Of a DNA stretch of 47,362 nucleotides, positions 1 to 47,362 are shown piece by piece. The translations under genes were made by a program, and so were the position numbers. Below the pieces are notes generated by a model that was given only the letters and a program-made list of their open reading frames with translations, did no database searches and was not told the origin of the DNA. How positions within the stretch are numbered: position 1 is the stretch's first letter; every line of letters begins with the position of its first letter. Source of the stretch: a virus. The stretch lies in IMG/VR virus record IMGVR_UViG_3300042945_001601, positions 1 through 47,362 of that record; one strand, written 5' to 3'.

Positions 1-660
<660 letters not shown>

Positions 661-759
661 TTAATTTAATTTTGTTTAATAATATTGATTATTTTTTATG
701 GAGTCAAGTCCGACCCCCATTATTAAACAATGTACCAAAGAAAAAAGTATGACAAATTG

Positions 760-1914
760 TCACTGAAATAACGTTCTTGTTTCAAGATAGTTTTGGTATA
801 TGTCAGCAATTTCAGTTGCGCTGAGAGCTCTATCATAAACCAATACAACTGCCATACCACCAAAATAGTTTTCAGTAACTGATTTTGCACCAGCAAGCTG
901 TCCAATAACCCATCCTTCACCAATATCCGAGTTCCATGATTCAACTAAATAACTTTCTTCATTTGTTTCTTCAAGACTATCATTATAATAAAAACTAGTT
1001 GTCGTTGTTCCACCACTATTGGTTTCAAAAACATATGAGAATTGAGCCCAAACACCTGAAGTGTAATTGGTAGCACCTTGTCTAGTTTTTAAACCATCGG
1101 TAGTATCACGAACCGTGAAATAAAAAGTTATTGAAAACTTATCATCGTAAATACCAACATAGTTTGAACGATTATTTGACCTAACTGAAAATACTGAATG
1201 AGTTCTAGTATCAGCAACTGCTGCCGGTGAACCCCAAAATATTACAGTAAAATCTTGTCCTAAGTTTTCCTGTTTTGATGACGTAAAGTATTCAGTTGGG
1301 GAACCATCATCTATAAAATCAAAAAATAAACTGTTGTCAAAATGTTGGATTATTCTTGAATTACCTGAAAATCCACTCATAGTAGACATTCCGAAATCAT
1401 ACCACGTTGGGTTTGTCCATGGATAGGATGCAACAAACCCAGAATCGACACCAAAAGTTAATCCTGATGTTGGTATATTAGGATAATTCATATTAACACA
1501 GACCATTTCACCTAGACCACCTCTAGTATAACCATCATCTTTAAACCAATTCAATGCATCCGGTAATGAACCAAAAGTAGGAAAACCTGCGGTTACATTA
1601 TTAACAAAGTTTATAACATCTGATTGGTTGTCATATTGAACACATCTATATTTGTCATTGGCATTACCTGTATTACCAATTGTTGTTCCTGTATAATAAA
1701 TGGTGTAGGTCGCTTCATCTATTGTACGAGCATCAACCCCCTGATACCATCCAGTACCTGAAGAAGGTCCGTAAGGTCTATTAACATCAATACCAAAATA
1801 CCATGTATTAATGTTTAAATAATTTGAGTCGTAATTAAAGGTATTTGGAAACCCTTGTGTGGTATAATCTATTTTAATTTTGTTTGGAGTAATACTATTA
1901 TATATGATAGCCAT
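760..1914 (-). CDS. LamG/concanavalin-like virion or adhesin protein
   Basis: 384 residues. The C-terminal half (about 225-375) reads as a LamG/ConA-like lectin fold, with QDFTVIFWG near its start and the typical closing strand YFGGMAVVLVYDRALSATEI followed by a short helix. The N-terminal half is rich in Asn, Tyr, Gly and Thr, as in secreted or fibre proteins. There is no signal peptide, which fits a virion component rather than an exported protein. In tailed phages such domains usually sit on fibres or decoration proteins and bind surface glycans. It lies in a minus-strand block with capsid-targeting-like genes. The fold call is by eye; the role is inference. Confidence 0.6.
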   Translation of the reverse strand: MAIIYNSITPNKIKIDYTTQGFPNTFNYDSNYLNINTWYFGIDVNRPYGPSSGTGWYQGVDARTIDEATYTIYYTGTTIGNTGNANDKYRCVQYDNQSDVINFVNNVTAGFPTFGSLPDALNWFKDDGYTRGGLGEMVCVNMNYPNIPTSGLTFGVDSGFVASYPWTNPTWYDFGMSTMSGFSGNSRIIQHFDNSLFFDFIDDGSPTEYFTSSKQENLGQDFTVIFWGSPAAVADTRTHSVFSVRSNNRSNYVGIYDDKFSITFYFTVRDTTDGLKTRQGATNYTSGVWAQFSYVFETNSGGTTTTSFYYNDSLEETNEESYLVESWNSDIGEGWVIGQLAGAKSVTENYFGGMAVVLVYDRALSATEIADIYQNYLETRTLFQ

Positions 1915-1925
1915 ACTAATAAGTA

Positions 1926-2306
1926 TTACACAACAGATTTAATTTTGTCATATAAAGTGGAAACCTCAGGATGATTGTATTCAATCCATTTGATTAACTG
2001 TTCATGCCATCTACCCTCACCAAATAAACCATCAAGTTTTTCTTTAATAAAATCCTCAATAAATATTTTAGGAACAGTATTATCATAATGATGTCTTATA
2101 CGTATCTTAAAAAGATTTTCGTAACTTTCCGCGTCATAAAATAAAACCGAATCAATTTCATTTATATCATCCACATCATTCAAATCACTATGATAATAAC
2201 CATCAACATACTCAACATTAATATGTTCAGGCATCATATCCTCAATAACATTATAAATCATGTTCTGAAGTTTCTGATATTGATGTGGTGTTAATTTATA
2301 TTTCAT
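1926..2306 (-). CDS. Small acidic phage protein, function unknown
   Basis: 126 residues, acidic, opening MKYKLTPHQYQKLQNMIYNV. This is the same style of N-terminal helix (MKY..T..Q...L) as the protein at 5514-5843, and both end in a Trp-containing segment (RWHEQLIKWIEYNHP here). The ATG overlaps the stop of the upstream metallopeptidase gene (ATGA), so the two are translationally coupled. No catalytic motif is seen. It may be a virion or prohead component by context. Confidence 0.75.
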   Translation of the reverse strand: MKYKLTPHQYQKLQNMIYNVIEDMMPEHINVEYVDGYYHSDLNDVDDINEIDSVLFYDAESYENLFKIRIRHHYDNTVPKIFIEDFIKEKLDGLFGEGRWHEQLIKWIEYNHPEVSTLYDKIKSVV

Positions 2307-3397
2307 CTTAAAGAATAAAGTTTTGAAACTCTCTTTAACATATTATTAGCCGTGAATTTAAACTTTCTTTCAAAGTATTCAAAAAACTTCTTTGGGTCTT
2401 TTCTAACGGCCAATGGTATTGCGTCAATCTTCGATGGACTAACACCATTCGCAACCGTATGTTCAACAATCTTTTCCAAAATATCATTCCATTCAAAAAT
2501 CCATTCATAAGCCTTCTCAACCGCCACCTCTTTAAATATCATATCTTGGAGACTATTAATCTTTTTTAATGATTCAAATAAATCATCCGCTGAGAAATCT
2601 CTTAATTCTTTAATCTCTTTAAAAACCGATGTACCCCTTAAAGCTTCAATGAAATCTTCATAACTATCAATTTTAGTCCTTCTTAAAATATGTGACACCT
2701 GTGGAATACGAGCGTCTTGCTCAAAGTTCAAAGTCAAATAAATCAAATGTAAAAAATTATTCCATTCAGGTAAGAACTCACTTTTAATAGCGTTAACCAA
2801 TACATTTGTTGCCTGTCCCTTACCAAATCCTATCTGACCCTTATTAGTATATCTCTTATACAACTGATAAGCATGTAATAACTCATGTGAAATAACTGAC
2901 TCCAACGTTGGAGATAACAATTCCAGATTATCCCACGTTTCCTCATCCATTCTAATATGGAAATCAAACATACTAATATCAAACACATCACCACTCTTGA
3001 AGTCAGCAGCATCAAAACTATGTGACGCATCAACATTAAGATTACTTTTATAAACCGCCTGTAAAACACCCTCTTCAAAGATTTCAAACTTAATATCAAT
3101 AGGGTTTTTATACATCGGAAACTTACCCCACTCCTGTTCATCAAAGCTTTGAGTTTCCTTAACCATGTTCCAAGATTTATCACCGTCAATTTCAATCTCA
3201 CCCCTACGCATAACACTTTCACCAATGGTTTTAACATCAATCTCAACCTCCTCTAATGGTTCATTGGATGACTTGAAAGAATAGAGCAGTTTTTTAACGA
3301 CCTCAGCAAATACCGAAGTCATCATTTCAATATCAGAAGGAACACCTACAGCTTCACGAAGTAGGTTTCTTATTTTCAGTTTGTTTGATACGGACAT
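2303..3397 (-). CDS. Putative zinc metallopeptidase with capsid-targeting-like N-terminus
   Basis: 364 residues. SHELLHAYQ at 170-178 contains HExxH (His171, Glu172, His175), the zinc-binding and catalytic signature of gluzincin/metzincin peptidases; the third ligand is not assigned. The N-terminus MSVSNKLKIRNLLREAVG contains LRE at 13-15, matching the T4 gp21 prohead-protease site (L/I)xE, so the first 15 residues could be a cleaved capsid-targeting peptide (inference). The ATG at 3397 is preferred over an in-frame TTG nine bases upstream. It is coupled to 1926-2306 by a 4-base overlap. A protease packaged in the head could be injected with the DNA. Confidence 0.7.
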   Translation of the reverse strand: MSVSNKLKIRNLLREAVGVPSDIEMMTSVFAEVVKKLLYSFKSSNEPLEEVEIDVKTIGESVMRRGEIEIDGDKSWNMVKETQSFDEQEWGKFPMYKNPIDIKFEIFEEGVLQAVYKSNLNVDASHSFDAADFKSGDVFDISMFDFHIRMDEETWDNLELLSPTLESVISHELLHAYQLYKRYTNKGQIGFGKGQATNVLVNAIKSEFLPEWNNFLHLIYLTLNFEQDARIPQVSHILRRTKIDSYEDFIEALRGTSVFKEIKELRDFSADDLFESLKKINSLQDMIFKEVAVEKAYEWIFEWNDILEKIVEHTVANGVSPSKIDAIPLAVRKDPKKFFEYFERKFKFTANNMLKRVSKLYSLR

Positions 3398-3500
3398 TTT
3401 TCTCAAATAATTCTTTATTCCTTTCGTATAAAGATAAATCAGTAGAAAACATCAGTTTCTTAATCTGTTCCTCTGTAAAACCTTCAAATGGATTTTTCAT
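3354..3500 (-). CDS. 48-residue protein overlapping the metallopeptidase start
   Basis: Opens MKNPFEGFTEEQIKKLMFS and is mostly charged helix. The reading frame stays open upstream into the tRNA-Leu, but the ATG at 3500 lies just after the terminator at 3532-3562 and is the sensible start. It overlaps the first 44 bases of 2303-3397 in another frame, so it may couple translation of that gene. Function unknown; plausible but not proven coding. Confidence 0.5.
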   Translation of the reverse strand: MKNPFEGFTEEQIKKLMFSTDLSLYERNKELFEKNVRIKQTENKKPTS

Positions 3501-3531
3501 AATACGAATATAATGATAAATATTAATAAAA

Positions 3532-3562
3532 CCAAAAAACCCCCTAAATAAATTAGAGGGTC
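3532..3562 (-). terminator. Intrinsic terminator after tRNA-Leu/Met
   Basis: On the minus strand ACCCTCTAA pairs with the TTTAGGGGGT half and is followed by TTTTTT. It separates the two tRNAs from the 3354-3500 / 2303-3397 genes. Confidence 0.8.
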
Positions 3563-3569
3563 TTTTTAG

Positions 3570-3654
3570 TAGTCGGAGCGGGAATCGAACCCGCACGGAC
3601 GTAATGTCCACAAGATTTTAAGTCTTGCGTGTCTACCTGTTCCACCATCCAACC
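3570..3654 (-). tRNA. tRNA-Leu (anticodon TAA)
   Basis: Class II cloverleaf: acceptor GGTTGGA/TCCGACT with two G-U pairs, Leu-type D arm, anticodon loop CTTAAAA, a variable arm, and T loop TTCGATT. Discriminator A. Canonical. Confidence 0.93.
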
Positions 3655-3660
3655 AACAAG

Positions 3661-3734
3661 TGCGCCCTACAGGAATCGAACCTGTCACCCACTGATTATG
3701 AGTCAGTTGCTCTAACCGAATGAGCTAAGGGCGC
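3661..3734 (-). tRNA. tRNA-Met or Ile2 (anticodon CAT)
   Basis: Canonical 74-nt cloverleaf: acceptor GCGCCCT, D arm AGCTCATTCGGTTAGAGC, anticodon loop CTCATAA on stem ACTGA/TCAGT, T loop TTCGATT, discriminator A. Elongator Met and lysidine-modified Ile2 cannot be told apart by eye. Confidence 0.93.
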
Positions 3735-3735
3735 T

Positions 3736-4074
3736 TTACTTCCAAAACAACTGAACCATCAGTATCAAAAAACTCAAACCTAAACACACTCCCGTTTTAA
3801 CCGTTATAGGTTCACCAAACAATGTAATAGATAAGATTGTAAACATAATTGTTCCCAACACAAATCCTATCAACCTTGATGGCCACAACTGTCCGTTGAA
3901 GTGCTCAACCATCAAACCAACTGATGTCATAAATAAAATTGAAATCGGAATACCCATTAGTACGACCAACCATTGGTTGTTTTTCATCCAATCATACTTC
4001 CATCTTCCTTGTAGTTGTAAGAAGGTTAGTACTTGAGCAAGTAACCCCACTAACATTCCTAAAATCAATTTCAT
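3736..4074 (-). CDS. Four-helix membrane protein
   Basis: 112 residues with four hydrophobic segments (about 2-20, 33-52, 63-82 and 90-110) joined by short loops, including a basic GRWKYDWMKNN between the first two. The ATG at 4074 is chosen over a TTG six bases upstream. It ends two bases from the tRNA-Met, so both may share a transcript. An inner-membrane location is likely. Function not recognised. Confidence 0.75.
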   Translation of the reverse strand: MKLILGMLVGLLAQVLTFLQLQGRWKYDWMKNNQWLVVLMGIPISILFMTSVGLMVEHFNGQLWPSRLIGFVLGTIMFTILSITLFGEPITVKTGVCLGLSFLILMVQLFWK

Positions 4075-4109
4075 TAACAAATATAGGATGAAATTTTTAG
4101 ATAATCAAA

Positions 4110-4664
4110 TTATCTTGGTTGTCTAAAGGAAAGATTATACTCATCTAAATCAACGGAACCTCTAAGTTCATCTTGTAACTCATTTTTAAAATTTGTATAA
4201 TCGGCAAATTGTTCCTTTGTTAAATTAGTAAATAAGATTTTTAGTTCAGGATTGCTGTCTCTATCCCAACTAAATTCTGTATTAGGATAGTTTGTTCTCT
4301 TAATTGCCTCTTCAATTTTATCATTGATATCTGATAGGTAATCATAATTAATGAACTCATCATAAACTTTATAATATTCTTTTGGTAAACCTGTTGAATT
4401 AAAAAACTCATTAAATACACCTTCAAACTTTCTTGACCAATCATATGTAAACCTTGGGATTCCAGTTAATTTTTTTGTTGAGGGTCTAAAAAACTTGGTG
4501 TATTCTTCATCATATTGTCCACTGTTTTTATCAGTCTTGGCAACATCAGTATAAACCTTCAATGCTCGTCTATTATCAAAATCAACAAACTCATATTTAA
4601 CATCCTTTGGGATGTTCATTTTAGTTTTTAAAAAACTACTCAATATTTGTTCTTTCTTTGTCAT
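4110..4664 (-). CDS. Hypothetical protein, 184 residues
   Basis: Opens MTKKEQILSSFLKTKMNIPK and is rich in Asp, Tyr, Phe and Lys; predicted mostly helical and soluble. Start at the ATG at 4664, just downstream of a TATATTTG -7 box, with about 15 bases of leader; the frame stays open further upstream but through the promoter. No motif recognised. Confidence 0.75.
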   Translation of the reverse strand: MTKKEQILSSFLKTKMNIPKDVKYEFVDFDNRRALKVYTDVAKTDKNSGQYDEEYTKFFRPSTKKLTGIPRFTYDWSRKFEGVFNEFFNSTGLPKEYYKVYDEFINYDYLSDINDKIEEAIKRTNYPNTEFSWDRDSNPELKILFTNLTKEQFADYTNFKNELQDELRGSVDLDEYNLSFRQPR

Positions 4665-4689
4665 ATAATTTATAAATACAAATATAAAC

Positions 4690-4719
4690 AAAAAACCCCA
4701 TCATTTACGACAGGGTTTA
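4690..4719 (-). terminator. Intrinsic terminator of the DoxX-like gene
   Basis: Minus-strand AAACCCTGTCG ... GATGGGGTTTTTTG: a stem of four to five pairs followed by a T tract, 18 bases after the stop at 4738. Confidence 0.75.
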
Positions 4720-4737
4720 ATAATTTTTGTTTTAAGA

Positions 4738-5091
4738 TTACTTGGTATAAGTTCTCAAACAATGTGCGGTCCAAGCTAAACAACCAAGAACCACTGGAAC
4801 CAAGAAACCTGAACCACCCATAAGGGCTAAGTGAAGAGCAACTGCTCCTGACATTACTGAAGACAAGATAACTGCTCCGTAAATTGATGTTCTTGGAATA
4901 CAAAGAGCTACAACACCGGCAACTTCCATCACACCAACAAGTGCCATGTAAGGTAGTAAGTTCATTGCGGTGAAATTAGTGACTTGTTGTTCAGCACTAA
5001 CAATTTTTGTTAGTCCGCTCATTCCAAGCATAAAGGTAACGATTGCAGTTAACAACCATCCCAAATTTTTAAGTGTAAGATATTTTTTCAT
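4738..5091 (-). CDS. DoxX-like membrane protein
   Basis: 117 residues, four transmembrane segments. The order (TM1 with GMSGLTKIVSAEQQ, then NLLPYMALVGVMEVAGVVAL, then two short helices) fits the DoxX/DoxD-like family of small membrane proteins of uncertain redox role. Preceded by a host-like promoter (TTG, about 20 bases, TATAATTG) and followed by a terminator, so monocistronic. A phage copy may alter host membrane physiology (speculative). Confidence 0.65.
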   Translation of the reverse strand: MKKYLTLKNLGWLLTAIVTFMLGMSGLTKIVSAEQQVTNFTAMNLLPYMALVGVMEVAGVVALCIPRTSIYGAVILSSVMSGAVALHLALMGGSGFLVPVVLGCLAWTAHCLRTYTK

Positions 5092-5126
5092 ATTCCAATT
5101 ATAGAATATTAACTTTGGATTGTCAA

Positions 5127-5498
5127 TTATTTTTTATAAGGAATTGTTTTAGTCCATTTTAACCTATACTGACCATTAACTTTGTCAAATGGTTCAAAAC
5201 TAAATCTAAAATCACCTATGTTAGCATACACTGGATAAATTGGGAACTCATAATCTTGTTTAACATGGAACGCATTTATACCAACCTTACTTTTGTTTAA
5301 CTTTTCTAAAAAAGTTTTAGGTGTTTCTTTATTTAGTAAATTAATACCCATCTTTTTAGCGTCCTGAATAATATTATTATCAATATTAATTTCAGCATTT
5401 TTAGGAATTGCTACAGGACCATCCTTTGTTTGTTCGGTAATAACTCTTTTTATAATTCTAACCAAATCACTCTCAGTTAAGTTAATAATTTTTTTCAT
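5127..5498 (-). CDS. Putative head-packaged protein with capsid-targeting-like leader
   Basis: 123 residues. The N-terminus carries LTESDLVRIIKRVITEQ, an amphipathic basic helix ending VITE|Q. I recall this leader on many unrelated proteins in marine Bacteroidota-phage metagenomes, and it fits the T4 gp21 cleavage rule (hydrophobic-x-E). The remainder (FRFSFEPFDKVNGQYRLKW near the end) resembles a small beta domain. First of three consecutive genes with this type of leader (5127-6752), separated by 10-15 bases and probably co-transcribed. Function of the mature part unknown. Confidence 0.6.
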   Translation of the reverse strand: MKKIINLTESDLVRIIKRVITEQTKDGPVAIPKNAEINIDNNIIQDAKKMGINLLNKETPKTFLEKLNKSKVGINAFHVKQDYEFPIYPVYANIGDFRFSFEPFDKVNGQYRLKWTKTIPYKK

Positions 5499-5513
5499 AC
5501 CTTATAAATAGAT

Positions 5514-5843
5514 TTAATCAGAAAATTTAAAAGGATACTTTTTCATCAAAATATTAGGATTAATTTCAGATATATCGACACCAAGTGTGTTTTCAACCCA
5601 AATACCTATATTATCTTTTGATACAGTTTTATCAATAGTGAAAAAATCACATATCTCCCTAATCAAATCAGGTGAAATAAAACAATAATGTTTAGTGATA
5701 TCAAATACAATTTCAGAATACGTATCATTTTCTGAATTTAAAAAATATATATAACCGTCTTTTTCAATTTGAATGAAGTCCTGGTTATCCAAATATTTAA
5801 AGATGACTCTGTCTAATTGTGATTCTGTGATTATATATTTCAT
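5514..5843 (-). CDS. Putative head-packaged protein, ITES leader
   Basis: 109 residues opening MKYIITESQLDRVIFKYLDN; ITE|S fits the prohead-protease rule. The mature part is acidic and aromatic, with repeated Phe/Tyr/Asp. It lies between the two other leader-bearing genes with short spacers. I recall MKYIITESQ openings on small phage proteins from metagenomes, without a known function. Confidence 0.6.
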   Translation of the reverse strand: MKYIITESQLDRVIFKYLDNQDFIQIEKDGYIYFLNSENDTYSEIVFDITKHYCFISPDLIREICDFFTIDKTVSKDNIGIWVENTLGVDISEINPNILMKKYPFKFSD

Positions 5844-5852
5844 TTATAATAC

Positions 5853-6752
5853 TTACTCAGGTTCGTCACTCTTGGGGCTCTTATAACCAATTTTTTCAAA
5901 TGGTTCTCTATTTTCTTTTTTAGCACTATAAAATAACTCATACATCATATTGAGTAACCTTGTCTCCCCAATAAGTTTTAATAACTTACTACTAACAATA
6001 ATACTTCTGTTTAAAACAAGTTTTCTTGTGTTTTTCTTGGTTAAGTATCTTTCATAGATACTATCAGTTACAATTTCAATTACTTTACTTTTTGGTAATC
6101 CATCTTCAATCAATAAAACAGTATCATTATACACCACAGCGTTAACATCCGGCATTTCTAATAATCGTCTAAAAACTTCCTGAACCGCATTAGTTGCATT
6201 TTCAGCTGATTGTATAAATCCAAGTTTATGAAGAAGTGACCTGTAAATTTTAACACCGAGATTATACCCAAGTAATGATTTAGGTAGTCCTACCGGGAAG
6301 TGAGTTCTATTTCTTGGCTGGTCAGTGTACATGTAAATCCATATTGTTTCTATAAACTCCCTGTAATCAGCAGCCATTTGAGCAATCTTACTAAGAGGAT
6401 TTAATCCGTTTGTATAACCATTCTTATTTAATTCTTCATACAACTCAGTCATCTCTTTCATTTTATTAGTTATGTTTTTTGGTAACATAACATAAAAAAA
6501 CTTATTTGGTTCATAAAAATTGATGTCTTCCCATTTAAGATTTCGGAGTTCACTATCAATTTCGGAGTAAAGGTTATTACATTTTTTAACCATCTTCTTT
6601 AACTCACTTCTTGATTCTTCACTCTTTTCTTTATCTATAAGAGATTTGACAAGATAGTTCTTTGGCTGGGAAGCTCGTAGCTTACCCATACTGAGACCCA
6701 TCTCTTTAACTTCTGTTTCTTCTCTTATGATTTTTTTGATTAAATCCCTCAT
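5853..6752 (-). CDS. Putative head-packaged protein, 299 residues
   Basis: Opens MRDLIKKIIREETEVKEMG; IRE|E at 9-11 fits a capsid-targeting peptide. The rest is alpha-helical, with a charged coiled-coil-like stretch at 35-110 (LKKMVKKCNNLYSEIDSE) and a Lys/Glu-rich C-terminus. No enzyme motif is recognised. First gene of the 6752-5127 unit; upstream lies a divergent 92-base region shared with the plus-strand gene at 6845. Confidence 0.6.
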   Translation of the reverse strand: MRDLIKKIIREETEVKEMGLSMGKLRASQPKNYLVKSLIDKEKSEESRSELKKMVKKCNNLYSEIDSELRNLKWEDINFYEPNKFFYVMLPKNITNKMKEMTELYEELNKNGYTNGLNPLSKIAQMAADYREFIETIWIYMYTDQPRNRTHFPVGLPKSLLGYNLGVKIYRSLLHKLGFIQSAENATNAVQEVFRRLLEMPDVNAVVYNDTVLLIEDGLPKSKVIEIVTDSIYERYLTKKNTRKLVLNRSIIVSSKLLKLIGETRLLNMMYELFYSAKKENREPFEKIGYKSPKSDEPE

Positions 6753-6844
6753 ACCAAATAAATATCACATTGTTTTTCTTTTTTTAAAGTATTAGAACAT
6801 GTAATTTTTTGTATATTAGCCCAAATAAAATATTTATTGACAGA

Positions 6845-7588
6845 ATGAAAAAAGAAATTATTACTGAAACTCGTAGAATCAAAGAGATTATGGGGGTTAA
6901 TACTGAAAATATGATTAATGAATCAATATATGTAAACGAACCCAATTTAACCGATGAACAAAAATCAAAGATTGATAAGTTTATATCCGACTTAGAAGAA
7001 AAATGTTTGGAACATAATATAACATTATTCACCCCAAACACACTCGGAGTTCAATATCCAGGTGAAAATATTCAAACAAACGGATATTTTGACCCAGATA
7101 GACGAGTTCTTGCTTGCGCAACAGGAAAAGAACTTAATAAATGGTTACTTATTTTACTTCACGAAGCATCACATATGGACCAATTCATTGAAAATGACCC
7201 ATTGTTCAATTCTTTATTAGGTTTAGAGGAAACTTTTAAATGGATTGAGGGCTCAGATGATATTGACATTAATAAGATTGATGAAGAAATTAAATCAGGT
7301 ATTGCCGTTGAGGTGGATTGTGAGAAAAGAACCGTCGAAAAGATTAAAAAATATGATTTAGAATTTGTTGCAAATTCTGAGGTATACACTCAAAAGTCAA
7401 ACGCTTATGTACTGTCCTACCTATGGATGAGACAAAAAAGAAAATGGTACAAGATTGGTTTTGAACCGTACAATATTGAGTCAGTTTACACAAAGATGCC
7501 AAAAACATTTGATATTGATTACACAAAATTAACTGATGATGTCTTTGACGCATTTGAACATTTACAACTTTTATCAAATCAAGAATAA
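6845..7588 (+). CDS. Putative zinc metalloprotease with capsid-targeting-like leader
   Basis: 247 residues, plus strand. HEASH at 106-110 within LLILLHEASHMDQF is an HExxH zinc motif in a hydrophobic helix. The N-terminus MKKEIITETRRIKEIMGV contains ITE|T and IKE|I, again matching the (L/I)xE rule. The ATG at 6845 is preferred because the frame upstream runs through a TATATTAG -7 box. It is unrelated in sequence to the HELLH protein at 2303-3397, so two different HExxH proteins carry such leaders. Confidence 0.7.
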   Translation: MKKEIITETRRIKEIMGVNTENMINESIYVNEPNLTDEQKSKIDKFISDLEEKCLEHNITLFTPNTLGVQYPGENIQTNGYFDPDRRVLACATGKELNKWLLILLHEASHMDQFIENDPLFNSLLGLEETFKWIEGSDDIDINKIDEEIKSGIAVEVDCEKRTVEKIKKYDLEFVANSEVYTQKSNAYVLSYLWMRQKRKWYKIGFEPYNIESVYTKMPKTFDIDYTKLTDDVFDAFEHLQLLSNQE

Positions 7589-7589
7589 T

Positions 7590-7617
7590 AAAAAACCCCT
7601 CACATCGGAGGGGCTTT
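7590..7617. terminator. Bidirectional terminator between convergent genes
   Basis: AAAAACCCCTC-acatc-GGAGGGGCTTT: a strong GC hairpin with A tract on the left and T tract on the right, serving the plus-strand metalloprotease gene and the minus-strand gene ending at 7640. Confidence 0.85.
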
Positions 7618-7639
7618 AAGAAACCTTGTTGATATTTTT

Positions 7640-8665
7640 TTAGTCAATGATAATAGCTCTCAACGAGTAGGATGTCAATGAATCTGATTTTATGTAAATT
7701 AGTTTATTTTCATTTCTCTTTAAGAAATTATCTAAAGTGTCATTATATGTTAACATAACATAATGTTTACCATCAATACTTACTTTAGTGTCCATAGTAT
7801 AATGAATTTCAGTTTTGGTTCTAACCATTTGTTTACCACATTGAGGACAGAATTTCCAAGATGATTTCTTTATCTTGGTTCCACAATTTGAACAATGTGT
7901 AATATTCACTTCTGTTGCAGTCAATGGTTTTTCAGACAAAGGTAATATTCTCCATGTTGAATAGTGTGATGGGAATGAATTAAAATTCATAACAACTGAT
8001 TCAAACTCTTGTTTTGAGTCTGAACTTTTCTCAATTCTACCAGTCTCTTTGAACCTGTCGGTTTGTAATGATTTTTTTAAGTTTTGTGAACTGTTCGTAT
8101 TATACGAATCGTTGGTATAAAAAGCGTTTGAGTCACCTGCGAAAGTATTACTGTTAGATGTTAAACTAACATTTGTGTTATAATACTTAGCGTTTTGACC
8201 CCAATTTATACTATACGTACCTGTGGTTATAGTGTTTATATCACCATGCCATTTATCATTAGTCCAAGTACTATTAGCGCTACCCGCCAACGTCATAATT
8301 GGGTTAGTCAAATAAACACTCTCATCATAGAATTCAACGACAACCTCACCATTGTTTTGGATGGCTTCTTGGACTTCCGTTGATGATGAGTTAACCTCAT
8401 ATACATCAAATTTGAACTTCTTAGCTTCGTTCAAATATCTTTCCAAGAATACTCTTTGACCAGGTTTGATAATAATACCACCACCTGATAGGTAATTCCC
8501 ATTGATTTTTATTTTTGCTAAAACTGAAATTGATTTTGGGTTGAAGATTTCTACCTCAAATTCTTCCCCGTTGTTAAGATAAACGTTTGAGCCGTTTTGT
8601 TTTAATCTTTGTTTCCCTGTCGTAATATAAGCGGACGGAAACTTCTTGAGTTTTGTGTAATACAT
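7640..8665 (-). CDS. Zinc-ribbon virion-like protein
   Basis: 341 residues. N-terminal beta-rich region (1-110, with ...PSAYITTGKQRLKQ and a GEEFEVEIFNP strand), a low-complexity Asn/Ser/Thr linker (about 130-195), then a zinc ribbon HCSNCGTKIKKSSWKFCPQC near 258-278 and a beta C-terminus. No signal peptide. The overall build suggests a structural or decoration protein of the virion, but I do not recognise the family with certainty. The transcript begins with a structured 5' region (8704-8765). Confidence 0.65.
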   Translation of the reverse strand: MYYTKLKKFPSAYITTGKQRLKQNGSNVYLNNGEEFEVEIFNPKSISVLAKIKINGNYLSGGGIIIKPGQRVFLERYLNEAKKFKFDVYEVNSSSTEVQEAIQNNGEVVVEFYDESVYLTNPIMTLAGSANSTWTNDKWHGDINTITTGTYSINWGQNAKYYNTNVSLTSNSNTFAGDSNAFYTNDSYNTNSSQNLKKSLQTDRFKETGRIEKSSDSKQEFESVVMNFNSFPSHYSTWRILPLSEKPLTATEVNITHCSNCGTKIKKSSWKFCPQCGKQMVRTKTEIHYTMDTKVSIDGKHYVMLTYNDTLDNFLKRNENKLIYIKSDSLTSYSLRAIIID

Positions 8666-8703
8666 TTTTTTCCTTATTTTATTTTTTATGTTTATTGAAC
8701 CCC

Positions 8704-8765
8704 ACTTTGTTGGTATTTCTCCAACTCAACTGTCTCATCGGACAGGTGGACCTCATCAACAAGGT
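8704..8765 (-). other. Structured 5' region upstream of the zinc-ribbon gene
   Basis: On the minus strand TTGTTG and CAACAA enclose a nested stem, TCCA/TGGA then CTGTC-CGATGA-GACAG. It sits between a terminator and the start at 8665, so it could be a leader control element or an independent small RNA. Only one copy was seen. Confidence 0.35.
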
Positions 8766-8803
8766 TTCATTAATAACTATAAGGTAATTTGTTTTTTTGT
8801 AAA

Positions 8804-8830
8804 TAAAAAACCCCACTCAAGGTGGGGTTT
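8804..8830 (-). terminator. Intrinsic terminator
   Basis: Minus strand AAACCCCACC-TTGAG-TGGGGTTTTTT, directly after the small reading frame at 8842-8916. Confidence 0.8.
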
Positions 8831-8841
8831 AAGATTGTCGG

Positions 8842-8916
8842 TTATAATTCACACCAACCAAGACATACCTTACCAAAGGTAATCTTTTGAACTAATTTGC
8901 AAATATATTTCTTCAT
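8842..8916 (-). CDS. Candidate 24-residue microprotein
   Basis: ATG at 8916 to TAA at 8842; opens MKKYICKLVQKITFGKVC, basic with three Cys. It is the only frame in a 110-base unit bounded on both sides by strong intrinsic terminators, so the unit is transcribed on its own. It could equally be a small RNA. No homologue recalled. Confidence 0.35.
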   Translation of the reverse strand: MKKYICKLVQKITFGKVCLGWCEL

Positions 8917-8940
8917 ACTTTATAAATATTATATTAATAT

Positions 8941-8970
8941 AAAAACCCCACTCTTTTGGAGATGGGGTTT
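8941..8970 (-). terminator. Intrinsic terminator
   Basis: Minus strand AAACCCCATC-TCCAAAAGA-GTGGGGTTTTT; ends the transcript coming from tRNA-Tyr. Confidence 0.8.
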
Positions 8971-8979
8971 AACAAACTC

Positions 8980-9015
8980 GGGCCCAGCGAGCCAATATTT
9001 CAGGAAGCGCCCTTT
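8980..9015 (-). repeat. GGGC-type inverted repeat downstream of tRNA-Tyr
   Basis: Minus strand reads GGGCGCTTCC ... GG-CTCGCT-GGGCCC. The same layout, with a different inner stem, recurs at 16457-16494 (GGGCCCTTCC ... GG-CTAGTT-GGGCCC). The outer arms pair imperfectly. Confidence 0.4.
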
Positions 9016-9029
9016 TTAAAGTTGGTTTG

Positions 9030-9112
9030 TGGGAGTAGAAGGACTCGAACCTACGAAACCAAAATGGTGAAACATTTACAGTGTTTTGCAATTGCCTCTA
9101 TGCGATACTCCC
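9030..9112 (-). tRNA. tRNA-Tyr (anticodon GTA)
   Basis: Class II cloverleaf: acceptor GGGAGTA/TACTCCC, anticodon stem AAACA/TGTTT with loop CTGTAAA, variable arm, T loop TTCGAGT, discriminator A. Preceded by its own TATCTTTG promoter. Confidence 0.92.
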
Positions 9113-9125
9113 CTTAATTCTTTTA

Positions 9126-9155
9126 CAAAGATACTATAAATATTTAAAAAAACAA
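9126..9155 (-). promoter_or_regulatory. Promoter of tRNA-Tyr
   Basis: Minus strand TTG, 19 bases, TATCTTTG, matching the Bacteroidota consensus TTTG-N19/20-TAnnTTTG, 14 bases before the tRNA 5' end. Confidence 0.75.
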
Positions 9156-9219
9156 GAAAAAAATGATTAGGACAACTAACTTTTGATAAGAGTTCGTATA
9201 TTTATAATAAAAGAGCATT

Positions 9220-10119
9220 ATGGAATGTAAAACTTGTGGTAAAGAAATTAAAGGTAATGGGGCACTAGTGGTTCATCAAACTACTTGTGAGTATGTTTAT
9301 AATGTAAAAGAAGAGATTAAAAAATTATATGTTGATGAATTGTGGTCAATTAAAAGAATTAAAGACAAATATAATTTAGGGTCACAAACGATTACAGACA
9401 TATTAGGAGATAATTTGAGGACCGCAAGTGAGTCAAATAAGATTGCACGTAAATTATTTCCAGAATCATTTATACACTCTGATGAAACAAAACAAAAAAT
9501 CAGAGAAAAGAGAATTAAGTTTATGAAAGAAAACCCTGAACAAACTGCTTGGAGGACTAAGAATCTATCTTACCCTGAAAAACTATTTTTGGAAAAGGTA
9601 TATGATTTATGTTTAGATAAAAAATATTCAATAGTTAGGGAGTATTCCGTATTTCCTTTCTTTATAGATTTTGCATTTGTTAATGAAAAGGTCGCAGTTG
9701 AAATTGATGGGTCCCAACATTTATTGCCTGAAAGAAAAGAAAGAGACGATAAAAAAGATGAGTTATTAAAAAAAGATGGTTGGTTTATCTTACGTGTTAG
9801 TGAAAACGAAGTTAAAACAAATATTAACTCAGTATTTAACACAATAATCTCAATAATTAATGATAGACCAAAAATACAATCTATGAAACTTGGGGTAGTG
9901 AAGTTTCCAAAGAAAAGACAGATGAAAGAAAGAGAATCTTGTGGTTTAACAAAAGGTGAAATTGAAAGGTCTATTAAACAAAGAAGAGTTACTCGTCCCC
10001 CATATCAAGAATTAATTAATTTAATTAAAACAAATGGATATAGTAAGACCGGAAAAATGTTTGGTGTTTCTGACAACTCAATCCGAAAGTGGATTAAATC
10101 TTATGAAAAAGATTTGTAG
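9220..10119 (+). CDS. Homing endonuclease, zinc finger + NUMOD3 + DUF559/Vsr-like nuclease
   Basis: 299 residues on the plus strand, inside a minus-strand region. N-terminal CCHC zinc finger (Cys3, Cys6, His19, Cys23); a SDETKQKIREKRIKFM segment (about 90-105) resembling NUMOD3 DNA-binding repeats; a PD-(D/E)xK-type core at about 140-205 with FFIDFAF, AVEIDGSQH and a K.DGWFILRV strand, as in DUF559/Vsr-like nucleases; and a C-terminal helix-turn-helix (GYSKTGKMFGVSDNSIRKWI). Its TAG stop lies in the 3' end of the convergent tRNA-Glu gene. Such genes are mobile and cut near their own insertion site; the tRNA junction suggests the tRNA region was the target (inference). Confidence 0.75.
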   Translation: MECKTCGKEIKGNGALVVHQTTCEYVYNVKEEIKKLYVDELWSIKRIKDKYNLGSQTITDILGDNLRTASESNKIARKLFPESFIHSDETKQKIREKRIKFMKENPEQTAWRTKNLSYPEKLFLEKVYDLCLDKKYSIVREYSVFPFFIDFAFVNEKVAVEIDGSQHLLPERKERDDKKDELLKKDGWFILRVSENEVKTNINSVFNTIISIINDRPKIQSMKLGVVKFPKKRQMKERESCGLTKGEIERSIKQRRVTRPPYQELINLIKTNGYSKTGKMFGVSDNSIRKWIKSYEKDL

Positions 10120-10188
10120 CCCGTGGCGGTAACGCTCCGCCGTCTCTGCCGTGAAAGGGCAGTGTACTTACTTCTATACGAACGGGCC
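10117..10188 (-). tRNA. tRNA-Glu (anticodon TTC) with aberrant T loop
   Basis: 72 nt. Acceptor GGCCCGT/ACGGGCT, Glu-type D arm, anticodon stem CTGCC/GGCAG with the canonical Glu loop CTTTCAC, and a perfect T stem GGCGG/CCGCC. The T loop reads AGCGTTA instead of TTCRANY, so the T54-A58 pair is missing. It overlaps the stop codon of the homing endonuclease gene by three bases. May be a functional variant or a decayed copy. Confidence 0.7.
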
Positions 10189-10198
10189 AAATAAAAAA

Positions 10199-10304
10199 GA
10201 TAGCTTATAGTGTCCACATTATACCATTATAAGAAGTAACGACCAGTTAAGTTGTGATTCTTACTTTACGTTGCCTGCAACAGGTGTAACTTACTTCTAT
10301 CCTT
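10199..10304 (-). other. Structured spacer between tRNA-Met and tRNA-Glu
   Basis: About 105 bases without a frame. On the minus strand GAAGTAA (5' side) pairs with TTACTTC (3' side), enclosing CCTG-TTG-CAGG and another hairpin; CTTATA/TATAAG follows, then a TTTTTT tract. The 5' part ATAGAAGTAAGTTACAC nearly repeats the D-arm sequence of the adjacent tRNA-Glu, so this may be a degenerate tRNA copy or an sRNA with its own terminator. Confidence 0.35.
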
Positions 10305-10307
10305 TAG

Positions 10308-10382
10308 AAGCAGGAGCAAGATTCGAACTTGCGACCTTGACCTTATGAGAGTCACGAGATAGACCATCTTCTCCATCCTGCT
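10308..10382 (-). tRNA. tRNA-Met (CAT), initiator-like body
   Basis: Acceptor AGCAGGA/TCCTGCT followed by TG-GAGA and an initiator-like D arm; anticodon loop CTCATAA on TGACT/GGTCA; T loop TTCGAAT. The layout follows fMet tRNAs, but position 1-72 is a paired A-T and the three G-C anticodon-stem pairs are absent, so initiator identity is uncertain. Confidence 0.8.
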
Positions 10383-10427
10383 TTATAATATTTCAATTTA
10401 ACATTCAGTCGTTCCTGAATTGTTTGA

Positions 10428-10458
10428 CAAATGTAAGTAATAAATACTCTCGTGTCAA
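10428..10458 (-). promoter_or_regulatory. Promoter for tRNA-Met/tRNA-Glu
   Basis: Minus strand TTG, 20 bases, TACATTTG, about 45 bases upstream of the tRNA-Met. Confidence 0.7.
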
Positions 10459-10466
10459 GAAAAATC

Positions 10467-10949
10467 TTATTTAACTTCCCAAGAATACAAAATAACTCGT
10501 TTTTTCATCTTAGAATCTTCTGTGTTTCCAACAACTACTCCATCAATGATTGAGAAAGCGTGTCCACGAACAACAACAAGATATCTACCTTTTGGGAATT
10601 TCTTAATGAACGTTCCTGTGGTCATATTACGTTTAACAATCTGACCTTTAACTTTAACATCATATTTCATATGTCCGTTTTGGTCACCCAAATTGGAGAA
10701 TGATTTACCATTAATCAAAACTCCTCTTCTAACCATACTACGCATACCTCCAACAAAGTTTCTTGTTCCCTGACGATTCCCACGAAACCAAGTTTTTGCA
10801 ACAAACTTATGAGCCTCGTCGTAATGCATTTCAAATGAAGATGCGATACCTCTAACAACACAATCATTACTTTCACTTTGAGCGATTTTAGAATCACTGT
10901 ATCCAATAATCGCATCTTTTGTAGGTATGTACTTTATTTCGTTATTCAT
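10467..10949 (-). CDS. Papain-like cysteine protease-fold phage protein
   Basis: 160 residues. ESNDCVVRGIASSF (Cys30 at a helix start), then GRYLVVVRGHAFSIIDGVVV (His130) and N142 give the Cys-His-Asn/Asp order of papain/C39-like folds; the layout matches small phage proteins with DCV.R...A near the N-terminus and a GHa...DG.v strand pair. A diverged relative lies at 27082-27486. Substrate and role unknown; catalysis is unproven. The start lies just after a TTTG-N20-TATATTTG promoter, giving a very short leader. Downstream is a tRNA, suggesting a single-gene unit. Confidence 0.65.
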   Translation of the reverse strand: MNNEIKYIPTKDAIIGYSDSKIAQSESNDCVVRGIASSFEMHYDEAHKFVAKTWFRGNRQGTRNFVGGMRSMVRRGVLINGKSFSNLGDQNGHMKYDVKVKGQIVKRNMTTGTFIKKFPKGRYLVVVRGHAFSIIDGVVVGNTEDSKMKKRVILYSWEVK

Positions 10950-10953
10950 ATCA

Positions 10954-10985
10954 CAAATATACGACGAAATAGTTTACCCCACAAA
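10954..10985 (-). promoter_or_regulatory. Promoter of the papain-like gene
   Basis: Minus strand TTTG, exactly 20 bases, TATATTTG: a full host-type promoter. The ATG is four bases after the -7 box, so the mRNA is near-leaderless. Confidence 0.8.
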
Positions 10986-11023
10986 TTTTTTTGTAGTATG
11001 CTTTCACATTACGCAATACCTAA

Positions 11024-11245
11024 CTATTTTATTTTAACAGTGGATGTAATCTCTCCCGATAAACTAACACGAACATCTAAAGCGTGTAACGAATCAATAA
11101 CTATATATCTTTCGCTATTTATCTGATACACAACACAATTAGGGTACTTTGTTTGTAGCATCTCCGTGTCTTGGGACATGGTGGTTTTATCTGAACAACC
11201 AGTTAAAAACATACCGATACCTAATATTACAATTATTCTTTTCAT
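11024..11245 (-). CDS. Small lipoprotein
   Basis: 73 residues: type II signal peptide MKRIIVILGIGMFLTGC with lipobox LTGC (Cys17), then a 56-residue soluble domain ending in a beta hairpin (SGEITSTVKIK). Predicted to be lipidated and anchored in the host envelope. Host-envelope lipoproteins encoded by phages often serve superinfection exclusion; no direct evidence here. Confidence 0.75.
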   Translation of the reverse strand: MKRIIVILGIGMFLTGCSDKTTMSQDTEMLQTKYPNCVVYQINSERYIVIDSLHALDVRVSLSGEITSTVKIK

Positions 11246-11260
11246 ATCTTTTATTTTTTG

Positions 11261-11365
11261 TACTCAGAGAAGGACTTGAACCTTCACGTCATTTCTGACT
11301 CGGGTAGGTTACCCTAGCGTCTATCCATCGGACTAATGCATTAGTCTCTCTTCCGCCACCTGAGC
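11261..11365 (-). tRNA. Leu-type tRNA with palindromic D-loop insertion and abnormal anticodon arm
   Basis: 105 nt. Acceptor GCTCAGG/TCTGAGT, T arm GAAGG-TTCAAGT-CCTTC and variable arm GTCA-GAAA-TGAC are normal class II. The D arm TGGCGGAAGAG ... GGATAGACGC is split by about 21 bases containing the perfect palindrome GACTAATGCATTAGTC. The anticodon region GGGTA-ACC-TACCC has no U33 in the expected place. It may be a pseudogene, a decoy or a processed variant; not safely assigned to an amino acid. Confidence 0.55.
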
Positions 11366-11371
11366 TAATTT

Positions 11372-11602
11372 TTATTTTACAAATCGGTATGCCGCTTCTT
11401 TGAATAAATTAGTTTGAGATAAGAACAAATGAGTTGACATATCTGTACCTCCTAAGATTTCACATACTTGTCTAGCTAGTTTTCTAACCCATCCATCTGT
11501 TCGGATAATTCCCAATGGCTCATCTTCTTTCATTTGTAAGATGGCTTCTCTTAACTGTTCATCAGTTAAGTTTGTGTAGAGTTCAGTTATTGCGTTTTTC
11601 AT
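11372..11602 (-). CDS. Conserved phage protein, paralogue of 30559-30807
   Basis: 76 residues: opens MKNAITELYTNLTDEQLREA, with MKEDEPLGIIRTDGWVR in the middle and KEAAYRF at the end. The protein at 30559-30807 shares the pattern M.NA.T...TD..L..A...MKED.P.G..RT.G.VR ... GG ... KEAA.RF, so the two are clear paralogues in one genome. Mostly helical, function unknown. Has a TTTG-N20-TAGATTTG promoter immediately upstream. Confidence 0.8.
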   Translation of the reverse strand: MKNAITELYTNLTDEQLREAILQMKEDEPLGIIRTDGWVRKLARQVCEILGGTDMSTHLFLSQTNLFKEAAYRFVK

Positions 11603-11608
11603 ACAACA

Positions 11609-11640
11609 AATCTACAACATTCTTTTTAGTTACACAAACT
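11609..11640 (-). promoter_or_regulatory. Promoter of 11372-11602
   Basis: Minus strand TTTG, exactly 20 bases, TAGATTTG; the ATG follows six bases after the -7 box. Confidence 0.75.
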
Positions 11641-11647
11641 TTTTTCA

Positions 11648-12370
11648 TCAAATTGATAACACACTTTTCTTGTAGTAGTCATCAAACCCGTCAAGCATTT
11701 CAGTGATTGTTTTGGTTCCATCATTTTTGATAACCTCGTCAATCAAACCAAACTCTTTTGCTTCGTCTGAATTATACCATCTGTCACGTGCAGAAAACTC
11801 CAATACCTCATCAATAGTTTTACCACAATTCTCAGCCAACATCTTAAATAAGATATAGTTATACTTCTCAGCTTCCATCTGGTTGATACGAGTATCTTGA
11901 ATGTTACCACTTGTTCCATGACTTACTTGGTGTGTCATTACCTTTGAATACACCAGTGATGAACGTTTACCTTTGGTACCTGATGAAAGTAATACCGAAC
12001 CCATAGATGCACACATACCAATGTTTGTGGTAACAACATCTGACTTAATGTAGTTCATCAAATCCACAATACCAAGACCACACAATACTGAACCACCTGG
12101 TGAGTTAATATATAAGGTAATATCTTTCTGTTCAACCGAATCCAAGAATAACATCTGAGCCTGAACAATATCGGACATATGCTGGTCAACAGGTCCTGAT
12201 ACCCATAAGATTCTTTCTCTGAGTAACCTTGAGAAGATATCTATTTGTGTTGCTCTTAACTCTCTCTCTTCCAACACGTAAGGTGTTAACGCATTTTCGT
12301 ATCTATCTAATGATAATGATGACACACCTTCACTCTTTGCGAATTTTCTAAATTCTTTTCCGTAATCCAT
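11648..12370 (-). CDS. clpP: ClpP-like serine protease
   Basis: 240 residues, slightly longer than usual bacterial ClpP. The catalytic triad is visible: Ser122 in GMCASMGSV, His147 in VMTHQVSHG and Asp196 in SARDRWYNSDEAKEFGLID; substrate strand YINSPGGSV at 88-95. ClpP forms a 14-mer chamber that degrades proteins fed by ClpX or ClpA; no Clp ATPase is visible, so it would use the host unfoldase, or act in head maturation as ClpP-type prohead proteases do. The T4-like cleavage motifs elsewhere in the window make a role in virion maturation worth testing. Upstream are two small genes and tRNA-Phe. Confidence 0.92.
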   Translation of the reverse strand: MDYGKEFRKFAKSEGVSSLSLDRYENALTPYVLEERELRATQIDIFSRLLRERILWVSGPVDQHMSDIVQAQMLFLDSVEQKDITLYINSPGGSVLCGLGIVDLMNYIKSDVVTTNIGMCASMGSVLLSSGTKGKRSSLVYSKVMTHQVSHGTSGNIQDTRINQMEAEKYNYILFKMLAENCGKTIDEVLEFSARDRWYNSDEAKEFGLIDEVIKNDGTKTITEMLDGFDDYYKKSVLSI

Positions 12371-12376
12371 ACTATA

Positions 12377-12538
12377 TTATTTTATTCCTTTACAAATTTG
12401 TTTATCGTCCGATGTGTCCCATAGTTTGGGATTAACCATATGACAGGTATGTTTTCTACCTGTTCGTTGAACAAAGTTTTTTAACTTACTGTTGTGATTA
12501 TTCTCAACCTTCCAAGGACATTCCTTACAACAAGACAT
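12377..12538 (-). CDS. Small Cys-rich protein (DUF6283-like)
   Basis: 53 residues opening MSCCKECPWKVENNHN; Cys3, Cys4, Cys7, then HTCHM near 35 and a final CKG. The CxxCPW ... C.H ... C pattern resembles DUF6283-type small metal-binding proteins. The start at 12538 (ATG) is preferred to an upstream one that overlaps the previous gene. Lies seven bases upstream of clpP, probably the same transcript. Confidence 0.65.
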   Translation of the reverse strand: MSCCKECPWKVENNHNSKLKNFVQRTGRKHTCHMVNPKLWDTSDDKQICKGIK

Positions 12539-12539
12539 A

Positions 12540-12749
12540 TTATATTTTTTTAAATGTAATACCATCAAGTTTTTCAATCAGCATATTGTAGATATGTAAA
12601 TCTACTTCACCAAATTCTTTTTTGTATCGTTCAAAATATAATTTAACCAGTTTTCTTGTTGTTCTTTCTTGTCCTGGTGTCTCACACGACTCAATAACTT
12701 TTTCAACCCATTTCAATACATCAAACCAGTTCTTTCCTTTTGCTGCCAT
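12540..12749 (-). CDS. Small helical protein upstream of clpP
   Basis: 69 residues opening MAAKGKNWFDVLKWVEKVIE; a basic helical protein with YFERYKKEFGEVDLHIYNML. The frame stays open upstream through tRNA-Phe, but the ATG at 12749 between them is the plausible start. One base separates it from the next gene, suggesting an operon 12749-11648 ending with clpP. Function unknown. Confidence 0.7.
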   Translation of the reverse strand: MAAKGKNWFDVLKWVEKVIESCETPGQERTTRKLVKLYFERYKKEFGEVDLHIYNMLIEKLDGITFKKI

Positions 12750-12763
12750 AATTTTAAAATTTG

Positions 12764-12837
12764 TGAAGAAGACGGGAATCGAACCACGTGGCGCAAGATG
12801 TTTCAAACCTTTGCTCTACCGACTGAGCTACTTCTTC
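12764..12837 (-). tRNA. tRNA-Phe (anticodon GAA)
   Basis: Acceptor GAAGAAG/CTTCTTC, D arm TAGCTCAGTCGGTAGAGC, anticodon stem AAGGT/ATCTT with loop TTGAAAC, discriminator A. The T stem (ACGTGG-TTCGATT-CCCGT) has one unpaired extra base, a small irregularity. Confidence 0.88.
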
Positions 12838-12891
12838 ATGTAAAATAAAGGCCGGTGTATTTCACAATCCGACCTTTATATATAAATTAAA

Positions 12892-13257
12892 TTAGATTAC
12901 TTCAGAGATTGCCTCGTCAGCACAATCCATTATAATATCTGAGTGAATTTCGCCTGTAGCACTTACGAATGTGTCTCTCAAAACATCTTCGTCAATACTT
13001 GGGATGATTAAACGACCATCAACTTCAAATGTTACCACATCATTAGCTTCTAATGAATTAATCATTTCATCAAAGATACATTCATTAATTTTACCGGTGT
13101 ATTCAATCAAGAAATCTTTTAATTGTTCTCTTGTGAAAACGATATCCGCTTCTTCAACTACGATACCCGCTTCAGATTTAACTTCATTTAATTGTGATTG
13201 GATTTCAATTAATTTCTCAATTAACTCTTCGTTTTGTTTTTTGTTCTTCTTAGACAT
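12892..13257 (-). CDS. Acidic coiled-coil protein, function unknown
   Basis: 121 residues. Basic start MSKKNKKQNEELIEKL followed by a coiled coil (IEIQSQLNEVKSEAG) and two related acidic segments (FDEMINSLEANDVVTF and later DCADEAISEVI). Driven by a complete TTTG-N20-TATATTTG promoter; the gene is alone between tRNA-Phe and the T9SS protein. No motif recognised. Confidence 0.8.
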   Translation of the reverse strand: MSKKNKKQNEELIEKLIEIQSQLNEVKSEAGIVVEEADIVFTREQLKDFLIEYTGKINECIFDEMINSLEANDVVTFEVDGRLIIPSIDEDVLRDTFVSATGEIHSDIIMDCADEAISEVI

Positions 13258-13287
13258 ATTATTATTTTTTTGTTTTTATTTCTTTTA

Positions 13288-13319
13288 CAAATATACTTTT
13301 AATTTTTGGTTATATCAAA
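13288..13319 (-). promoter_or_regulatory. Promoter of 12892-13257
   Basis: Minus strand TTTG, 20 bases, TATATTTG; about 30 bases of A-rich leader precede the ATG, with no Shine-Dalgarno sequence, as is usual in Bacteroidota. Confidence 0.8.
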
Positions 13320-13321
13320 TA

Positions 13322-13921
13322 TTATCTTACCAAACTAACAAAACCTTTTTGGTAATGTGGTGTTCCTTTTTCATCACGATAATACATCTTCCAAGTATAT
13401 ATACCCGACTCACAGTAGTATCCACTGTTATTAACATTACCAGTCCAATATTGTGATGATGATTCAATAACACAAACCATTTCACCCCACTGCGTATAAA
13501 TCTCCAATCGTGGATTAAATACATTGGTTCCCTTGAAGGAAAATATATCATTCAACCCATCGTTGTTAGGTGAAAACGAATTGGGCATGTATAGTTTATG
13601 ACAGATAGTGGTGGTAATAGTTAAAGAAGCCGTGTCAGTACTACACCCATTTAAATCCACACCATACACTTCAATCAAATGATTATCAGTGGTATCATCC
13701 CAAGTCAATGAAATATCATTATCGGACTCAACCTGTCCTACACTATCAACCGTCCAGTAATAAACAACATTGTCTATATTCTCAACAGAATAGTTATGTG
13801 TCTTAAACTCTGAACACATATCAAGCACATTACCATCGTGTGTTATCGTTAGTGGTAAAGTATCACACTGTCCAAAGAAGTGTGAAGGAATAAATAATAA
13901 TACAAATAAAAGTTTTTTCAT
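13322..13921 (-). CDS. Secreted protein with T9SS gliding-motility-type C-terminal domain
   Basis: 199 residues. Signal peptide MKKLLFVLLFIPSHFFGQ with cleavage before Cys19; a PKD-like beta domain at about 40-105 (VYYWTVDSVGQVESDND ... LTITTT); then the CHU_C/type B sorting domain at 112-199, recognised by MPNSFSPNNDGLNDIF, LEIYTQWGEMV and a final IYTWKMYYRD ... GFVSLVR. In Bacteroidota such domains send proteins across the outer membrane by the type IX system and fix them on the surface. A phage version would use the host T9SS to place a protein on the infected cell. Hypotheses: receptor masking, adhesion. Confidence 0.85.
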   Translation of the reverse strand: MKKLLFVLLFIPSHFFGQCDTLPLTITHDGNVLDMCSEFKTHNYSVENIDNVVYYWTVDSVGQVESDNDISLTWDDTTDNHLIEVYGVDLNGCSTDTASLTITTTICHKLYMPNSFSPNNDGLNDIFSFKGTNVFNPRLEIYTQWGEMVCVIESSSQYWTGNVNNSGYYCESGIYTWKMYYRDEKGTPHYQKGFVSLVR

Positions 13922-13967
13922 ACGAAATCAATTATACACATTAGACTTTGTAAAGTCAAAAAAGTTG

Positions 13968-14052
13968 AGGTTAGGGTCAGATTCGAACTGACGTGTGACT
14001 TTCGTCAAACGGTTTTGCAGACCGCTCTTTTCAACCACTCAAGCACCTAACC
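13968..14052 (-). tRNA. tRNA-Cys (GCA) with a long, Ser-like variable arm
   Basis: 85 nt. Acceptor GGTTAGG/CCTAACC, Ser-type D arm (TGCTTGAGTGGTTGAAAAG), anticodon stem GCGGT/ACCGT with loop CTGCAAA (anticodon GCA), a class II variable arm GAC-GAAA-GTC, T loop TTCGAAT. The discriminator is T, the key CysRS identity base, whereas the long arm is a SerRS determinant. Amino-acid identity is therefore ambiguous. Confidence 0.8.
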
Positions 14053-14061
14053 TTATTAAAG

Positions 14062-14134
14062 TACCCCCAGAGAGAATCGAACTCCCACCTTATCATCCGT
14101 AGTGATAGATTCTAATCCATTAAACTACAGGGGC
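14062..14134 (-). tRNA. tRNA-Arg (anticodon ACG)
   Basis: Acceptor GCCCCTG/TGGGGGT (G-U rich), anticodon stem TATCA/TGATA with loop CTACGGA, T loop TTCGATT, discriminator A. Canonical length. Confidence 0.88.
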
Positions 14135-14138
14135 AAAG

Positions 14139-14216
14139 AGGAGAGCAACAGACTCGAACTGTGCCCAACTTAATGGGTTACTGTTTAGCAAACAGTCGGG
14201 GTCACCATTACCCTCC
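14139..14216 (-). tRNA. tRNA-Ser (anticodon GCT) with a reduced D arm
   Basis: Acceptor GGAGGGT/GCTCTCC, anticodon stem ACTGT/ACAGT with loop TTGCTAA, variable arm, T loop TTCGAGT. Only 13 bases (AATGGTGACCCCG) lie between acceptor and anticodon stem where about 19 are normal, so the D arm is nearly absent. Discriminator T instead of the usual Ser G. Confidence 0.75.
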
Positions 14217-14233
14217 TTTACTCTCCATGTTAG

Positions 14234-14306
14234 TGTGTCTAACCAGATTCGAACTGGTGCTAACAGAACCACAATCTGTCGTGCTCGCCTCTACACCATA
14301 GACACC
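14234..14306 (-). tRNA. tRNA-His (anticodon GTG)
   Basis: Acceptor GTGTCTA/TAGACAC with the extra 5' G (G-1) expected for His, anticodon stem ACAGA/TCTGT with loop TTGTGGT, T loop TTCGAAT. Confidence 0.9.
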
Positions 14307-14313
14307 GTGTAAT

Positions 14314-14406
14314 AAACACACTCTCAAGCATTCTACTCCCTGCATGACGGAATTGTATATTACTTAGCCCACCGTCCTCAGTATGGGTACTTGAGTTTAT
14401 GTGTTT
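14314..14406 (-). ncRNA. Structured RNA element II, copy a
   Basis: Fills the spacer between tRNA-Leu(TAG) and tRNA-His. Minus strand: AACACA/TGTGTT outer stem, CTCAAG/CTTGAG second stem, and inside TACCCATAC ... GACGG ... TGGGC ... CCGTC. CCCA/TGGG and GACGG/CCGTC cross, predicting a pseudoknot. Copy b at 15331-15412 conserves the core and replaces CTCAAG/CTTGAG with CTTCGG/CCGAAG, a set of compensatory changes. Family not recognised. Confidence 0.6.
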
Positions 14407-14408
14407 TG

Positions 14409-14491
14409 TACCCCTTGTAGGAGTCGAACCTACACGTCTTTAAGACAATGGTTTCTAAGACCACCCTGACTACCAATTCCAGCAAAGGGGT
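14409..14491 (-). tRNA. tRNA-Leu (anticodon TAG)
   Basis: Acceptor ACCCCTT/AAGGGGT, Leu D arm, anticodon stem GTGGT/ACCAT with loop CTTAGAA, variable arm GTCTTAAAGAC, T loop TTCGACT, discriminator A. Confidence 0.92.
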
Positions 14492-14498
14492 AAATAAG

Positions 14499-14585
14499 CG
14501 GAAGAGATAGGACTCGAACCTACACATCAGTTTCCCGATACCGGTTTTCAAGACCGGGGCGATACCAATTACGCTTTACTCTTCC
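14499..14585 (-). tRNA. tRNA-Ser (anticodon TGA)
   Basis: Acceptor GGAAGAG/CTCTTCC, anticodon stem CCGGT/ACCGG with loop CTTGAAA, long variable arm, T loop TTCGAGT, discriminator G as usual for Ser. Canonical. Confidence 0.93.
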
Positions 14586-14665
14586 AAAGTTCCCCACCCT
14601 GAGATTATGGTGAGTAGTCATATCGGTTTTTTCCTATTTGTAAAAACCTGCTGGGCATCCCCGTT

Positions 14666-14743
14666 AAAAAAAGTCAGACTACGTGGCGGTGTGTCAGGAC
14701 CGTTACTCCACGGCTGGGTACTATCGGCATTTCCCAGTCTAAA
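14666..14743 (-). ncRNA. Candidate small structured RNA with poly-U end
   Basis: Minus strand: AGACT ... AGTCT closes a multibranch fold with CTGGG/CCCAG and CGTGG/CCACG arms, and is followed directly by GACTTTTTTT, as at an intrinsic terminator. It lies in the 217-base gene-free spacer between tRNA-like 14803-14883 and tRNA-Ser(TGA). Further hairpins flank it (AGTCTT/AAGACT and GAGTA/TACTC upstream). Confidence 0.45.
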
Positions 14744-14802
14744 CCGAGTCCATTGTTAAATGAGTCTTGGACCAAAGACTGTTGAGTATCTCTTACTCAT
14801 TG

Positions 14803-14883
14803 TAGTCAGAACAGGATTTGAACCTGCATTGTCACCCCTTTATAGTGTACACCGCGAGCTGCGTTACCATTCGCCACCTGACT
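14803..14883 (-). tRNA. tRNA-like element, AGTCAGG family (A)
   Basis: Acceptor AGTCAGG/TCTGACT, D arm GCG-AATGGTAA-CGC and T arm GCAGG-TTCAAAT-CCTGT are normal, but no canonical anticodon arm fits the intervening sequence: GTGTACAC folds on itself and the alternative CACT-ATAAAGG-GGTG gives only four pairs. One of eight elements sharing these acceptor and T arms. Not assignable to an amino acid. Confidence 0.55.
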
Positions 14884-14888
14884 ATATT

Positions 14889-14993
14889 TTATTTCAATAA
14901 CCTAGACCAAATCTTAATTACCATATCTCTTTGTGGTGATGGTTTTAGTTTCGACCACCTATCTATCCAATTCTTTATTTGTTCCTGTGTCAT
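14889..14993 (-). CDS. Candidate 34-residue protein inside the tRNA array
   Basis: ATG at 14993 to TAA at 14889. It reads MTQEQIKNWIDRWSKLKPS then a second amphipathic basic helix. The composition (Trp, Lys, Gln) looks coding rather than random. It sits between two tRNA-like elements, directly behind the 26-base mini-helix at 15009-15034. Function unknown. Confidence 0.45.
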   Translation of the reverse strand: MTQEQIKNWIDRWSKLKPSPQRDMVIKIWSRLLK

Positions 14994-15008
14994 TCTTATT
15001 TAATTTTT

Positions 15009-15034
15009 TAGTCAGGACCAATTGCCACCTGACT
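15009..15034 (-). other. tRNA-derived mini-helix (26 nt)
   Basis: Minus strand AGTCAGG-TGGCAATTGG-TCCTGACT-A: the acceptor strands of the AGTCAGG family joined by only ten bases of D-arm sequence. The anticodon, variable and T arms are missing. It could be a deletion relic or a deliberate mini-helix. Confidence 0.5.
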
Positions 15035-15251
15035 ATATTAAAACACCCTTATCTATCCAACTTACAGGTGTTATGGCTGTCCTCATTGCTGAGTTAGGAA
15101 TAAACTGTCTTGCTCCCCTTCGTGATGGGTTTTACCGACCTTAGTAGTCAACTAGAAGGTAATATATATACAAACCTTCAACTCTCCCCTATGGTTATCA
15201 CACCATTTCTCATCGTATGGGACATACTATCTGATGATTAGTCAGAACGTG
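15035..15251 (-). other. Gene-free structured spacer in tRNA array 1
   Basis: No frame of note. Contains a strong hairpin on the minus strand, GAAGGT-loop-ACCTTC with an AT-rich loop (15156-15180), a 9-base TAGTTGACT motif, and an extra TTAGTCAGAAC fragment at 15239-15248 identical to the 3' end of the neighbouring tRNA-like elements. Probably RNA-coding or relic tRNA material. Confidence 0.4.
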
Positions 15252-15318
15252 TAGTCAGAACAGGATTCGAACCTGCAATCTTCCTTGTTAGGAGCTCTGC
15301 CAATTGAGTTACCTGACT
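15252..15318 (-). tRNA. tRNA-like element, AGTCAGG family (B), shortened anticodon arm
   Basis: 67 nt. Acceptor AGTCAGG/TCTGACT, D arm and T arm (GCAGG-TTCGAAT-CCTGT) are recognisable. The anticodon arm TCC-TAACAA-GGA is 12 nt instead of 17; if read as a tRNA the anticodon would be AAC (Val) in a six-base loop on three pairs. Confidence 0.55.
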
Positions 15319-15330
15319 ATGTTACTACCA

Positions 15331-15412
15331 GCTCTTCGGCATTCTACTCCCCGCAACACGGAATTGTATCTTACTTAGCCCATCGTCAGCGGTATGGGTA
15401 CCGAAGTTCACT
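15331..15412 (-). ncRNA. Structured RNA element II, copy b
   Basis: Core matches copy a at 14314-14406 (TACCCATAC ... ATGGGCTAAGTA ... ATACAATTCCGT ... GGGAGTAGAATG). The enclosing stem is CTTCGG/CCGAAG. Directly follows element I copy a on the same strand, so both may form one larger RNA. Confidence 0.6.
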
Positions 15413-15418
15413 AATAGT

Positions 15419-15570
15419 TGAGGATGAGAAGTCCTCTGTGTTGTGAAAGTCGGTAAAAATGCACTTTTACACCCTTTGTCCTGAACATAAACTATTCCTT
15501 TCTCAAGGGAACAACACCGTAAAAGACACACCCTGGGACGCTGGTCAATGGGTAGCGTAGTGTGTACTTT
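15419..15570 (-). ncRNA. Structured RNA element I, copy a
   Basis: Minus strand order: ACACAC-ACGCT ... AGCGT ... GTGTGT hairpin, GTGTTGT, hairpin CCTT-GAGA-AAGG, a variable hairpin, ACAACAC, then hairpin GAGGA-CTTCTCA-TCCTC. GTGTTGT pairs with ACAACAC, and the loop TGAGAA of the inner hairpin is complementary to loop TTCTCA of the outer one, so the fold is a kissing loop or pseudoknot. Copies at 30217-30394 and 31189-31277 keep these parts while the inner hairpin differs completely. Confidence 0.6.
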
Positions 15571-15572
15571 AG

Positions 15573-15655
15573 TAGTCAGAACAGGACTCGAACCTGTTAC
15601 TCAATTAGTCTCTAGTACCTTACCGTGTGTTTGTCTACCCTTACACCACCTGACT
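15573..15655 (-). tRNA. tRNA-like element, AGTCAGG family (C)
   Basis: Acceptor AGTCAGG/TCTGACT, D stem GTGT/ACAC, T arm ACAGG-TTCGAGT-CCTGT. The middle folds as GGTA-AGG-TACT (three-base loop) plus ACT/AGT rather than a 5+7+5 anticodon arm. Anticodon not assignable. Confidence 0.5.
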
Positions 15656-15683
15656 ATGTTTTTAATCTCTCAAAGAACTTCAA

Positions 15684-15715
15684 CAAAGATATGGTAAGTT
15701 TTTCATTCCACCAAA
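15684..15715 (-). promoter_or_regulatory. Promoter inside tRNA array 1
   Basis: Minus strand TTTG, 20 bases, TATCTTTG. It faces element C and the rest of the array, so the array has at least two transcription units. Confidence 0.65.
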
Positions 15716-15733
15716 TCTTTTTTTATTTTTTTG

Positions 15734-15840
15734 TGGATACACTGGGACTCGAACCCAAACCATCTGACGGGGCCATCAGACATACGGTAACCCCACTTCT
15801 TGTTTAACAAGTTTTGTTTCCACCTTCCATAAGTGTACCC
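15734..15840 (-). tRNA. tRNA-like element with about 25-30 extra bases in the D loop
   Basis: Acceptor GGGTACA/TGTATCC, D stem TATGG/CCGTA, T arm TTGGG-TTCGAGT-CCCAG, discriminator A. The D loop is about 40 nt and holds the hairpin CTTGT-TTAA-like ACAAG. The anticodon arm TCTGA-TGGCCCCG-TCAGA has an eight-base loop; GGC (Ala) is the likeliest reading, uncertain. Confidence 0.5.
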
Positions 15841-15847
15841 ATATTAG

Positions 15848-15919
15848 TAGTCAGGACAGGATTCGAACCTGCAATCTTCCGCGTTGTTCATGGATGCGTG
15901 CCAATTTCGCCACCTGACT
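15848..15919 (-). tRNA. tRNA-like element, AGTCAGG family (D)
   Basis: 72 nt, normal length. Acceptor AGTCAGG/TCCTGACT, D arm, T arm GCAGG-TTCGAAT-CCTGT. The anticodon arm TCCAT-GAACAAC-GCGGA has only three good pairs and no U33; GAA may be exposed if the loop is read as 11 nt. Confidence 0.55.
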
Positions 15920-15923
15920 ATAT

Positions 15924-16130
15924 TTACAACGTTTTTTGGTAATCCTCAATTAAGTCATTTGAATGCCAAGTGCTAACTAGCAAGTCGTCACCATCTTCGA
16001 TAAGGGAGTACTTATTCTTATTGTCTTTTGCAAACTGAATAAAGTCAGGTCCAACAAATCGTTTTTTATCTTTTCTAAGATCAGATAATTCTGAATATCT
16101 TTTAGCGATCTCTTTTATAGGATGGTTCAT
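15924..16130 (-). CDS. Small charged phage protein
   Basis: 68 residues opening MNHPIKEIAKRYSELSDLRK; mixed charge, ends LVSTWHSNDLIEDYQ. The first gene upstream of tRNA array 1 on this strand; driven by a TATATTAG -7 box at 16150-16157. Ends four bases before element D, so read-through into the array is likely. Function unknown. Confidence 0.8.
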   Translation of the reverse strand: MNHPIKEIAKRYSELSDLRKDKKRFVGPDFIQFAKDNKNKYSLIEDGDDLLVSTWHSNDLIEDYQKTL

Positions 16131-16149
16131 GTTCTTATTATTTACTTAG

Positions 16150-16157
16150 CTAATATA
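16150..16157 (-). promoter_or_regulatory. -7 box TATATTAG, no -33
   Basis: First member (from the left) of the promoter family that precedes most genes from 16 to 41 kb; there is no TTTG about 20 bases upstream. Confidence 0.6.
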
Positions 16158-16187
16158 GATCTTCTCCCCGGGATAACCCAGAAGGTC

Positions 16188-16391
16188 TTAAATTTTACTC
16201 AGCTTCTTTCTTAGGGTTTTCAATTTAGCATTTAATCTGTTACGCTCCAGCTTTCTTAGATAAGGACCGTGGTTGTATGGGGTGTATCCCTTTGGACCAG
16301 CCCAGGCACTAGTCCAGACTGTTCTGTCTGTCTTTAGAAACTCTATGCGTTCCTCGATAGTCCTGATCTGTTCTTCTAGTTCCTCTCTCAT
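16188..16391 (-). CDS. Small coiled-coil protein
   Basis: 67 residues: an N-terminal coiled coil (REELEEQIRTIEERIEFLK), a Trp/Pro/Tyr-rich turn (AWAGPKGYTPYNHGPYL) and a basic C-terminal helix (RLNAKLKTLRKKLSKI). Own TATATTAG promoter at 16412-16419 with a GATGCTAATATA leader side. The turn with two Trp could be a binding loop; function unknown. Confidence 0.8.
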   Translation of the reverse strand: MREELEEQIRTIEERIEFLKTDRTVWTSAWAGPKGYTPYNHGPYLRKLERNRLNAKLKTLRKKLSKI

Positions 16392-16456
16392 AGTGCGTTT
16401 TGGTTATGATGCTAATATAAGCAGGATTCCCGTAAATTCCCAGAGGGAAAGAACCC

Positions 16457-16494
16457 GGGCCCAACTAGCCGGATATCCGGAAGGGCCCTTTTGA
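16457..16494 (-). repeat. GGGCCC inverted repeat with inner palindrome
   Basis: Minus strand GGGCCC-TT-CCGGATATCCGG-CTAGTT-GGGCCC, lying between the stop at 16511 and the next -7 box. Related in layout to 8980-9015. Probably a terminator-like hairpin. Confidence 0.5.
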
Positions 16495-16510
16495 AGGTTC
16501 ACCCTAGGGT

Positions 16511-16978
16511 TTAGATTACCATGTCCCTGACCTTTCTGAGTGTCTTTAACTCCTTGGTCGTCTCCTCTAAGTCTGCTCCAAGACCACTGATTATACCTCG
16601 TAGGATCTCTAGATCCCGACTTCTTTTGCTTGTCTGGTTGTAGGCATCAACAAGAGATAGAGTTAGATCCTTGAGCTCCTTTAGACCCGCTACCACTTTC
16701 CTAGAAGCGATCTCTCCTAGAGCTCCGCTGTAGCGTATCTTTATCCCTTGCTGGTACTCATAGAAGTCGTTTCTTTTCTTATTCGTCTTCTCCGTAGCAA
16801 GTCCGAGCCAGCTCGAGACATATGAGATGTGATTGGTTGTTGTTCTAGTGAACTTCCCAGCGGGTGTGATTACTCCCTTCTTGAAGTCGATCTCGGCAAC
16901 AACTGTGTCGTAGCTGATGATCCTGTTCTTGCTCAGATCGATAAGTAGGTTTGGCCTTGGGTTGAGTAGTATGTCCAT
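16511..16978 (-). CDS. Hypothetical helical protein
   Basis: 155 residues opening MDILLNPRPNLLIDLSKNRI. N-terminal beta part with YDTVVAEIDFKKGVITPAGK, then a long helical C-terminal half (LKELKDLTLSLVDAYNQTSK ... LEETTKELKTLRKVRDMV). The frame stays open far upstream, but the TATATTAG box at 16983-16990 lies five bases before this ATG, making a near-leaderless start the natural choice. Function unknown. Confidence 0.75.
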   Translation of the reverse strand: MDILLNPRPNLLIDLSKNRIISYDTVVAEIDFKKGVITPAGKFTRTTTNHISYVSSWLGLATEKTNKKRNDFYEYQQGIKIRYSGALGEIASRKVVAGLKELKDLTLSLVDAYNQTSKRSRDLEILRGIISGLGADLEETTKELKTLRKVRDMVI

Positions 16979-17018
16979 ACAGCTAATATAAGGTATGTCC
17001 CGGAAGAGAACCCGAGGG

Positions 17019-17321
17019 TTACCCTTCTTTGTTCCATTCCTTGCGGGCTCTCCCGATGAAGGTGCCAAAGCCGCCGCATCCAAGGGAGAAGCCAAAGGCA
17101 TACCAAGTCCCATTGTTGTTGGGAGCGTAGACTGCCACGTCGTCCCAGATGAGCATGCCGACAAAGTCAAACCCGACAATCAGCCCGTGCCAGAGACCTC
17201 CCCAGAATCCATACTGATGACCCACTGGAGGCTGACACTGCATGACTTCGTTGTCCGCACAACCGGTTAACATAAACAAGCCCACTAGGGCAACTATTAA
17301 AAAGAATGAGTGTTTTTTCAT
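17019..17321 (-). CDS. Bacteroidota-type small lipoprotein
   Basis: 100 residues. Lipobox LTGC (Cys21) after a hydrophobic signal peptide; the mature part reads GFWGGLWHGLIVGFDFVGML and NNNGTWYAFGFSLGCGG, a build I recall from many small Bacteroidota lipoproteins with Gly-rich membrane-active helices. A host-derived envelope protein carried by the phage; could mediate exclusion of other phages (inference). Near-leaderless start after TATTTTAG. Confidence 0.75.
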   Translation of the reverse strand: MKKHSFFLIVALVGLFMLTGCADNEVMQCQPPVGHQYGFWGGLWHGLIVGFDFVGMLIWDDVAVYAPNNNGTWYAFGFSLGCGGFGTFIGRARKEWNKEG

Positions 17322-17335
17322 GGTGCTAAAATAAA

Positions 17336-17356
17336 AAAGGATCCCGTAGGATCCTT
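17336..17356 (-). terminator. Hairpin terminator AAGGATCCTACGGGATCCTT
   Basis: Perfect eight-pair inverted repeat followed by TTTTT on the minus strand, directly upstream of the lipoprotein promoter and eleven bases after the stop at 17367. Confidence 0.8.
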
Positions 17357-17366
17357 GAAGATTGTT

Positions 17367-17717
17367 TTAATAATTAGGAGGAGTGAAGAAGAGAATGCGT
17401 ACTCCGCCCTCTCTGAACTCAGGCTCTGGGATGATGACCCCGTCTAGCTTAGCCTTGTCCTCCTTAGGGATGTTGTACCACTTAGCAACATAGTCTACAC
17501 CCTGAGCGAATCCGATGGGTTCGTCTCTGGACATGCTACCTCTAGTGTAGCCAAGATCCTTCAGGTATTCCTCTGCCTTGCCGATGGCGTCAAAAGTTCC
17601 ACTTGCTGGGAAGCTCACCTCGTGGAGAACCGGTCTGCCTAGATATTTGTCATGCTTTCTTTCAAACTTGGAATCCGACTCGTTTACGAAGCTTTCGAAT
17701 GTGGTGATGTTTTTCAT
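17367..17717 (-). CDS. Putative head-packaged protein with FVNES leader
   Basis: 116 residues opening MKNITTFESFVNESDSKFER, which resembles T4 internal-protein leaders (MKTYQEFIAE) and would be cut after FVNE. The mature part has an alpha/beta look (PASGTFDAIGKAEEYLKDLG, then DGVIIPEPEFREGGVRILFF). Downstream of 17740-18180, whose leader is similar, with a 22-base gap. Confidence 0.65.
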   Translation of the reverse strand: MKNITTFESFVNESDSKFERKHDKYLGRPVLHEVSFPASGTFDAIGKAEEYLKDLGYTRGSMSRDEPIGFAQGVDYVAKWYNIPKEDKAKLDGVIIPEPEFREGGVRILFFTPPNY

Positions 17718-17739
17718 GCTTATGCGTTTTTTCTGTGTG

Positions 17740-18180
17740 TTATTTATCCTCGATTAGGAGTTCTCCAAGAACCTCTATCTTACCAACTAGCTCTTGAAAA
17801 GCCACCTGAGAGATGTCCATAGAGTTTCTAGTTGCTTCGTAAAGGTCTGTTAACAGGTCATCGTATTCTTTCCTAACCTTTTTCATATCCAATTTTCCAT
17901 CCACCCTTTTTTGGTAGTATGGAAGCTTAACGTGGAAATGGTGATATGTTAGTAAAGCATCTCCTCCCTTCTCTTTCGCTGCCTTGGATATCTTTGCTGC
18001 TCCTGCTAATCTATTTTCTGCAAACTCCTGGTGTGTCTCTTTCTTCCCTCTTGCTTCGGAAACCTCTTTCACACAGTTAGGAACGGTCCTACCTTTTTTA
18101 TTCTTAGTTCCAATCTGCTTGTAACCATCCCAGCAGGGATCTTTTTTCTCGAGTATAAATTTGTCGTAGTCTAGTATCAT
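17740..18180 (-). CDS. Putative head-packaged protein with DPCW/PNCV motif
   Basis: 146 residues opening MILDYDKFILEKKDPCWDGY; FILE|K fits the prohead-protease rule. The next segment KDPCWDGYKQIGTKNKKG ... VPNCV is a motif I recall from many virion-associated proteins of marine T4-like phages, usually right after a capsid-targeting leader. The rest is helical and Lys-rich. Together this is the best support in the window for the leader interpretation. Promoter box TACATTAG at 18194-18201; the gene above ends in a terminator. Confidence 0.7.
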   Translation of the reverse strand: MILDYDKFILEKKDPCWDGYKQIGTKNKKGRTVPNCVKEVSEARGKKETHQEFAENRLAGAAKISKAAKEKGGDALLTYHHFHVKLPYYQKRVDGKLDMKKVRKEYDDLLTDLYEATRNSMDISQVAFQELVGKIEVLGELLIEDK

Positions 18181-18220
18181 ACTCTATATATCGCTAATGT
18201 AGAGCATAACCCCGCAGCAA

Positions 18221-18259
18221 AAAAACAGGTCTTAGGAAACCCCCGAATCCTAAGACCTT
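18221..18259 (-). terminator. Strong intrinsic terminator
   Basis: Minus strand AGGTCTTAGGA-loop-TCCTAAGACCT followed by GTTTTTTT; ends the 18957-18289 genes. Confidence 0.9.
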
Positions 18260-18288
18260 CTTAACCCCACATATAAACCAAACCAAGC

Positions 18289-18519
18289 CTAATCCTTGTT
18301 GACCCTCTTTTGTAGGTCCTCCCAGTAACCCTCCTCGCTGCGGTACCTGTGTACTGGCGTGAGTTCATCTGGAAATGCTTTTAACAGTCGAGCTGTGTTT
18401 ACACCATCTGCGTTCATGAACGCATCGACTAGTTTTGTGAAGAAGCCTCCTGCTGTGCCTCTGGTGTAGAAGAGAAGCTCCCGCTCCCATCTAGTAACTT
18501 CTTTTTCTTTTTCCGTCAT
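18289..18519 (-). CDS. Small phage protein, function unknown
   Basis: 76 residues opening MTEKEKEVTRWERELLFYTR, then GGFFTKLVDAFMNADGVNTARLLKAFP: the layout of a small phage protein often annotated hypothetical (helices with a conserved FP..EL.PV segment). The ATG lies two bases after the stop of 18522-18635, so the two are co-translated. Confidence 0.8.
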   Translation of the reverse strand: MTEKEKEVTRWERELLFYTRGTAGGFFTKLVDAFMNADGVNTARLLKAFPDELTPVHRYRSEEGYWEDLQKRVNKD

Positions 18520-18521
18520 GC

Positions 18522-18635
18522 TTAGAATGGATTGTTCGTCCCGAAGGAAACCGCGTTATAGATTGTGATTGCTGCCAATGCAGCTGAGAATAAAACTGCG
18601 AAGGTAAACTCCTTGTTTTCTTTGATCTTTTTCAT
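18522..18635 (-). CDS. 37-residue membrane microprotein
   Basis: ATG at 18635, TAA at 18522; opens MKKIKENKEFTFAVLFSAAL, one transmembrane helix, short polar tail ending NNPF. It directly follows the leadered promoter TATATTTG at 18662-18669 and couples to 18289-18519, so it is the first gene of a two-gene unit. Good evidence for coding although short. Confidence 0.7.
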   Translation of the reverse strand: MKKIKENKEFTFAVLFSAALAAITIYNAVSFGTNNPF

Positions 18636-18672
18636 TTTCTTATTTGTGATTGGTTATGATGCAAATATAGGA

Positions 18673-18957
18673 TCAGGCTCCGAGGTATTCCAGAAAGAAT
18701 CTCGCTCTTTCTTTTCCTTTTTCTTTAGCGAGCTGAGCTATCCAATTCATGGCGCTCATCAACTCACAGACTTGACCCATGCTTAAACCACTTCTGAAGG
18801 TGTCTATCCCCTGCTGTCCTCTCTCGTTCTCCATCTTGTAATCTAAAGCGTGGTAGCCGTTGCGGGAGTTCCACATGAACTCGATCCCAAGGTGCTTCAC
18901 ATTGCTGTTAAGTATGCCCTGTACGCGGTCTAAGTCTTTTGCTGTTGTTCTTGCCAT
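18673..18957 (-). CDS. Conserved small phage protein
   Basis: 94 residues opening MARTTAKDLDRVQGILNS; middle FMWNSRNGYHALDY and a GLSMGQVCELMSAMNWIA helix. This NGY.A.D ... GLT..E....L pattern is familiar from small phage proteins of unknown function; possibly DNA-associated. Own promoter TATATTTG at 18975-18982 and a C-terminal helix rich in Lys/Arg. Confidence 0.8.
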   Translation of the reverse strand: MARTTAKDLDRVQGILNSNVKHLGIEFMWNSRNGYHALDYKMENERGQQGIDTFRSGLSMGQVCELMSAMNWIAQLAKEKGKERARFFLEYLGA

Positions 18958-19012
18958 GTTGATTGGTTGTGATGCAAATATATGGCGAGGTCCCGAGAAG
19001 ACCCCGAAGGGT

Positions 19013-19360
19013 CTAGATCCTGGCCTCTGCTAGTTCTATGAGACTTGTAAGACAAGCAACTTCTGCTTCCTCGTGTGTATCAAATCTTCGTAAATCATTT
19101 ATTGCATATCCGTTTTCGTAATGGAAAATTGATATAAATAAATCATACTTCTCTCTAAACCATCTGAATGCTTGTTGGTAGGTTGGTGCTGCTGACCATT
19201 CAGGTAGCAGGTCAGAATTGCTAGGATACGCGGTACCTGCCTTTGAGTAAGAAGCAGGCACCCGTGTACCATCTTCCAAGTAGTAACCAAAACAAGGCTC
19301 GTTGAAACCAAGTGCTTTGAGTTTAACAGCCAACCCGTAGGGTACAAATTCTTTAGTCAT
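19013..19360 (-). CDS. Conserved phage/Bacteroides protein (FVPYELALKLKELGF type)
   Basis: 115 residues. FVPYGLAVKLKALGFNEPCFG at the start, PTYQQAFRWFREKYDLFISI in the middle and EEAEVACLTSLIEL at the end: the pattern of a widespread family of about 100 residues in phages and Bacteroidales genomes, function unknown. Box TATATTAG at 19381-19388 and a GGGTC..GACC hairpin upstream. Confidence 0.85.
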   Translation of the reverse strand: MTKEFVPYGLAVKLKALGFNEPCFGYYLEDGTRVPASYSKAGTAYPSNSDLLPEWSAAPTYQQAFRWFREKYDLFISIFHYENGYAINDLRRFDTHEEAEVACLTSLIELAEARI

Positions 19361-19419
19361 GAGCTTATTGTTTTATGTAGCTAATATATGGTGAGGTCCC
19401 GAAAAGACCCCGAAGGGTT

Positions 19420-19719
19420 TTATAGAACTCTCATCTGGATACCAATCATGTGCTCGGTCACCTCATCCGCTGTGAGGTAGAACAGTGTGTCCGTCTCTGT
19501 CTCAGAACTCATCACCTCGAAGTTTCTACCCAATTCGTACCATTCGTACCCCGTGTTGTGCCGGGCTATAACACCCGATTCTAAAGGAATTTCTAAAGGA
19601 AAAACTAGGATCCACCCTCCATTCTTGAATTTTACAGAAGCAGAGACTTCTGGAACCCCTATAGTGGAGTGCTTCTGGAAGACCAGATCTTCGAATGTCA
19701 AAATCCTCTTATCACTCAT
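19420..19719 (-). CDS. Small phage protein, paralogue of 19970-20227
   Basis: 99 residues. TFEDLVFQKHSTIGVPEVSA, GGWILVFPL, FEVMSS and DEVTEHMIGIQ are shared with the protein at 19970-20227, so the two genes are a diverged duplication. Related small proteins with a YG..Y/FEV core and EV..IM..IQ end are common in phages, function unknown. Promoter TACATTTG at 19736-19743 with a 20-base leader. Confidence 0.82.
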   Translation of the reverse strand: MSDKRILTFEDLVFQKHSTIGVPEVSASVKFKNGGWILVFPLEIPLESGVIARHNTGYEWYELGRNFEVMSSETETDTLFYLTADEVTEHMIGIQMRVL

Positions 19720-19782
19720 GATGCTGATTGTGATGCAAATGTAAAAACAGATCCCGGGGAGATCCAGAAAGAGTTAGACTAT

Positions 19783-19950
19783 CTACCACTTATTGTGGGT
19801 CTTGTAGCACTTACTCGGTTTAGCATTATGCGCTTTCCTGTGGTGGGTTTTATAATCATAGCCATGCTGAGTGCTGCTACAGGACGTCAGAAGAGCTATA
19901 GCAGTGATGAGTGCGAAGTAAAGAATGATGTAAACTGTTGACTTTTTCAT
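19783..19950 (-). CDS. 55-residue His/Lys-rich lipoprotein
   Basis: ATG at 19950, TAG at 19783. Signal MKKSTVYIILYFALITAIAL followed by lipobox LTSC (Cys24) and a basic tail CSSTQHGYDYKTHHRKAHN ... CYKTHNKW. Short lipoproteins with Tyr/His/Lys-rich tails are typical of Bacteroidota. No clear -7 box upstream, so it may be transcribed from 20227 or further. Predicted location: host envelope. Confidence 0.7.
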   Translation of the reverse strand: MKKSTVYIILYFALITAIALLTSCSSTQHGYDYKTHHRKAHNAKPSKCYKTHNKW

Positions 19951-19969
19951 AGTTGGCTTGTCTTTATAT

Positions 19970-20227
19970 TTAGATAACCGGGGTCTGTATCTCTAGCATG
20001 TGCTCAGTGACCTCGTCCTTGCTGAGATACTCTAGCACGTTATCGTCGGTCAGGGAGCTCATCACCTCAAAGGTAGTTACACCGTCCCCGTATGCACGAG
20101 GCCCGCCCACAACGGAGATCCATCCACTTCCTCTGAAGTTCATCGTGGCTAGCTTAGAAGTTCCTCCCAGCGTGGGATGAACCCTGAACTCTAGGTCATC
20201 GAATGTCTTTATTCCGGTCTTTGCCAT
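19970..20227 (-). CDS. Small phage protein, paralogue of 19420-19719
   Basis: 85 residues from the ATG at 20227 (MAKTGIKTFDDLEFRVHPTL). Shares GGT/G..W, YGDG, FEVMSS and DEVTEHMLEIQ with 19420-19719. The frame is open further upstream without an ATG that makes sense, and the upstream gene overlaps by 19 bases. Confidence 0.82.
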   Translation of the reverse strand: MAKTGIKTFDDLEFRVHPTLGGTSKLATMNFRGSGWISVVGGPRAYGDGVTTFEVMSSLTDDNVLEYLSKDEVTEHMLEIQTPVI

Positions 20228-20349
20228 GGCTTGTTGTGTTTCTCTTTTCTGGTGTAAGCTTTCTTGTTTCTCTGAATGATTGGACGCGTGTGGGCCCAAA
20301 TCTCCTGCATGGAGATCTCTATTGTTTGAAGGGCCCTTGTCTGTTTCAT
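20209..20349 (-). CDS. 46-residue basic protein
   Basis: ATG at 20349, TAA at 20209; opens MKQTRALQTIEISMQEIWAH and is strongly basic (TRPIIQRNKKAYTRKEKH). Near-leaderless: TATATTAG at 20354-20361 ends four bases before the ATG. Overlaps the start of 19970-20227 by 19 bases, which may couple translation. Its own coding DNA contains a GGGCCC-flanked hairpin. Function unknown. Confidence 0.55.
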   Translation of the reverse strand: MKQTRALQTIEISMQEIWAHTRPIIQRNKKAYTRKEKHNKPWQRPE

Positions 20350-20393
20350 GATGCTAATATAAGAAGGGTTCCCGAAGGAACCCCTAAGGTTTC

Positions 20394-20624
20394 TTAAGAG
20401 AGTTGATCCATTAGAGAATTATAGACAAACTCTGAGTCATTGTTAATGATGTCCAATTCTTCCTCAGTGGCTGGTCTACCATCTATGTCACAGCTGATTA
20501 TGAATGCGTCTGAGTAGTCTGGTGCGTCACTGTGGTCTACACCATCGAACTCGATGCTGTCAATTTTGGTGAAGTCAATCTCCGGCTCTTGTCCGAATTC
20601 CTCGTATAATTTGATATGGTTCAT
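20394..20624 (-). CDS. Small acidic protein with KLYEEF leader
   Basis: 76 residues opening MNHIKLYEEFGQEPEIDFTK, close to the leaders of the LRR proteins (M[KR]HIKLYDQLFES) and T4 internal proteins. The rest is strongly acidic (DGVDHSDAPDYSD). A small head-packaged protein is possible. Promoter box TATCTTAG at 20649-20656 preceded by ATATATCG. Confidence 0.7.
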   Translation of the reverse strand: MNHIKLYEEFGQEPEIDFTKIDSIEFDGVDHSDAPDYSDAFIISCDIDGRPATEEELDIINNDSEFVYNSLMDQLS

Positions 20625-20673
20625 ACCGTTTTTTATTTTTATATATCGCTAAGATAAGAGAGAACCCCGGGAG

Positions 20674-20871
20674 TTACCCGAGGTTCTCGTTGGTCATTTC
20701 GTTTACCAATTCGTCCATGTCATTGATGGCTAACTGGCATTCGTGGGACTCCGATCCTCCTTCTTCTATCTCGGTCATTGCGAGTTCGAAGAGTTCTACG
20801 ACTTCGTCCTTTAAGATGGGGTGGTTTTGGATGATCCCCTGAGCGTGCTCTTTTAGTTGTTTGATGTTCAT
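20674..20871 (-). CDS. Small acidic helical protein
   Basis: 65 residues: MNIKQLKEHAQGIIQNHPIL, then an acidic helix with EEGGSESHECQLAINDMDEL. Near-leaderless after TATATTAG (20876-20883), with hairpin CTCGGGTAATTCCCGGG directly upstream. The layout resembles short phage proteins that bind partner enzymes, but nothing specific is recognised. Confidence 0.78.
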   Translation of the reverse strand: MNIKQLKEHAQGIIQNHPILKDEVVELFELAMTEIEEGGSESHECQLAINDMDELVNEMTNENLG

Positions 20872-20900
20872 ACAGCTAATATAGGGGAAGACCCCGGGAA

Positions 20901-21311
20901 TTACCCGAGGTCTTGATAAATTTTAGTTAGCGTATCTCCTGTACGGTAAGCCCCTTGGAACCCGTTGATTGTGCCCCAGATCTCAGCTTTGCCGCTGTGA
21001 CCACACTTAGGGGTAACGGTCCATATCACATCTCCCGTGGTTCTATCGCAGATACGGAAATCATCATAGAGCGGACCCATCATCGGACAGTTGTTCTTGA
21101 AGGTGCAGTAGGTTGTGTCCAAGTTCACCCCCATCTTCTCAACGAAGGTCTTCACTCTAGGAAATAGCTTTCTGGCCTTGTCCTCTAGGGATGCATCCCT
21201 GCAGAACCAGTCGAAGAAGTTGGAGCACCAGGTATTTAACTCTCCGTTGGAATCCATTAGATTGCCTTCCTTGAATGCTTCGAGCTGAGCTCTTAATGTG
21301 GTTTCTTCCAT
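20901..21311 (-). CDS. Cys-rich hypothetical phage protein
   Basis: 136 residues from the ATG at 21311 (MEETTLRAQLEAFKEGNLM). The frame is open upstream, but only through the promoter TATATTTG at 21337-21344. Six Cys and several Trp (ELNTWCSNFFDWFCRDAS; TFKNNCPMMGPLYDDFRICD; CGHSGKAEIWG) suggest a compact, perhaps metal-binding fold. Function unknown. Confidence 0.78.
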   Translation of the reverse strand: MEETTLRAQLEAFKEGNLMDSNGELNTWCSNFFDWFCRDASLEDKARKLFPRVKTFVEKMGVNLDTTYCTFKNNCPMMGPLYDDFRICDRTTGDVIWTVTPKCGHSGKAEIWGTINGFQGAYRTGDTLTKIYQDLG

Positions 21312-21422
21312 ATTGGTATGTTGATTGGTTATGTAGCAAATATAGGGTCGAATGACGGAGAGATCCAGAGGATCCGTGATTCTTTTTTCTCCTCCCTCCT
21401 TCGGAGGTTCCGAGCGGTCCTG

Positions 21423-21519
21423 CCTTACTTTAGCTCTGTCGATCAACCAACCGACGGGCGTGGGCTAACAACCCGGGAGAGTGTACTCCAACCTGCGCCA
21501 CACCCGAGACCCCTATCCG
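21423..21519 (-). ncRNA. Structured RNA element III, copy a
   Basis: Minus strand contains GGGTGTGGCGCAGGTTGG followed by AGTACACTCTCC, a G/C stem and GCCCGTC, then ACAGAGCTAAAGTAAGG. GTGT/ACAC and GGAG/CTCC cross, predicting an H-type pseudoknot. Copy b at 38354-38452 conserves this core and the AGCTAAAGTAAGG tail while the G/C stem differs in sequence (GGG..CCC against TGGGG..CCCCA). Both follow a gene terminator and precede a -7 box. Confidence 0.55.
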
Positions 21520-21522
21520 CAG

Positions 21523-21548
21523 GAAAAGAGCCGGTTAAGGCTCTTTTT
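21523..21548 (-). terminator. Intrinsic terminator of 21564-22043
   Basis: Minus strand AAAAAGAGCC-TTAACC-GGCTCTTTT, just after the stop codon. Confidence 0.85.
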
Positions 21549-21563
21549 ATTAGCACCCAGCTC

Positions 21564-22043
21564 TTAGATGGCTGGGATGAGATCTAGCATGAAGCCCTCT
21601 GGCATGTGCTTTAAGCAGTCTGGACCAACGCCTAAGACGATTGAGTCTGGATGCGTAAGAGGCATAGCGCAGCGGCAGCAGCGTCCTTCGTGGTAGATGC
21701 TAGCACCTTTCTCGCGGAATAGTGCAGGGTTCTTAAGTGCGTTAGAAACGAACTTCATGATGCGATCAACTTGTGAACCTCGAGAGTGCTTCTGACCTAA
21801 GCGGTAGTTCTTGCTGTCAGAGAAGAAGGTAGCAGCGAAGTCCCATCCTGCGTCGCCGTCGTTGAGGATAGAGGTGTAGACGAAGAAGCGGCCGGTTCCT
21901 ACCATCTTGCCGTTCTTGCGCTCCTTCTGCTCCTTGATCTTCAAGCGAACGTGAGTGTCCTTAGCGTTGTTCTTAAGAGTTACGCGGGTACGTCCTGCGA
22001 AGAAAATGTGAGAGAAGTTCTGGGGGTTAAGTGGCTTGTTCAT
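21564..22043 (-). CDS. Phage protein with C-terminal DUF6011-like zinc motif
   Basis: 159 residues. The C-terminus GRCCRCAMPLTHPDSIVLG followed by VGPDCL carries CxxC and a later Cys, as in the DUF6011 module (metal-binding, often at the end of phage or plasmid DNA-metabolism proteins). The N-terminal part is basic and beta-rich (FAGRTRVTLKNNAKDTHVRL). Promoter TATATTTG at 22070-22077. Possibly nucleic-acid binding (inference). Confidence 0.75.
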   Translation of the reverse strand: MNKPLNPQNFSHIFFAGRTRVTLKNNAKDTHVRLKIKEQKERKNGKMVGTGRFFVYTSILNDGDAGWDFAATFFSDSKNYRLGQKHSRGSQVDRIMKFVSNALKNPALFREKGASIYHEGRCCRCAMPLTHPDSIVLGVGPDCLKHMPEGFMLDLIPAI

Positions 22044-22117
22044 TTGCTTAATTGTTATTGGTTATGATGCAAATATAGGAACAACCCCCTCAGGAAAAAA
22101 ATGGTTTTGAAACTTTT

Positions 22118-22312
22118 TCATGCCTTAGGTGCTACCCTCTTGATCCGACACATTTCCCGGTGGACGTGGCGGGACTGCTCGTTAAAGTCAAACTCCGCAT
22201 TACCTCCGATGGTACTTCGTACCCTGAGCTTGCCGTAGGTGAGGTCTATCGCTTCCCCTGCTGGCTCGGTCTGCCTAAGGGACCGTATGAAGTCGGTGAT
22301 CTTCTTAATCAT
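22118..22312 (-). CDS. Small basic phage protein
   Basis: 64 residues from the ATG at 22312 (MIKKITDFIRSLRQTEPAGE). Ends NEQSRHVHREMCRIKRV. Overlaps the stop of 22305-22529 by eight bases, so it is the second gene of a two-gene unit. Function unknown. Confidence 0.7.
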   Translation of the reverse strand: MIKKITDFIRSLRQTEPAGEAIDLTYGKLRVRSTIGGNAEFDFNEQSRHVHREMCRIKRVAPKA

Positions 22313-22529
22313 TGTTACCTCCAAAAGTTTCGTTGTAGTACTTTTCGGCATCCTTGAAAGTAACCTGACTCGTGATGTTTCTGTTGTCAAGAATACCGTC
22401 AATGACCTCTTCCTTGTGGGCTTCTTTCACTTGTTCAGCGATTAAGCCTATTTCAAAATCATTCCCTTCCGGGATCAATGCCGAGAGTTTTTCGATAGCG
22501 ATCTCAACGCTGCTTTGCTTCTTTTGCAT
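22305..22529 (-). CDS. Small helical phage protein
   Basis: 74 residues: MQKKQSSVEIAIEKLSALIP then an acidic helix (GLIAEQVKEAHKEEVIDG) and FKDAEKYYNETFGG. The pattern (QYAI..LE.L......A..KEM...QI..A...G, YY..TF) is that of short conserved phage proteins of unknown role. Promoter TAACATTG at 22557-22564. Confidence 0.78.
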   Translation of the reverse strand: MQKKQSSVEIAIEKLSALIPEGNDFEIGLIAEQVKEAHKEEVIDGILDNRNITSQVTFKDAEKYYNETFGGNND

Positions 22530-22639
22530 AGTTATGTGTATCGATTAGTTATAGTGCAATGTTAATTCCTTTTAGCGTAGGGAACCCGAGGGTTGGCTAT
22601 TTAATTATAGCCTCCCCGTTCCCCTTGCATGAGCTTTGT

Positions 22640-22780
22640 TTAGTACCCGTTATCGTATTCCCATTGTGGCTCCTTTGACTCACGTAGGAAGGCTTCTCTG
22701 GCCATGTTACGCATGAGTTCTTGTTCTTCTTGGTAGCGGTCTCCTAGGACCTCTGGATCTAGTGGTTGGAAGTAGTACAT
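22640..22780 (-). CDS. 46-residue acidic phage protein
   Basis: ATG at 22780, TAA at 22640; MYYFQPLDPEVLGDRYQEEQ then REAFLRESKEPQWEYDN. It fills a gap between two genes and has a full cassette: promoter TATATTTG at 22801-22808 with the conserved CATAACCAA leader side. Real gene by context; function unknown. Confidence 0.65.
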   Translation of the reverse strand: MYYFQPLDPEVLGDRYQEEQELMRNMAREAFLRESKEPQWEYDNGY

Positions 22781-22837
22781 AGTGTTATTTGGTTATGGTG
22801 CAAATATATGGCTGCTTCCTGCAGAACCCCAGAAGGT

Positions 22838-23095
22838 TTATCTGAAACGGAATTCATACTCTGGGTCATCCTCGTCTGGCTCATTGTGGAACTCATATAG
22901 GACGGTGCCACCCCAGAAGAGGAAGTCATCATCCATACCAAAGTCCTTATCCAGTTCCACCTCAGCCAGAACTGTCATGCCCCAGTTGGCAGAGTAGTTA
23001 TCAAATGAGGACTTAGCCTTAACTAGATCAGTAGAGATAATACAGATGTCCTGCTCAACCTCTGATCTGTTCATTACAACATATACCTTATCCAT
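22838..23095 (-). CDS. Small acidic phage protein
   Basis: 85 residues: MDKVYVVMNRSEVEQDICII, beta-strand-rich start, then an acidic tail (NEPDEDDPEYEFRFR). Monocistronic cassette with TATATTTG at 23116-23123. No family recognised. Confidence 0.78.
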   Translation of the reverse strand: MDKVYVVMNRSEVEQDICIISTDLVKAKSSFDNYSANWGMTVLAEVELDKDFGMDDDFLFWGGTVLYEFHNEPDEDDPEYEFRFR

Positions 23096-23207
23096 AGTGC
23101 TTATTGGTTATGGTACAAATATACTATACGCGTACGTAGGAAACCCGCTCGTACGAGCGCTATTTCGCGGGTGTCACGCGGCCCTGGGTGGTAAGGGGCT
23201 AACAGGA

Positions 23208-23227
23208 AATGGGGCTCAAGAGCCCCA
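23208..23227 (-). terminator. Hairpin terminator of the DUF932-like gene
   Basis: Minus strand GGGGCTC-TT-GAGCCCC followed by ATTTCC. Further GC-rich inverted repeats (CGCTCGTACGAGCG; CCGCG..CGCG) fill 23130-23200 between it and the next promoter. Confidence 0.65.
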
Positions 23228-23252
23228 GATCCAACCAATCAACCAAACAATA

Positions 23253-24350
23253 TTAGTACGGACTTGCTACGATGTTTTCCATATCGTAGGTCTTCTTAGA
23301 TAGGATCTTAGAAGCCTCGACCTGAAGACGACGACGATCGTAGTCCTCGATTTTAAAGCCGTTGTCGTGTGTAGCGAAGTGAGTAATACCATTCACTAAG
23401 TCCCAGATCGATGTGCCAGTTTTGGCGCACTTACGCTGTCCTGGCGTCATCGTTACGGTGTCAATCTGAGCTCGGTGGAACACGTCCTTTGTCTCGTGAT
23501 AAGGCACCCAAGCTTCGGCTTCTCTGAGGCGAACGTCACTAAGGCTAAGTATTGAGTAGTGAGCATCTCCTAGTTCGGCTAGTGAAGCCGGTGTGTTCAT
23601 CGCCTTGCGGATACGATTTTCAAACCCGATAGGTCGGAAGTTGCGGAGTGCTAATTCATTTAGCTGGTTCCACATAGTTTCTACGGAAACCGGATCCATT
23701 GACCCAAGCTTCATGCTTTCCTCGAAGCTTTTTCCTATCATACCGTTGGCGCAGACCAAGCGGTAAAGGAACGGTGTAACCTCGAAGCCTCCATCTGGGC
23801 TGTTCAAGAAACTCACACCCCCGTAGTGATCCTCGTTAGGCAACCCCTTGATACCAAACTCATTTTTTGGTGAAGAAGCGTTGATTGCTAAACGACCATC
23901 CTCGTTAACTGAGAAGCTATTGATCTCAAGTCCGTAGCGATCCACGATACGGGTAGTGGTGTCCAAGAAGGTCTTGTTGCTAACAATTTCACGTGGATCC
24001 CTCTGGATACTTACGATCTCTTTGGTAAAGGGCGAGAAGACCAAACTCACTGAGGTGTTACCCTTCGAAGCTGCTACGACCTTTAGCTTATTGACCAATT
24101 GTTGGCGTGCTCCCTCGCCGAATGTGCCGGTGAAGGTCTTGTCGAAGCCGATAGGCAAACCAACGATCTTACAGAGGTCTTTGAAGGCCTGCACTGTCAG
24201 TCGGACGGGCTTACCTGAGATCGATAAGGTGTCGCTGTTAACCAGCTGTACCTCCCTTAGCGATATCTCCTTACGGAGAGGTTGTTTTTCTAAGGCCTCC
24301 TTGGCCTTTGCGTCCCAAATGTCCTGGGAGATTGTTTCAAACTTTTTCAT
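23253..24350 (-). CDS. DUF932-like phage protein
   Basis: 365 residues. YRLVCANGMIGKSFE at about 200 is the signature segment of the DUF932 family (phage/plasmid-like proteins with a C(S/A)NGM motif), and the C-terminal VNGITHFATHDNGFK also fits. The family is common on plasmids and phages, with unknown function, often linked to DNA maintenance. Next gene upstream is a RadA-like ATPase, consistent with a replication/recombination block. Promoter TACTTTAG at 24379-24386. Confidence 0.7.
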   Translation of the reverse strand: MKKFETISQDIWDAKAKEALEKQPLRKEISLREVQLVNSDTLSISGKPVRLTVQAFKDLCKIVGLPIGFDKTFTGTFGEGARQQLVNKLKVVAASKGNTSVSLVFSPFTKEIVSIQRDPREIVSNKTFLDTTTRIVDRYGLEINSFSVNEDGRLAINASSPKNEFGIKGLPNEDHYGGVSFLNSPDGGFEVTPFLYRLVCANGMIGKSFEESMKLGSMDPVSVETMWNQLNELALRNFRPIGFENRIRKAMNTPASLAELGDAHYSILSLSDVRLREAEAWVPYHETKDVFHRAQIDTVTMTPGQRKCAKTGTSIWDLVNGITHFATHDNGFKIEDYDRRRLQVEASKILSKKTYDMENIVASPY

Positions 24351-24455
24351 AAGCTTTATGTTGTTTTGATTGATAGTGCTAAAGTAAGATAAAGGACCGG
24401 GATAAAAGAGAAGGTTTGTAATCTTTTTTAGAGCCCGATCCTCCTCTATAGCTTC

Positions 24456-25475
24456 CTAAAAATCGTCACGCGGTGTGTAGCGTTCAACCATGCCATCCCC
24501 GAAGAGGGTGTCAAATGCATCTTCCTCCTCTTCCATCTGCTTCTTTTCGGCACTTAGTGCTTCTCTTGCCTCATTGTCGGAGTTTAAGCGGCGTGTGTCG
24601 TATACAACGTCTCCGGACTCTGCCAAGGAGAAGAAAAGTCTACGATTAACGATGCCTCTGCGGTTCTTTGTAAAGATGACAAAAGATGATCCGGTATCTG
24701 CATCAATGCGGAGTTCCATCATACCGGTGGTGTTGTGCTTCAATTTGTTGGACCCTACGAACACGCCTCCTTTGGTTACCTGCTGAATGGCCAGGAATGT
24801 GGTGTTGGTTCCTGTGTCGTTCTGACCCATATTGTTGACGATCATAAGATCAATTAACCACTTCTCAGATTGACCTGTTGTCATGTAATTTGACTCTTTG
24901 ACTGCCTCTTGTACCTCGGCGAAGGAGTCGATCAAGACAATGTCATAGCCGGGCTTTAATGAGTCCTCGACTACTTGCTTTGGGTTAGCGTCCAAATACT
25001 CTCCTAAGAAAAGTACCGGAACTTCTCCGAACTTTGGATATCTTTTTACGTAGCCCCAAAGGTCGATCCTCGTCATTTCCGCGGAGATGAATAAGACCTT
25101 TTTACCGACACGAGCCAGATCAGATAGCATATCTAAAGTGACCGTAGATTTACCGACACCCGGGTCTCCAATCACCATGTAGTTACATGCTTTAGGCAAA
25201 CCCCCGTCGTTGGTGAACAAGGTGTCAATAGCCTTGCCAGTTGGCATGGGTACGAATAAGTCATCTGCGAAGTGTTGGTCCTGCATCTTCACCAACTCGA
25301 TTGCTCGATCCACGAAGACTGGGTTAGCCGGCGGTCTTTGTGCGGTGGGTTGTGCAGGGGGTAAACCCATCTCCTGACGTTTGCGTTCTGCTGCTAGGCG
25401 TACTGCCTCTGCGATGCGCTGACGAGCTTCTGGGCTCATTGGCGCTCTCTGTCCTGTTGTTTCTTTTCTTGCCAT
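24456..25475 (-). CDS. RadA/Sms-like recombination ATPase
   Basis: 339 residues. Walker A GDPGVGKST (103-111), Walker B DIVLID (178-183), QVTKGG at 232-237 and KNRRG (270-274), which corresponds to the KNRFG motif diagnostic of RadA. It lacks both the N-terminal zinc finger and the C-terminal Lon-like domain of bacterial RadA; instead it has a Pro/Gln-rich N-terminal 50 residues and an acidic C-terminal tail (KKQMEEEEDAFDTLFGD). RadA drives branch migration as a hexameric helicase. Here it may be the phage recombination motor or a helicase. Box TACTTTAG at 25508-25515. Confidence 0.85.
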   Translation of the reverse strand: MARKETTGQRAPMSPEARQRIAEAVRLAAERKRQEMGLPPAQPTAQRPPANPVFVDRAIELVKMQDQHFADDLFVPMPTGKAIDTLFTNDGGLPKACNYMVIGDPGVGKSTVTLDMLSDLARVGKKVLFISAEMTRIDLWGYVKRYPKFGEVPVLFLGEYLDANPKQVVEDSLKPGYDIVLIDSFAEVQEAVKESNYMTTGQSEKWLIDLMIVNNMGQNDTGTNTTFLAIQQVTKGGVFVGSNKLKHNTTGMMELRIDADTGSSFVIFTKNRRGIVNRRLFFSLAESGDVVYDTRRLNSDNEAREALSAEKKQMEEEEDAFDTLFGDGMVERYTPRDDF

Positions 25476-25549
25476 TTTGCTATAGAGTTTATCTTTTGGT
25501 TATGCAGCTAAAGTAATTGAAATCACCGTAGAAAAAAAATGGTTTGTGA

Positions 25550-25981
25550 TTATTCCCTAGGATCTTTTGCAAAGTATTCAGAGAGCTTCACCGGCTTATT
25601 CCCATGGTGCATCTCTATTACGAACCACACCCCGGCTTCAAAGATGTAGCAGTAGTCACACCAGTCTGACATTTCAATGAATTCCTTCATGTTTGCTGAG
25701 ACCTTACAATTGGTGCCATTTTCTTTCCGATCTCTGCCGTAGAACACACATACACCATCCGCGGGGTCATCGAAGGTGTGCACAGCGTTTCCCTCCGGGA
25801 TCAATTTTTTGCCTAGTGAGGAAAGATCTCCTAAAGACATTAGCGTCTTGATCTTCTCGGGGTCCTGGTAGTTCTTCTCTAGAATTAAACCGTTGTGGCT
25901 TGGATAGCCGTCCCAGTGACAGTATACGGAGGTGATAGATCCGTCCTCGTTTATCATTCCTATTCTTGAGCGTGTTGACAT
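25550..25981 (-). CDS. Conserved phage protein (MSTRS.IG family)
   Basis: 143 residues opening MSTRSRIGMINEDGSITSVY, followed by CHWDGYPSHNG and LMSLGDLSSLG. This start and the HWDGY/GDLSSLG motifs are typical of a family widespread in large phages and plasmids; molecular function unknown. Promoter TACATTTG at 26008-26015 with a standard leader. Confidence 0.85.
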   Translation of the reverse strand: MSTRSRIGMINEDGSITSVYCHWDGYPSHNGLILEKNYQDPEKIKTLMSLGDLSSLGKKLIPEGNAVHTFDDPADGVCVFYGRDRKENGTNCKVSANMKEFIEMSDWCDYCYIFEAGVWFVIEMHHGNKPVKLSEYFAKDPRE

Positions 25982-26055
25982 GTTCTTTATGAGTATTGGT
26001 TGTGATGCAAATGTAAGAGAGAAAGCCGGGAAGAACCTGCTCCCCGGCTGACTTT

Positions 26056-26352
26056 TTAGAGGATGCTTACTGCCTTCTCGAAGTACTTCTCGATCTTCTT
26101 AAGGTAGTTGACTGCTGACCTCTTGTCTGGAAAGTATGCCCACATCTGGCAGTACTCGGAGTCCCATTTAATGCCCTCTGGACTGCCCACCTTCTCCTTT
26201 AGGTGATCCTGTATATCGTAGGCACATTCATAGTCTCGGAAGCGGTATACCCCTTTGGGAGAGCCTGTTAGTGACCAGCTCTTGCCACTGTTGTTGTAGC
26301 CATCGTTGTAGATGAGGAAGCCTGTCTTTGAAATGATCTCTTCTTTTTTTGC
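26056..26352 (-). CDS. Small phage protein, 98 residues
   Basis: Start ATG at 26352 (MAKKEEIISKTGFLIYNDGY). An in-frame TTG upstream lies inside the -7 box and is not credible. Middle SWSLTGSPKGVYRFRDYECA and C-terminal KRSAVNYLKKIEKYFEK suggest a small alpha/beta fold. Full cassette: TATATTTG at 26383-26390, GC hairpin upstream. Confidence 0.8.
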   Translation of the reverse strand, partial: AKKEEIISKTGFLIYNDGYNNSGKSWSLTGSPKGVYRFRDYECAYDIQDHLKEKVGSPEGIKWDSEYCQMWAYFPDKRSAVNYLKKIEKYFEKAVSIL

Positions 26353-26382
26353 CATGTTCTTATATGTTGATTGGTTATGAAG

Positions 26383-26390
26383 CAAATATA
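26383..26390 (-). promoter_or_regulatory. Representative leadered cassette promoter (TATATTTG)
   Basis: Minus strand: hairpin CCTCGGGG-CTT-CCCGGGGG, seven to nine bases, TATATTTG, then CTTCATAACCAATCAACAT and the ATG about 30 bases on. The same arrangement, box plus C[AT]TCATAACCAAT leader, is seen at 16412, 18662, 18975, 19736, 21337, 22070, 22801, 23116, 26008, 26685, 27050, 27955, 29074, 30833, 37342, 37640, 37994, 38270, 38916 and 39270 (left edge of each 8-base box; the box is TATATTAG at 16412 and 37640). None has a TTG about 20 bases upstream. Confidence 0.75.
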
Positions 26391-26429
26391 GGAATGAACC
26401 CCCGGGAAGCCCCGAGGGTTCTTGAAAAG

Positions 26430-26657
26430 TTATCCCTCTAAAATGTCCAACTCAGTGACCTCGAAGATGAAGATGTCAAGTTCTTCAACGGACTCTGGTT
26501 CGTAGTCGTAGTCCTCCGAGGTGAGCTCAGCCTTGATCTTCTCTTCAGCTGCCGCTTTTGTGTCAGTCTTGATGTGGAAGATGATAGGGCTTTCTAAGCA
26601 GCCTAGTACATCAGCGGGGTCTGTAACGACCACGCAATAGAGTTTTTTCTCGCTCAT
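26430..26657 (-). CDS. Small acidic phage protein, 75 residues
   Basis: MSEKKLYCVVVTDPADVLGC then an acidic helical part (AAAEEKIKAELTSEDYDYEP). Start at the ATG at 26657; the extended frame runs through the leader and promoter (26685-26692). Function unknown. Confidence 0.8.
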   Translation of the reverse strand: MSEKKLYCVVVTDPADVLGCLESPIIFHIKTDTKAAAEEKIKAELTSEDYDYEPESVEELDIFIFEVTELDILEG

Positions 26658-26731
26658 GCTCTTATGTGTTAATTGGTTATGATGCAAATATAGGATCTAG
26701 CCCCAGTGTAACCCCGAAGGTCTTATCTTTT

Positions 26732-27022
26732 TCAAGGTAGGTAACCGCTTTGTCCTTCGTGATTCCAGTGGTAGGATGAGCTACAAAGCTCACATGACAT
26801 ACCATCATCAAAAATAAGCCTTTCGTCTAAAGTGGTATGATGGCAGCTATCGCACTCGTGTACCTCGCCCACCTCTTCAGGGATTCTTTGGATCAATTCT
26901 ATTTGTTCAACTTCGCTCAAAGAGCTAATGTAGTCAACAAGAAGGTCACATACATTAATCTGGGTTTTGCTGTTGCCAACTAGAGTGACAAGAAGCTGCT
27001 CGATTTTTTCATTGTTGCTCAT
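26732..27022 (-). CDS. Small zinc-ribbon phage protein
   Basis: 96 residues from MSNNEKIEQLLVTLVGNSKT. The C-terminal half has CDSCHH and CELCSSSYHWNHEG, two CxxC pairs typical of a zinc ribbon. Helical N-terminal part. Could bind nucleic acid or a host protein. Cassette promoter at 27050-27057. Confidence 0.78.
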   Translation of the reverse strand: MSNNEKIEQLLVTLVGNSKTQINVCDLLVDYISSLSEVEQIELIQRIPEEVGEVHECDSCHHTTLDERLIFDDGMSCELCSSSYHWNHEGQSGYLP

Positions 27023-27081
27023 GTTCTTATGTGTTGATTGGTTATGAAGCAAATATAGGGTCTAGTCCCGAGAAGATCCTG

Positions 27082-27486
27082 CTAGATAGGATGAATTTCC
27101 CAGGCGAAGTAGACGCAGGATGATCTGCAGTCCCAGGTGTCGAGTAGCACTCCATCCTTCAGGCATGCTACGTGTTTTGATACACGCAGGATCCAAGTGC
27201 CGGTGGAGGGCATGGTCATTGCTGTTTTGCGGGGTTGTCCCTTGATGCCGGGGAAGGAGTGTCTGGTGGCCTTGAAGCCTAACTCCTTTAGAGTGTCGGT
27301 GATCTGCTTCTCCCAGTCTTTGTCAGCGCTGGACCTCTTGGTCCTCCAGCCTTTGGATTTCATTAGCTGGTACACCTCGTTGTAGGGACGTCCTGTGGCT
27401 ATCACCACCGAACGGATCATGCAGTCTTTAGAGCATTTGATATCATCAGAGCTCTTAGGTTGGAAGTATTTATATTGGTTGGTCAT
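27082..27486 (-). CDS. Papain-like cysteine protease-fold phage protein
   Basis: 134 residues. CSKDCMIRSVVIATGRPYNE (Cys22 at helix start), KHVACLKDGVLLDTWDCRS (His105, Asp116/119): the same Cys-His-Asp order as 10467-10949, and the DC..RS...ATG..Y.EV and DTWDCR motifs of a common phage family with predicted papain/C39-like fold. Enzymatic activity not proven. Leaderless: TATATTTG at 27491-27498 ends four bases before the ATG. Confidence 0.72.
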   Translation of the reverse strand: MTNQYKYFQPKSSDDIKCSKDCMIRSVVIATGRPYNEVYQLMKSKGWRTKRSSADKDWEKQITDTLKELGFKATRHSFPGIKGQPRKTAMTMPSTGTWILRVSKHVACLKDGVLLDTWDCRSSCVYFAWEIHPI

Positions 27487-27490
27487 GATG

Positions 27491-27498
27491 CAAATATA
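27491..27498 (-). promoter_or_regulatory. Representative leaderless cassette promoter
   Basis: Minus strand TATATTTG-CATC-ATG. The same layout (box, four to five bases, ATG) occurs at 16983, 17326, 20354, 20876, 33864 and 37020 (left edge of each box), where the box is TATATTAG, TATTTTAG, TATATTAG, TATATTAG, TATATTTG and TACATTAG. Confidence 0.7.
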
Positions 27499-27549
27499 GA
27501 AAAGAAGGCCGAGGAACTTCCGCTCCCCGACCAGTCTTTTTCTGGGTTT

Positions 27550-27927
27550 TTAGTCCTCAGAGCCCAAGTTGTCCAGGATCTCCTGAGCCAAGCCGCTGGC
27601 GTCAATTAAGGTGAGTGTTACGCTGACTGCACCCTCTACCGAGCTCTCGTCGACCTCTGCTGTGACGATGACGCCTCCGTTTCCGTTGTCGTCTGTGTCG
27701 TAGGTGATCTCGAGTTCCGATTGATCAAACTCGAGATCCTTCGATGTGAAGTCATCCAGATCAATTGACTCCAAGGCATCTATCAATTGACTTTTGGTGA
27801 TGCCCTTGCCTCCCTCACCATCCTTGATGGATTTAACGATTGCGACAACATCTTCTTTGCTGAAGATTGAACTGATAGAAGCTTGCACTCCCGCTAAGAC
27901 TTCTTCTTTTGTTTTTGTACCTTTCAT
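27550..27927 (-). CDS. Acidic phage protein, 125 residues
   Basis: From MKGTKTKEEVLAGVQASISS; very acidic (ITYDTDDNGNGGVIVTAEVD) with an EF-hand-like Asp/Gly run but no complete calcium loop. Ends in LAQEILDNLGSED. Cassette promoter at 27955-27962. Function unknown; an acidic decoy-like protein is one possibility. Confidence 0.78.
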   Translation of the reverse strand: MKGTKTKEEVLAGVQASISSIFSKEDVVAIVKSIKDGEGGKGITKSQLIDALESIDLDDFTSKDLEFDQSELEITYDTDDNGNGGVIVTAEVDESSVEGAVSVTLTLIDASGLAQEILDNLGSED

Positions 27928-27989
27928 AGTGGTTGATTGATTATTGTTATGATGCAAATATAGGGTCTATCCCCGTTGTAAAAAAATGG

Positions 27990-28307
27990 TTAGAGTAAAA
28001 TGTTGCTTTTCTTTATCCTGGAAATCTCCTCCATTATCTTCTCAACTTCCTCGATGATTTGATCAAAGTTAACTATGAGCCATCCTTGTCCCACATCGAT
28101 GACGAGGGGTTTCCCTTTTTCTGGACTATTTAGTCCATTCATGAAGTACTTCGCAGGGGTTCCCTTGATATCCAATATAGGCTCATCATAGCTCGGATCT
28201 ATTAGAGATCTTCGGATCGACACCTCGTAGCTTCTACCCTCATTATCTAAGGCCTTAGTTTCCAGTGGTATCTCGTTGATGAGCTTTGGTAGTTGTGTTT
28301 GATTCAT
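27990..28307 (-). CDS. Hypothetical phage protein, 105 residues
   Basis: MNQTQLPKLINEIPLETKAL, then SIRRSLIDPSYDEPILDIKG, and an N/D-rich middle with GQGWLIVNFDQIIEEVEK. No cassette box upstream; it follows the strong terminator at 28353-28387 and may use the degenerate sequence before 28330. Function unknown. Confidence 0.75.
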   Translation of the reverse strand: MNQTQLPKLINEIPLETKALDNEGRSYEVSIRRSLIDPSYDEPILDIKGTPAKYFMNGLNSPEKGKPLVIDVGQGWLIVNFDQIIEEVEKIMEEISRIKKSNILL

Positions 28308-28352
28308 ACCTCAAGAATAATCAACTATACCGGGTTAAAAAAGAGGAAACAT

Positions 28353-28387
28353 AAAAAAAGGCCTAGACTCTTTTGAATCTAGGCCTT
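28353..28387 (-). terminator. Strong intrinsic terminator
   Basis: Minus strand AAGGCCTAGA-loop-TCTAGGCCTTTTTTT, after the gene 28448-28774. Confidence 0.9.
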
Positions 28388-28447
28388 CGCCCTCCCAGGT
28401 TGGGGAAGGGACTTTGAACAACCAACCAACCTTATTTCTTCAGCTTC

Positions 28448-28774
28448 TTAGCGGTACTTTTGATAGATCTCCTCTAGAGCCTTTTCGTCCTCCGGACTCA
28501 GACTATAGAACTTAGATGCTAGCAGCTCCATCTTCTCGATGTGCTCCTGCTCTAGTGGGGAGTAGATGCTGTTACCCTTTCCAAAGTTCTTTACAAGATC
28601 TCTTCCGAAAGAGTCAGTGTGCTCGACCATCTCGCTAACCATAGCTTCTCTGACGCTATCATTCTCTGCTGCTTTTCTGACTATGTACTGTGCTGCTTCT
28701 TTAAGCTCAAAGTTCGAGCAATCTGATAGGATATCTTCGATATCAACGTCTTCTTCTACTGTGATATAAGGCAT
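28448..28774 (-). CDS. Small helical phage protein, 108 residues
   Basis: MPYITVEEDVDIEDILSDCS followed by helices (YIVRKAAENDSVREAMVSEM) and C-terminal SPEDEKALEEIYQKYR. Acidic. Upstream sequence TAACTTAG (around 28789) may be a weak -7 box. No motif. Confidence 0.78.
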   Translation of the reverse strand: MPYITVEEDVDIEDILSDCSNFELKEAAQYIVRKAAENDSVREAMVSEMVEHTDSFGRDLVKNFGKGNSIYSPLEQEHIEKMELLASKFYSLSPEDEKALEEIYQKYR

Positions 28775-28835
28775 AATTTATTTTTTGCTAAGTTATGAAT
28801 ATTCTACGTGGAAGTTCCGAAGAAGTTCCAGATTT

Positions 28836-29045
28836 TTAGCAGGACTCACACCAAGGCATTCCATTGGGTGTCTTAGGCCAGCTAGTTGGATTGTTCTGGT
28901 CCTTATTGTTTATTGAGTTCAAAAGACTTCTCACTACCAACTCATCGGTCTCGCTCATTGATAAGTTTACTAATAAGCCATACTTGTCTACTGCGTAACG
29001 GGGTTTAACCTCTCTTGATTCTTTTGGTAATTTTTTGCTTGACAT
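28836..29045 (-). CDS. Small basic phage protein, 69 residues
   Basis: ATG at 29045 (MSSKKLPKESREVKPRYAVD); the frame open further upstream runs into tRNA-Ser. Ends in PNGMPWCESC with a C-terminal CxxC that may bind metal. Cassette promoter TATATTTG at 29074-29081, the last cassette before tRNA array 2. Confidence 0.75.
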   Translation of the reverse strand: MSSKKLPKESREVKPRYAVDKYGLLVNLSMSETDELVVRSLLNSINNKDQNNPTSWPKTPNGMPWCESC

Positions 29046-29124
29046 AACGATTGGTTGTTTATTTGTTATGAAGCAAATATATGGCTGATCCTCTGAGAGA
29101 CCCTGTTGATACTGGAAAAAATAG

Positions 29125-29212
29125 CGGAGATGGAGAGATTCGAACTCCCGATACCCTTTTGAGGTATACACACTTTCCAGGCGTGCTCCTTCAGCCACTC
29201 GGACGCATCTCC
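29125..29212 (-). tRNA. tRNA-Ser (anticodon GGA)
   Basis: Acceptor GGAGATG/CATCTCC, anticodon stem CACGC/GTGTG with loop CTGGAAA, long variable arm, T loop TTCGAAT, discriminator G. Canonical. Confidence 0.93.
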
Positions 29213-29214
29213 AT

Positions 29215-29382
29215 AAAAAAAAGGCTGAGACTTGACCCCTTTAGTTGACTACTGAGAGGCAGCTATCTCCTCCTCGTGGCTCTTGGGACTTAATCAGGAT
29301 TCGGTTATGAGCTCAGACGAATCCGTATTCATTCGTACGCATCTGAAATCGTTTTAGCCAAGCCTCTGCCTTCTGATAGCTT
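29215..29382 (-). ncRNA. Candidate structured RNA between tRNA-Leu and tRNA-Ser
   Basis: 168 bases without a frame. Minus strand: AGCTATC (5') pairs with GATAGCT, and AGAGGC with GCCTCT immediately after, giving crossing helices (pseudoknot); inside, CGGATTCG/CGAATCC-like hairpin around GTCTGAGC. Ends in GGCTGAGA-type sequence followed by an eight-T tract. Not recognised as a known family. Confidence 0.45.
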
Positions 29383-29383
29383 G

Positions 29384-29465
29384 TACCCCAGGTAGGACTC
29401 GAACCTACACGCCTCGCGACAATGGTTCCTAAGACCATCCTGGCTACCGATTACAGCACTGGGGC
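29384..29465 (-). tRNA. tRNA-Leu (anticodon TAG)
   Basis: Acceptor GCCCCAG/CTGGGGT, anticodon stem ATGGT/ACCAT with loop CTTAGGA, variable arm, T loop TTCGAGT, discriminator A. Second Leu-TAG tRNA in the window. Confidence 0.92.
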
Positions 29466-29478
29466 ATTTTATTAGCTG

Positions 29479-29553
29479 TGCGCCTGCTTGGGTTCGAACC
29501 AAGGACCTACGGTTTATGAGACCGTTGCTACTGACCAGCTGAGCTACAGGCGC
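29479..29553 (-). tRNA. tRNA-Met or Ile2 (anticodon CAT)
   Basis: Acceptor GCGCCTG/CAGGCGC, D arm TAGCTCAGCTGGTCAGTAGC, anticodon stem ACGGT/ACCGT with loop CTCATAA, T loop TTCGAAC. Its 5' end overlaps the last 26 bases of the homing endonuclease gene. Confidence 0.92.
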
Positions 29554-30166
29554 TTATATTAAAAATTCCTTTTCTTATATCCTCAATTTCCTTCTTCTTA
29601 ATAACTATTATATTAGGAACCGATTTCCATTTTTCCCTATCCCTATCTCTTTCGTATCCCTTTACCTCCACATAAAAACCGATGTCGCTTAAGTAAAAAT
29701 CAGGATAGTATGTTCTTGTTCCTTCGTATTCATATTCAAATCCATCTGATTTGTTTCTGGTCCAATTAACATTATTGTCGTCACACCATTTAACAAATTC
29801 ATATTCCCATTTACTATCTAGAGTAATACCTTTATAGTCTATCCTTTTGACCCTCCCGTTTACGTTCGAGCTAGAATAAGATTCAGGATTTTCTAGAACT
29901 GCCTTTTTCATCCCGCTTCTTATTTTATTTATATGATCCTCGGATAGCTTTCTGCCAAGAGCAGACTTTTTTATTTTATCTCTAGTTTCTTCGGACATTT
30001 TTGAGCCATTGGAATATTGATTTTTCCCTTTTTTACCGACTTTACCATAGTTGGGGTTATCGGATCCAGCCCTTGTTTTCCTATTCGGATTTAACTCGCA
30101 ATAGACTTCATGATTCTTCAGTCCGTAAATATTAAATTCATTTCCACAGTATCTGCAATTGCTCAT
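29528..30166 (-). CDS. Homing endonuclease, zinc finger + NUMOD3 + Vsr-like nuclease
   Basis: 212 residues. CCHC zinc finger (Cys4, Cys7, His19, Cys23) like that of the gene at 9220; two NUMOD3-type helices (SEETRDKIKKSALGRKLSED); then a Vsr/EDxHD-like core with LDSKWEYEFVKWCDDNN, YYPDFYL (about 165) and YVEVKGYERD, giving the PD ... ExK catalytic order. The last residues are encoded by the 5' end of tRNA-Met, and a tRNA fragment lies just upstream, so the gene probably inserted into a tRNA. Confidence 0.8.
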   Translation of the reverse strand: MSNCRYCGNEFNIYGLKNHEVYCELNPNRKTRAGSDNPNYGKVGKKGKNQYSNGSKMSEETRDKIKKSALGRKLSEDHINKIRSGMKKAVLENPESYSSSNVNGRVKRIDYKGITLDSKWEYEFVKWCDDNNVNWTRNKSDGFEYEYEGTRTYYPDFYLSDIGFYVEVKGYERDRDREKWKSVPNIIVIKKKEIEDIRKGIFNISACSSAGQ

Positions 30167-30178
30167 ATTGTATATATC

Positions 30179-30202
30179 AGGTCAGTTGCTCTAACCTAAT
30201 GG
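30179..30202 (-). pseudogene. tRNA fragment upstream of the homing endonuclease
   Basis: Minus strand CCATTAGGTTAGAGCAACTG followed by ACC reproduces a Met/Ile-type D arm and the first half of an anticodon stem (compare GGTTAGAGCAACTGAC in the tRNA at 3661-3734). It breaks off there; the endonuclease ATG follows 13 bases later. Reads as the 5' half of a tRNA interrupted by the insertion. Confidence 0.55.
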
Positions 30203-30216
30203 ATAAATTCGAAATT

Positions 30217-30394
30217 TGAGGTTGAGAAGTCCTCTGTGTTGTAGAGTCATTAACTATAGATGATCATCACCCTCATACTTAACTCTCTATTTGAGAGGTC
30301 AGCATCTATAATTACTAATTCCTTTCTCAAGGGAACAACACGCAAAAGACACACCCCGGGACGCTGTTCTTATGTGTAGCGTGATGTGTACTTT
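30217..30394 (-). ncRNA. Structured RNA element I, copy b
   Basis: Same order as copy a: ACACATCACGCT ... AGCGT ... GTGTGT, then GTGTTGT, CCTT-GAGA-AAGG, a longer variable part with CTCTC-AAATA-GAGAG, ACAACAC and GAGG-ACTTCTCAA-CCTC. The two complementary loops now share seven bases (TTGAGAA/TTCTCAA). Confidence 0.6.
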
Positions 30395-30396
30395 AG

Positions 30397-30552
30397 TAGT
30401 CAGGACGGGATTCGAACCCGTATATGTACTTGAAGCCTTCCTGAATGACATTTTCTGTCAATCTACCGTCATCGTTAAAGGATTCAAACCTTTCAACTCT
30501 TGTAGTATCGGTTTTTTCTTAGTACAGCGTCTACCAATTCCGCCACCTGACT
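30397..30552 (-). tRNA. tRNA-like element, AGTCAGG family (E), about 85-base insertion in anticodon arm
   Basis: 156 nt. Acceptor AGTCAGG/CCTGACT, Leu-type D arm TGGCGGAATTGGTAGACGC and T arm ACGGG-TTCGAAT-CCCGT frame a stem TGTACT/AGTACA that takes the place of the anticodon stem. The enclosed insertion contains a second T-arm-like hairpin AAAGG-TTTGAAT-CCTTT closed by ACCG/CGGT. Too short for a group I intron. Confidence 0.5.
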
Positions 30553-30558
30553 ATGTTA

Positions 30559-30807
30559 CTATTTATTTAAGAGATCCAAGTTTGGAGTGAAACGCTCTGC
30601 CGCTTCCTTGTAGATAGACATCTGAGTCATCATCAAGTGGGCATAAACATTACCACCAACTATATCGTTAACCATTTTGCATCGTTCTCTAACAACGCCT
30701 TCTGTACGGACAAATCCTTGTGGTCCGTCTTCTTTCATTTCTCTAACCGCTTGAGCCAATTCCAAGTCAGTCATATCAGAGAATACTTTTGTTACTGCAT
30801 TTTCCAT
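30559..30807 (-). CDS. Conserved phage protein, paralogue of 11372-11602
   Basis: 82 residues: MENAVTKVFSDMTDLELAQA, MKEDGPQGFVRTEGVVR and KEAAERF, matching the gene at 11372 in order and spacing. Cassette promoter TACATTTG at 30833-30840. The pair links the AT-rich and GC-richer parts of the window to one genome. Confidence 0.82.
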   Translation of the reverse strand: MENAVTKVFSDMTDLELAQAVREMKEDGPQGFVRTEGVVRERCKMVNDIVGGNVYAHLMMTQMSIYKEAAERFTPNLDLLNK

Positions 30808-30886
30808 ATCTATTGATTTATTGGTTATGATGCAAATGTAGATTTTCTTCTCGTGATAACCCCGAAGGGTTTCAAATGTTTTTTAG

Positions 30887-30975
30887 TAGCCAGGACAGGA
30901 TTCGAACCTGTACTCCCCTTACGAGGAGCGTTGTACAGCCCCCGAAGCGGCTGTGGCACCAATTGCCTCCCGACT
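30887..30975 (-). tRNA. tRNA-like element, AGTCAGG family (F), eight-base anticodon loop
   Basis: Acceptor AGTCGGG/TCCTGGCT, D stem GGCA/TGCC, anticodon stem CAGCC/GGCTG with loop GCTTCGGG (eight bases; anticodon TCG would be Arg), class II variable arm CTCC/GGAG, T arm ACAGG-TTCGAAT-CCTGT. Confidence 0.55.
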
Positions 30976-31040
30976 GTGTTCCTCGTCTTTCCGAGGTGTC
31001 ACCCAGCCGCCAAACTAGGTATTTATATATGACGATTTTG

Positions 31041-31134
31041 TAGCCAGGACAGGATTCGAACCTGTATACTATGCTTGCGGCATTTTACGTTCATTGTACT
31101 TCTGAACAACGTCTACCAATTGCGCCACCTGACT
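31041..31134 (-). tRNA. tRNA-like element, AGTCAGG family (G), expanded anticodon loop
   Basis: Leu-type D arm, stem CGTTG/CAATG with a ten-base loop TTCAGAAGTA (CAG, Leu, follows U33 at the canonical place; three extra bases), variable arm ATGC-CGCAA-GCAT, T arm ACAGG-TTCGAAT-CCTGT, acceptor AGTCAGG/CCTGGCT. Confidence 0.55.
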
Positions 31135-31188
31135 ATGGTGGTAGGATTGCTTTTTTATAGAAGAGCTCGCCTGCCTCAGAACTTCTTT

Positions 31189-31277
31189 AAGGTTGAGAAC
31201 CTCTGTGTTGTAAGATTCGGTACAGCGGATATGATAATCTTAACACCGCAGACTCCTTTCTCAAGGGAGCAACACAT
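31189..31277 (-). ncRNA. Structured RNA element I, copy c (short form)
   Basis: TGTGTTG/CAACACA stem, inner hairpin with GAGA loop, outer hairpin AGG-TTCTCAA-CCT; loops complementary over seven bases. The variable insert itself holds crossing pairs GCGG/CCGC and TAAGATT/AATCTTA. Lacks the upstream AGCGT hairpin. Confidence 0.6.
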
Positions 31278-31280
31278 TTG

Positions 31281-31398
31281 TAGCCAGGGCAGGGATCGAA
31301 CCTGCAATAGTACCATACTTGCTTCGGATGCCTCCTAACAACGGATTCGAACCGTATCTCCCCATGCCTGAGGCGCTTTACCAATTTGCCACCTGACT
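31281..31398 (-). tRNA. tRNA-like element, AGTCAGG family (H), with internal second T arm
   Basis: 118 nt. Outer acceptor AGTCAGG/CCTGGCT, D-arm start TGGCAAATTGG and T arm GCAGG-TTCGATC-CCTGC; between them GCCTC/GAGGC encloses a full T-arm hairpin ACGG-TTCGAAT-CCGT. Same architecture as element E with different sequence. Confidence 0.5.
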
Positions 31399-31404
31399 AT
31401 TTAG

Positions 31405-31478
31405 TAGCGGGTGAGGGATTCGAACCCCCGACCTCGAGCTTATGAGGCTCGCGAGATGGCCATCTTCTCCAACCCACA
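31405..31478 (-). tRNA. Initiator-like tRNA-Met (CAT)
   Basis: Position 1-72 is a T-T mismatch (acceptor TGTGGGT/ACCCGCT), the hallmark of bacterial initiators, followed by TG-GAGA and an initiator-like D arm; anticodon stem CGAGC/GCTCG with loop CTCATAA; T loop TTCGAAT; discriminator A. Confidence 0.8.
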
Positions 31479-31483
31479 ATATA

Positions 31484-32026
31484 TTATTTTACATGCTTCC
31501 ATTTTTTACCCGTTGAGATATGTGTTATCGTTACCTTTGAAACGTTGAAAATGCTAGCTATTTTTGTATGACTGATTTTTTGCTCTAACATTTTTTTAAT
31601 CTCAATAACCTTAGATTCATCGAGCTTGCTGTTTCCATTATTTGAACCAGTTAAGCTTGTCTCTGATTCCCTTTTGTACCTAGCTGATCTGCATTTCTCT
31701 ATAGTTTCTTTGGTGTGTGTTTTGCCCTTAAATCCGTTGCTTCCCTCTCCACCTTCAGTCCCATTAACAAGATCGAACCCCCATGCTTTCAATTGACTGA
31801 TCCAGTATGATTCATAAAAAGACCACATATTATTTGGAACATAATCTATAATCTCTACGACGGGTAATTCTTTTCTTTCCAGCATTCCGTGTATCCATCT
31901 TTCTTTCCGCGTTCTTTTTTTCTTGCAGTCTTTCAGATGGCTTTTTAGGCGATCCAGCGGATCGTTTGATTTCCCGACATATTTAATACCTGATGAGTCG
32001 GATAGAGTATAGATAAATGTTTCCAT
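31484..32026 (-). CDS. GIY-YIG homing endonuclease
   Basis: 180 residues. N-terminal GIY-YIG-type nuclease: FIYTLSDSSGIKYVGKSNDP with the RLKSHL helix (Arg catalytic position) and a later Glu in YESYWISQL; NUMOD3 segment GFKGKTHTKETIEKCRSARY; C-terminal helix-turn-helix SHTKIASIFNVSKVTITHIS for DNA recognition. Sits between the initiator-like tRNA (6 bases) and tRNA-Tyr, the third homing endonuclease at a tRNA junction, and from a third family. Confidence 0.85.
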   Translation of the reverse strand: METFIYTLSDSSGIKYVGKSNDPLDRLKSHLKDCKKKRTRKERWIHGMLERKELPVVEIIDYVPNNMWSFYESYWISQLKAWGFDLVNGTEGGEGSNGFKGKTHTKETIEKCRSARYKRESETSLTGSNNGNSKLDESKVIEIKKMLEQKISHTKIASIFNVSKVTITHISTGKKWKHVK

Positions 32027-32080
32027 AATTTATATATCCGATATTGAATTCAGGTCTTAAGAGTTAACACATAAATATAG

Positions 32081-32162
32081 TGGGAGATAGTGGACTCGAA
32101 CCACTGAAGCCCGAAGGCGAGGGATTTACAGTCCCTTGCAATTGCCGCTATGCGAATCTCCC
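32081..32162 (-). tRNA. tRNA-Tyr (anticodon GTA)
   Basis: Acceptor GGGAGAT/ATCTCCC, anticodon stem/loop GGGA-CTGTAAA-TCCC, variable arm, T loop TTCGAGT, discriminator A. Second tRNA-Tyr of the window. Confidence 0.92.
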
Positions 32163-32167
32163 GATTG

Positions 32168-32241
32168 TACCCCCGACACGATTCGAACGTGTGACCTACG
32201 CATTAGAAGTGCGTTGCTCTATCCAGCTGAGCTACGGGGGC
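32168..32241 (-). tRNA. tRNA-Arg (anticodon TCT)
   Basis: Acceptor GCCCCCG/CGGGGGT, D arm TAGCTCAGCTGGATAGAGC, anticodon stem ACGCA/TGCGT with loop CTTCTAA, T loop TTCGAAT, discriminator A. Canonical; first gene of array 2 on this strand. Confidence 0.94.
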
Positions 32242-32289
32242 ATGTTTTTTCCAGTATGTCAAAGATCGGTGTGTCCTGTTTGACGTTCG

Positions 32290-32297
32290 CTAATATC
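32290..32297 (-). promoter_or_regulatory. Probable promoter of tRNA array 2 (GATATTAG)
   Basis: Minus strand GATATTAG-CG, a variant of the cassette -7 box, 48 bases upstream of tRNA-Arg. Confidence 0.5.
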
Positions 32298-32440
32298 AGG
32301 CAAATCCACGTAGAAAGACTGAAGATAGCGAATTTTTATTCACGGAAGTTATATATAGATCGAAAGCAAAGTTTTCAAGAAATTTCAGACTTTCTGAGGA
32401 TTTCTCTAAAAAAATCCATTTATGGACGCAGACCCCGATA

Positions 32441-32629
32441 GTGAAAAACAGAGCAGCTACAATAAGCCTGATTCTTGCAACATTCTTCAATCCCTTAGGG
32501 TTCGATGCCGCCTTTGCTCTTGTGACAAAATGGACCGGTTCATACTTCGTCACAGACGCAATCTTCTATGGCATATCGGTTTGCTTTTTTGGGTTATACT
32601 TCCTCTTGAAGAAGAAAGTGACTCAGTAA
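32441..32629 (+). CDS. Small phage membrane protein (FNPLGFD type)
   Basis: 62 residues with two transmembrane segments: KNRAATISLILATFFNPLGF and SYFVTDAIFYGISVCFFGLY, basic end KKK. I recall small phage proteins with an ATFFNPLG(F/Y)D segment and a matching second helix. Start is GTG at 32441; an ATG frame 21 bases upstream is in another phase and lacks the hydrophobic pattern. One of few plus-strand genes here; may act on the host membrane. Confidence 0.65.
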   Translation: MKNRAATISLILATFFNPLGFDAAFALVTKWTGSYFVTDAIFYGISVCFFGLYFLLKKKVTQ

Positions 32630-32811
32630 CGAGAATACCCGAAAAGGAATCTGAGACAATCTAGAGCTCTATAGTTCTCACACTCTTCAAAGAATACGAA
32701 GGCTTTAGCCTTACCCCTATTGTTGGCCTCCTTGAAGACAGAGGCAACTAGATCTAAGCCCCATTTATCCTCGGCCTGTGTGAATTTGCTTGGCTTCAGT
32801 GTCTCTTTCAT
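32623..32811 (-). CDS. Small basic phage protein
   Basis: 62 residues (MKETLKPSKFTQAEDKWGLD, ending LRFLFGYSRY). A second in-frame ATG lies six bases upstream at 32817, but the sequence TACATTTA overlaps it and would serve as the -7 box, favouring 32811. Convergent 7-base overlap with the plus-strand membrane gene. Confidence 0.65.
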   Translation of the reverse strand: MKETLKPSKFTQAEDKWGLDLVASVFKEANNRGKAKAFVFFEECENYRALDCLRFLFGYSRY

Positions 32812-32840
32812 TACCATAAATGTATCTATTTTTTCCGCAA

Positions 32841-32866
32841 CAAAAAAGCCGGAAAAACCGGCTTCT
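32841..32866 (-). terminator. Intrinsic terminator of 32889-33140
   Basis: Minus strand AAGCCGG-TTTTT-CCGGCTTTTTTG. Confidence 0.88.
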
Positions 32867-32888
32867 CTTAAGAATTAAACAGTAACTC

Positions 32889-33140
32889 TTAGTTTCCCAT
32901 GGACTGAATCACTCTTTGGTTAACCTTACGTCCTCTGGACATATCATAGGCTTTGTTAATGATTCTTTTGTTCATGTACATGCCAGAAAGCACTTCGCTA
33001 ACTGTGCTAGTGCCGAATCCAGTGCGTTGTGCCACGATGGTCACATCACCCATTCTGCGTCTTGCGTTAATGCTAGCAATCTTTTGCATGTAGCTCATTC
33101 TCTTATAGGAGGCTGGTCTGTTTTTTTGATTTCTCATCAT
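32889..33140 (-). CDS. Helix-turn-helix DNA-binding protein
   Basis: 83 residues from the ATG at 33140 (MMRNQKNRPASYKRMSYMQK). GDVTIVAQRTGFGTSTVSEV followed by LSGMYMNKRIINKAY is a helix-turn-helix resembling LacI/Xre types. Strongly basic. A small phage regulator is likely. It has its own terminator; no clear cassette box, the upstream reads TATAATGTTTATAT. Confidence 0.7.
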   Translation of the reverse strand: MMRNQKNRPASYKRMSYMQKIASINARRRMGDVTIVAQRTGFGTSTVSEVLSGMYMNKRIINKAYDMSRGRKVNQRVIQSMGN

Positions 33141-33177
33141 TTCTCTTGGGATTAAGTTTATATAAACATTATACCGC

Positions 33178-33203
33178 AAAAAACCCGGAAAGTTCCGGGT
33201 TAG
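33178..33203 (-). terminator. Intrinsic terminator of 33215-33493
   Basis: Minus strand AACCCGGAA-CTT-TCCGGGTTTTTTG. Confidence 0.88.
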
Positions 33204-33214
33204 TTTAATTTTGG

Positions 33215-33493
33215 TTAAAATGGAAGTTTATCTCCTTCCTCGTTCTTGGGAGGATCATTTTTAGGTGGACCTTCCCTAAGGGTTTTGGTTAGGTCTGTGG
33301 TCCCCAGCATGATGCTAACCACATCGTCTCCCTGGACTCTTAGCACCTTCTTGGCGTAAGCCCAGTGATTCTTGATCTTGTCATAAGATACGGTCTTGCC
33401 GTCTCTCGTGGTTACCGTGAGGGTTACTCCTCCTGGTTCTAAAGAAAGCTCGTTGGTTCTGCTCTCGTCATTGCATAAGAATTTATCTTTCAT
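33215..33493 (-). CDS. Small phage protein, 92 residues
   Basis: MKDKFLCNDESRTNELSLEP, beta-rich middle (GGVTLTVTTRDGKTVSYDKI), WAYAKKVLR, Pro/Glu-rich end (EGPPKNDPPKNEEG). Possibly single-stranded-DNA or protein binding; not recognised. Confidence 0.75.
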   Translation of the reverse strand: MKDKFLCNDESRTNELSLEPGGVTLTVTTRDGKTVSYDKIKNHWAYAKKVLRVQGDDVVSIMLGTTDLTKTLREGPPKNDPPKNEEGDKLPF

Positions 33494-33514
33494 AATATAA
33501 GGGTTATCTGGTTG

Positions 33515-33859
33515 TTAACGATAAGGGTCGAGATCTGGGTTAGGAATGCTGTCCCAGGCCTTCTGTCTGTTCATGCCTTGACCTCCTGCTACCTCCACCT
33601 TAGTGGCGTACTGCTTTAGTAGGTTCAGTGCCTCTAGGTATTCGCCATCCTCGAACATTTCCATGACCTCAAGACCTTCCTCTTTACCTAGTTCCACTCT
33701 GAACACAAGTGCTCTTCTGTGGGCATTGGCATTGGCTCTTAGAACCATAAATCCAATGATCTCGTTGTTCTCGTCGAAACTCTGAGTTTCGAGATTAAAC
33801 TTTCTGGCCGGAAAGAAACTTTCTAATCCGTGGCAATCTGCTATTCCTATGAATTTCAT
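33515..33859 (-). CDS. Phage protein with MKFIGIADCHG opening
   Basis: 114 residues. MKFIGIADCHGLESFFP recalls a phosphoesterase-like start (D.HG), but no second motif follows; C-terminal half helical with GQGMNRQKAWDS. Leaderless: TATATTTG at 33864-33871 ends four bases before the ATG. I have seen similar starts on phage proteins of unknown role. Confidence 0.72.
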   Translation of the reverse strand: MKFIGIADCHGLESFFPARKFNLETQSFDENNEIIGFMVLRANANAHRRALVFRVELGKEEGLEVMEMFEDGEYLEALNLLKQYATKVEVAGGQGMNRQKAWDSIPNPDLDPYR

Positions 33860-33893
33860 GATTCAAATATACTTTATTTTTCCGCAGAAAAAA

Positions 33894-34220
33894 CTAGAAT
33901 CGACTAATAGTTTCGTTCTGCATGCTCCTGTAATACAGGTAAATTTTTTCCAGGTCTTCCAGCGGAATCTTTGCGAAGCCTTCTCTTAGAGCATCAACAT
34001 GCTCTATCTCCATTCTGAAATCTCCTGTCATCCATCCTTTTTCAAGATCCGAGTATAAAGCTTCCTTCAGCTCCTTGATCTCCTCCTGCCTGGCCTTCCT
34101 CTTCGTGACCCTAAGCTCTGGTCCACCTCTCCTCTTAGTCTCTCTCCAGATCGATAGCTCCTTCTTCTTGAAGTAACTCCACTCTGACCACCAGGCCTCG
34201 AATCTCTCTCTATAGGTCAT
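33894..34220 (-). CDS. Basic helical phage protein
   Basis: 108 residues, MTYRERFEAWWSEWSYFKKK, Trp- and Lys/Arg-rich; ends DLEKIYLYYRSMQNE. Last gene of a six-gene overlapping unit (35359-33894). The ATG overlaps the stop of 34220-34426 by one base. Confidence 0.72.
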   Translation of the reverse strand: MTYRERFEAWWSEWSYFKKKELSIWRETKRRGGPELRVTKRKARQEEIKELKEALYSDLEKGWMTGDFRMEIEHVDALREGFAKIPLEDLEKIYLYYRSMQNETISRF

Positions 34221-34426
34221 TATGCTCTTCCTCCCCTTCCGGAAAAAAGTGAACTCATGTAGTCTTTAATCCTAGCGTCAAGTCCTCTATCTGATATGTC
34301 TATATTGTGCATGAGCTTAAGCTCTCTTTGGATAGCTGGTAGATCTTTTTCACCAAAGAGACCGCCGTTCTGACGGTAGTAATCAGCTATGATGTTTTGA
34401 ATTAGGTCGTTGGTTTCCTGTGCCAT
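34220..34426 (-). CDS. Small phage protein
   Basis: 68 residues, MAQETNDLIQNIIADYYRQN, with helical segments and a Gly-rich tail (SLFSGRGGRA). Overlaps its downstream neighbour by one base. Function unknown. Confidence 0.72.
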   Translation of the reverse strand: MAQETNDLIQNIIADYYRQNGGLFGEKDLPAIQRELKLMHNIDISDRGLDARIKDYMSSLFSGRGGRA

Positions 34427-34430
34427 GGGG

Positions 34431-34643
34431 TTATTGGTTTTTTTGAGGCTCTGTCGTTCGGATGAGCGAGAGCATGTTTATTATATGCATCTTTATCTCT
34501 AAGGAGTCCTCCGGGTTAAGCTTGGCACCGTCTAGCTCTCTAATGAGAGCAGTAGCCTGTAGGTAAGCTCTTCTGGCCGTGGCCTGCACCTTTGGGATGT
34601 AGACACTTTCTAATATCTGTCTTGTCTTAGGATCTTGTTGCAT
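34431..34643 (-). CDS. Small helical phage protein
   Basis: 70 residues, MQQDPKTRQILESVYIPKVQ ... LNPEDSLEIKMHIINMLSLI. All helical, basic. Same unit; four-base gap to the next gene. Function unknown. Confidence 0.72.
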   Translation of the reverse strand: MQQDPKTRQILESVYIPKVQATARRAYLQATALIRELDGAKLNPEDSLEIKMHIINMLSLIRTTEPQKNQ

Positions 34644-34650
34644 ATAGTAT

Positions 34651-34836
34651 TTATCCTCTTCCTCTATTAAGTGATTTGCTTAGACATTTGTAACAGAGCA
34701 CCGAGGTTGCCCGGTAGTCAACGTTCTCCACTGACTCCGAGCACTCCCTGCAGTCCATTTTCTTACACCCGTTCTCCCTCCGGAGTTCTGCGATGCTTTT
34801 GGTTTCTTCTGGTGTTTTCTTTTTCCTAGCGGTCAT
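34651..34836 (-). CDS. Small zinc-ribbon protein
   Basis: 61 residues: basic start MTARKKKTPEETKSIAELRR, then CKKMDCRECSE and SVLCYKCLS, four Cys in CxxC pairs plus one extra: a zinc ribbon of DksA/TraR-like or phage type. Possible transcription or DNA-binding role (inference). Overlaps 34833-35141 by four bases. Confidence 0.75.
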   Translation of the reverse strand: MTARKKKTPEETKSIAELRRENGCKKMDCRECSESVENVDYRATSVLCYKCLSKSLNRGRG

Positions 34837-35141
34837 AAGCCCATCTCTTGAATGTAGTCGTAATCTGGAGTTGTCTCGAAGCCAGGGAATTCACTCTCTA
34901 GTACCCAAGCCACCTCCTTGCACTTCTCGTACTCCTCTCTGGACTCGAATAGGGCTAGCATCTTGCGAAGTGCCTTGCGTATCTCCTCTCTGTCTTCAAA
35001 CTCCTCCGCTTCAACTCCGCTAGTTTTAATAAGTTCGTATGCTTCATAGCATGCTTCTACAAATTTCTGGATAGCCTCCTTTCTGAATTTCTCTAGGATA
35101 ACCTCAACGCCTGGACCTTCTGTTTCGAAACTCTCGCTCAT
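34833..35141 (-). CDS. Acidic helical phage protein
   Basis: 102 residues, MSESFETEGPGVEVILEKFR, Glu/Lys-rich helices with a TPDYDYIQEMGL end. Overlaps neighbours on both sides by four bases (ATGA), so it belongs to the six-gene unit. Function unknown. Confidence 0.75.
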   Translation of the reverse strand: MSESFETEGPGVEVILEKFRKEAIQKFVEACYEAYELIKTSGVEAEEFEDREEIRKALRKMLALFESREEYEKCKEVAWVLESEFPGFETTPDYDYIQEMGL

Positions 35142-35359
35142 AAATTTACAATATTAATGATCGTGACTAAGGGGGAGTCTTTTAAGTCCCTAAATAGGGT
35201 TCCACCCTCGGAGACGAACTCTAATTCGCCGGAGAAGCTTTTTGACATTTCGTGCACCTTCTCTCTGGTGATAGCGCCTCCGGCAAAATAGATCTTTCTC
35301 TTTACCTCGTCATGATTCTGTTTTGAATCTGTTTTACAAATGCATTTGATTGCTGCCAT
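35138..35359 (-). CDS. Small phage protein, first gene of six-gene unit
   Basis: 73 residues, MAAIKCICKTDSKQNHDEVK; an alternating charged pattern, then VTIINIVNL. ATG at 35359; -7-like TATAATAAG precedes. It starts the translationally coupled series down to 33894. Function unknown. Confidence 0.72.
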   Translation of the reverse strand: MAAIKCICKTDSKQNHDEVKRKIYFAGGAITREKVHEMSKSFSGELEFVSEGGTLFRDLKDSPLVTIINIVNL

Positions 35360-35396
35360 ATCTTATTATAGTGCAGATTGGTGTTTTTCTTTCGAC

Positions 35397-35645
35397 CTAG
35401 TAGCCAATTCTATCGTCTAAGAAATCCTCCTCTTCGTCCTCGTCCGGGGTGGACACCTCAAAGTCCTCTAGTAGGAACTCTTGTTTCTTGGCGAACCATA
35501 CTGTGCTCTCACGCTGTCCTAGTTCCTTTTCGAATTCACTTACCTTCTTGCCTGAAGTGAAGAAGTCGTCTACCAATTGCTCGATGCTGCGGGGTGTCTC
35601 CTCATTGAGTGTGACTGTGCCCTGATTGTTCTTTCCCTTGTTCAT
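35397..35645 (-). CDS. Acidic phage protein
   Basis: 82 residues; basic start MNKGKNNQGTVTLNEETPRS, helical middle, acidic end (EVSTPDEDEEEDFLDD). Upstream sequence TAATCTAG at about 35673 is a weak -7 box. Confidence 0.75.
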   Translation of the reverse strand: MNKGKNNQGTVTLNEETPRSIEQLVDDFFTSGKKVSEFEKELGQRESTVWFAKKQEFLLEDFEVSTPDEDEEEDFLDDRIGY

Positions 35646-35706
35646 CTCTTTGTTCCTTTGTTTGTTTCTGCTAGATTAATTCCTATCACCGTTATGAAAA
35701 AGAAGT

Positions 35707-36396
35707 TTACGTAACTAATTCGCCTTCCTCGTCTACTTCAAATTCCGTCCCGTTCGACTCTAGTGTTTCCGCTATAGCCTCGTCTGATCTAAGGTAGTCG
35801 TACTCATTCTCTAAGGAGCGATAGAGTTCTCGGCACTGATCCGATCTCCACTCCTCTGCTGCATCGTCGATCTTTGACACCTCGTGATCTAGGTCCATAA
35901 AGACTATAGGAGCTCCAGTTAACACCCTATCTGTGAAGTGGATCTTGCCGTCCGGGTATTCCTCGTCGTAGAATGCGTTATTGAGTATCTCGCACCAAGT
36001 GTCTGCCTGGCAAGTCTTCTCGTGGTAGTATCTGCTACCGTACTTTCTGTTGAAGGCGATAGCTAGTGAGTCGATGAACCCATTGGCCTTCTCTTTCACG
36101 GCTGTGGGTAGCTCGTCTAACTCCTCGTTCGAATACTGTGTCATGCCCAAAGTTTTGGTTAGGAATAGCTTCGTGTCCACTACCTTGCCGGTGAAGGAAG
36201 CTCCATCGCCCTGGCTATAGAAGCCCGAGTACTGTACATCCACTTCTTCAACACCCATCTTGGCTAAGTCCTGATGAAATTCCTCTATCACGTTTTCGTG
36301 CCAGTCATCGTAGACGTTGATATCGCTGTTGGCCTCTATGGCTTCCTCCTTGAGGCGATCTGAGAGTTCGTCGAATGTGTAGGTTCCTGCTTGCAT
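35707..36396 (-). CDS. Conserved phage protein (YTFDELSD / SGFYSQGDGASF family)
   Basis: 229 residues. YTFDELSDRLKEEAIEAN near the start and VQYSGFYSQGDGASFTGKV at about 55 match a family I recall from many large phages and some plasmids, function unknown. The C-terminal part is acidic with DYLRSDEAIAETL. Box TATATTAG at 36414-36421; upstream terminator ends the neighbouring gene. Confidence 0.8.
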   Translation of the reverse strand: MQAGTYTFDELSDRLKEEAIEANSDINVYDDWHENVIEEFHQDLAKMGVEEVDVQYSGFYSQGDGASFTGKVVDTKLFLTKTLGMTQYSNEELDELPTAVKEKANGFIDSLAIAFNRKYGSRYYHEKTCQADTWCEILNNAFYDEEYPDGKIHFTDRVLTGAPIVFMDLDHEVSKIDDAAEEWRSDQCRELYRSLENEYDYLRSDEAIAETLESNGTEFEVDEEGELVT

Positions 36397-36439
36397 GTTG
36401 TTTGTTTGTTTAGCTAATATATCTCTAATCCCCGCAGCA

Positions 36440-36466
36440 AAAAAATGGGAAGCCTAAACTTCCCAA
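36440..36466 (-). terminator. Intrinsic terminator of 36470-37015
   Basis: Minus strand TTGGGAAG-TTTAGG-CTTCCCATTTTTTTG. Confidence 0.88.
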
Positions 36467-36469
36467 TCT

Positions 36470-37015
36470 TTAGTGGAACCAAACAAAGCCACCGTCGCTG
36501 GCTACCTTAAAAGCCTTGGTCCAGTTATCGTATCTAGCCATATGGAGTTCTACCCAATTAGCACCCTCGCCTGACTCCTTTAGGTACTCGTACCACTGGT
36601 CTCTGCCTTCCTCATAGTCTTCGGCCAGCTTGGCTGAGAACTCTGGTCCGATGAAGCCCTCGCAGTCTGAAAAGTTAACCTGCTCATAGAAAGGCTGTCC
36701 TCTATAGATGCTCTGGTTGCTCCAGACCTCCTCCGGTAAAGCTCCTAAGAAACACTCCGAGAGCATTCTGCGGTATGCACTATAGCCGCTGTACGAGCCC
36801 GCTTTGAAGTCATACTCCTCCGTCTTGGGCGACTGATAGTAGGTGCCGGGTACCATATCGCGGATCCAGTTATCCGGACTGTTGATATCCCTCTGTGTGA
36901 AGTGGTAGACGCTCTCTCCGAGGTCTATCTGTACTCCAACTGATCTTTCTGCTGCCTTAACCTCCTCTGGAGTAAGGACCTGTAGTTTTGAAAATGCTGT
37001 TATATCTAATCCCAT
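36470..37015 (-). CDS. Conserved phage protein (MGLDITA..KL family)
   Basis: 181 residues opening MGLDITAFSKLQVLTPEEVK; internal GSYSGYSAYRRMLSECFLGA, NFSDCEGFIGPEFSAKLAED and an end W.KAFKVASDGGFVWFH. These motifs define a family present in phages and bacteria with no known function. Near-leaderless after TACATTAG (37020-37027). Confidence 0.85.
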   Translation of the reverse strand: MGLDITAFSKLQVLTPEEVKAAERSVGVQIDLGESVYHFTQRDINSPDNWIRDMVPGTYYQSPKTEEYDFKAGSYSGYSAYRRMLSECFLGALPEEVWSNQSIYRGQPFYEQVNFSDCEGFIGPEFSAKLAEDYEEGRDQWYEYLKESGEGANWVELHMARYDNWTKAFKVASDGGFVWFH

Positions 37016-37068
37016 GACGCTAATGTAATAGAGAAGGCCGAGGAACTCCTGCTACCCCGGCCTCTTTT

Positions 37069-37317
37069 TTATGGTTTAATTGCTCCCTCCTGTATCTTGT
37101 TGTCTACGAACTCCTGCACTCTCTCGATGAGGACCTCGTCGAAGATGGTGTCTCCGTGCTTGCCCTCCAGAAGGGAGTCAATGACTTCTCCGCCTTGGAC
37201 CCACTCCTTGTAGACGAGAATACCATCCTCGTCCTTGATCGTGTAGGTGTGCACCTCTACAGCCTCTTCTTTCTGGTGTCTTAGGAGTTCCAGACCTCCT
37301 TGCTTTGTTTCTGCCAT
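37069..37317 (-). CDS. Small phage protein
   Basis: 82 residues from MAETKQGGLELLRHQKEEAV; beta/alpha mixed, acidic. The extended frame reaches a TTG inside the promoter TACATTTG at 37342-37349. Function unknown. Confidence 0.75.
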   Translation of the reverse strand: MAETKQGGLELLRHQKEEAVEVHTYTIKDEDGILVYKEWVQGGEVIDSLLEGKHGDTIFDEVLIERVQEFVDNKIQEGAIKP

Positions 37318-37377
37318 GCTCTTATGTTTTATTGGTTGAGACAAATGTACTTCAAGATCACTCGGAATCCCCGCAGG

Positions 37378-37611
37378 TTACGCATCTCCATAATCTCTGG
37401 ACCACTCCCCTATGACATTGACGTCTTCCCCATAAAATCCATAGTCGTTGAACCCAAAGCTTTGGTTTGGTCCGACCTCGCAAAGAGCCAGAGTGTGATA
37501 CCATGCCTCCTTCTTCTCTCCCTCGAACACTTCTTTTGCTTCCTTGAGATCGCTAAATGTTTGATAGCTATCGCCATCCTCGTAACATTTGATTAAAAGA
37601 TAAATCTTCAT
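37378..37611 (-). CDS. Small phage protein with DGDSYQTF motif
   Basis: 77 residues from MKIYLLIKCYEDGDSYQTFS, ending GYGEDVNVIGEWSRDYGD-like acidic sequence. A frame extended upstream passes through its own promoter TATATTAG (37640-37647). Function unknown. Confidence 0.75.
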   Translation of the reverse strand: MKIYLLIKCYEDGDSYQTFSDLKEAKEVFEGEKKEAWYHTLALCEVGPNQSFGFNDYGFYGEDVNVIGEWSRDYGDA

Positions 37612-37667
37612 GGTGGTAAGTTTTAATTGGTTGATAGTGCTAATATACTTCAGGACTCCACGGAACC

Positions 37668-37973
37668 TCAGAAGGCCGAGACCCAAGCTATTTGGAATGT
37701 GAGTTGCATGCCCCAAGGCAACTTGTAGGCAACAAAGCCACCAGTACCCACATTAGAAGCCACGCTTTTGTCATGGATCGCCTTGGTGAGTAGATCACGG
37801 GCTGTGACCCTAAGGTCCGTGAGGTCTGGCACCGCCATACGACCTCCTCCCTGGTACCACTGGTGATTGGTGTCTTGCATGTGCTTCTGAACCTTCTCGA
37901 AGTCGAAGTTCTGCATGATGGTCTCAGCCTGTTGCTCTAGTTCTTGATGTGTGAATTCCTTTGCCATACTCAT
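37668..37973 (-). CDS. Conserved small phage protein (GTGGF type)
   Basis: 101 residues; QWYQGGGRMAVPDLTDLRVT ... ASNVGTGGFVAYKL and a final strand matches a family I recall, of about 100 residues in phages and bacteria, with the pattern P....LR..A..LL ... GGF.A... Function unknown. ATG at 37973 or 37967. Cassette promoter at 37994-38001. Confidence 0.8.
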   Translation of the reverse strand: MSMAKEFTHQELEQQAETIMQNFDFEKVQKHMQDTNHQWYQGGGRMAVPDLTDLRVTARDLLTKAIHDKSVASNVGTGGFVAYKLPWGMQLTFQIAWVSAF

Positions 37974-38037
37974 GGTGTTAATTGGTTATGATGCAAATAT
38001 AGGACACGGTACCCCGGAACCCTTGAGGGTTACCCAT

Positions 38038-38244
38038 TTAGTTTCTGAAACTGTCTGTCTCCTCGTAGGTGGGCAGATTGGCCTTGAAGAACTCCTGGAT
38101 GTTGCCCACGCTCATCCACTGGACTAATCTCCAGCGTCCCTTTGGGGTCAGGATCTCCAGCTTCCACTTGTTCTTTCCGCCAAAGCCAGATGTGTCCTTT
38201 ACTGCTTTAAGGTTGCCCTCCGTTACTTCGAATTCCTCTATCAT
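38038..38244 (-). CDS. Small phage protein
   Basis: 68 residues from MIEEFEVTEGNLKAVKDTSG; beta-rich (NKWKLEILTPKGRWRLVQWM). The longer frame overlaps the cassette promoter at 38270-38277 and RNA element III, so it is not the real start. Confidence 0.75.
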   Translation of the reverse strand: MIEEFEVTEGNLKAVKDTSGFGGKNKWKLEILTPKGRWRLVQWMSVGNIQEFFKANLPTYEETDSFRN

Positions 38245-38353
38245 CTTTTTGTGCTGATTGGTTATGAGGCAAATATAGACCAGGATGTCGGAAAGACCCC
38301 GAGAATTTTGGAATCTTTTTTTAAGTCGACCAGCGGGGTTTCCACGGGATTTC

Positions 38354-38452
38354 ACCTTACTTTAGCTAGGTCAATCAATCAAGACGGGCTGGGGCGGAGC
38401 AACCCCAGGAGAGTGTACTCCAACCTGCGCCACACCCTAGGACCCCTGGTCC
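38354..38452 (-). ncRNA. Structured RNA element III, copy b
   Basis: Minus strand: GGACC-hairpin-GGTCC, then GGGTGTGGCGCAGGTTGG / AGTACACTCTCC with crossing GTGT/ACAC and GGAG/CTCC, stem TGGGG/CCCCA, GCCCGTC, and AGCTAAAGTAAGG. See copy a (21423-21519). Confidence 0.55.
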
Positions 38453-38455
38453 CAC

Positions 38456-38484
38456 AAAAGAGGCTAGGCCTCTAAGCCTAGCCC
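38456..38484 (-). terminator. Intrinsic terminator of 38504-38887
   Basis: Minus strand GGGCTAGGC-TTAGAG-GCCTAGCCTCTTTT. Confidence 0.85.
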
Positions 38485-38503
38485 CTATCTCTTTTCCCCT
38501 TAG

Positions 38504-38887
38504 TTATCCGAAGATCACGTCCTGGTAGAAGACCGTTTGAAGGATCACGTCTGCCGTGTCGCCATCGTCCTGCTCGTTAATGGCATCCAGCAGGTGGCGG
38601 ACTGGTGCCTCCTGAACACGCTCATGTACATCCTCTATGGTGATGACCGACGGGTCCATCCCGTTCTCCTCATCGATTAGTGTCAAGGTGCCTCCTCCCC
38701 GTAGGATTTCCATCCATACGTCCTCCAGGCAGGTGTCCTCGCCCTTCTTCTGTAACCTCTTCTTCGCCTTCTCGTACTCCTTCTCGCTGTAGTCCATCTG
38801 TAGACCATAGTGAGCGATTTGGTGTCCGTTGCATAGGGAGTTGTGGAAGATTTTCTCTGACTCCTCTTTTGTTAATTGAATCTTCAT
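38504..38887 (-). CDS. Conserved phage protein (CNG ... TADVILQT family)
   Basis: 127 residues; IFHNSLCNGHQIAHYGLQMD, VWMEILRGGGTLTLIDEENG and DGDTADVILQTVFYQDVIFG match the pattern of a family I recall from phages and Bacteroidota with unknown function. Cassette promoter TATATTTG at 38916-38923. Confidence 0.82.
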   Translation of the reverse strand: MKIQLTKEESEKIFHNSLCNGHQIAHYGLQMDYSEKEYEKAKKRLQKKGEDTCLEDVWMEILRGGGTLTLIDEENGMDPSVITIEDVHERVQEAPVRHLLDAINEQDDGDTADVILQTVFYQDVIFG

Positions 38888-38965
38888 GATCTTATAGTGT
38901 TAATTGGTTATGATGCAAATATAGGCCTAGGCCTCGGGAGAACCCCGAAAGCCTAAGATTTTTTT

Positions 38966-39247
38966 TCAGTTCATGTGGACTGGGTTGTTCACATACCTTA
39001 GGGCCTGTAGGGTACGGCCGATGCTGGCGTTCTCCAGCTGGGAGATCTGGTCCTTGATCTTCTGCTCTACGAACTTATGGATGTGATTGATGAACTCCTC
39101 TAGCTCTCCGTGGACTGCTGTTGCCATATAGATACGTAGGGTCATGCCGATGGAGATTAAGCCCATGTCCTCGGTCTCGGTGCCTTTCTCGATTAGTCTC
39201 TCACCTAGTCTGGTGATTTCTAAAATTGCCTTTTCATGTGGTGTCAT
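38966..39247 (-). CDS. Small helical phage protein, 93 residues
   Basis: From MTPHEKAILEITRLGERLIE; helical, with EDMGLISIGMTLRIYMATAV and a FINHIHKFVEQKIKDQISQL tail. Cassette promoter at 39270-39277. Function unknown. Confidence 0.78.
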   Translation of the reverse strand: MTPHEKAILEITRLGERLIEKGTETEDMGLISIGMTLRIYMATAVHGELEEFINHIHKFVEQKIKDQISQLENASIGRTLQALRYVNNPVHMN

Positions 39248-39304
39248 ACTATGCTGATTGGTTATGATGCAAATATACAACCAATCAACGGGAGAATCCC
39301 GAAG

Positions 39305-40108
39305 CTAGACCTGGATTTGTGGTACCCAGTGAGTTGTCCGCTTATCCTCTGTTTCTTCACGGAGAACTGGATACCCGAGCGGGCACGTGCTTCTCATATA
39401 GACATGGAAGTAGAATGGGAAACTGCCCTCACCTCCGTCCATGTCTGAGTAGGTGGAGAATGTGGCTCCGCCCTGCTCTAGGCTCTTCGCCATGATCCAC
39501 CGGGTCACATCATAGAGTCTCTCTAGCTCCTCCTGATTCAGCTCCGAGCAGATCCGATGGGGGGAGATTCTGGCTCGATAGAGTGCCTCAGCTTTGATGT
39601 AGTTACCGACTCCCCCTAGGATCTTCTGATCCATCAGAGCCCTGCAGATGGGAATTCTTCTATGGGAGATAGCCTTCTGAAAATCCAATATGGTGGTATC
39701 CGGATGTAGCATATCAGGTCCGATACCTTTTAACCTGCTCTGTAACTCGGATTCGTGCTGCATAAAGATGAGTGTTCCGAATCTTCGGATGTCATCAAAC
39801 CAGACGGTACGTCCGCCCTGGGTGGTGAACTGGAAGTGGGCATGCTTGGTTCTGACATCCCGCCAGCCGCCACTCATACCTAAAGTGTTCCAGATGCTCC
39901 AGCCGCCTTCCAGTAGAATCTGGATGGCCTTGCCTTTCACATTCACGGCAACAACTCTCTGTGGCAGTGATCCTATGAATCCGTCAATGCCCTTGGGAGG
40001 AGTTCTGAGCCACTTCCCTCCAAGAACCTGAGCTTCTGTTATAACTTCTCCCAGTAGTCTCTCTTGGAGACTGAGAGCCATTCTTTTAACTTCTGGACCT
40101 TCCGGCAT
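39305..40108 (-). CDS. Formamidopyrimidine-DNA glycosylase / Nei family with degenerate zinc finger
   Basis: 267 residues from the ATG at 40108, chosen because it gives the mature N-terminus (M)PEGPEV with catalytic Pro and Glu. Lys60 in VNVKGKAI and the helix-two-turn-helix MDQKILGGVGNYIKAEALYR at 160-179 are present. The C-terminal finger has lost its cysteines (one CPLG left; TTHWVPQIQ replaces the second CxxC), but Arg257 in DKRTTHW remains: a zincless finger as known in plant FPG and NEIL1. Removes oxidised bases and nicks the strand. Fourth gene of the unit 40854-39305. Confidence 0.9.
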   Translation of the reverse strand: MPEGPEVKRMALSLQERLLGEVITEAQVLGGKWLRTPPKGIDGFIGSLPQRVVAVNVKGKAIQILLEGGWSIWNTLGMSGGWRDVRTKHAHFQFTTQGGRTVWFDDIRRFGTLIFMQHESELQSRLKGIGPDMLHPDTTILDFQKAISHRRIPICRALMDQKILGGVGNYIKAEALYRARISPHRICSELNQEELERLYDVTRWIMAKSLEQGGATFSTYSDMDGGEGSFPFYFHVYMRSTCPLGYPVLREETEDKRTTHWVPQIQV

Positions 40109-40127
40109 CTTAGTATTCGAAGAAAAA

Positions 40128-40439
40128 TTATTCCGGATTAGTGATTGGGATGCTGCCGTCACTATGGCGAACCTGGATTTTCCGGCCGGCAATACAGTTC
40201 TGGAAATCTTCTGTGCAGTCCGATAGATCATCACTTAGATCTTCCACATCATACTCCAGCTGCATGATGTGCAGCTCATGCTCTCTGTTGGCTCGTCTTA
40301 GTGAATCGCAGACAGCCTGCATGCGAAGAGATTTCTCTTCGGTTCTGCTCTGGCCAGCTTCCAGGAAAACCCAGCCGCCTAGGACTACCGCCACAACGAC
40401 TAATAGTGTTACAAGTCTATCTCTTAGTCTATCTCTCAT
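40128..40439 (-). CDS. Single-pass membrane protein with coiled coil (Rz-like)
   Basis: 103 residues from MRDRLRDRLVTLLVVVAVVL: one N-terminal transmembrane segment (8-28) and a long helix (RMQAVCDSLRRANREHELHI) extending into the periplasm or cytosol. The size and build resemble i-spanins, but gene order gives no partner o-spanin. Overlaps the upstream gene by ATGA. Confidence 0.65.
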   Translation of the reverse strand: MRDRLRDRLVTLLVVVAVVLGGWVFLEAGQSRTEEKSLRMQAVCDSLRRANREHELHIMQLEYDVEDLSDDLSDCTEDFQNCIAGRKIQVRHSDGSIPITNPE

Positions 40440-40612
40440 ATGCATTTTATAATTAATCCGATGATTTCAAAAAGAATTGTGTAGATGAAAAGTGTGACCA
40501 GAAACATGTAGACCTGATACCCTGGGTGGGATCTCTCTTCTGGTGTGTCCCTATGTAGAGAGAGCAGACGCACCAGGCAGGTGCCCAGCAGCAGGGTCAG
40601 GATGTAGGACAT
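40436..40612 (-). CDS. 58-residue membrane protein
   Basis: ATG at 40612, TGA at 40436: two hydrophobic segments (MSYILTLLLGTCLVRLLSL and VYMFLVTLFIYTILFEIIGL). Overlaps its neighbours by TGATG at the start and ATGA at the end, strong evidence of translation. Could belong to a lysis or membrane-attachment module with 40612-40854 and 40128-40439 (inference). Confidence 0.68.
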   Translation of the reverse strand: MSYILTLLLGTCLVRLLSLHRDTPEERSHPGYQVYMFLVTLFIYTILFEIIGLIIKCI

Positions 40613-40854
40613 CACTTTCTTAGGTTTTTTCTTAGGGTGTCTATGACCTGCTCCTGTCTCTCTATGGTCTCGTCCTTGTCCTTCAGCAGGCGTACCACGA
40701 CAAGCAGGTTAACAGCGAGCATGGGCAAGTCCAGCCCCTGCCATGTGAACTCGGGGTAAAGCCCGGTTAGGTAAAGCACGACCTCTATCAGGCCGAGTGC
40801 GATCAGAGACCAGCCCAGCCAGTTCATGATTCTATAGTATACGTGATCTGTCAT
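40612..40854 (-). CDS. Two-helix membrane protein with C-terminal coiled coil
   Basis: 80 residues from MTDHVYYRIMNWLGWSLIAL; two transmembrane helices (about 8-30 and 40-60) and a basic coiled-coil end (KDETIERQEQVIDTLRKNLR). The layout is similar to phage lysis accessory proteins. A TACATTTG box (40861-40868) lies just upstream; an in-frame TTG inside it is not the start. First gene of the unit ending with the glycosylase. Confidence 0.68.
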   Translation of the reverse strand: MTDHVYYRIMNWLGWSLIALGLIEVVLYLTGLYPEFTWQGLDLPMLAVNLLVVVRLLKDKDETIERQEQVIDTLRKNLRK

Positions 40855-40908
40855 ATGTCTCAAATGTAATCCAGGTTCCCGTAGAACCCTGGGTGGGTTT
40901 AAAAAAAG

Positions 40909-41205
40909 TTAATAAGTCTCCTCGTTGACACCAACCTCTTCCATGATCTCCGAGAGGTCCACATCGTCTTCAAAGCTGAATCGGTCCACATCGAAGCTCG
41001 GCTCTTTGACCGCTCCATTGCTGAACCTGACGTGTGGATTCTGAATCTCCTCTAGTCTCACACCCACTCGATCAGTGCCGTAGTACTCTTCGATCTCTCG
41101 GATGAAGTAGTGCTGACCCTTCTGGGGACGGTTGGGAATAAGACGCATGCTCTCTGGGTGAAAGGTGTCGTTGACACAGAGAGCTAAGGATCCTGGTGCT
41201 ATCAT
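40909..41205 (-). CDS. Small phage protein (LRLEEI.NP type)
   Basis: 98 residues; ALCVNDTFHPESMRL, KGQHYFIREIEEYYG and VGVRLEEIQNP fit a small family I recall from phages and Bacteroidota with unknown role. The C-terminus is acidic. Next gene upstream, 41219-41449, ends 13 bases away, so they may be co-transcribed. Confidence 0.78.
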   Translation of the reverse strand: MIAPGSLALCVNDTFHPESMRLIPNRPQKGQHYFIREIEEYYGTDRVGVRLEEIQNPHVRFSNGAVKEPSFDVDRFSFEDDVDLSEIMEEVGVNEETY

Positions 41206-41218
41206 AAATTAATTTCCT

Positions 41219-41449
41219 TTAGAGAGGCAGAGAGTTAATGAAGCTCAGCCCAATGAGAAGAAAGCCTTTGATGCTCTGCCAGATCCTGGTAGTCATGCGA
41301 ACCCTATGGGTGCTCGCTTCATCGTAGACATTGTCTTCAAAGCCAAACACAGAGTAGAATCTTTCGTGCTCTGATTTAGCTTGCTTAATCTTTACTTCTG
41401 TCCCTTTGTATATTTTAGTTTTTTTCCGGGACAAAGTTTCTTTTTTCAT
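41219..41449 (-). CDS. Small basic membrane-associated protein
   Basis: 76 residues from the ATG at 41449 (MKKETLSRKKTKIYKGTEVK). Very basic N-terminal half and a hydrophobic C-terminal helix (IKGFLLIGLSFINSLPL). The frame remains open far upstream through low-complexity DNA, which I do not believe is translated. First minus-strand gene left of the divergent region. Confidence 0.65.
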   Translation of the reverse strand: MKKETLSRKKTKIYKGTEVKIKQAKSEHERFYSVFGFEDNVYDEASTHRVRMTTRIWQSIKGFLLIGLSFINSLPL

Positions 41450-42421
41450 GGGGTTGATTTTTATTTTTTTATTAACTGTTCGCTTGTTTAAAACTATATA
41501 TGGCTGGGTTACTGAGAAACCGCGGACATCCACAAACAATCTAAAAAAAATTTCACGTGACAGAAAAAACTCGGCCCACAGTAAAAAAATTTCGCCACCG
41601 AAATATTTAATCCAAGAGTTTCCTTTCCTAGTAGACAAGAGAGAAGAACTCAGACTACTAGAGAGACATAGAGAGAGGCGAGAGAGCACACGGGGCGAGC
41701 CTAGACACATAGAGAGACCGAGTAATCGGGGCGAGACTGGGGCGGATCTGGGCATGGCCTCTGGGGAATCCCAGAAATCCCCACAAATTTCCACAAATCT
41801 CCACTGCTTACCAGGATTTCTGACTCGGCCGAGAAGACTGAGTGACCTGGAGATTGAGGCTGGGGCTTCGCGGAAACTCAGATAGCCCTGAGACCATGGA
41901 CCCTGGGTGGTAGGCTCGGCCCTGGAGCGGGCTTACTAGGAGGGCCAAGTTCGCATGACCTCACCTGGCCAAGCTGTATATGACACCTCTGTTAAGTTCG
42001 CATGACCTCACCTGGTCTAGTACTTATGACATCACCTGGCCAAGCTGTATAAGCTATCTTCTGCTAGGTCCTTCTAATGGGTCTTGTCTGAGTCCTATAA
42101 GATGTCCCTGGCTGGGGTGTCTAGTCTACTCTCTAGTCTCTCTCTATGCTAGGTCTTGTCTATGCTGTCTCTCTAGAGTAATAGGTCTATGTCTATGCTT
42201 GTGTCTATTGAGATGGGTGTGAGTGTTTGGTTGTTTAGAGTAAGAGTGGGTGTATTGAGTATGCTCTCTATGTCTAGTCTCTCTTTGTCTCTCTCTAGTT
42301 CTCTCTCTATGTCTACTAGTCTCTTGTCTATATGGAAAGGAAAGAGTCATAACTATTTGGTGGGCCGGGGGTCTAGCGATTTTCCCTGAAACATCCCCCA
42401 TCGGTTTTGATATATAGAGAC
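41450..42421. other. Gene-free divergent region, possible origin or control region
   Basis: Separates the minus-strand block from the plus-strand LRR operon. It starts with an AT-rich part (41450-41620), then purine-rich GA tracts on the plus strand (GAGAGACATAGAGAGAGG at about 41661), three related repeats (41947-42050), and pyrimidine-rich TCTCTAG tracts (42120-42330) on the plus strand. Open frames on both strands here are low-complexity artefacts. Strand asymmetry plus a transcription switch are typical of replication origins or late-gene control regions; no protein-binding motif is identified. Confidence 0.55.
41947..42050 (+). repeat. Three imperfect direct repeats
   Basis: AAGTTCGCATGACCTCACCTG occurs at 41947 and 41993 (one unit 46 bases apart), and TATGACATCACCTGGCCAAG at 42024 repeats the 3' half; GGCCAAGCTGTATA follows the first and third units. 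Possible iterons or binding sites. Confidence 0.55.
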
Positions 42422-43168
42422 ATGAGGCATGTCAGGAGTTATAAAGAACTATTCGAGAGTCAAACAGAGCTCTCTCAGGAACAGGTCAAGTGGCTGAATA
42501 AGTTCACATCCCGCGGAATTTGGGAGCTTAATCCACAAACTGGACTGGTTGATGTGGATGGCGATTTCGATTGTACTAATAAGGGTCTGCCAAATTTTAG
42601 GGGTATCAGATTTGGCGAAGTGAGTGGGGATTTCCATTGTGGTTATAATCAGCTCACCACACTAGAGGGAGCACCTCGGAGTGTTGGCGGTGATTTCTTT
42701 TGTTATTCTAATCGACTCACCTCACTAGAGGGAGTACCTCAGAAGGTTGGCGGGCGTTTCGATTGTGACGACAATCATCTCACGAGTCTTGAGGGAGCAC
42801 CTCAGACCGTTAAAGGGAGTTTCAGTTGTGACGACAATCAGCTCACCTCACTGGTGGGAGCACCTCAGACCGTTGGTGGGCATTTCTTTTGTAATGACAA
42901 TGGGCTCACCTCACTAGAGGGAGCACCTCAGACCGTTAAAGGGAGTTTCAATTGTGAGGGTAATCCAGCCTCTGAATCAACTTTGTATTCCATCTTTGCG
43001 CTAATGGAAAAAGGAATGGATTATCAACAGGCTTTAGAACAATACTGGCCTAAGATGGGCGATGAAGATAAGGCTTTAATGTATAAACAAATGCCGAATT
43101 TACCCCTGGAAGATGCGAGAAAGTACAAGGCTCTAGCCACATACGCTAAAATAAAGGGGTATTTATAA
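42422..43168 (+). CDS. LRR paralogue 1 with capsid-targeting-like leader
   Basis: 248 residues, ATG at 42422. Leader MRHVRSYKELFESQTELSQE (LFE|S fits the prohead-protease rule), a constant segment (GIWELNPQTGLVDVDG), one variant and five standard 21-residue repeats of the type FxCxxNxLTSLEGAPxxVGG (about 60-175), and a helical C-terminal cap ending YKALATYAKIKGYL. One Cys per repeat would line up as a ladder in the beta strand. Opens a seven-gene plus-strand operon with overlapping starts; no cassette promoter was found, TATATA lies 10 bases upstream. Confidence 0.85.
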   Translation: MRHVRSYKELFESQTELSQEQVKWLNKFTSRGIWELNPQTGLVDVDGDFDCTNKGLPNFRGIRFGEVSGDFHCGYNQLTTLEGAPRSVGGDFFCYSNRLTSLEGVPQKVGGRFDCDDNHLTSLEGAPQTVKGSFSCDDNQLTSLVGAPQTVGGHFFCNDNGLTSLEGAPQTVKGSFNCEGNPASESTLYSIFALMEKGMDYQQALEQYWPKMGDEDKALMYKQMPNLPLEDARKYKALATYAKIKGYL

Positions 43169-43779
43169 TGAAACACATTAAGCTGTATGATCAGTTATTC
43201 GAGAGTCAAACAGAGCTAACACCCGAGCAGATCGAGTGGCTGGATGAATGCGCTATTGGAAAGTGGACCCTTAATCCCCAAACTGGCCTTGTTGATGTGA
43301 AAGAGGGTTTCAATTGCTATGATCAGGGTCTGACTGATTTTAAAGGTGTGAGATTTGGAGTGGCTGGGCACTTCTATTGCTCCTACAACAAGCTCACCTC
43401 TTTGGATGGAGCACCACAGAGTGTTGGTAGTGATTTCTATTGTATTAACAACCAGCTCACTTCCCTAAAGGGAGCACCCCAGCAAGTGGAGGGGAATTTC
43501 GATTGCTCCAAAAACCAGCTCACTTCCCTGGAGGGAGCACCTTCTTGGATTGGAAAGAGTTTCTATTGCTCAGGCAATCCCGTCTCTGAAGAGGCGCTAG
43601 AAGATATCCATGATATAATGCGATCTGGTATGAGCTGGCCGGATGCTGTTGCGGAGGAGTGGGATTCCATTGAATCCGATGAAGATAAGGTCCTGCTGGC
43701 TCCTTATAACCGCACTCTGTCTCCTGATGATCTAAAGAGTTACCAGGCACTAGGGAGACTAAGAAAAAGAGTACTATGA
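43168..43779 (+). CDS. LRR paralogue 2
   Basis: 203 residues, leader MKHIKLYDQLFESQTELTPE. Three standard repeats and a cap ending LSPDDLKSYQALGRLRKRVL (type B). Overlaps the previous stop by one base (TAATG). Shortest of the family. Confidence 0.85.
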   Translation: MKHIKLYDQLFESQTELTPEQIEWLDECAIGKWTLNPQTGLVDVKEGFNCYDQGLTDFKGVRFGVAGHFYCSYNKLTSLDGAPQSVGSDFYCINNQLTSLKGAPQQVEGNFDCSKNQLTSLEGAPSWIGKSFYCSGNPVSEEALEDIHDIMRSGMSWPDAVAEEWDSIESDEDKVLLAPYNRTLSPDDLKSYQALGRLRKRVL

Positions 43780-44528
43780 GACACATTAAGCCATACAGTC
43801 AACTATTCGAGAGCCAAACAGAGCTAACACCCGAGCAGATCGAGTGGCTGAATCAATGCACATCCGGCAGATGGAAGATTAACACTTCTACAGGGCTTGT
43901 TGATGTGGATGGGAATTTCGATTGTAGCTCGCAGGATTTAGAAGATTTTAAAGGTGTTAAGTTCGGGAAAGTTGAGTTGTATTTCTATTGTGATAGCAAT
44001 CAGCTCACCACACTAGAGGGAGCACCACAGAGTGTTGGCGCTAGTTTCTTTTGTTATGGTAATCGACTCACCACACTAGAGGGAGCACCTCAGAGCGTTG
44101 GTGGTTTCTTTTGTAATGGAAATCAGCTCACCACACTAAAGGGAGCACCTCAGACCACTAGAGGGTATTTCAATTGTTATGATAATCGGCTCACCACTCT
44201 CGAAGGAGCACCTCAGAGCGTTGGCGGGGTTTTCGCTTGCGATAAGAATCAAATCACTTCACTCGAAGGAGCACCACAGGAGAGCAGATGGGGCTCCTCT
44301 TTGGATTTCTCTTGTAGTGACAATCCGGTCTCTGAAAAGACTTTAAAAGCCATTTTTGAGCTAATGCTAAAAGGAATGAGATATCAGCAGGCCCTAGAAG
44401 AATACTGGCCTAATATGGGAGAAGAAGATAGGTCAGTAATGTATAAACAAATGCCGGATTTACCCCCGGAAGATGCGAGAAAGTACAAGGCTCTAGCCAC
44501 ATACGCTAAAATAAAGGGGTATTTATGA
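43776..44528 (+). CDS. LRR paralogue 3
   Basis: 250 residues, leader MRHIKPYSQLFESQTELTPE. Five repeats, one shortened by a residue and the last followed by an insertion (APQESRWGSSLD). The C-terminal cap is the type A form and its final 57 bases of DNA are identical to those of paralogue 1, indicating recent duplication or gene conversion. ATGA overlap with paralogue 2. Confidence 0.85.
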   Translation: MRHIKPYSQLFESQTELTPEQIEWLNQCTSGRWKINTSTGLVDVDGNFDCSSQDLEDFKGVKFGKVELYFYCDSNQLTTLEGAPQSVGASFFCYGNRLTTLEGAPQSVGGFFCNGNQLTTLKGAPQTTRGYFNCYDNRLTTLEGAPQSVGGVFACDKNQITSLEGAPQESRWGSSLDFSCSDNPVSEKTLKAIFELMLKGMRYQQALEEYWPNMGEEDRSVMYKQMPDLPPEDARKYKALATYAKIKGYL

Positions 44529-45205
44529 TGAGACACATTAAGGCATTCGATCAACTATTCGAGAGCCAAACAGAGCTAACACCCGGGCAGATCGAGTGGC
44601 TGGATGACTCATCCCGCGGAATTTGGGAGCTAAATCCACAGACTGGACTGGTTGATGTCAGGGGATTTTTTGAATGCTCAGGACAGAGGCTGACAGATTT
44701 CAAGGGTGTAAGATTTGGAAATGTCTGGAAGGGTTTCTATTGCGAGAATAACTCTCTCACTTCCTTAGCGGGAGCACCCCAGAAAGTGGGCGGTAATTTC
44801 TATTGTTCCTCTAACTCTCTTACCACACTCGAAGGGGCACCTCAGACAGTGGATGGTAATTTCTACTGTGACCGTAACCGTCTCTCTTCACTAGAGGGAA
44901 GCCCAGAGATAGTCGGTGGAGATTTCTCCTGCTGCGATAACTACATCACTTCCTTAGATGGGGCACCACAATCAGTGGGCAGGTTTTTCTACTGTGAGGG
45001 CAACCCGATATCTGAAGAGTCTATGAAAGTCGTGCTTCAGAAGATGAGCAAGGAAGAGCTCACTCTAGAAGAAGCTGTGAGCAAGTGCTGGCCTGATATT
45101 CCAGAAGAGGATAGAGCCTATCTGGCTGGACATAAACCTGATCTCTCGCCAGAAGAGAGAAGAGGGTACGAGGCACTAGCGAGATTAAAGAAAAGAGTTA
45201 TATGA
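44528..45205 (+). CDS. LRR paralogue 4
   Basis: 225 residues from the second ATG at 44528 (MRHIKAFDQLFESQTELTPG), which matches the family start; an ATG three bases earlier is also possible. Four standard repeats and a type B cap (LSPEERRGYEALARLKKRVI). TGATG overlap with paralogue 3. Confidence 0.85.
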   Translation: MRHIKAFDQLFESQTELTPGQIEWLDDSSRGIWELNPQTGLVDVRGFFECSGQRLTDFKGVRFGNVWKGFYCENNSLTSLAGAPQKVGGNFYCSSNSLTTLEGAPQTVDGNFYCDRNRLSSLEGSPEIVGGDFSCCDNYITSLDGAPQSVGRFFYCEGNPISEESMKVVLQKMSKEELTLEEAVSKCWPDIPEEDRAYLAGHKPDLSPEERRGYEALARLKKRVI

Positions 45206-45741
45206 AACACATCCGACTTTGGGAAACATGGCAGTGGATTCAGAAAGGAGGTGAGGACCAAGATTCTGAACGCAACTATAAATCCACTCTAAAAGAACTG
45301 CTTGACTGGGCCTATGGACCAGACTGGATAAACGACTGGGCTGCTCTTGAGGCTCTGCCTTTATCCGTCAACGGCGACCAAATAGAAGATGATGGGGAAT
45401 TCCTGGGTTACCACGAGACCCTTAAAAGAGCAGCGGGCACTAAGATCGGCATCTGGGCAGAATACGAGGAAGACTGGGGCATCTCAGTGATCTGGTACCT
45501 AGGGGGAGACGAGTACGAGATCATCACTCAGGACTGGCCTTTTGAATCTGATGATGTCACAGACGAGGAAGCGGCTCTAGTTCGCAAAATCTCCGCTTTG
45601 CCAGCAGCTCAAGAATTGGATGGACCCACTATTATAGACTTTGTGCAGTGGGCCATTAGAGAACAGGGCATGCAACCACAGCAGGTCTCAGGTGACTTAT
45701 TAGGTCAGTGGCTCGGTCAGCGTAGGATTGGTCTCAACTAA
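45202..45741 (+). CDS. Non-LRR gene within the LRR operon
   Basis: 179 residues opening MKHIRLWETWQWIQKGGEDQ, sharing only the first five residues with the paralogues. Acidic, Trp-rich, alpha/beta (GIWAEYEEDWGISVIWYLGG ... FVQWAIREQGMQPQQVSGDL). Overlaps paralogue 4 by ATGA. It lacks the ESQTEL segment, so packaging is uncertain. Function not recognised. Confidence 0.75.
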   Translation: MKHIRLWETWQWIQKGGEDQDSERNYKSTLKELLDWAYGPDWINDWAALEALPLSVNGDQIEDDGEFLGYHETLKRAAGTKIGIWAEYEEDWGISVIWYLGGDEYEIITQDWPFESDDVTDEEAALVRKISALPAAQELDGPTIIDFVQWAIREQGMQPQQVSGDLLGQWLGQRRIGLN

Positions 45742-45758
45742 TCCCGATATATAAGAGC

Positions 45759-46499
45759 ATGAAGCACGTCAAGGGATACCAAGAGCTATTTGAATCACAA
45801 ACCGAATTAACACCCGAGCAGATCAAATGGTTAGATATGTGGACCGACGGAAGTTGGTCCATTAATCCTGAAACAGGTCTGGTTGACATAGAGGGCAATT
45901 TCAGGGTTCATAGAAAGGATCTAACTGATTTTAAAGGAGTGAGATTTGGAAAGGTTGATGGAAATTTCGATTGCTCTTATAATAATATCACCTCTCTGGA
46001 CGGTTCACCACAGGAGGTAGGGAACAATTTCTACTGCTATGACAATCAGCTCACCACACTAGAGGGAGGGCCTTCTATTGTTAAGTGGGATTACAATTGC
46101 TCGCGTAATAATCTCGTCTCCCTAAAGGGTGCGCCCAGGAGGGTTGGTGGTTATTTCGACTGTGGTAGAAACTTTCTTACCTCTCTAGAGGGATCTCCTG
46201 ATTCCGTTGGTGGGTATCTCGCTTTCCCTCGCAACCAGATCGTTTCTTTAGAGGGCTTGCCCAAATATATTGGAAGAACTTTAGAATTACACGATAACCC
46301 GGTTTCTTCTCCGACCTTTCAATGGATCTATATTGGCATGAAGACCGGACATAGCTTTACTGAATCACTGGTCAGATACTGGGAGAAGATAAAGGACCCG
46401 GAAGACCTAGCCGTATTGGCTCCCTATAACCCCACGTTATCTCCGGAGGAAGTAAAGGGATACGAAGCACTAGGTAGATTTAAAAAGAGAATACTATGA
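45759..46499 (+). CDS. LRR paralogue 5
   Basis: 246 residues, leader MKHVKGYQELFESQTELTPE. Repeats are more diverged: the first unit has lost Cys (NFRVHRKDL) and the last ones replace Cys with Ala/Leu. Type B cap (LSPEEVKGYEALGRFKKRIL). It is preceded by a 17-base gap with GATATATAAGAGC. Confidence 0.85.
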   Translation: MKHVKGYQELFESQTELTPEQIKWLDMWTDGSWSINPETGLVDIEGNFRVHRKDLTDFKGVRFGKVDGNFDCSYNNITSLDGSPQEVGNNFYCYDNQLTTLEGGPSIVKWDYNCSRNNLVSLKGAPRRVGGYFDCGRNFLTSLEGSPDSVGGYLAFPRNQIVSLEGLPKYIGRTLELHDNPVSSPTFQWIYIGMKTGHSFTESLVRYWEKIKDPEDLAVLAPYNPTLSPEEVKGYEALGRFKKRIL

Positions 46500-47362
46500 G
46501 ACACGTCAAGAAATATCAAGAGCTTTTTGAAGCCCAAACTCGATTAACACAGGAGCAGATCGAGTGGCTGGATTCCTGCACTAAAGATACATGGACACTC
46601 GATTCCCAAACAGGACTTGTTAATGTGAATGGTACTTTTTATTGTAGTGAACAGGACCTGACAGATTTGAGGGGAGTTAAATTTGGAGTGGTGAGAGGAG
46701 ATTTCTGGTGCAACGGAAATCAGCTTACCTCACTGGAGGGGGCACCACAGGAGGTTTTGAGAGGATTCTTTTGCTATGACAATCAGCTCACGTCTCTAGA
46801 CGGGGCACCACAGCGGATTGGAAAGGCTTTCGATTGTTCGGATAATCAGATTACCTCACTGGTGAATGCGCCAAAGGAGGTTGGAGATCATTTCACTTGC
46901 TCCGATAACTACATCACGTCACTAGAGGGAGTGCCACAGAAGATTTGGTTGGATTTCTATTGTGGGAACAACCAGCTCACCTCACTGGAGGGAGCTCCCC
47001 AACAGGTTGGAGGAAGTTTCTGGTGTGAAAGAAATCAGCTGACCACACTAGAGGGAGCTCCACAGCGGGTTGGTGGGAATTTCAAGTGTTCTGATAATCA
47101 GCTCATCACATTAGAGGGAGCACCCCAGACTGTTGATGGTAGATTTAATTGTTCACGTAACCAGCTCACCTCACTAGAGGGAACACTCCGGAAAGTTGGG
47201 ACAGATTTCAATTGTGCGGACAATCAGCTCATCTCACTAGAGGGGGTACCGAAAAAGATTGGCGGTGATCTTTATTGTGAGGGAAATCAAGTTTCTGTAC
47301 TCGTGCTTAAATCTCTCTATAGGAAGATGAAATCAGGGATGTCCTGGGAAGAAGCTGTTGAG
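46496..47362 (+). CDS. LRR paralogue 6, truncated by the window edge
   Basis: At least 289 residues without a stop. ATG at 46496 overlaps the stop of paralogue 5 (ATGA). Leader MRHVKKYQELFEAQTRLTQE, then the constant segment and nine standard repeats (DFWCNGNQLTSLEGAPQEV onward), the longest array of the family. The last visible residues (MSWEEAVE-like) are the start of the C-terminal cap. Confidence 0.85.
   Translation, partial: MRHVKKYQELFEAQTRLTQEQIEWLDSCTKDTWTLDSQTGLVNVNGTFYCSEQDLTDLRGVKFGVVRGDFWCNGNQLTSLEGAPQEVLRGFFCYDNQLTSLDGAPQRIGKAFDCSDNQITSLVNAPKEVGDHFTCSDNYITSLEGVPQKIWLDFYCGNNQLTSLEGAPQQVGGSFWCERNQLTTLEGAPQRVGGNFKCSDNQLITLEGAPQTVDGRFNCSRNQLTSLEGTLRKVGTDFNCADNQLISLEGVPKKIGGDLYCEGNQVSVLVLKSLYRKMKSGMSWEEAVE

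Follow-up and report, generated by a model that had tools for sequence, protein, structure and literature searches.

A leucine-rich repeat gene array with predicted capsid-targeting leaders in a giant aquatic phage

Introduction

Phage T4 packs internal proteins into its head, and one of these, IPI, acts on host restriction enzymes. The internal proteins IpII and IpIII start with MKTYQEFIAE↓A (arrows mark known or predicted cleavage sites). The prohead protease gp21 cleaves after L/I-x-E, and within the capsid targeting sequence residues 4 and 7 serve targeting while residues 8 and 10 serve processing (PMC9026906). Little is known of what giant phages deliver into the host as infection begins, since the majority of their proteins lack an assigned function and virion analyses are scarce.

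Here, an array of leucine-rich repeat (LRR) genes is described in a stretch of viral DNA of 47,362 nucleotides (IMG/VR record IMGVR_UViG_3300042945_001601), the whole of which is referred to as the window. Its source is a giant aquatic phage, and the window is a fragment in which head genes were not identified. A search of the openly readable literature brought up no mass spectrometry of virions from this clade and nothing specific on LRR phage virion proteins, on scaffold-repeat leaders or on the leader in jumbo phages, although such silence is no proof of absence.

Architecture of the LRR gene array

The six LRR genes at 42422-47362 (Table 1) are real open reading frames, gene 6 being cut by the contig end. 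ATG 42422 was taken as the start of gene 1 rather than the TTG at 42407 given by the ORF lister, because the latter would enclose the promoter-like element; gene 4 has a second possible ATG at 44525. In each protein a 12-residue leader ending in LFE↓S/A is followed by a constant N-cap and by 3-9 repeats of 21 residues; a helical C-cap closes the chain. Cores counted with the strict pattern FxCxxNxLTSL at 21-residue spacing bear out the repeat numbers of the sequence-only reading.

Other details of that reading needed amendment. The starts of genes 1-6 (MRHVRSYKELFESQT, MKHIKLYDQLFESQT, MRHIKPYSQLFESQT, MRHIKAFDQLFESQT, MKHVKGYQELFESQT and MRHVKKYQELFEAQT) follow its consensus M[KR]H[IV]K.Y.[EQ]LFE[SA]QT overall, but gene 1 requires R at position 5 and gene 4 requires F at position 7. 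Two cap types do occur, type A ending in ...KIKGYL and type B in ...KKR[VI][LI], but their order in genes 1-5 (A, B, A, B, B) is no simple alternation. Of the junctions, described as ATGA or TGATG, those of genes 2/3, 3/4 and 5/6 are ATGA, but that of genes 1/2 is TAATG. The single operon of six genes gives way to two transcription units, with an orphan ORF and a second GATATATA element before gene 5. This ORF overlaps the end of gene 4 by ATGA, and a search for its relatives in viral contigs found none.

Table 1. Features of the window (cores, strict repeat cores)
Feature	Position	Strand	Description
Other leader-type gene	17367..17717	-	Start MKNITTFESFVNE↓S
Other leader-type gene	17740..18180	-	Start MILDYDKFILE↓K; GATATATA 12 nt upstream at 18185-18192
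Possible leader-type gene	20394..20624	-	Start MNHIKLYEEFGQE; GATATATA 23 nt upstream at 20640-20647
GATATATA promoter-like element	42409..42416	+	13 nt before gene 1 ATG; clade-wide element
LRR gene 1	42422..43168	+	248 aa; leader MRHVRSYKELFE↓S; 5 cores; cap A; AlphaFold2 model
Gene 1 predicted cleavable capsid-targeting leader	42422..42457	+	Residues 1-12
LRR gene 2	43168..43779	+	203 aa; leader MKHIKLYDQLFE↓S at 43168-43203; 3 cores; cap B
LRR gene 3	43776..44528	+	250 aa; leader MRHIKPYSQLFE↓S at 43776-43811; 5 cores; cap A
LRR gene 4	44528..45205	+	225 aa; leader MRHIKAFDQLFE↓S at 44528-44563; 4 cores; cap B
Orphan non-LRR ORF	45202..45741	+	179 aa; between LRR genes 4 and 5; start MKHIRLWETWQW
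Second GATATATA element	45746..45753	+	13 nt before gene 5 ATG
LRR gene 5	45759..46499	+	246 aa; leader MKHVKGYQELFE↓S at 45759-45794; 5 cores; cap B
LRR gene 6	46496..47362	+	At least 289 aa, open at contig end; leader MRHVKKYQELFE↓A at 46496-46531; 9 cores

Fold, family and selection of the LRR proteins

Structure prediction of one paralogue, which had been suggested as a check, gave a confident solenoid for gene 1 (AlphaFold2, mean pLDDT 92.8), and a tandem LRR consensus forming a predicted solenoid, as is characteristic of leucine-rich repeat proteins, was found with Pfam, AlphaFold2 and PDB comparisons. Among the six genes, Pfam LRR_4 scored above its cut-off in gene 6 alone (E 6.6e-8), the repeats of which also match PHROG 7816 and 21719 (E 3e-19 and 9e-16, respectively). 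The top matches of a PDB structure search were LRR proteins, namely bacterial effectors of the SspH1/IpaH/YopM type (TM about 0.4, E 0.013). The C-cap is a short helical domain, and the NEL ubiquitin ligase domain is absent from it (Pfam, AlphaFold2). Counting the window, 46 members of the family were found in 15 sequences, and its copy number differs among genomes. On these comparisons a chance origin of the array can be regarded as excluded, because orthologues with 64-87% identity occur in another contig and the family is of this size.

As the six genes are all paralogues, their shared starts alone prove nothing, and the constant start could be an inherited N-terminal part of the LRR fold that resembles a T4 leader by accident. 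This explanation can hardly be maintained: the leader region of the AlphaFold2 model is low (block pLDDT 48 and 77) against values above 90 for the N-cap from residue 18, leaderless LRR homologues exist in some relatives (L103, L104), and the same start on unrelated proteins, found in the genome-wide census described below, already contradicts it.

The dN/dS values of LRR orthologue pairs are mostly 0.1-0.6 and gave no sign of positive (diversifying) selection on the repeats. For the leader codons, values of 0.04-0.10 were obtained in three of six pairs and 0 in one with few changes, synonymous divergence being high. The LRR genes are under purifying selection, because of which their description as a diversified set is weakly supported. 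The same holds for rapid recombination, also proposed earlier: two of the five complete orthologue pairs show a difference of one repeat, and genes 1 and 2 are arranged otherwise than in the relative.

The leader on unrelated proteins

The leader is not specific to LRR proteins: many unrelated proteins begin with it in a 180-kb relative (G001) and in two further genomes of 289 kb (G021) and 373 kb (G006), adenylate kinase and RimK among them. The T4-derived pattern [YF]xx[YF][ILV]xE was found at the N-termini of 12 non-LRR proteins in G001 (0.41 expected), 16 in G021 (0.88 expected) and 10 in G006 (0.63 expected), with Poisson p of about 1e-6 to 1e-10 after the expectation had first been doubled. 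The census gave 16-30 candidate leader proteins per genome. Leaders precede intact domains, the domain matches beginning with residue 27 in adenylate kinase (ADK) and with residue 24 in RimK (pre-ATP-grasp), and the adenylate kinase leader was found again in all three genomes. Such presence on unrelated proteins is the modularity seen in T4-type capsid-targeted proteins. A leader of the same kind is present in two megaphages (735 and 642 kb, partial samples), and CBB, of the RaK2/CBB group, the one distant relative with a published proteome that was checked, does not use it (1 against 2.6 expected). Adenylate kinase and similar enzymes are not obvious virion cargo. Matches to Listeria and Prevotella phages also turned up.

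Six of the seven copies of GATATATA in the window lie 8-60 nt ahead of an ORF start, as do 31 of 34 in G001, 62 of 75 in G006 and 50 of 58 in G021, compared with about 8% of permuted octamers. Both LRR units, like many of the leader genes, directly follow this element, which is over-represented ahead of leader genes (Mantel-Haenszel OR 4.6, p 2e-9). In G001 taken by itself the association is weak (p 0.09), a possible reason being that many of its leader genes are internal to operons. The element also precedes the protease and gp25 (baseplate) genes.

The predicted cleavage site is retained in 41 of the 46 LRR paralogues. Among these 41, P1 is E in 40, P2 is F in 40, and P1' is S, A or N in 38; P3 is aliphatic or F, the upstream spacing varies and the downstream linker is variable. 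A leader could instead serve to dock proteins, uncleaved and unpackaged, on the scaffold or on some other assembly of the phage, for instance so as to bring helpers to the site of assembly. The presence of the leader on known enzymes would suit this, and an amphipathic i, i+3, i+4 pattern would suffice for docking. We nevertheless consider it quite improbable, as docking alone leaves the near-constant P1 glutamate and small P1' unexplained and T4 fusions bearing the capsid targeting sequence do get into the head (PMC9026906).

Head module of related phages

An S77 (gp21-type) prohead protease was identified in 15 of the 16 relatives found via the G001 baseplate gene, and a gp23-type capsid protein is present in the LRR-bearing genomes that have a head module; both occur together in G003, G009, G015, G021, G023 and G024. 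Pfam S77 is absent from the G001 and G002 fragments, in the case of G001 because the head module is missing; this was supplied by G015, whose baseplate protein is 98% identical. PHROG matches in G015 include a head maturation protease (E 1.7e-35) and a major head protein (E 3.4e-34). The N-terminal region of the capsid protein carries a conserved ...HSLNE↓SAG.

The scaffold is joined to the protease as the C-terminal part of a fusion and consists of about 13 tandem units of 14 residues that bear the leader motif (YSEYLAE↓N; example unit ISYSEYLAENLDKN); the protease ORF runs on into 13 Y..Y[LIV].E repeats in G015 and 12 in G006. The repeats are predicted to be long and helical, the confidence of the fusion model being low (pLDDT 44). 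A strict letter-level profile of the repeat, run over the proteomes, found three leaders in G006 (0.06 expected) and none in G001, and likeness of leader to scaffold is therefore claimed at the level of residue classes only. With YxxLFE or YxVFE, the leaders of the LRR proteins are shorter than the scaffold unit by one or two residues. The N-terminal enrichment, the S77 protease, the gp23-type capsid and the motif in the scaffold fusion all agree with the earlier proposal of a T4-type capsid-targeting leader, in every respect that sequence can address.

Packaged LRR proteins might still be structural or core parts of the head, or its filler, rather than injected host-binding effectors. The leader and promoter evidence favours packaging equally under this alternative, purifying selection suits a structural role, and leader-like starts lie within the head module itself (G015, 38920-39915 and 55592-56371). 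It seems unlikely, however, since G006 has the same head genes but showed no LRR gene of this family, since LRR copy number varies in a way unlike that of a structural part, and since LRR solenoids are mostly binding modules.

Proposed role of the LRR proteins

The reading that we favour, and hold to be fairly probable, is that of late-expressed LRR cargo of a T4-type jumbo phage, docked by its leader, released by the protease and injected. The array would encode cargo proteins expressed late, whose 12-residue leader would imitate one unit of the repeat-built internal scaffold and so let each protein join the prohead core. Cleavage by the S77 protease behind the glutamate (LFE↓S, FINE↓S, YLAE↓N) would then free the LRR body in the head; the body would enter the host with the DNA, and its surface may bind proteins of the host early on, defence proteins being a plausible target, much as T4 IPI binds restriction enzymes. 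Weighing against this reading are the leaderless LRR proteins of some relatives, the enzymes among the leader proteins, the absence of the leader from CBB, the shortened form of the LRR leaders, the weak promoter association in G001 and dN/dS values that show no diversifying selection. Packaging of the LRR proteins into the head, as we infer it, is well supported indirectly; docking, cleavage and late timing are proposed from the features above, and injection and target binding more speculatively.

More tentatively, and with the chances slightly against it, a general packaging code may operate in this jumbo phage and megaphage clade, in which N-terminal imitation of the scaffold repeat would send many unrelated proteins to the head and then to the host, the cargo comprising solenoids for binding as well as enzymes of metabolism or modification, much of it expressed from one promoter class. 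If so, the injected proteome could be read from sequence alone. The leader can be read from sequence and is tied to a scaffold repeat, a protease motif and a promoter element, which yields a testable list of candidate cargo for uncultured jumbo phages and megaphages, taking in LRR binder arrays, adenylate kinase and RimK. If the favoured reading is true, the capsid-targeting principle of T4 would be widened from three small proteins to large accessory cargo, and mimicry of a scaffold unit would suggest how targeting works.

Comparison with known systems

PHROG 7816 and 21719 are uncharacterised families whose matches fall chiefly on the repeats rather than on leader or C-cap. The SspH1/IpaH/YopM effectors likewise present a solenoid of about 20-residue repeats as a binding surface, but their delivery differs, their ligase domain is not in the phage LRR proteins, and the similarity is not significant at E 0.001. 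DarA/Hdf of phage P1 are head-borne anti-restriction proteins and are named here as functional analogues only. The inner-body and ejection proteins of phiKZ and SPN3US are a case of giant phages that package a large number of proteins matured by proteolysis and inject them; phiKZ propeptides are cut after S/A-x-E, a protease motif unlike that found here, and the accessible parts of the sources on these phages report no LRR cargo or scaffold-repeat leader. T4 has three internal proteins, whereas the census here yielded 16-30 candidates in each genome, LRR arrays, adenylate kinase and RimK among them; its gp22 scaffold is separate and has no tandem array, in contrast to the protease-fused scaffold with tandem motif copies, and the leaders on the LRR proteins are shortened relative to that of T4. 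In common with T4 IPI, IPII and IPIII, the proteins described here bear a short N-terminal leader of the form aromatic-x-x-aromatic-[ILV]-x-E↓small, and T4 shares with these phages an S77-family prohead protease, a gp23-type capsid and accessory cargo genes located outside the head module.

Organisation of the LRR genes

The window, a complete IMG/VR record of 47,362 bases, contains six LRR ORFs, with junctions of the form TAATG or ATGA. Each protein consists of a leader (N-terminal 12 residues, predicted cleavage site LFE|S/A), a constant N-cap (approximately residues 16-65), repeats and a C-cap, of which there are two kinds, one per protein, in those proteins that are complete. Strict repeat cores (FxCxxNxLTSL), spaced approximately 21 residues apart, number 5, 3, 5, 4, 5 and 9 in genes 1-6, respectively. 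The sequence-only reading had described a single six-gene operon; all six ORFs are present, but an orphan ORF follows gene 4 and gene 5 starts 13 nt downstream of a second copy of the promoter-like octamer GATATATA, which probably divides the array into two units.

The same array, plus extra LRR genes, was identified in IMGVR 3300032319_000936 (G001; 180,758 bp), with orthologues sharing 64-87% identity. A wider search gave a family of 46 members in 15 sequences (window and G001 counted in), often in tandem, with six in each of viral sequences L099 and L105. The G001 baseplate gene links G001 to contigs of up to 373 kb and, more distantly, to megaphage records LR7565xx, Lak phages and Tenacibaculum phages. 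Inspection of G001 by eye also showed putative intein signs (sequences like GVVSHNS and GMVSHNT; an insert within a DNA polymerase segment) and a NAMPT-like gene, possibly an NAD+ salvage gene of the counter-defence-linked kind.

Features of the window and related sequences
Sequence	Position (strand)	Feature	Remarks
Window	1-657 (-)	DnaK-like gene	unbroken (protein matches)
Window	3569-32241 (-)	~20 tRNA genes	scattered clusters
Window	41600-42400	~700 bp low complexity, CT/AG-rich (tctctct)	apparently non-coding; immediately 5' of LRR array
Window	42422-47362	LRR ORFs, n=6	sixth runs open into contig end
Window	45202-45741	orphan ORF, 179 aa	unrelated to LRR genes; directly after gene 4
G001	3981-6035	tail-fibre-like gene	between orthologues of genes 4 and 5
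G001	15996-16607, 53297-54187, 72096-72656	sigma-factor-like ORFs	by eye
G001	46229-47863	NAMPT-like gene	by eye
G001	92850-94526, 102321-103019, 108918-109694	putative intein junctions	replication/nucleotide-metabolism genes; by eye
G001	118071-120367	DnaK-like gene	split by ~0.4 kb insertion (protein matches)
G015	50885-52915	protease ORF, 676 aa	runs on into 13 tandem 14-residue units, e.g. YSKYLAENLDKSIA
PP083314.1	3330-3965	LRR protein	named, T4-like Vibrio phage VB_VaC_SRILMA
LR756501.1	210000-259000	megaphage segment	same leader kind
LR756502.1	80000-129000	megaphage segment	same leader kind

AlphaFold2 modelled an LRR protein with a pLDDT of 92.8 (alignment of 13 rows), nearly the whole LRR body exceeding 90; means at the N-terminus were 48 for the first block of ten residues and 77 for block 2. 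PDB neighbours of the model are LRR proteins, bacterial ones first, but they score weakly (E 0.013 at best, TM ~0.4); the likeness is one of fold and not of function.

The leader as a module

Phage T4 gp21 cleaves after L/I-x-E, and only residues 1-10 are required for head entry (PMC9026906); T4 IpII and IpIII both begin MKTYQEFIAE|A. The class pattern [YF]xx[YF][ILV]xE was derived from T4, and the LRR leaders themselves do not fit it. Its N-terminal occurrences, compared with expectations computed from protein interiors, were 12 versus 0.41 in G001, 10 versus 0.63 in G006 (a 373 kb relative) and 16 versus 0.88 in G021 (289 kb), an excess with p of ~1e-6 to 1e-10 when the expectation is doubled; a few matches look like chance. 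The short leader form (YxxLFE|S and variants) is also found on four, six and five non-LRR proteins of these genomes, respectively. Two carriers of known fold, adenylate kinase and RimK, have the leader ahead of an intact domain (PF00406 match from residue 27; Rimk_N from residue 24).

The predicted site is retained in 41/46 LRR family members, with E at P1 and F at P2 each in 40/41 of these and S/A/N at P1' in 38/41. Upstream spacing and the downstream linker are variable. For the leader codons of the six window-G001 pairs, dN/dS was 0.04-0.10 in three, 0.66 in one and 0 in another (few changes); the remaining pair was saturated at synonymous sites.

The VB_VaC_SRILMA LRR protein (~55% identity to the repeats) begins MCTFEEWFGED, which also fits the T4 leader register. 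In the megaphage segments the leaders precede unrelated proteins, e.g. MLRKYGQFINEEVG and MDILRFDQFIRES, and one leader-bearing protein shows LRR-like repeats.

Head maturation genes and scaffold repeats

The head module is absent from the G001 and window fragments. It is present in G015, a relative with a baseplate protein 98% identical to that of G001, and encodes a capsid protein of the gp23 type, matched by Pfam at E 2.6e-41 and by PHROG major head protein at E 3.4e-34, as well as an S77 protease (PHROG head maturation protease E 1.7e-35). S77 was identified in 15/16 relatives, and alongside LRR genes in G003, G009, G021, G023 and G024. The conserved HSLNE|SAG in the N-terminal region of the capsid protein is a plausible propeptide cut.

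The protease ORF of G006 carries 12 tandem units. AlphaFold2 predicted the scaffold repeats as an almost unbroken helix (pLDDT 44, not confident), which would fit a rod-like core. As these protease-fused units match the T4-derived class pattern, we infer that leaders may mimic one scaffold unit (hydrophobic i, i+3, i+4, then E). The mimicry is proposed for residue classes because a strict letter-level repeat profile supported it in G006 (3 versus 0.06) and gave no support in G001.

The GATATATA element

GATATATA lies 8-60 nt upstream of ORF starts for 31/34 copies in G001, 62/75 in G006, 50/58 in G021 and 6/7 in the window, against ~8% for permuted octamers. Genes with this element upstream include the protease gene, the gp25-like gene and others of the head region, and it is enriched ahead of leader genes (Mantel-Haenszel OR 4.6, p 2e-9); it looks like a putative counterpart of the T4 late promoter. 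The three G001 sigma-factor-like ORFs are candidates for its recognition. In the few leaderless LRR homologues (L103 7998; L104 2260 and 8982), AATTTTCTACATT stands upstream in its place, and PP083314.1 does not use GATATATA (0/9 upstream).

Selection and recombination

The proteins had been called diversified, a description that dN/dS does not bear out: values for LRR bodies were mostly 0.1-0.6 (1.05 in one stretch of 26 codons), with no sign of diversifying selection. Rapid recombination had also been proposed; recombination is suggested only by a one-repeat length difference in 2/5 complete orthologue pairs and by genes 1 and 2 having changed places relative to G001. Binding of defence proteins by the LRR proteins is a guess extrapolated from T4 IPI.

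Comparison with T4 capsid targeting

Searches turned up no virion data on this clade, and CBB, the only distant relative with a published proteome checked, is without such leaders. The proposal of a virion-targeting leader has strong indirect support and extends beyond the LRR proteins, whose leader is a single instance of a more general packaging-type signal. In leader, protease, capsid type and modularity alike, the clade agrees with the T4 capsid-targeting system and would work in the same way.
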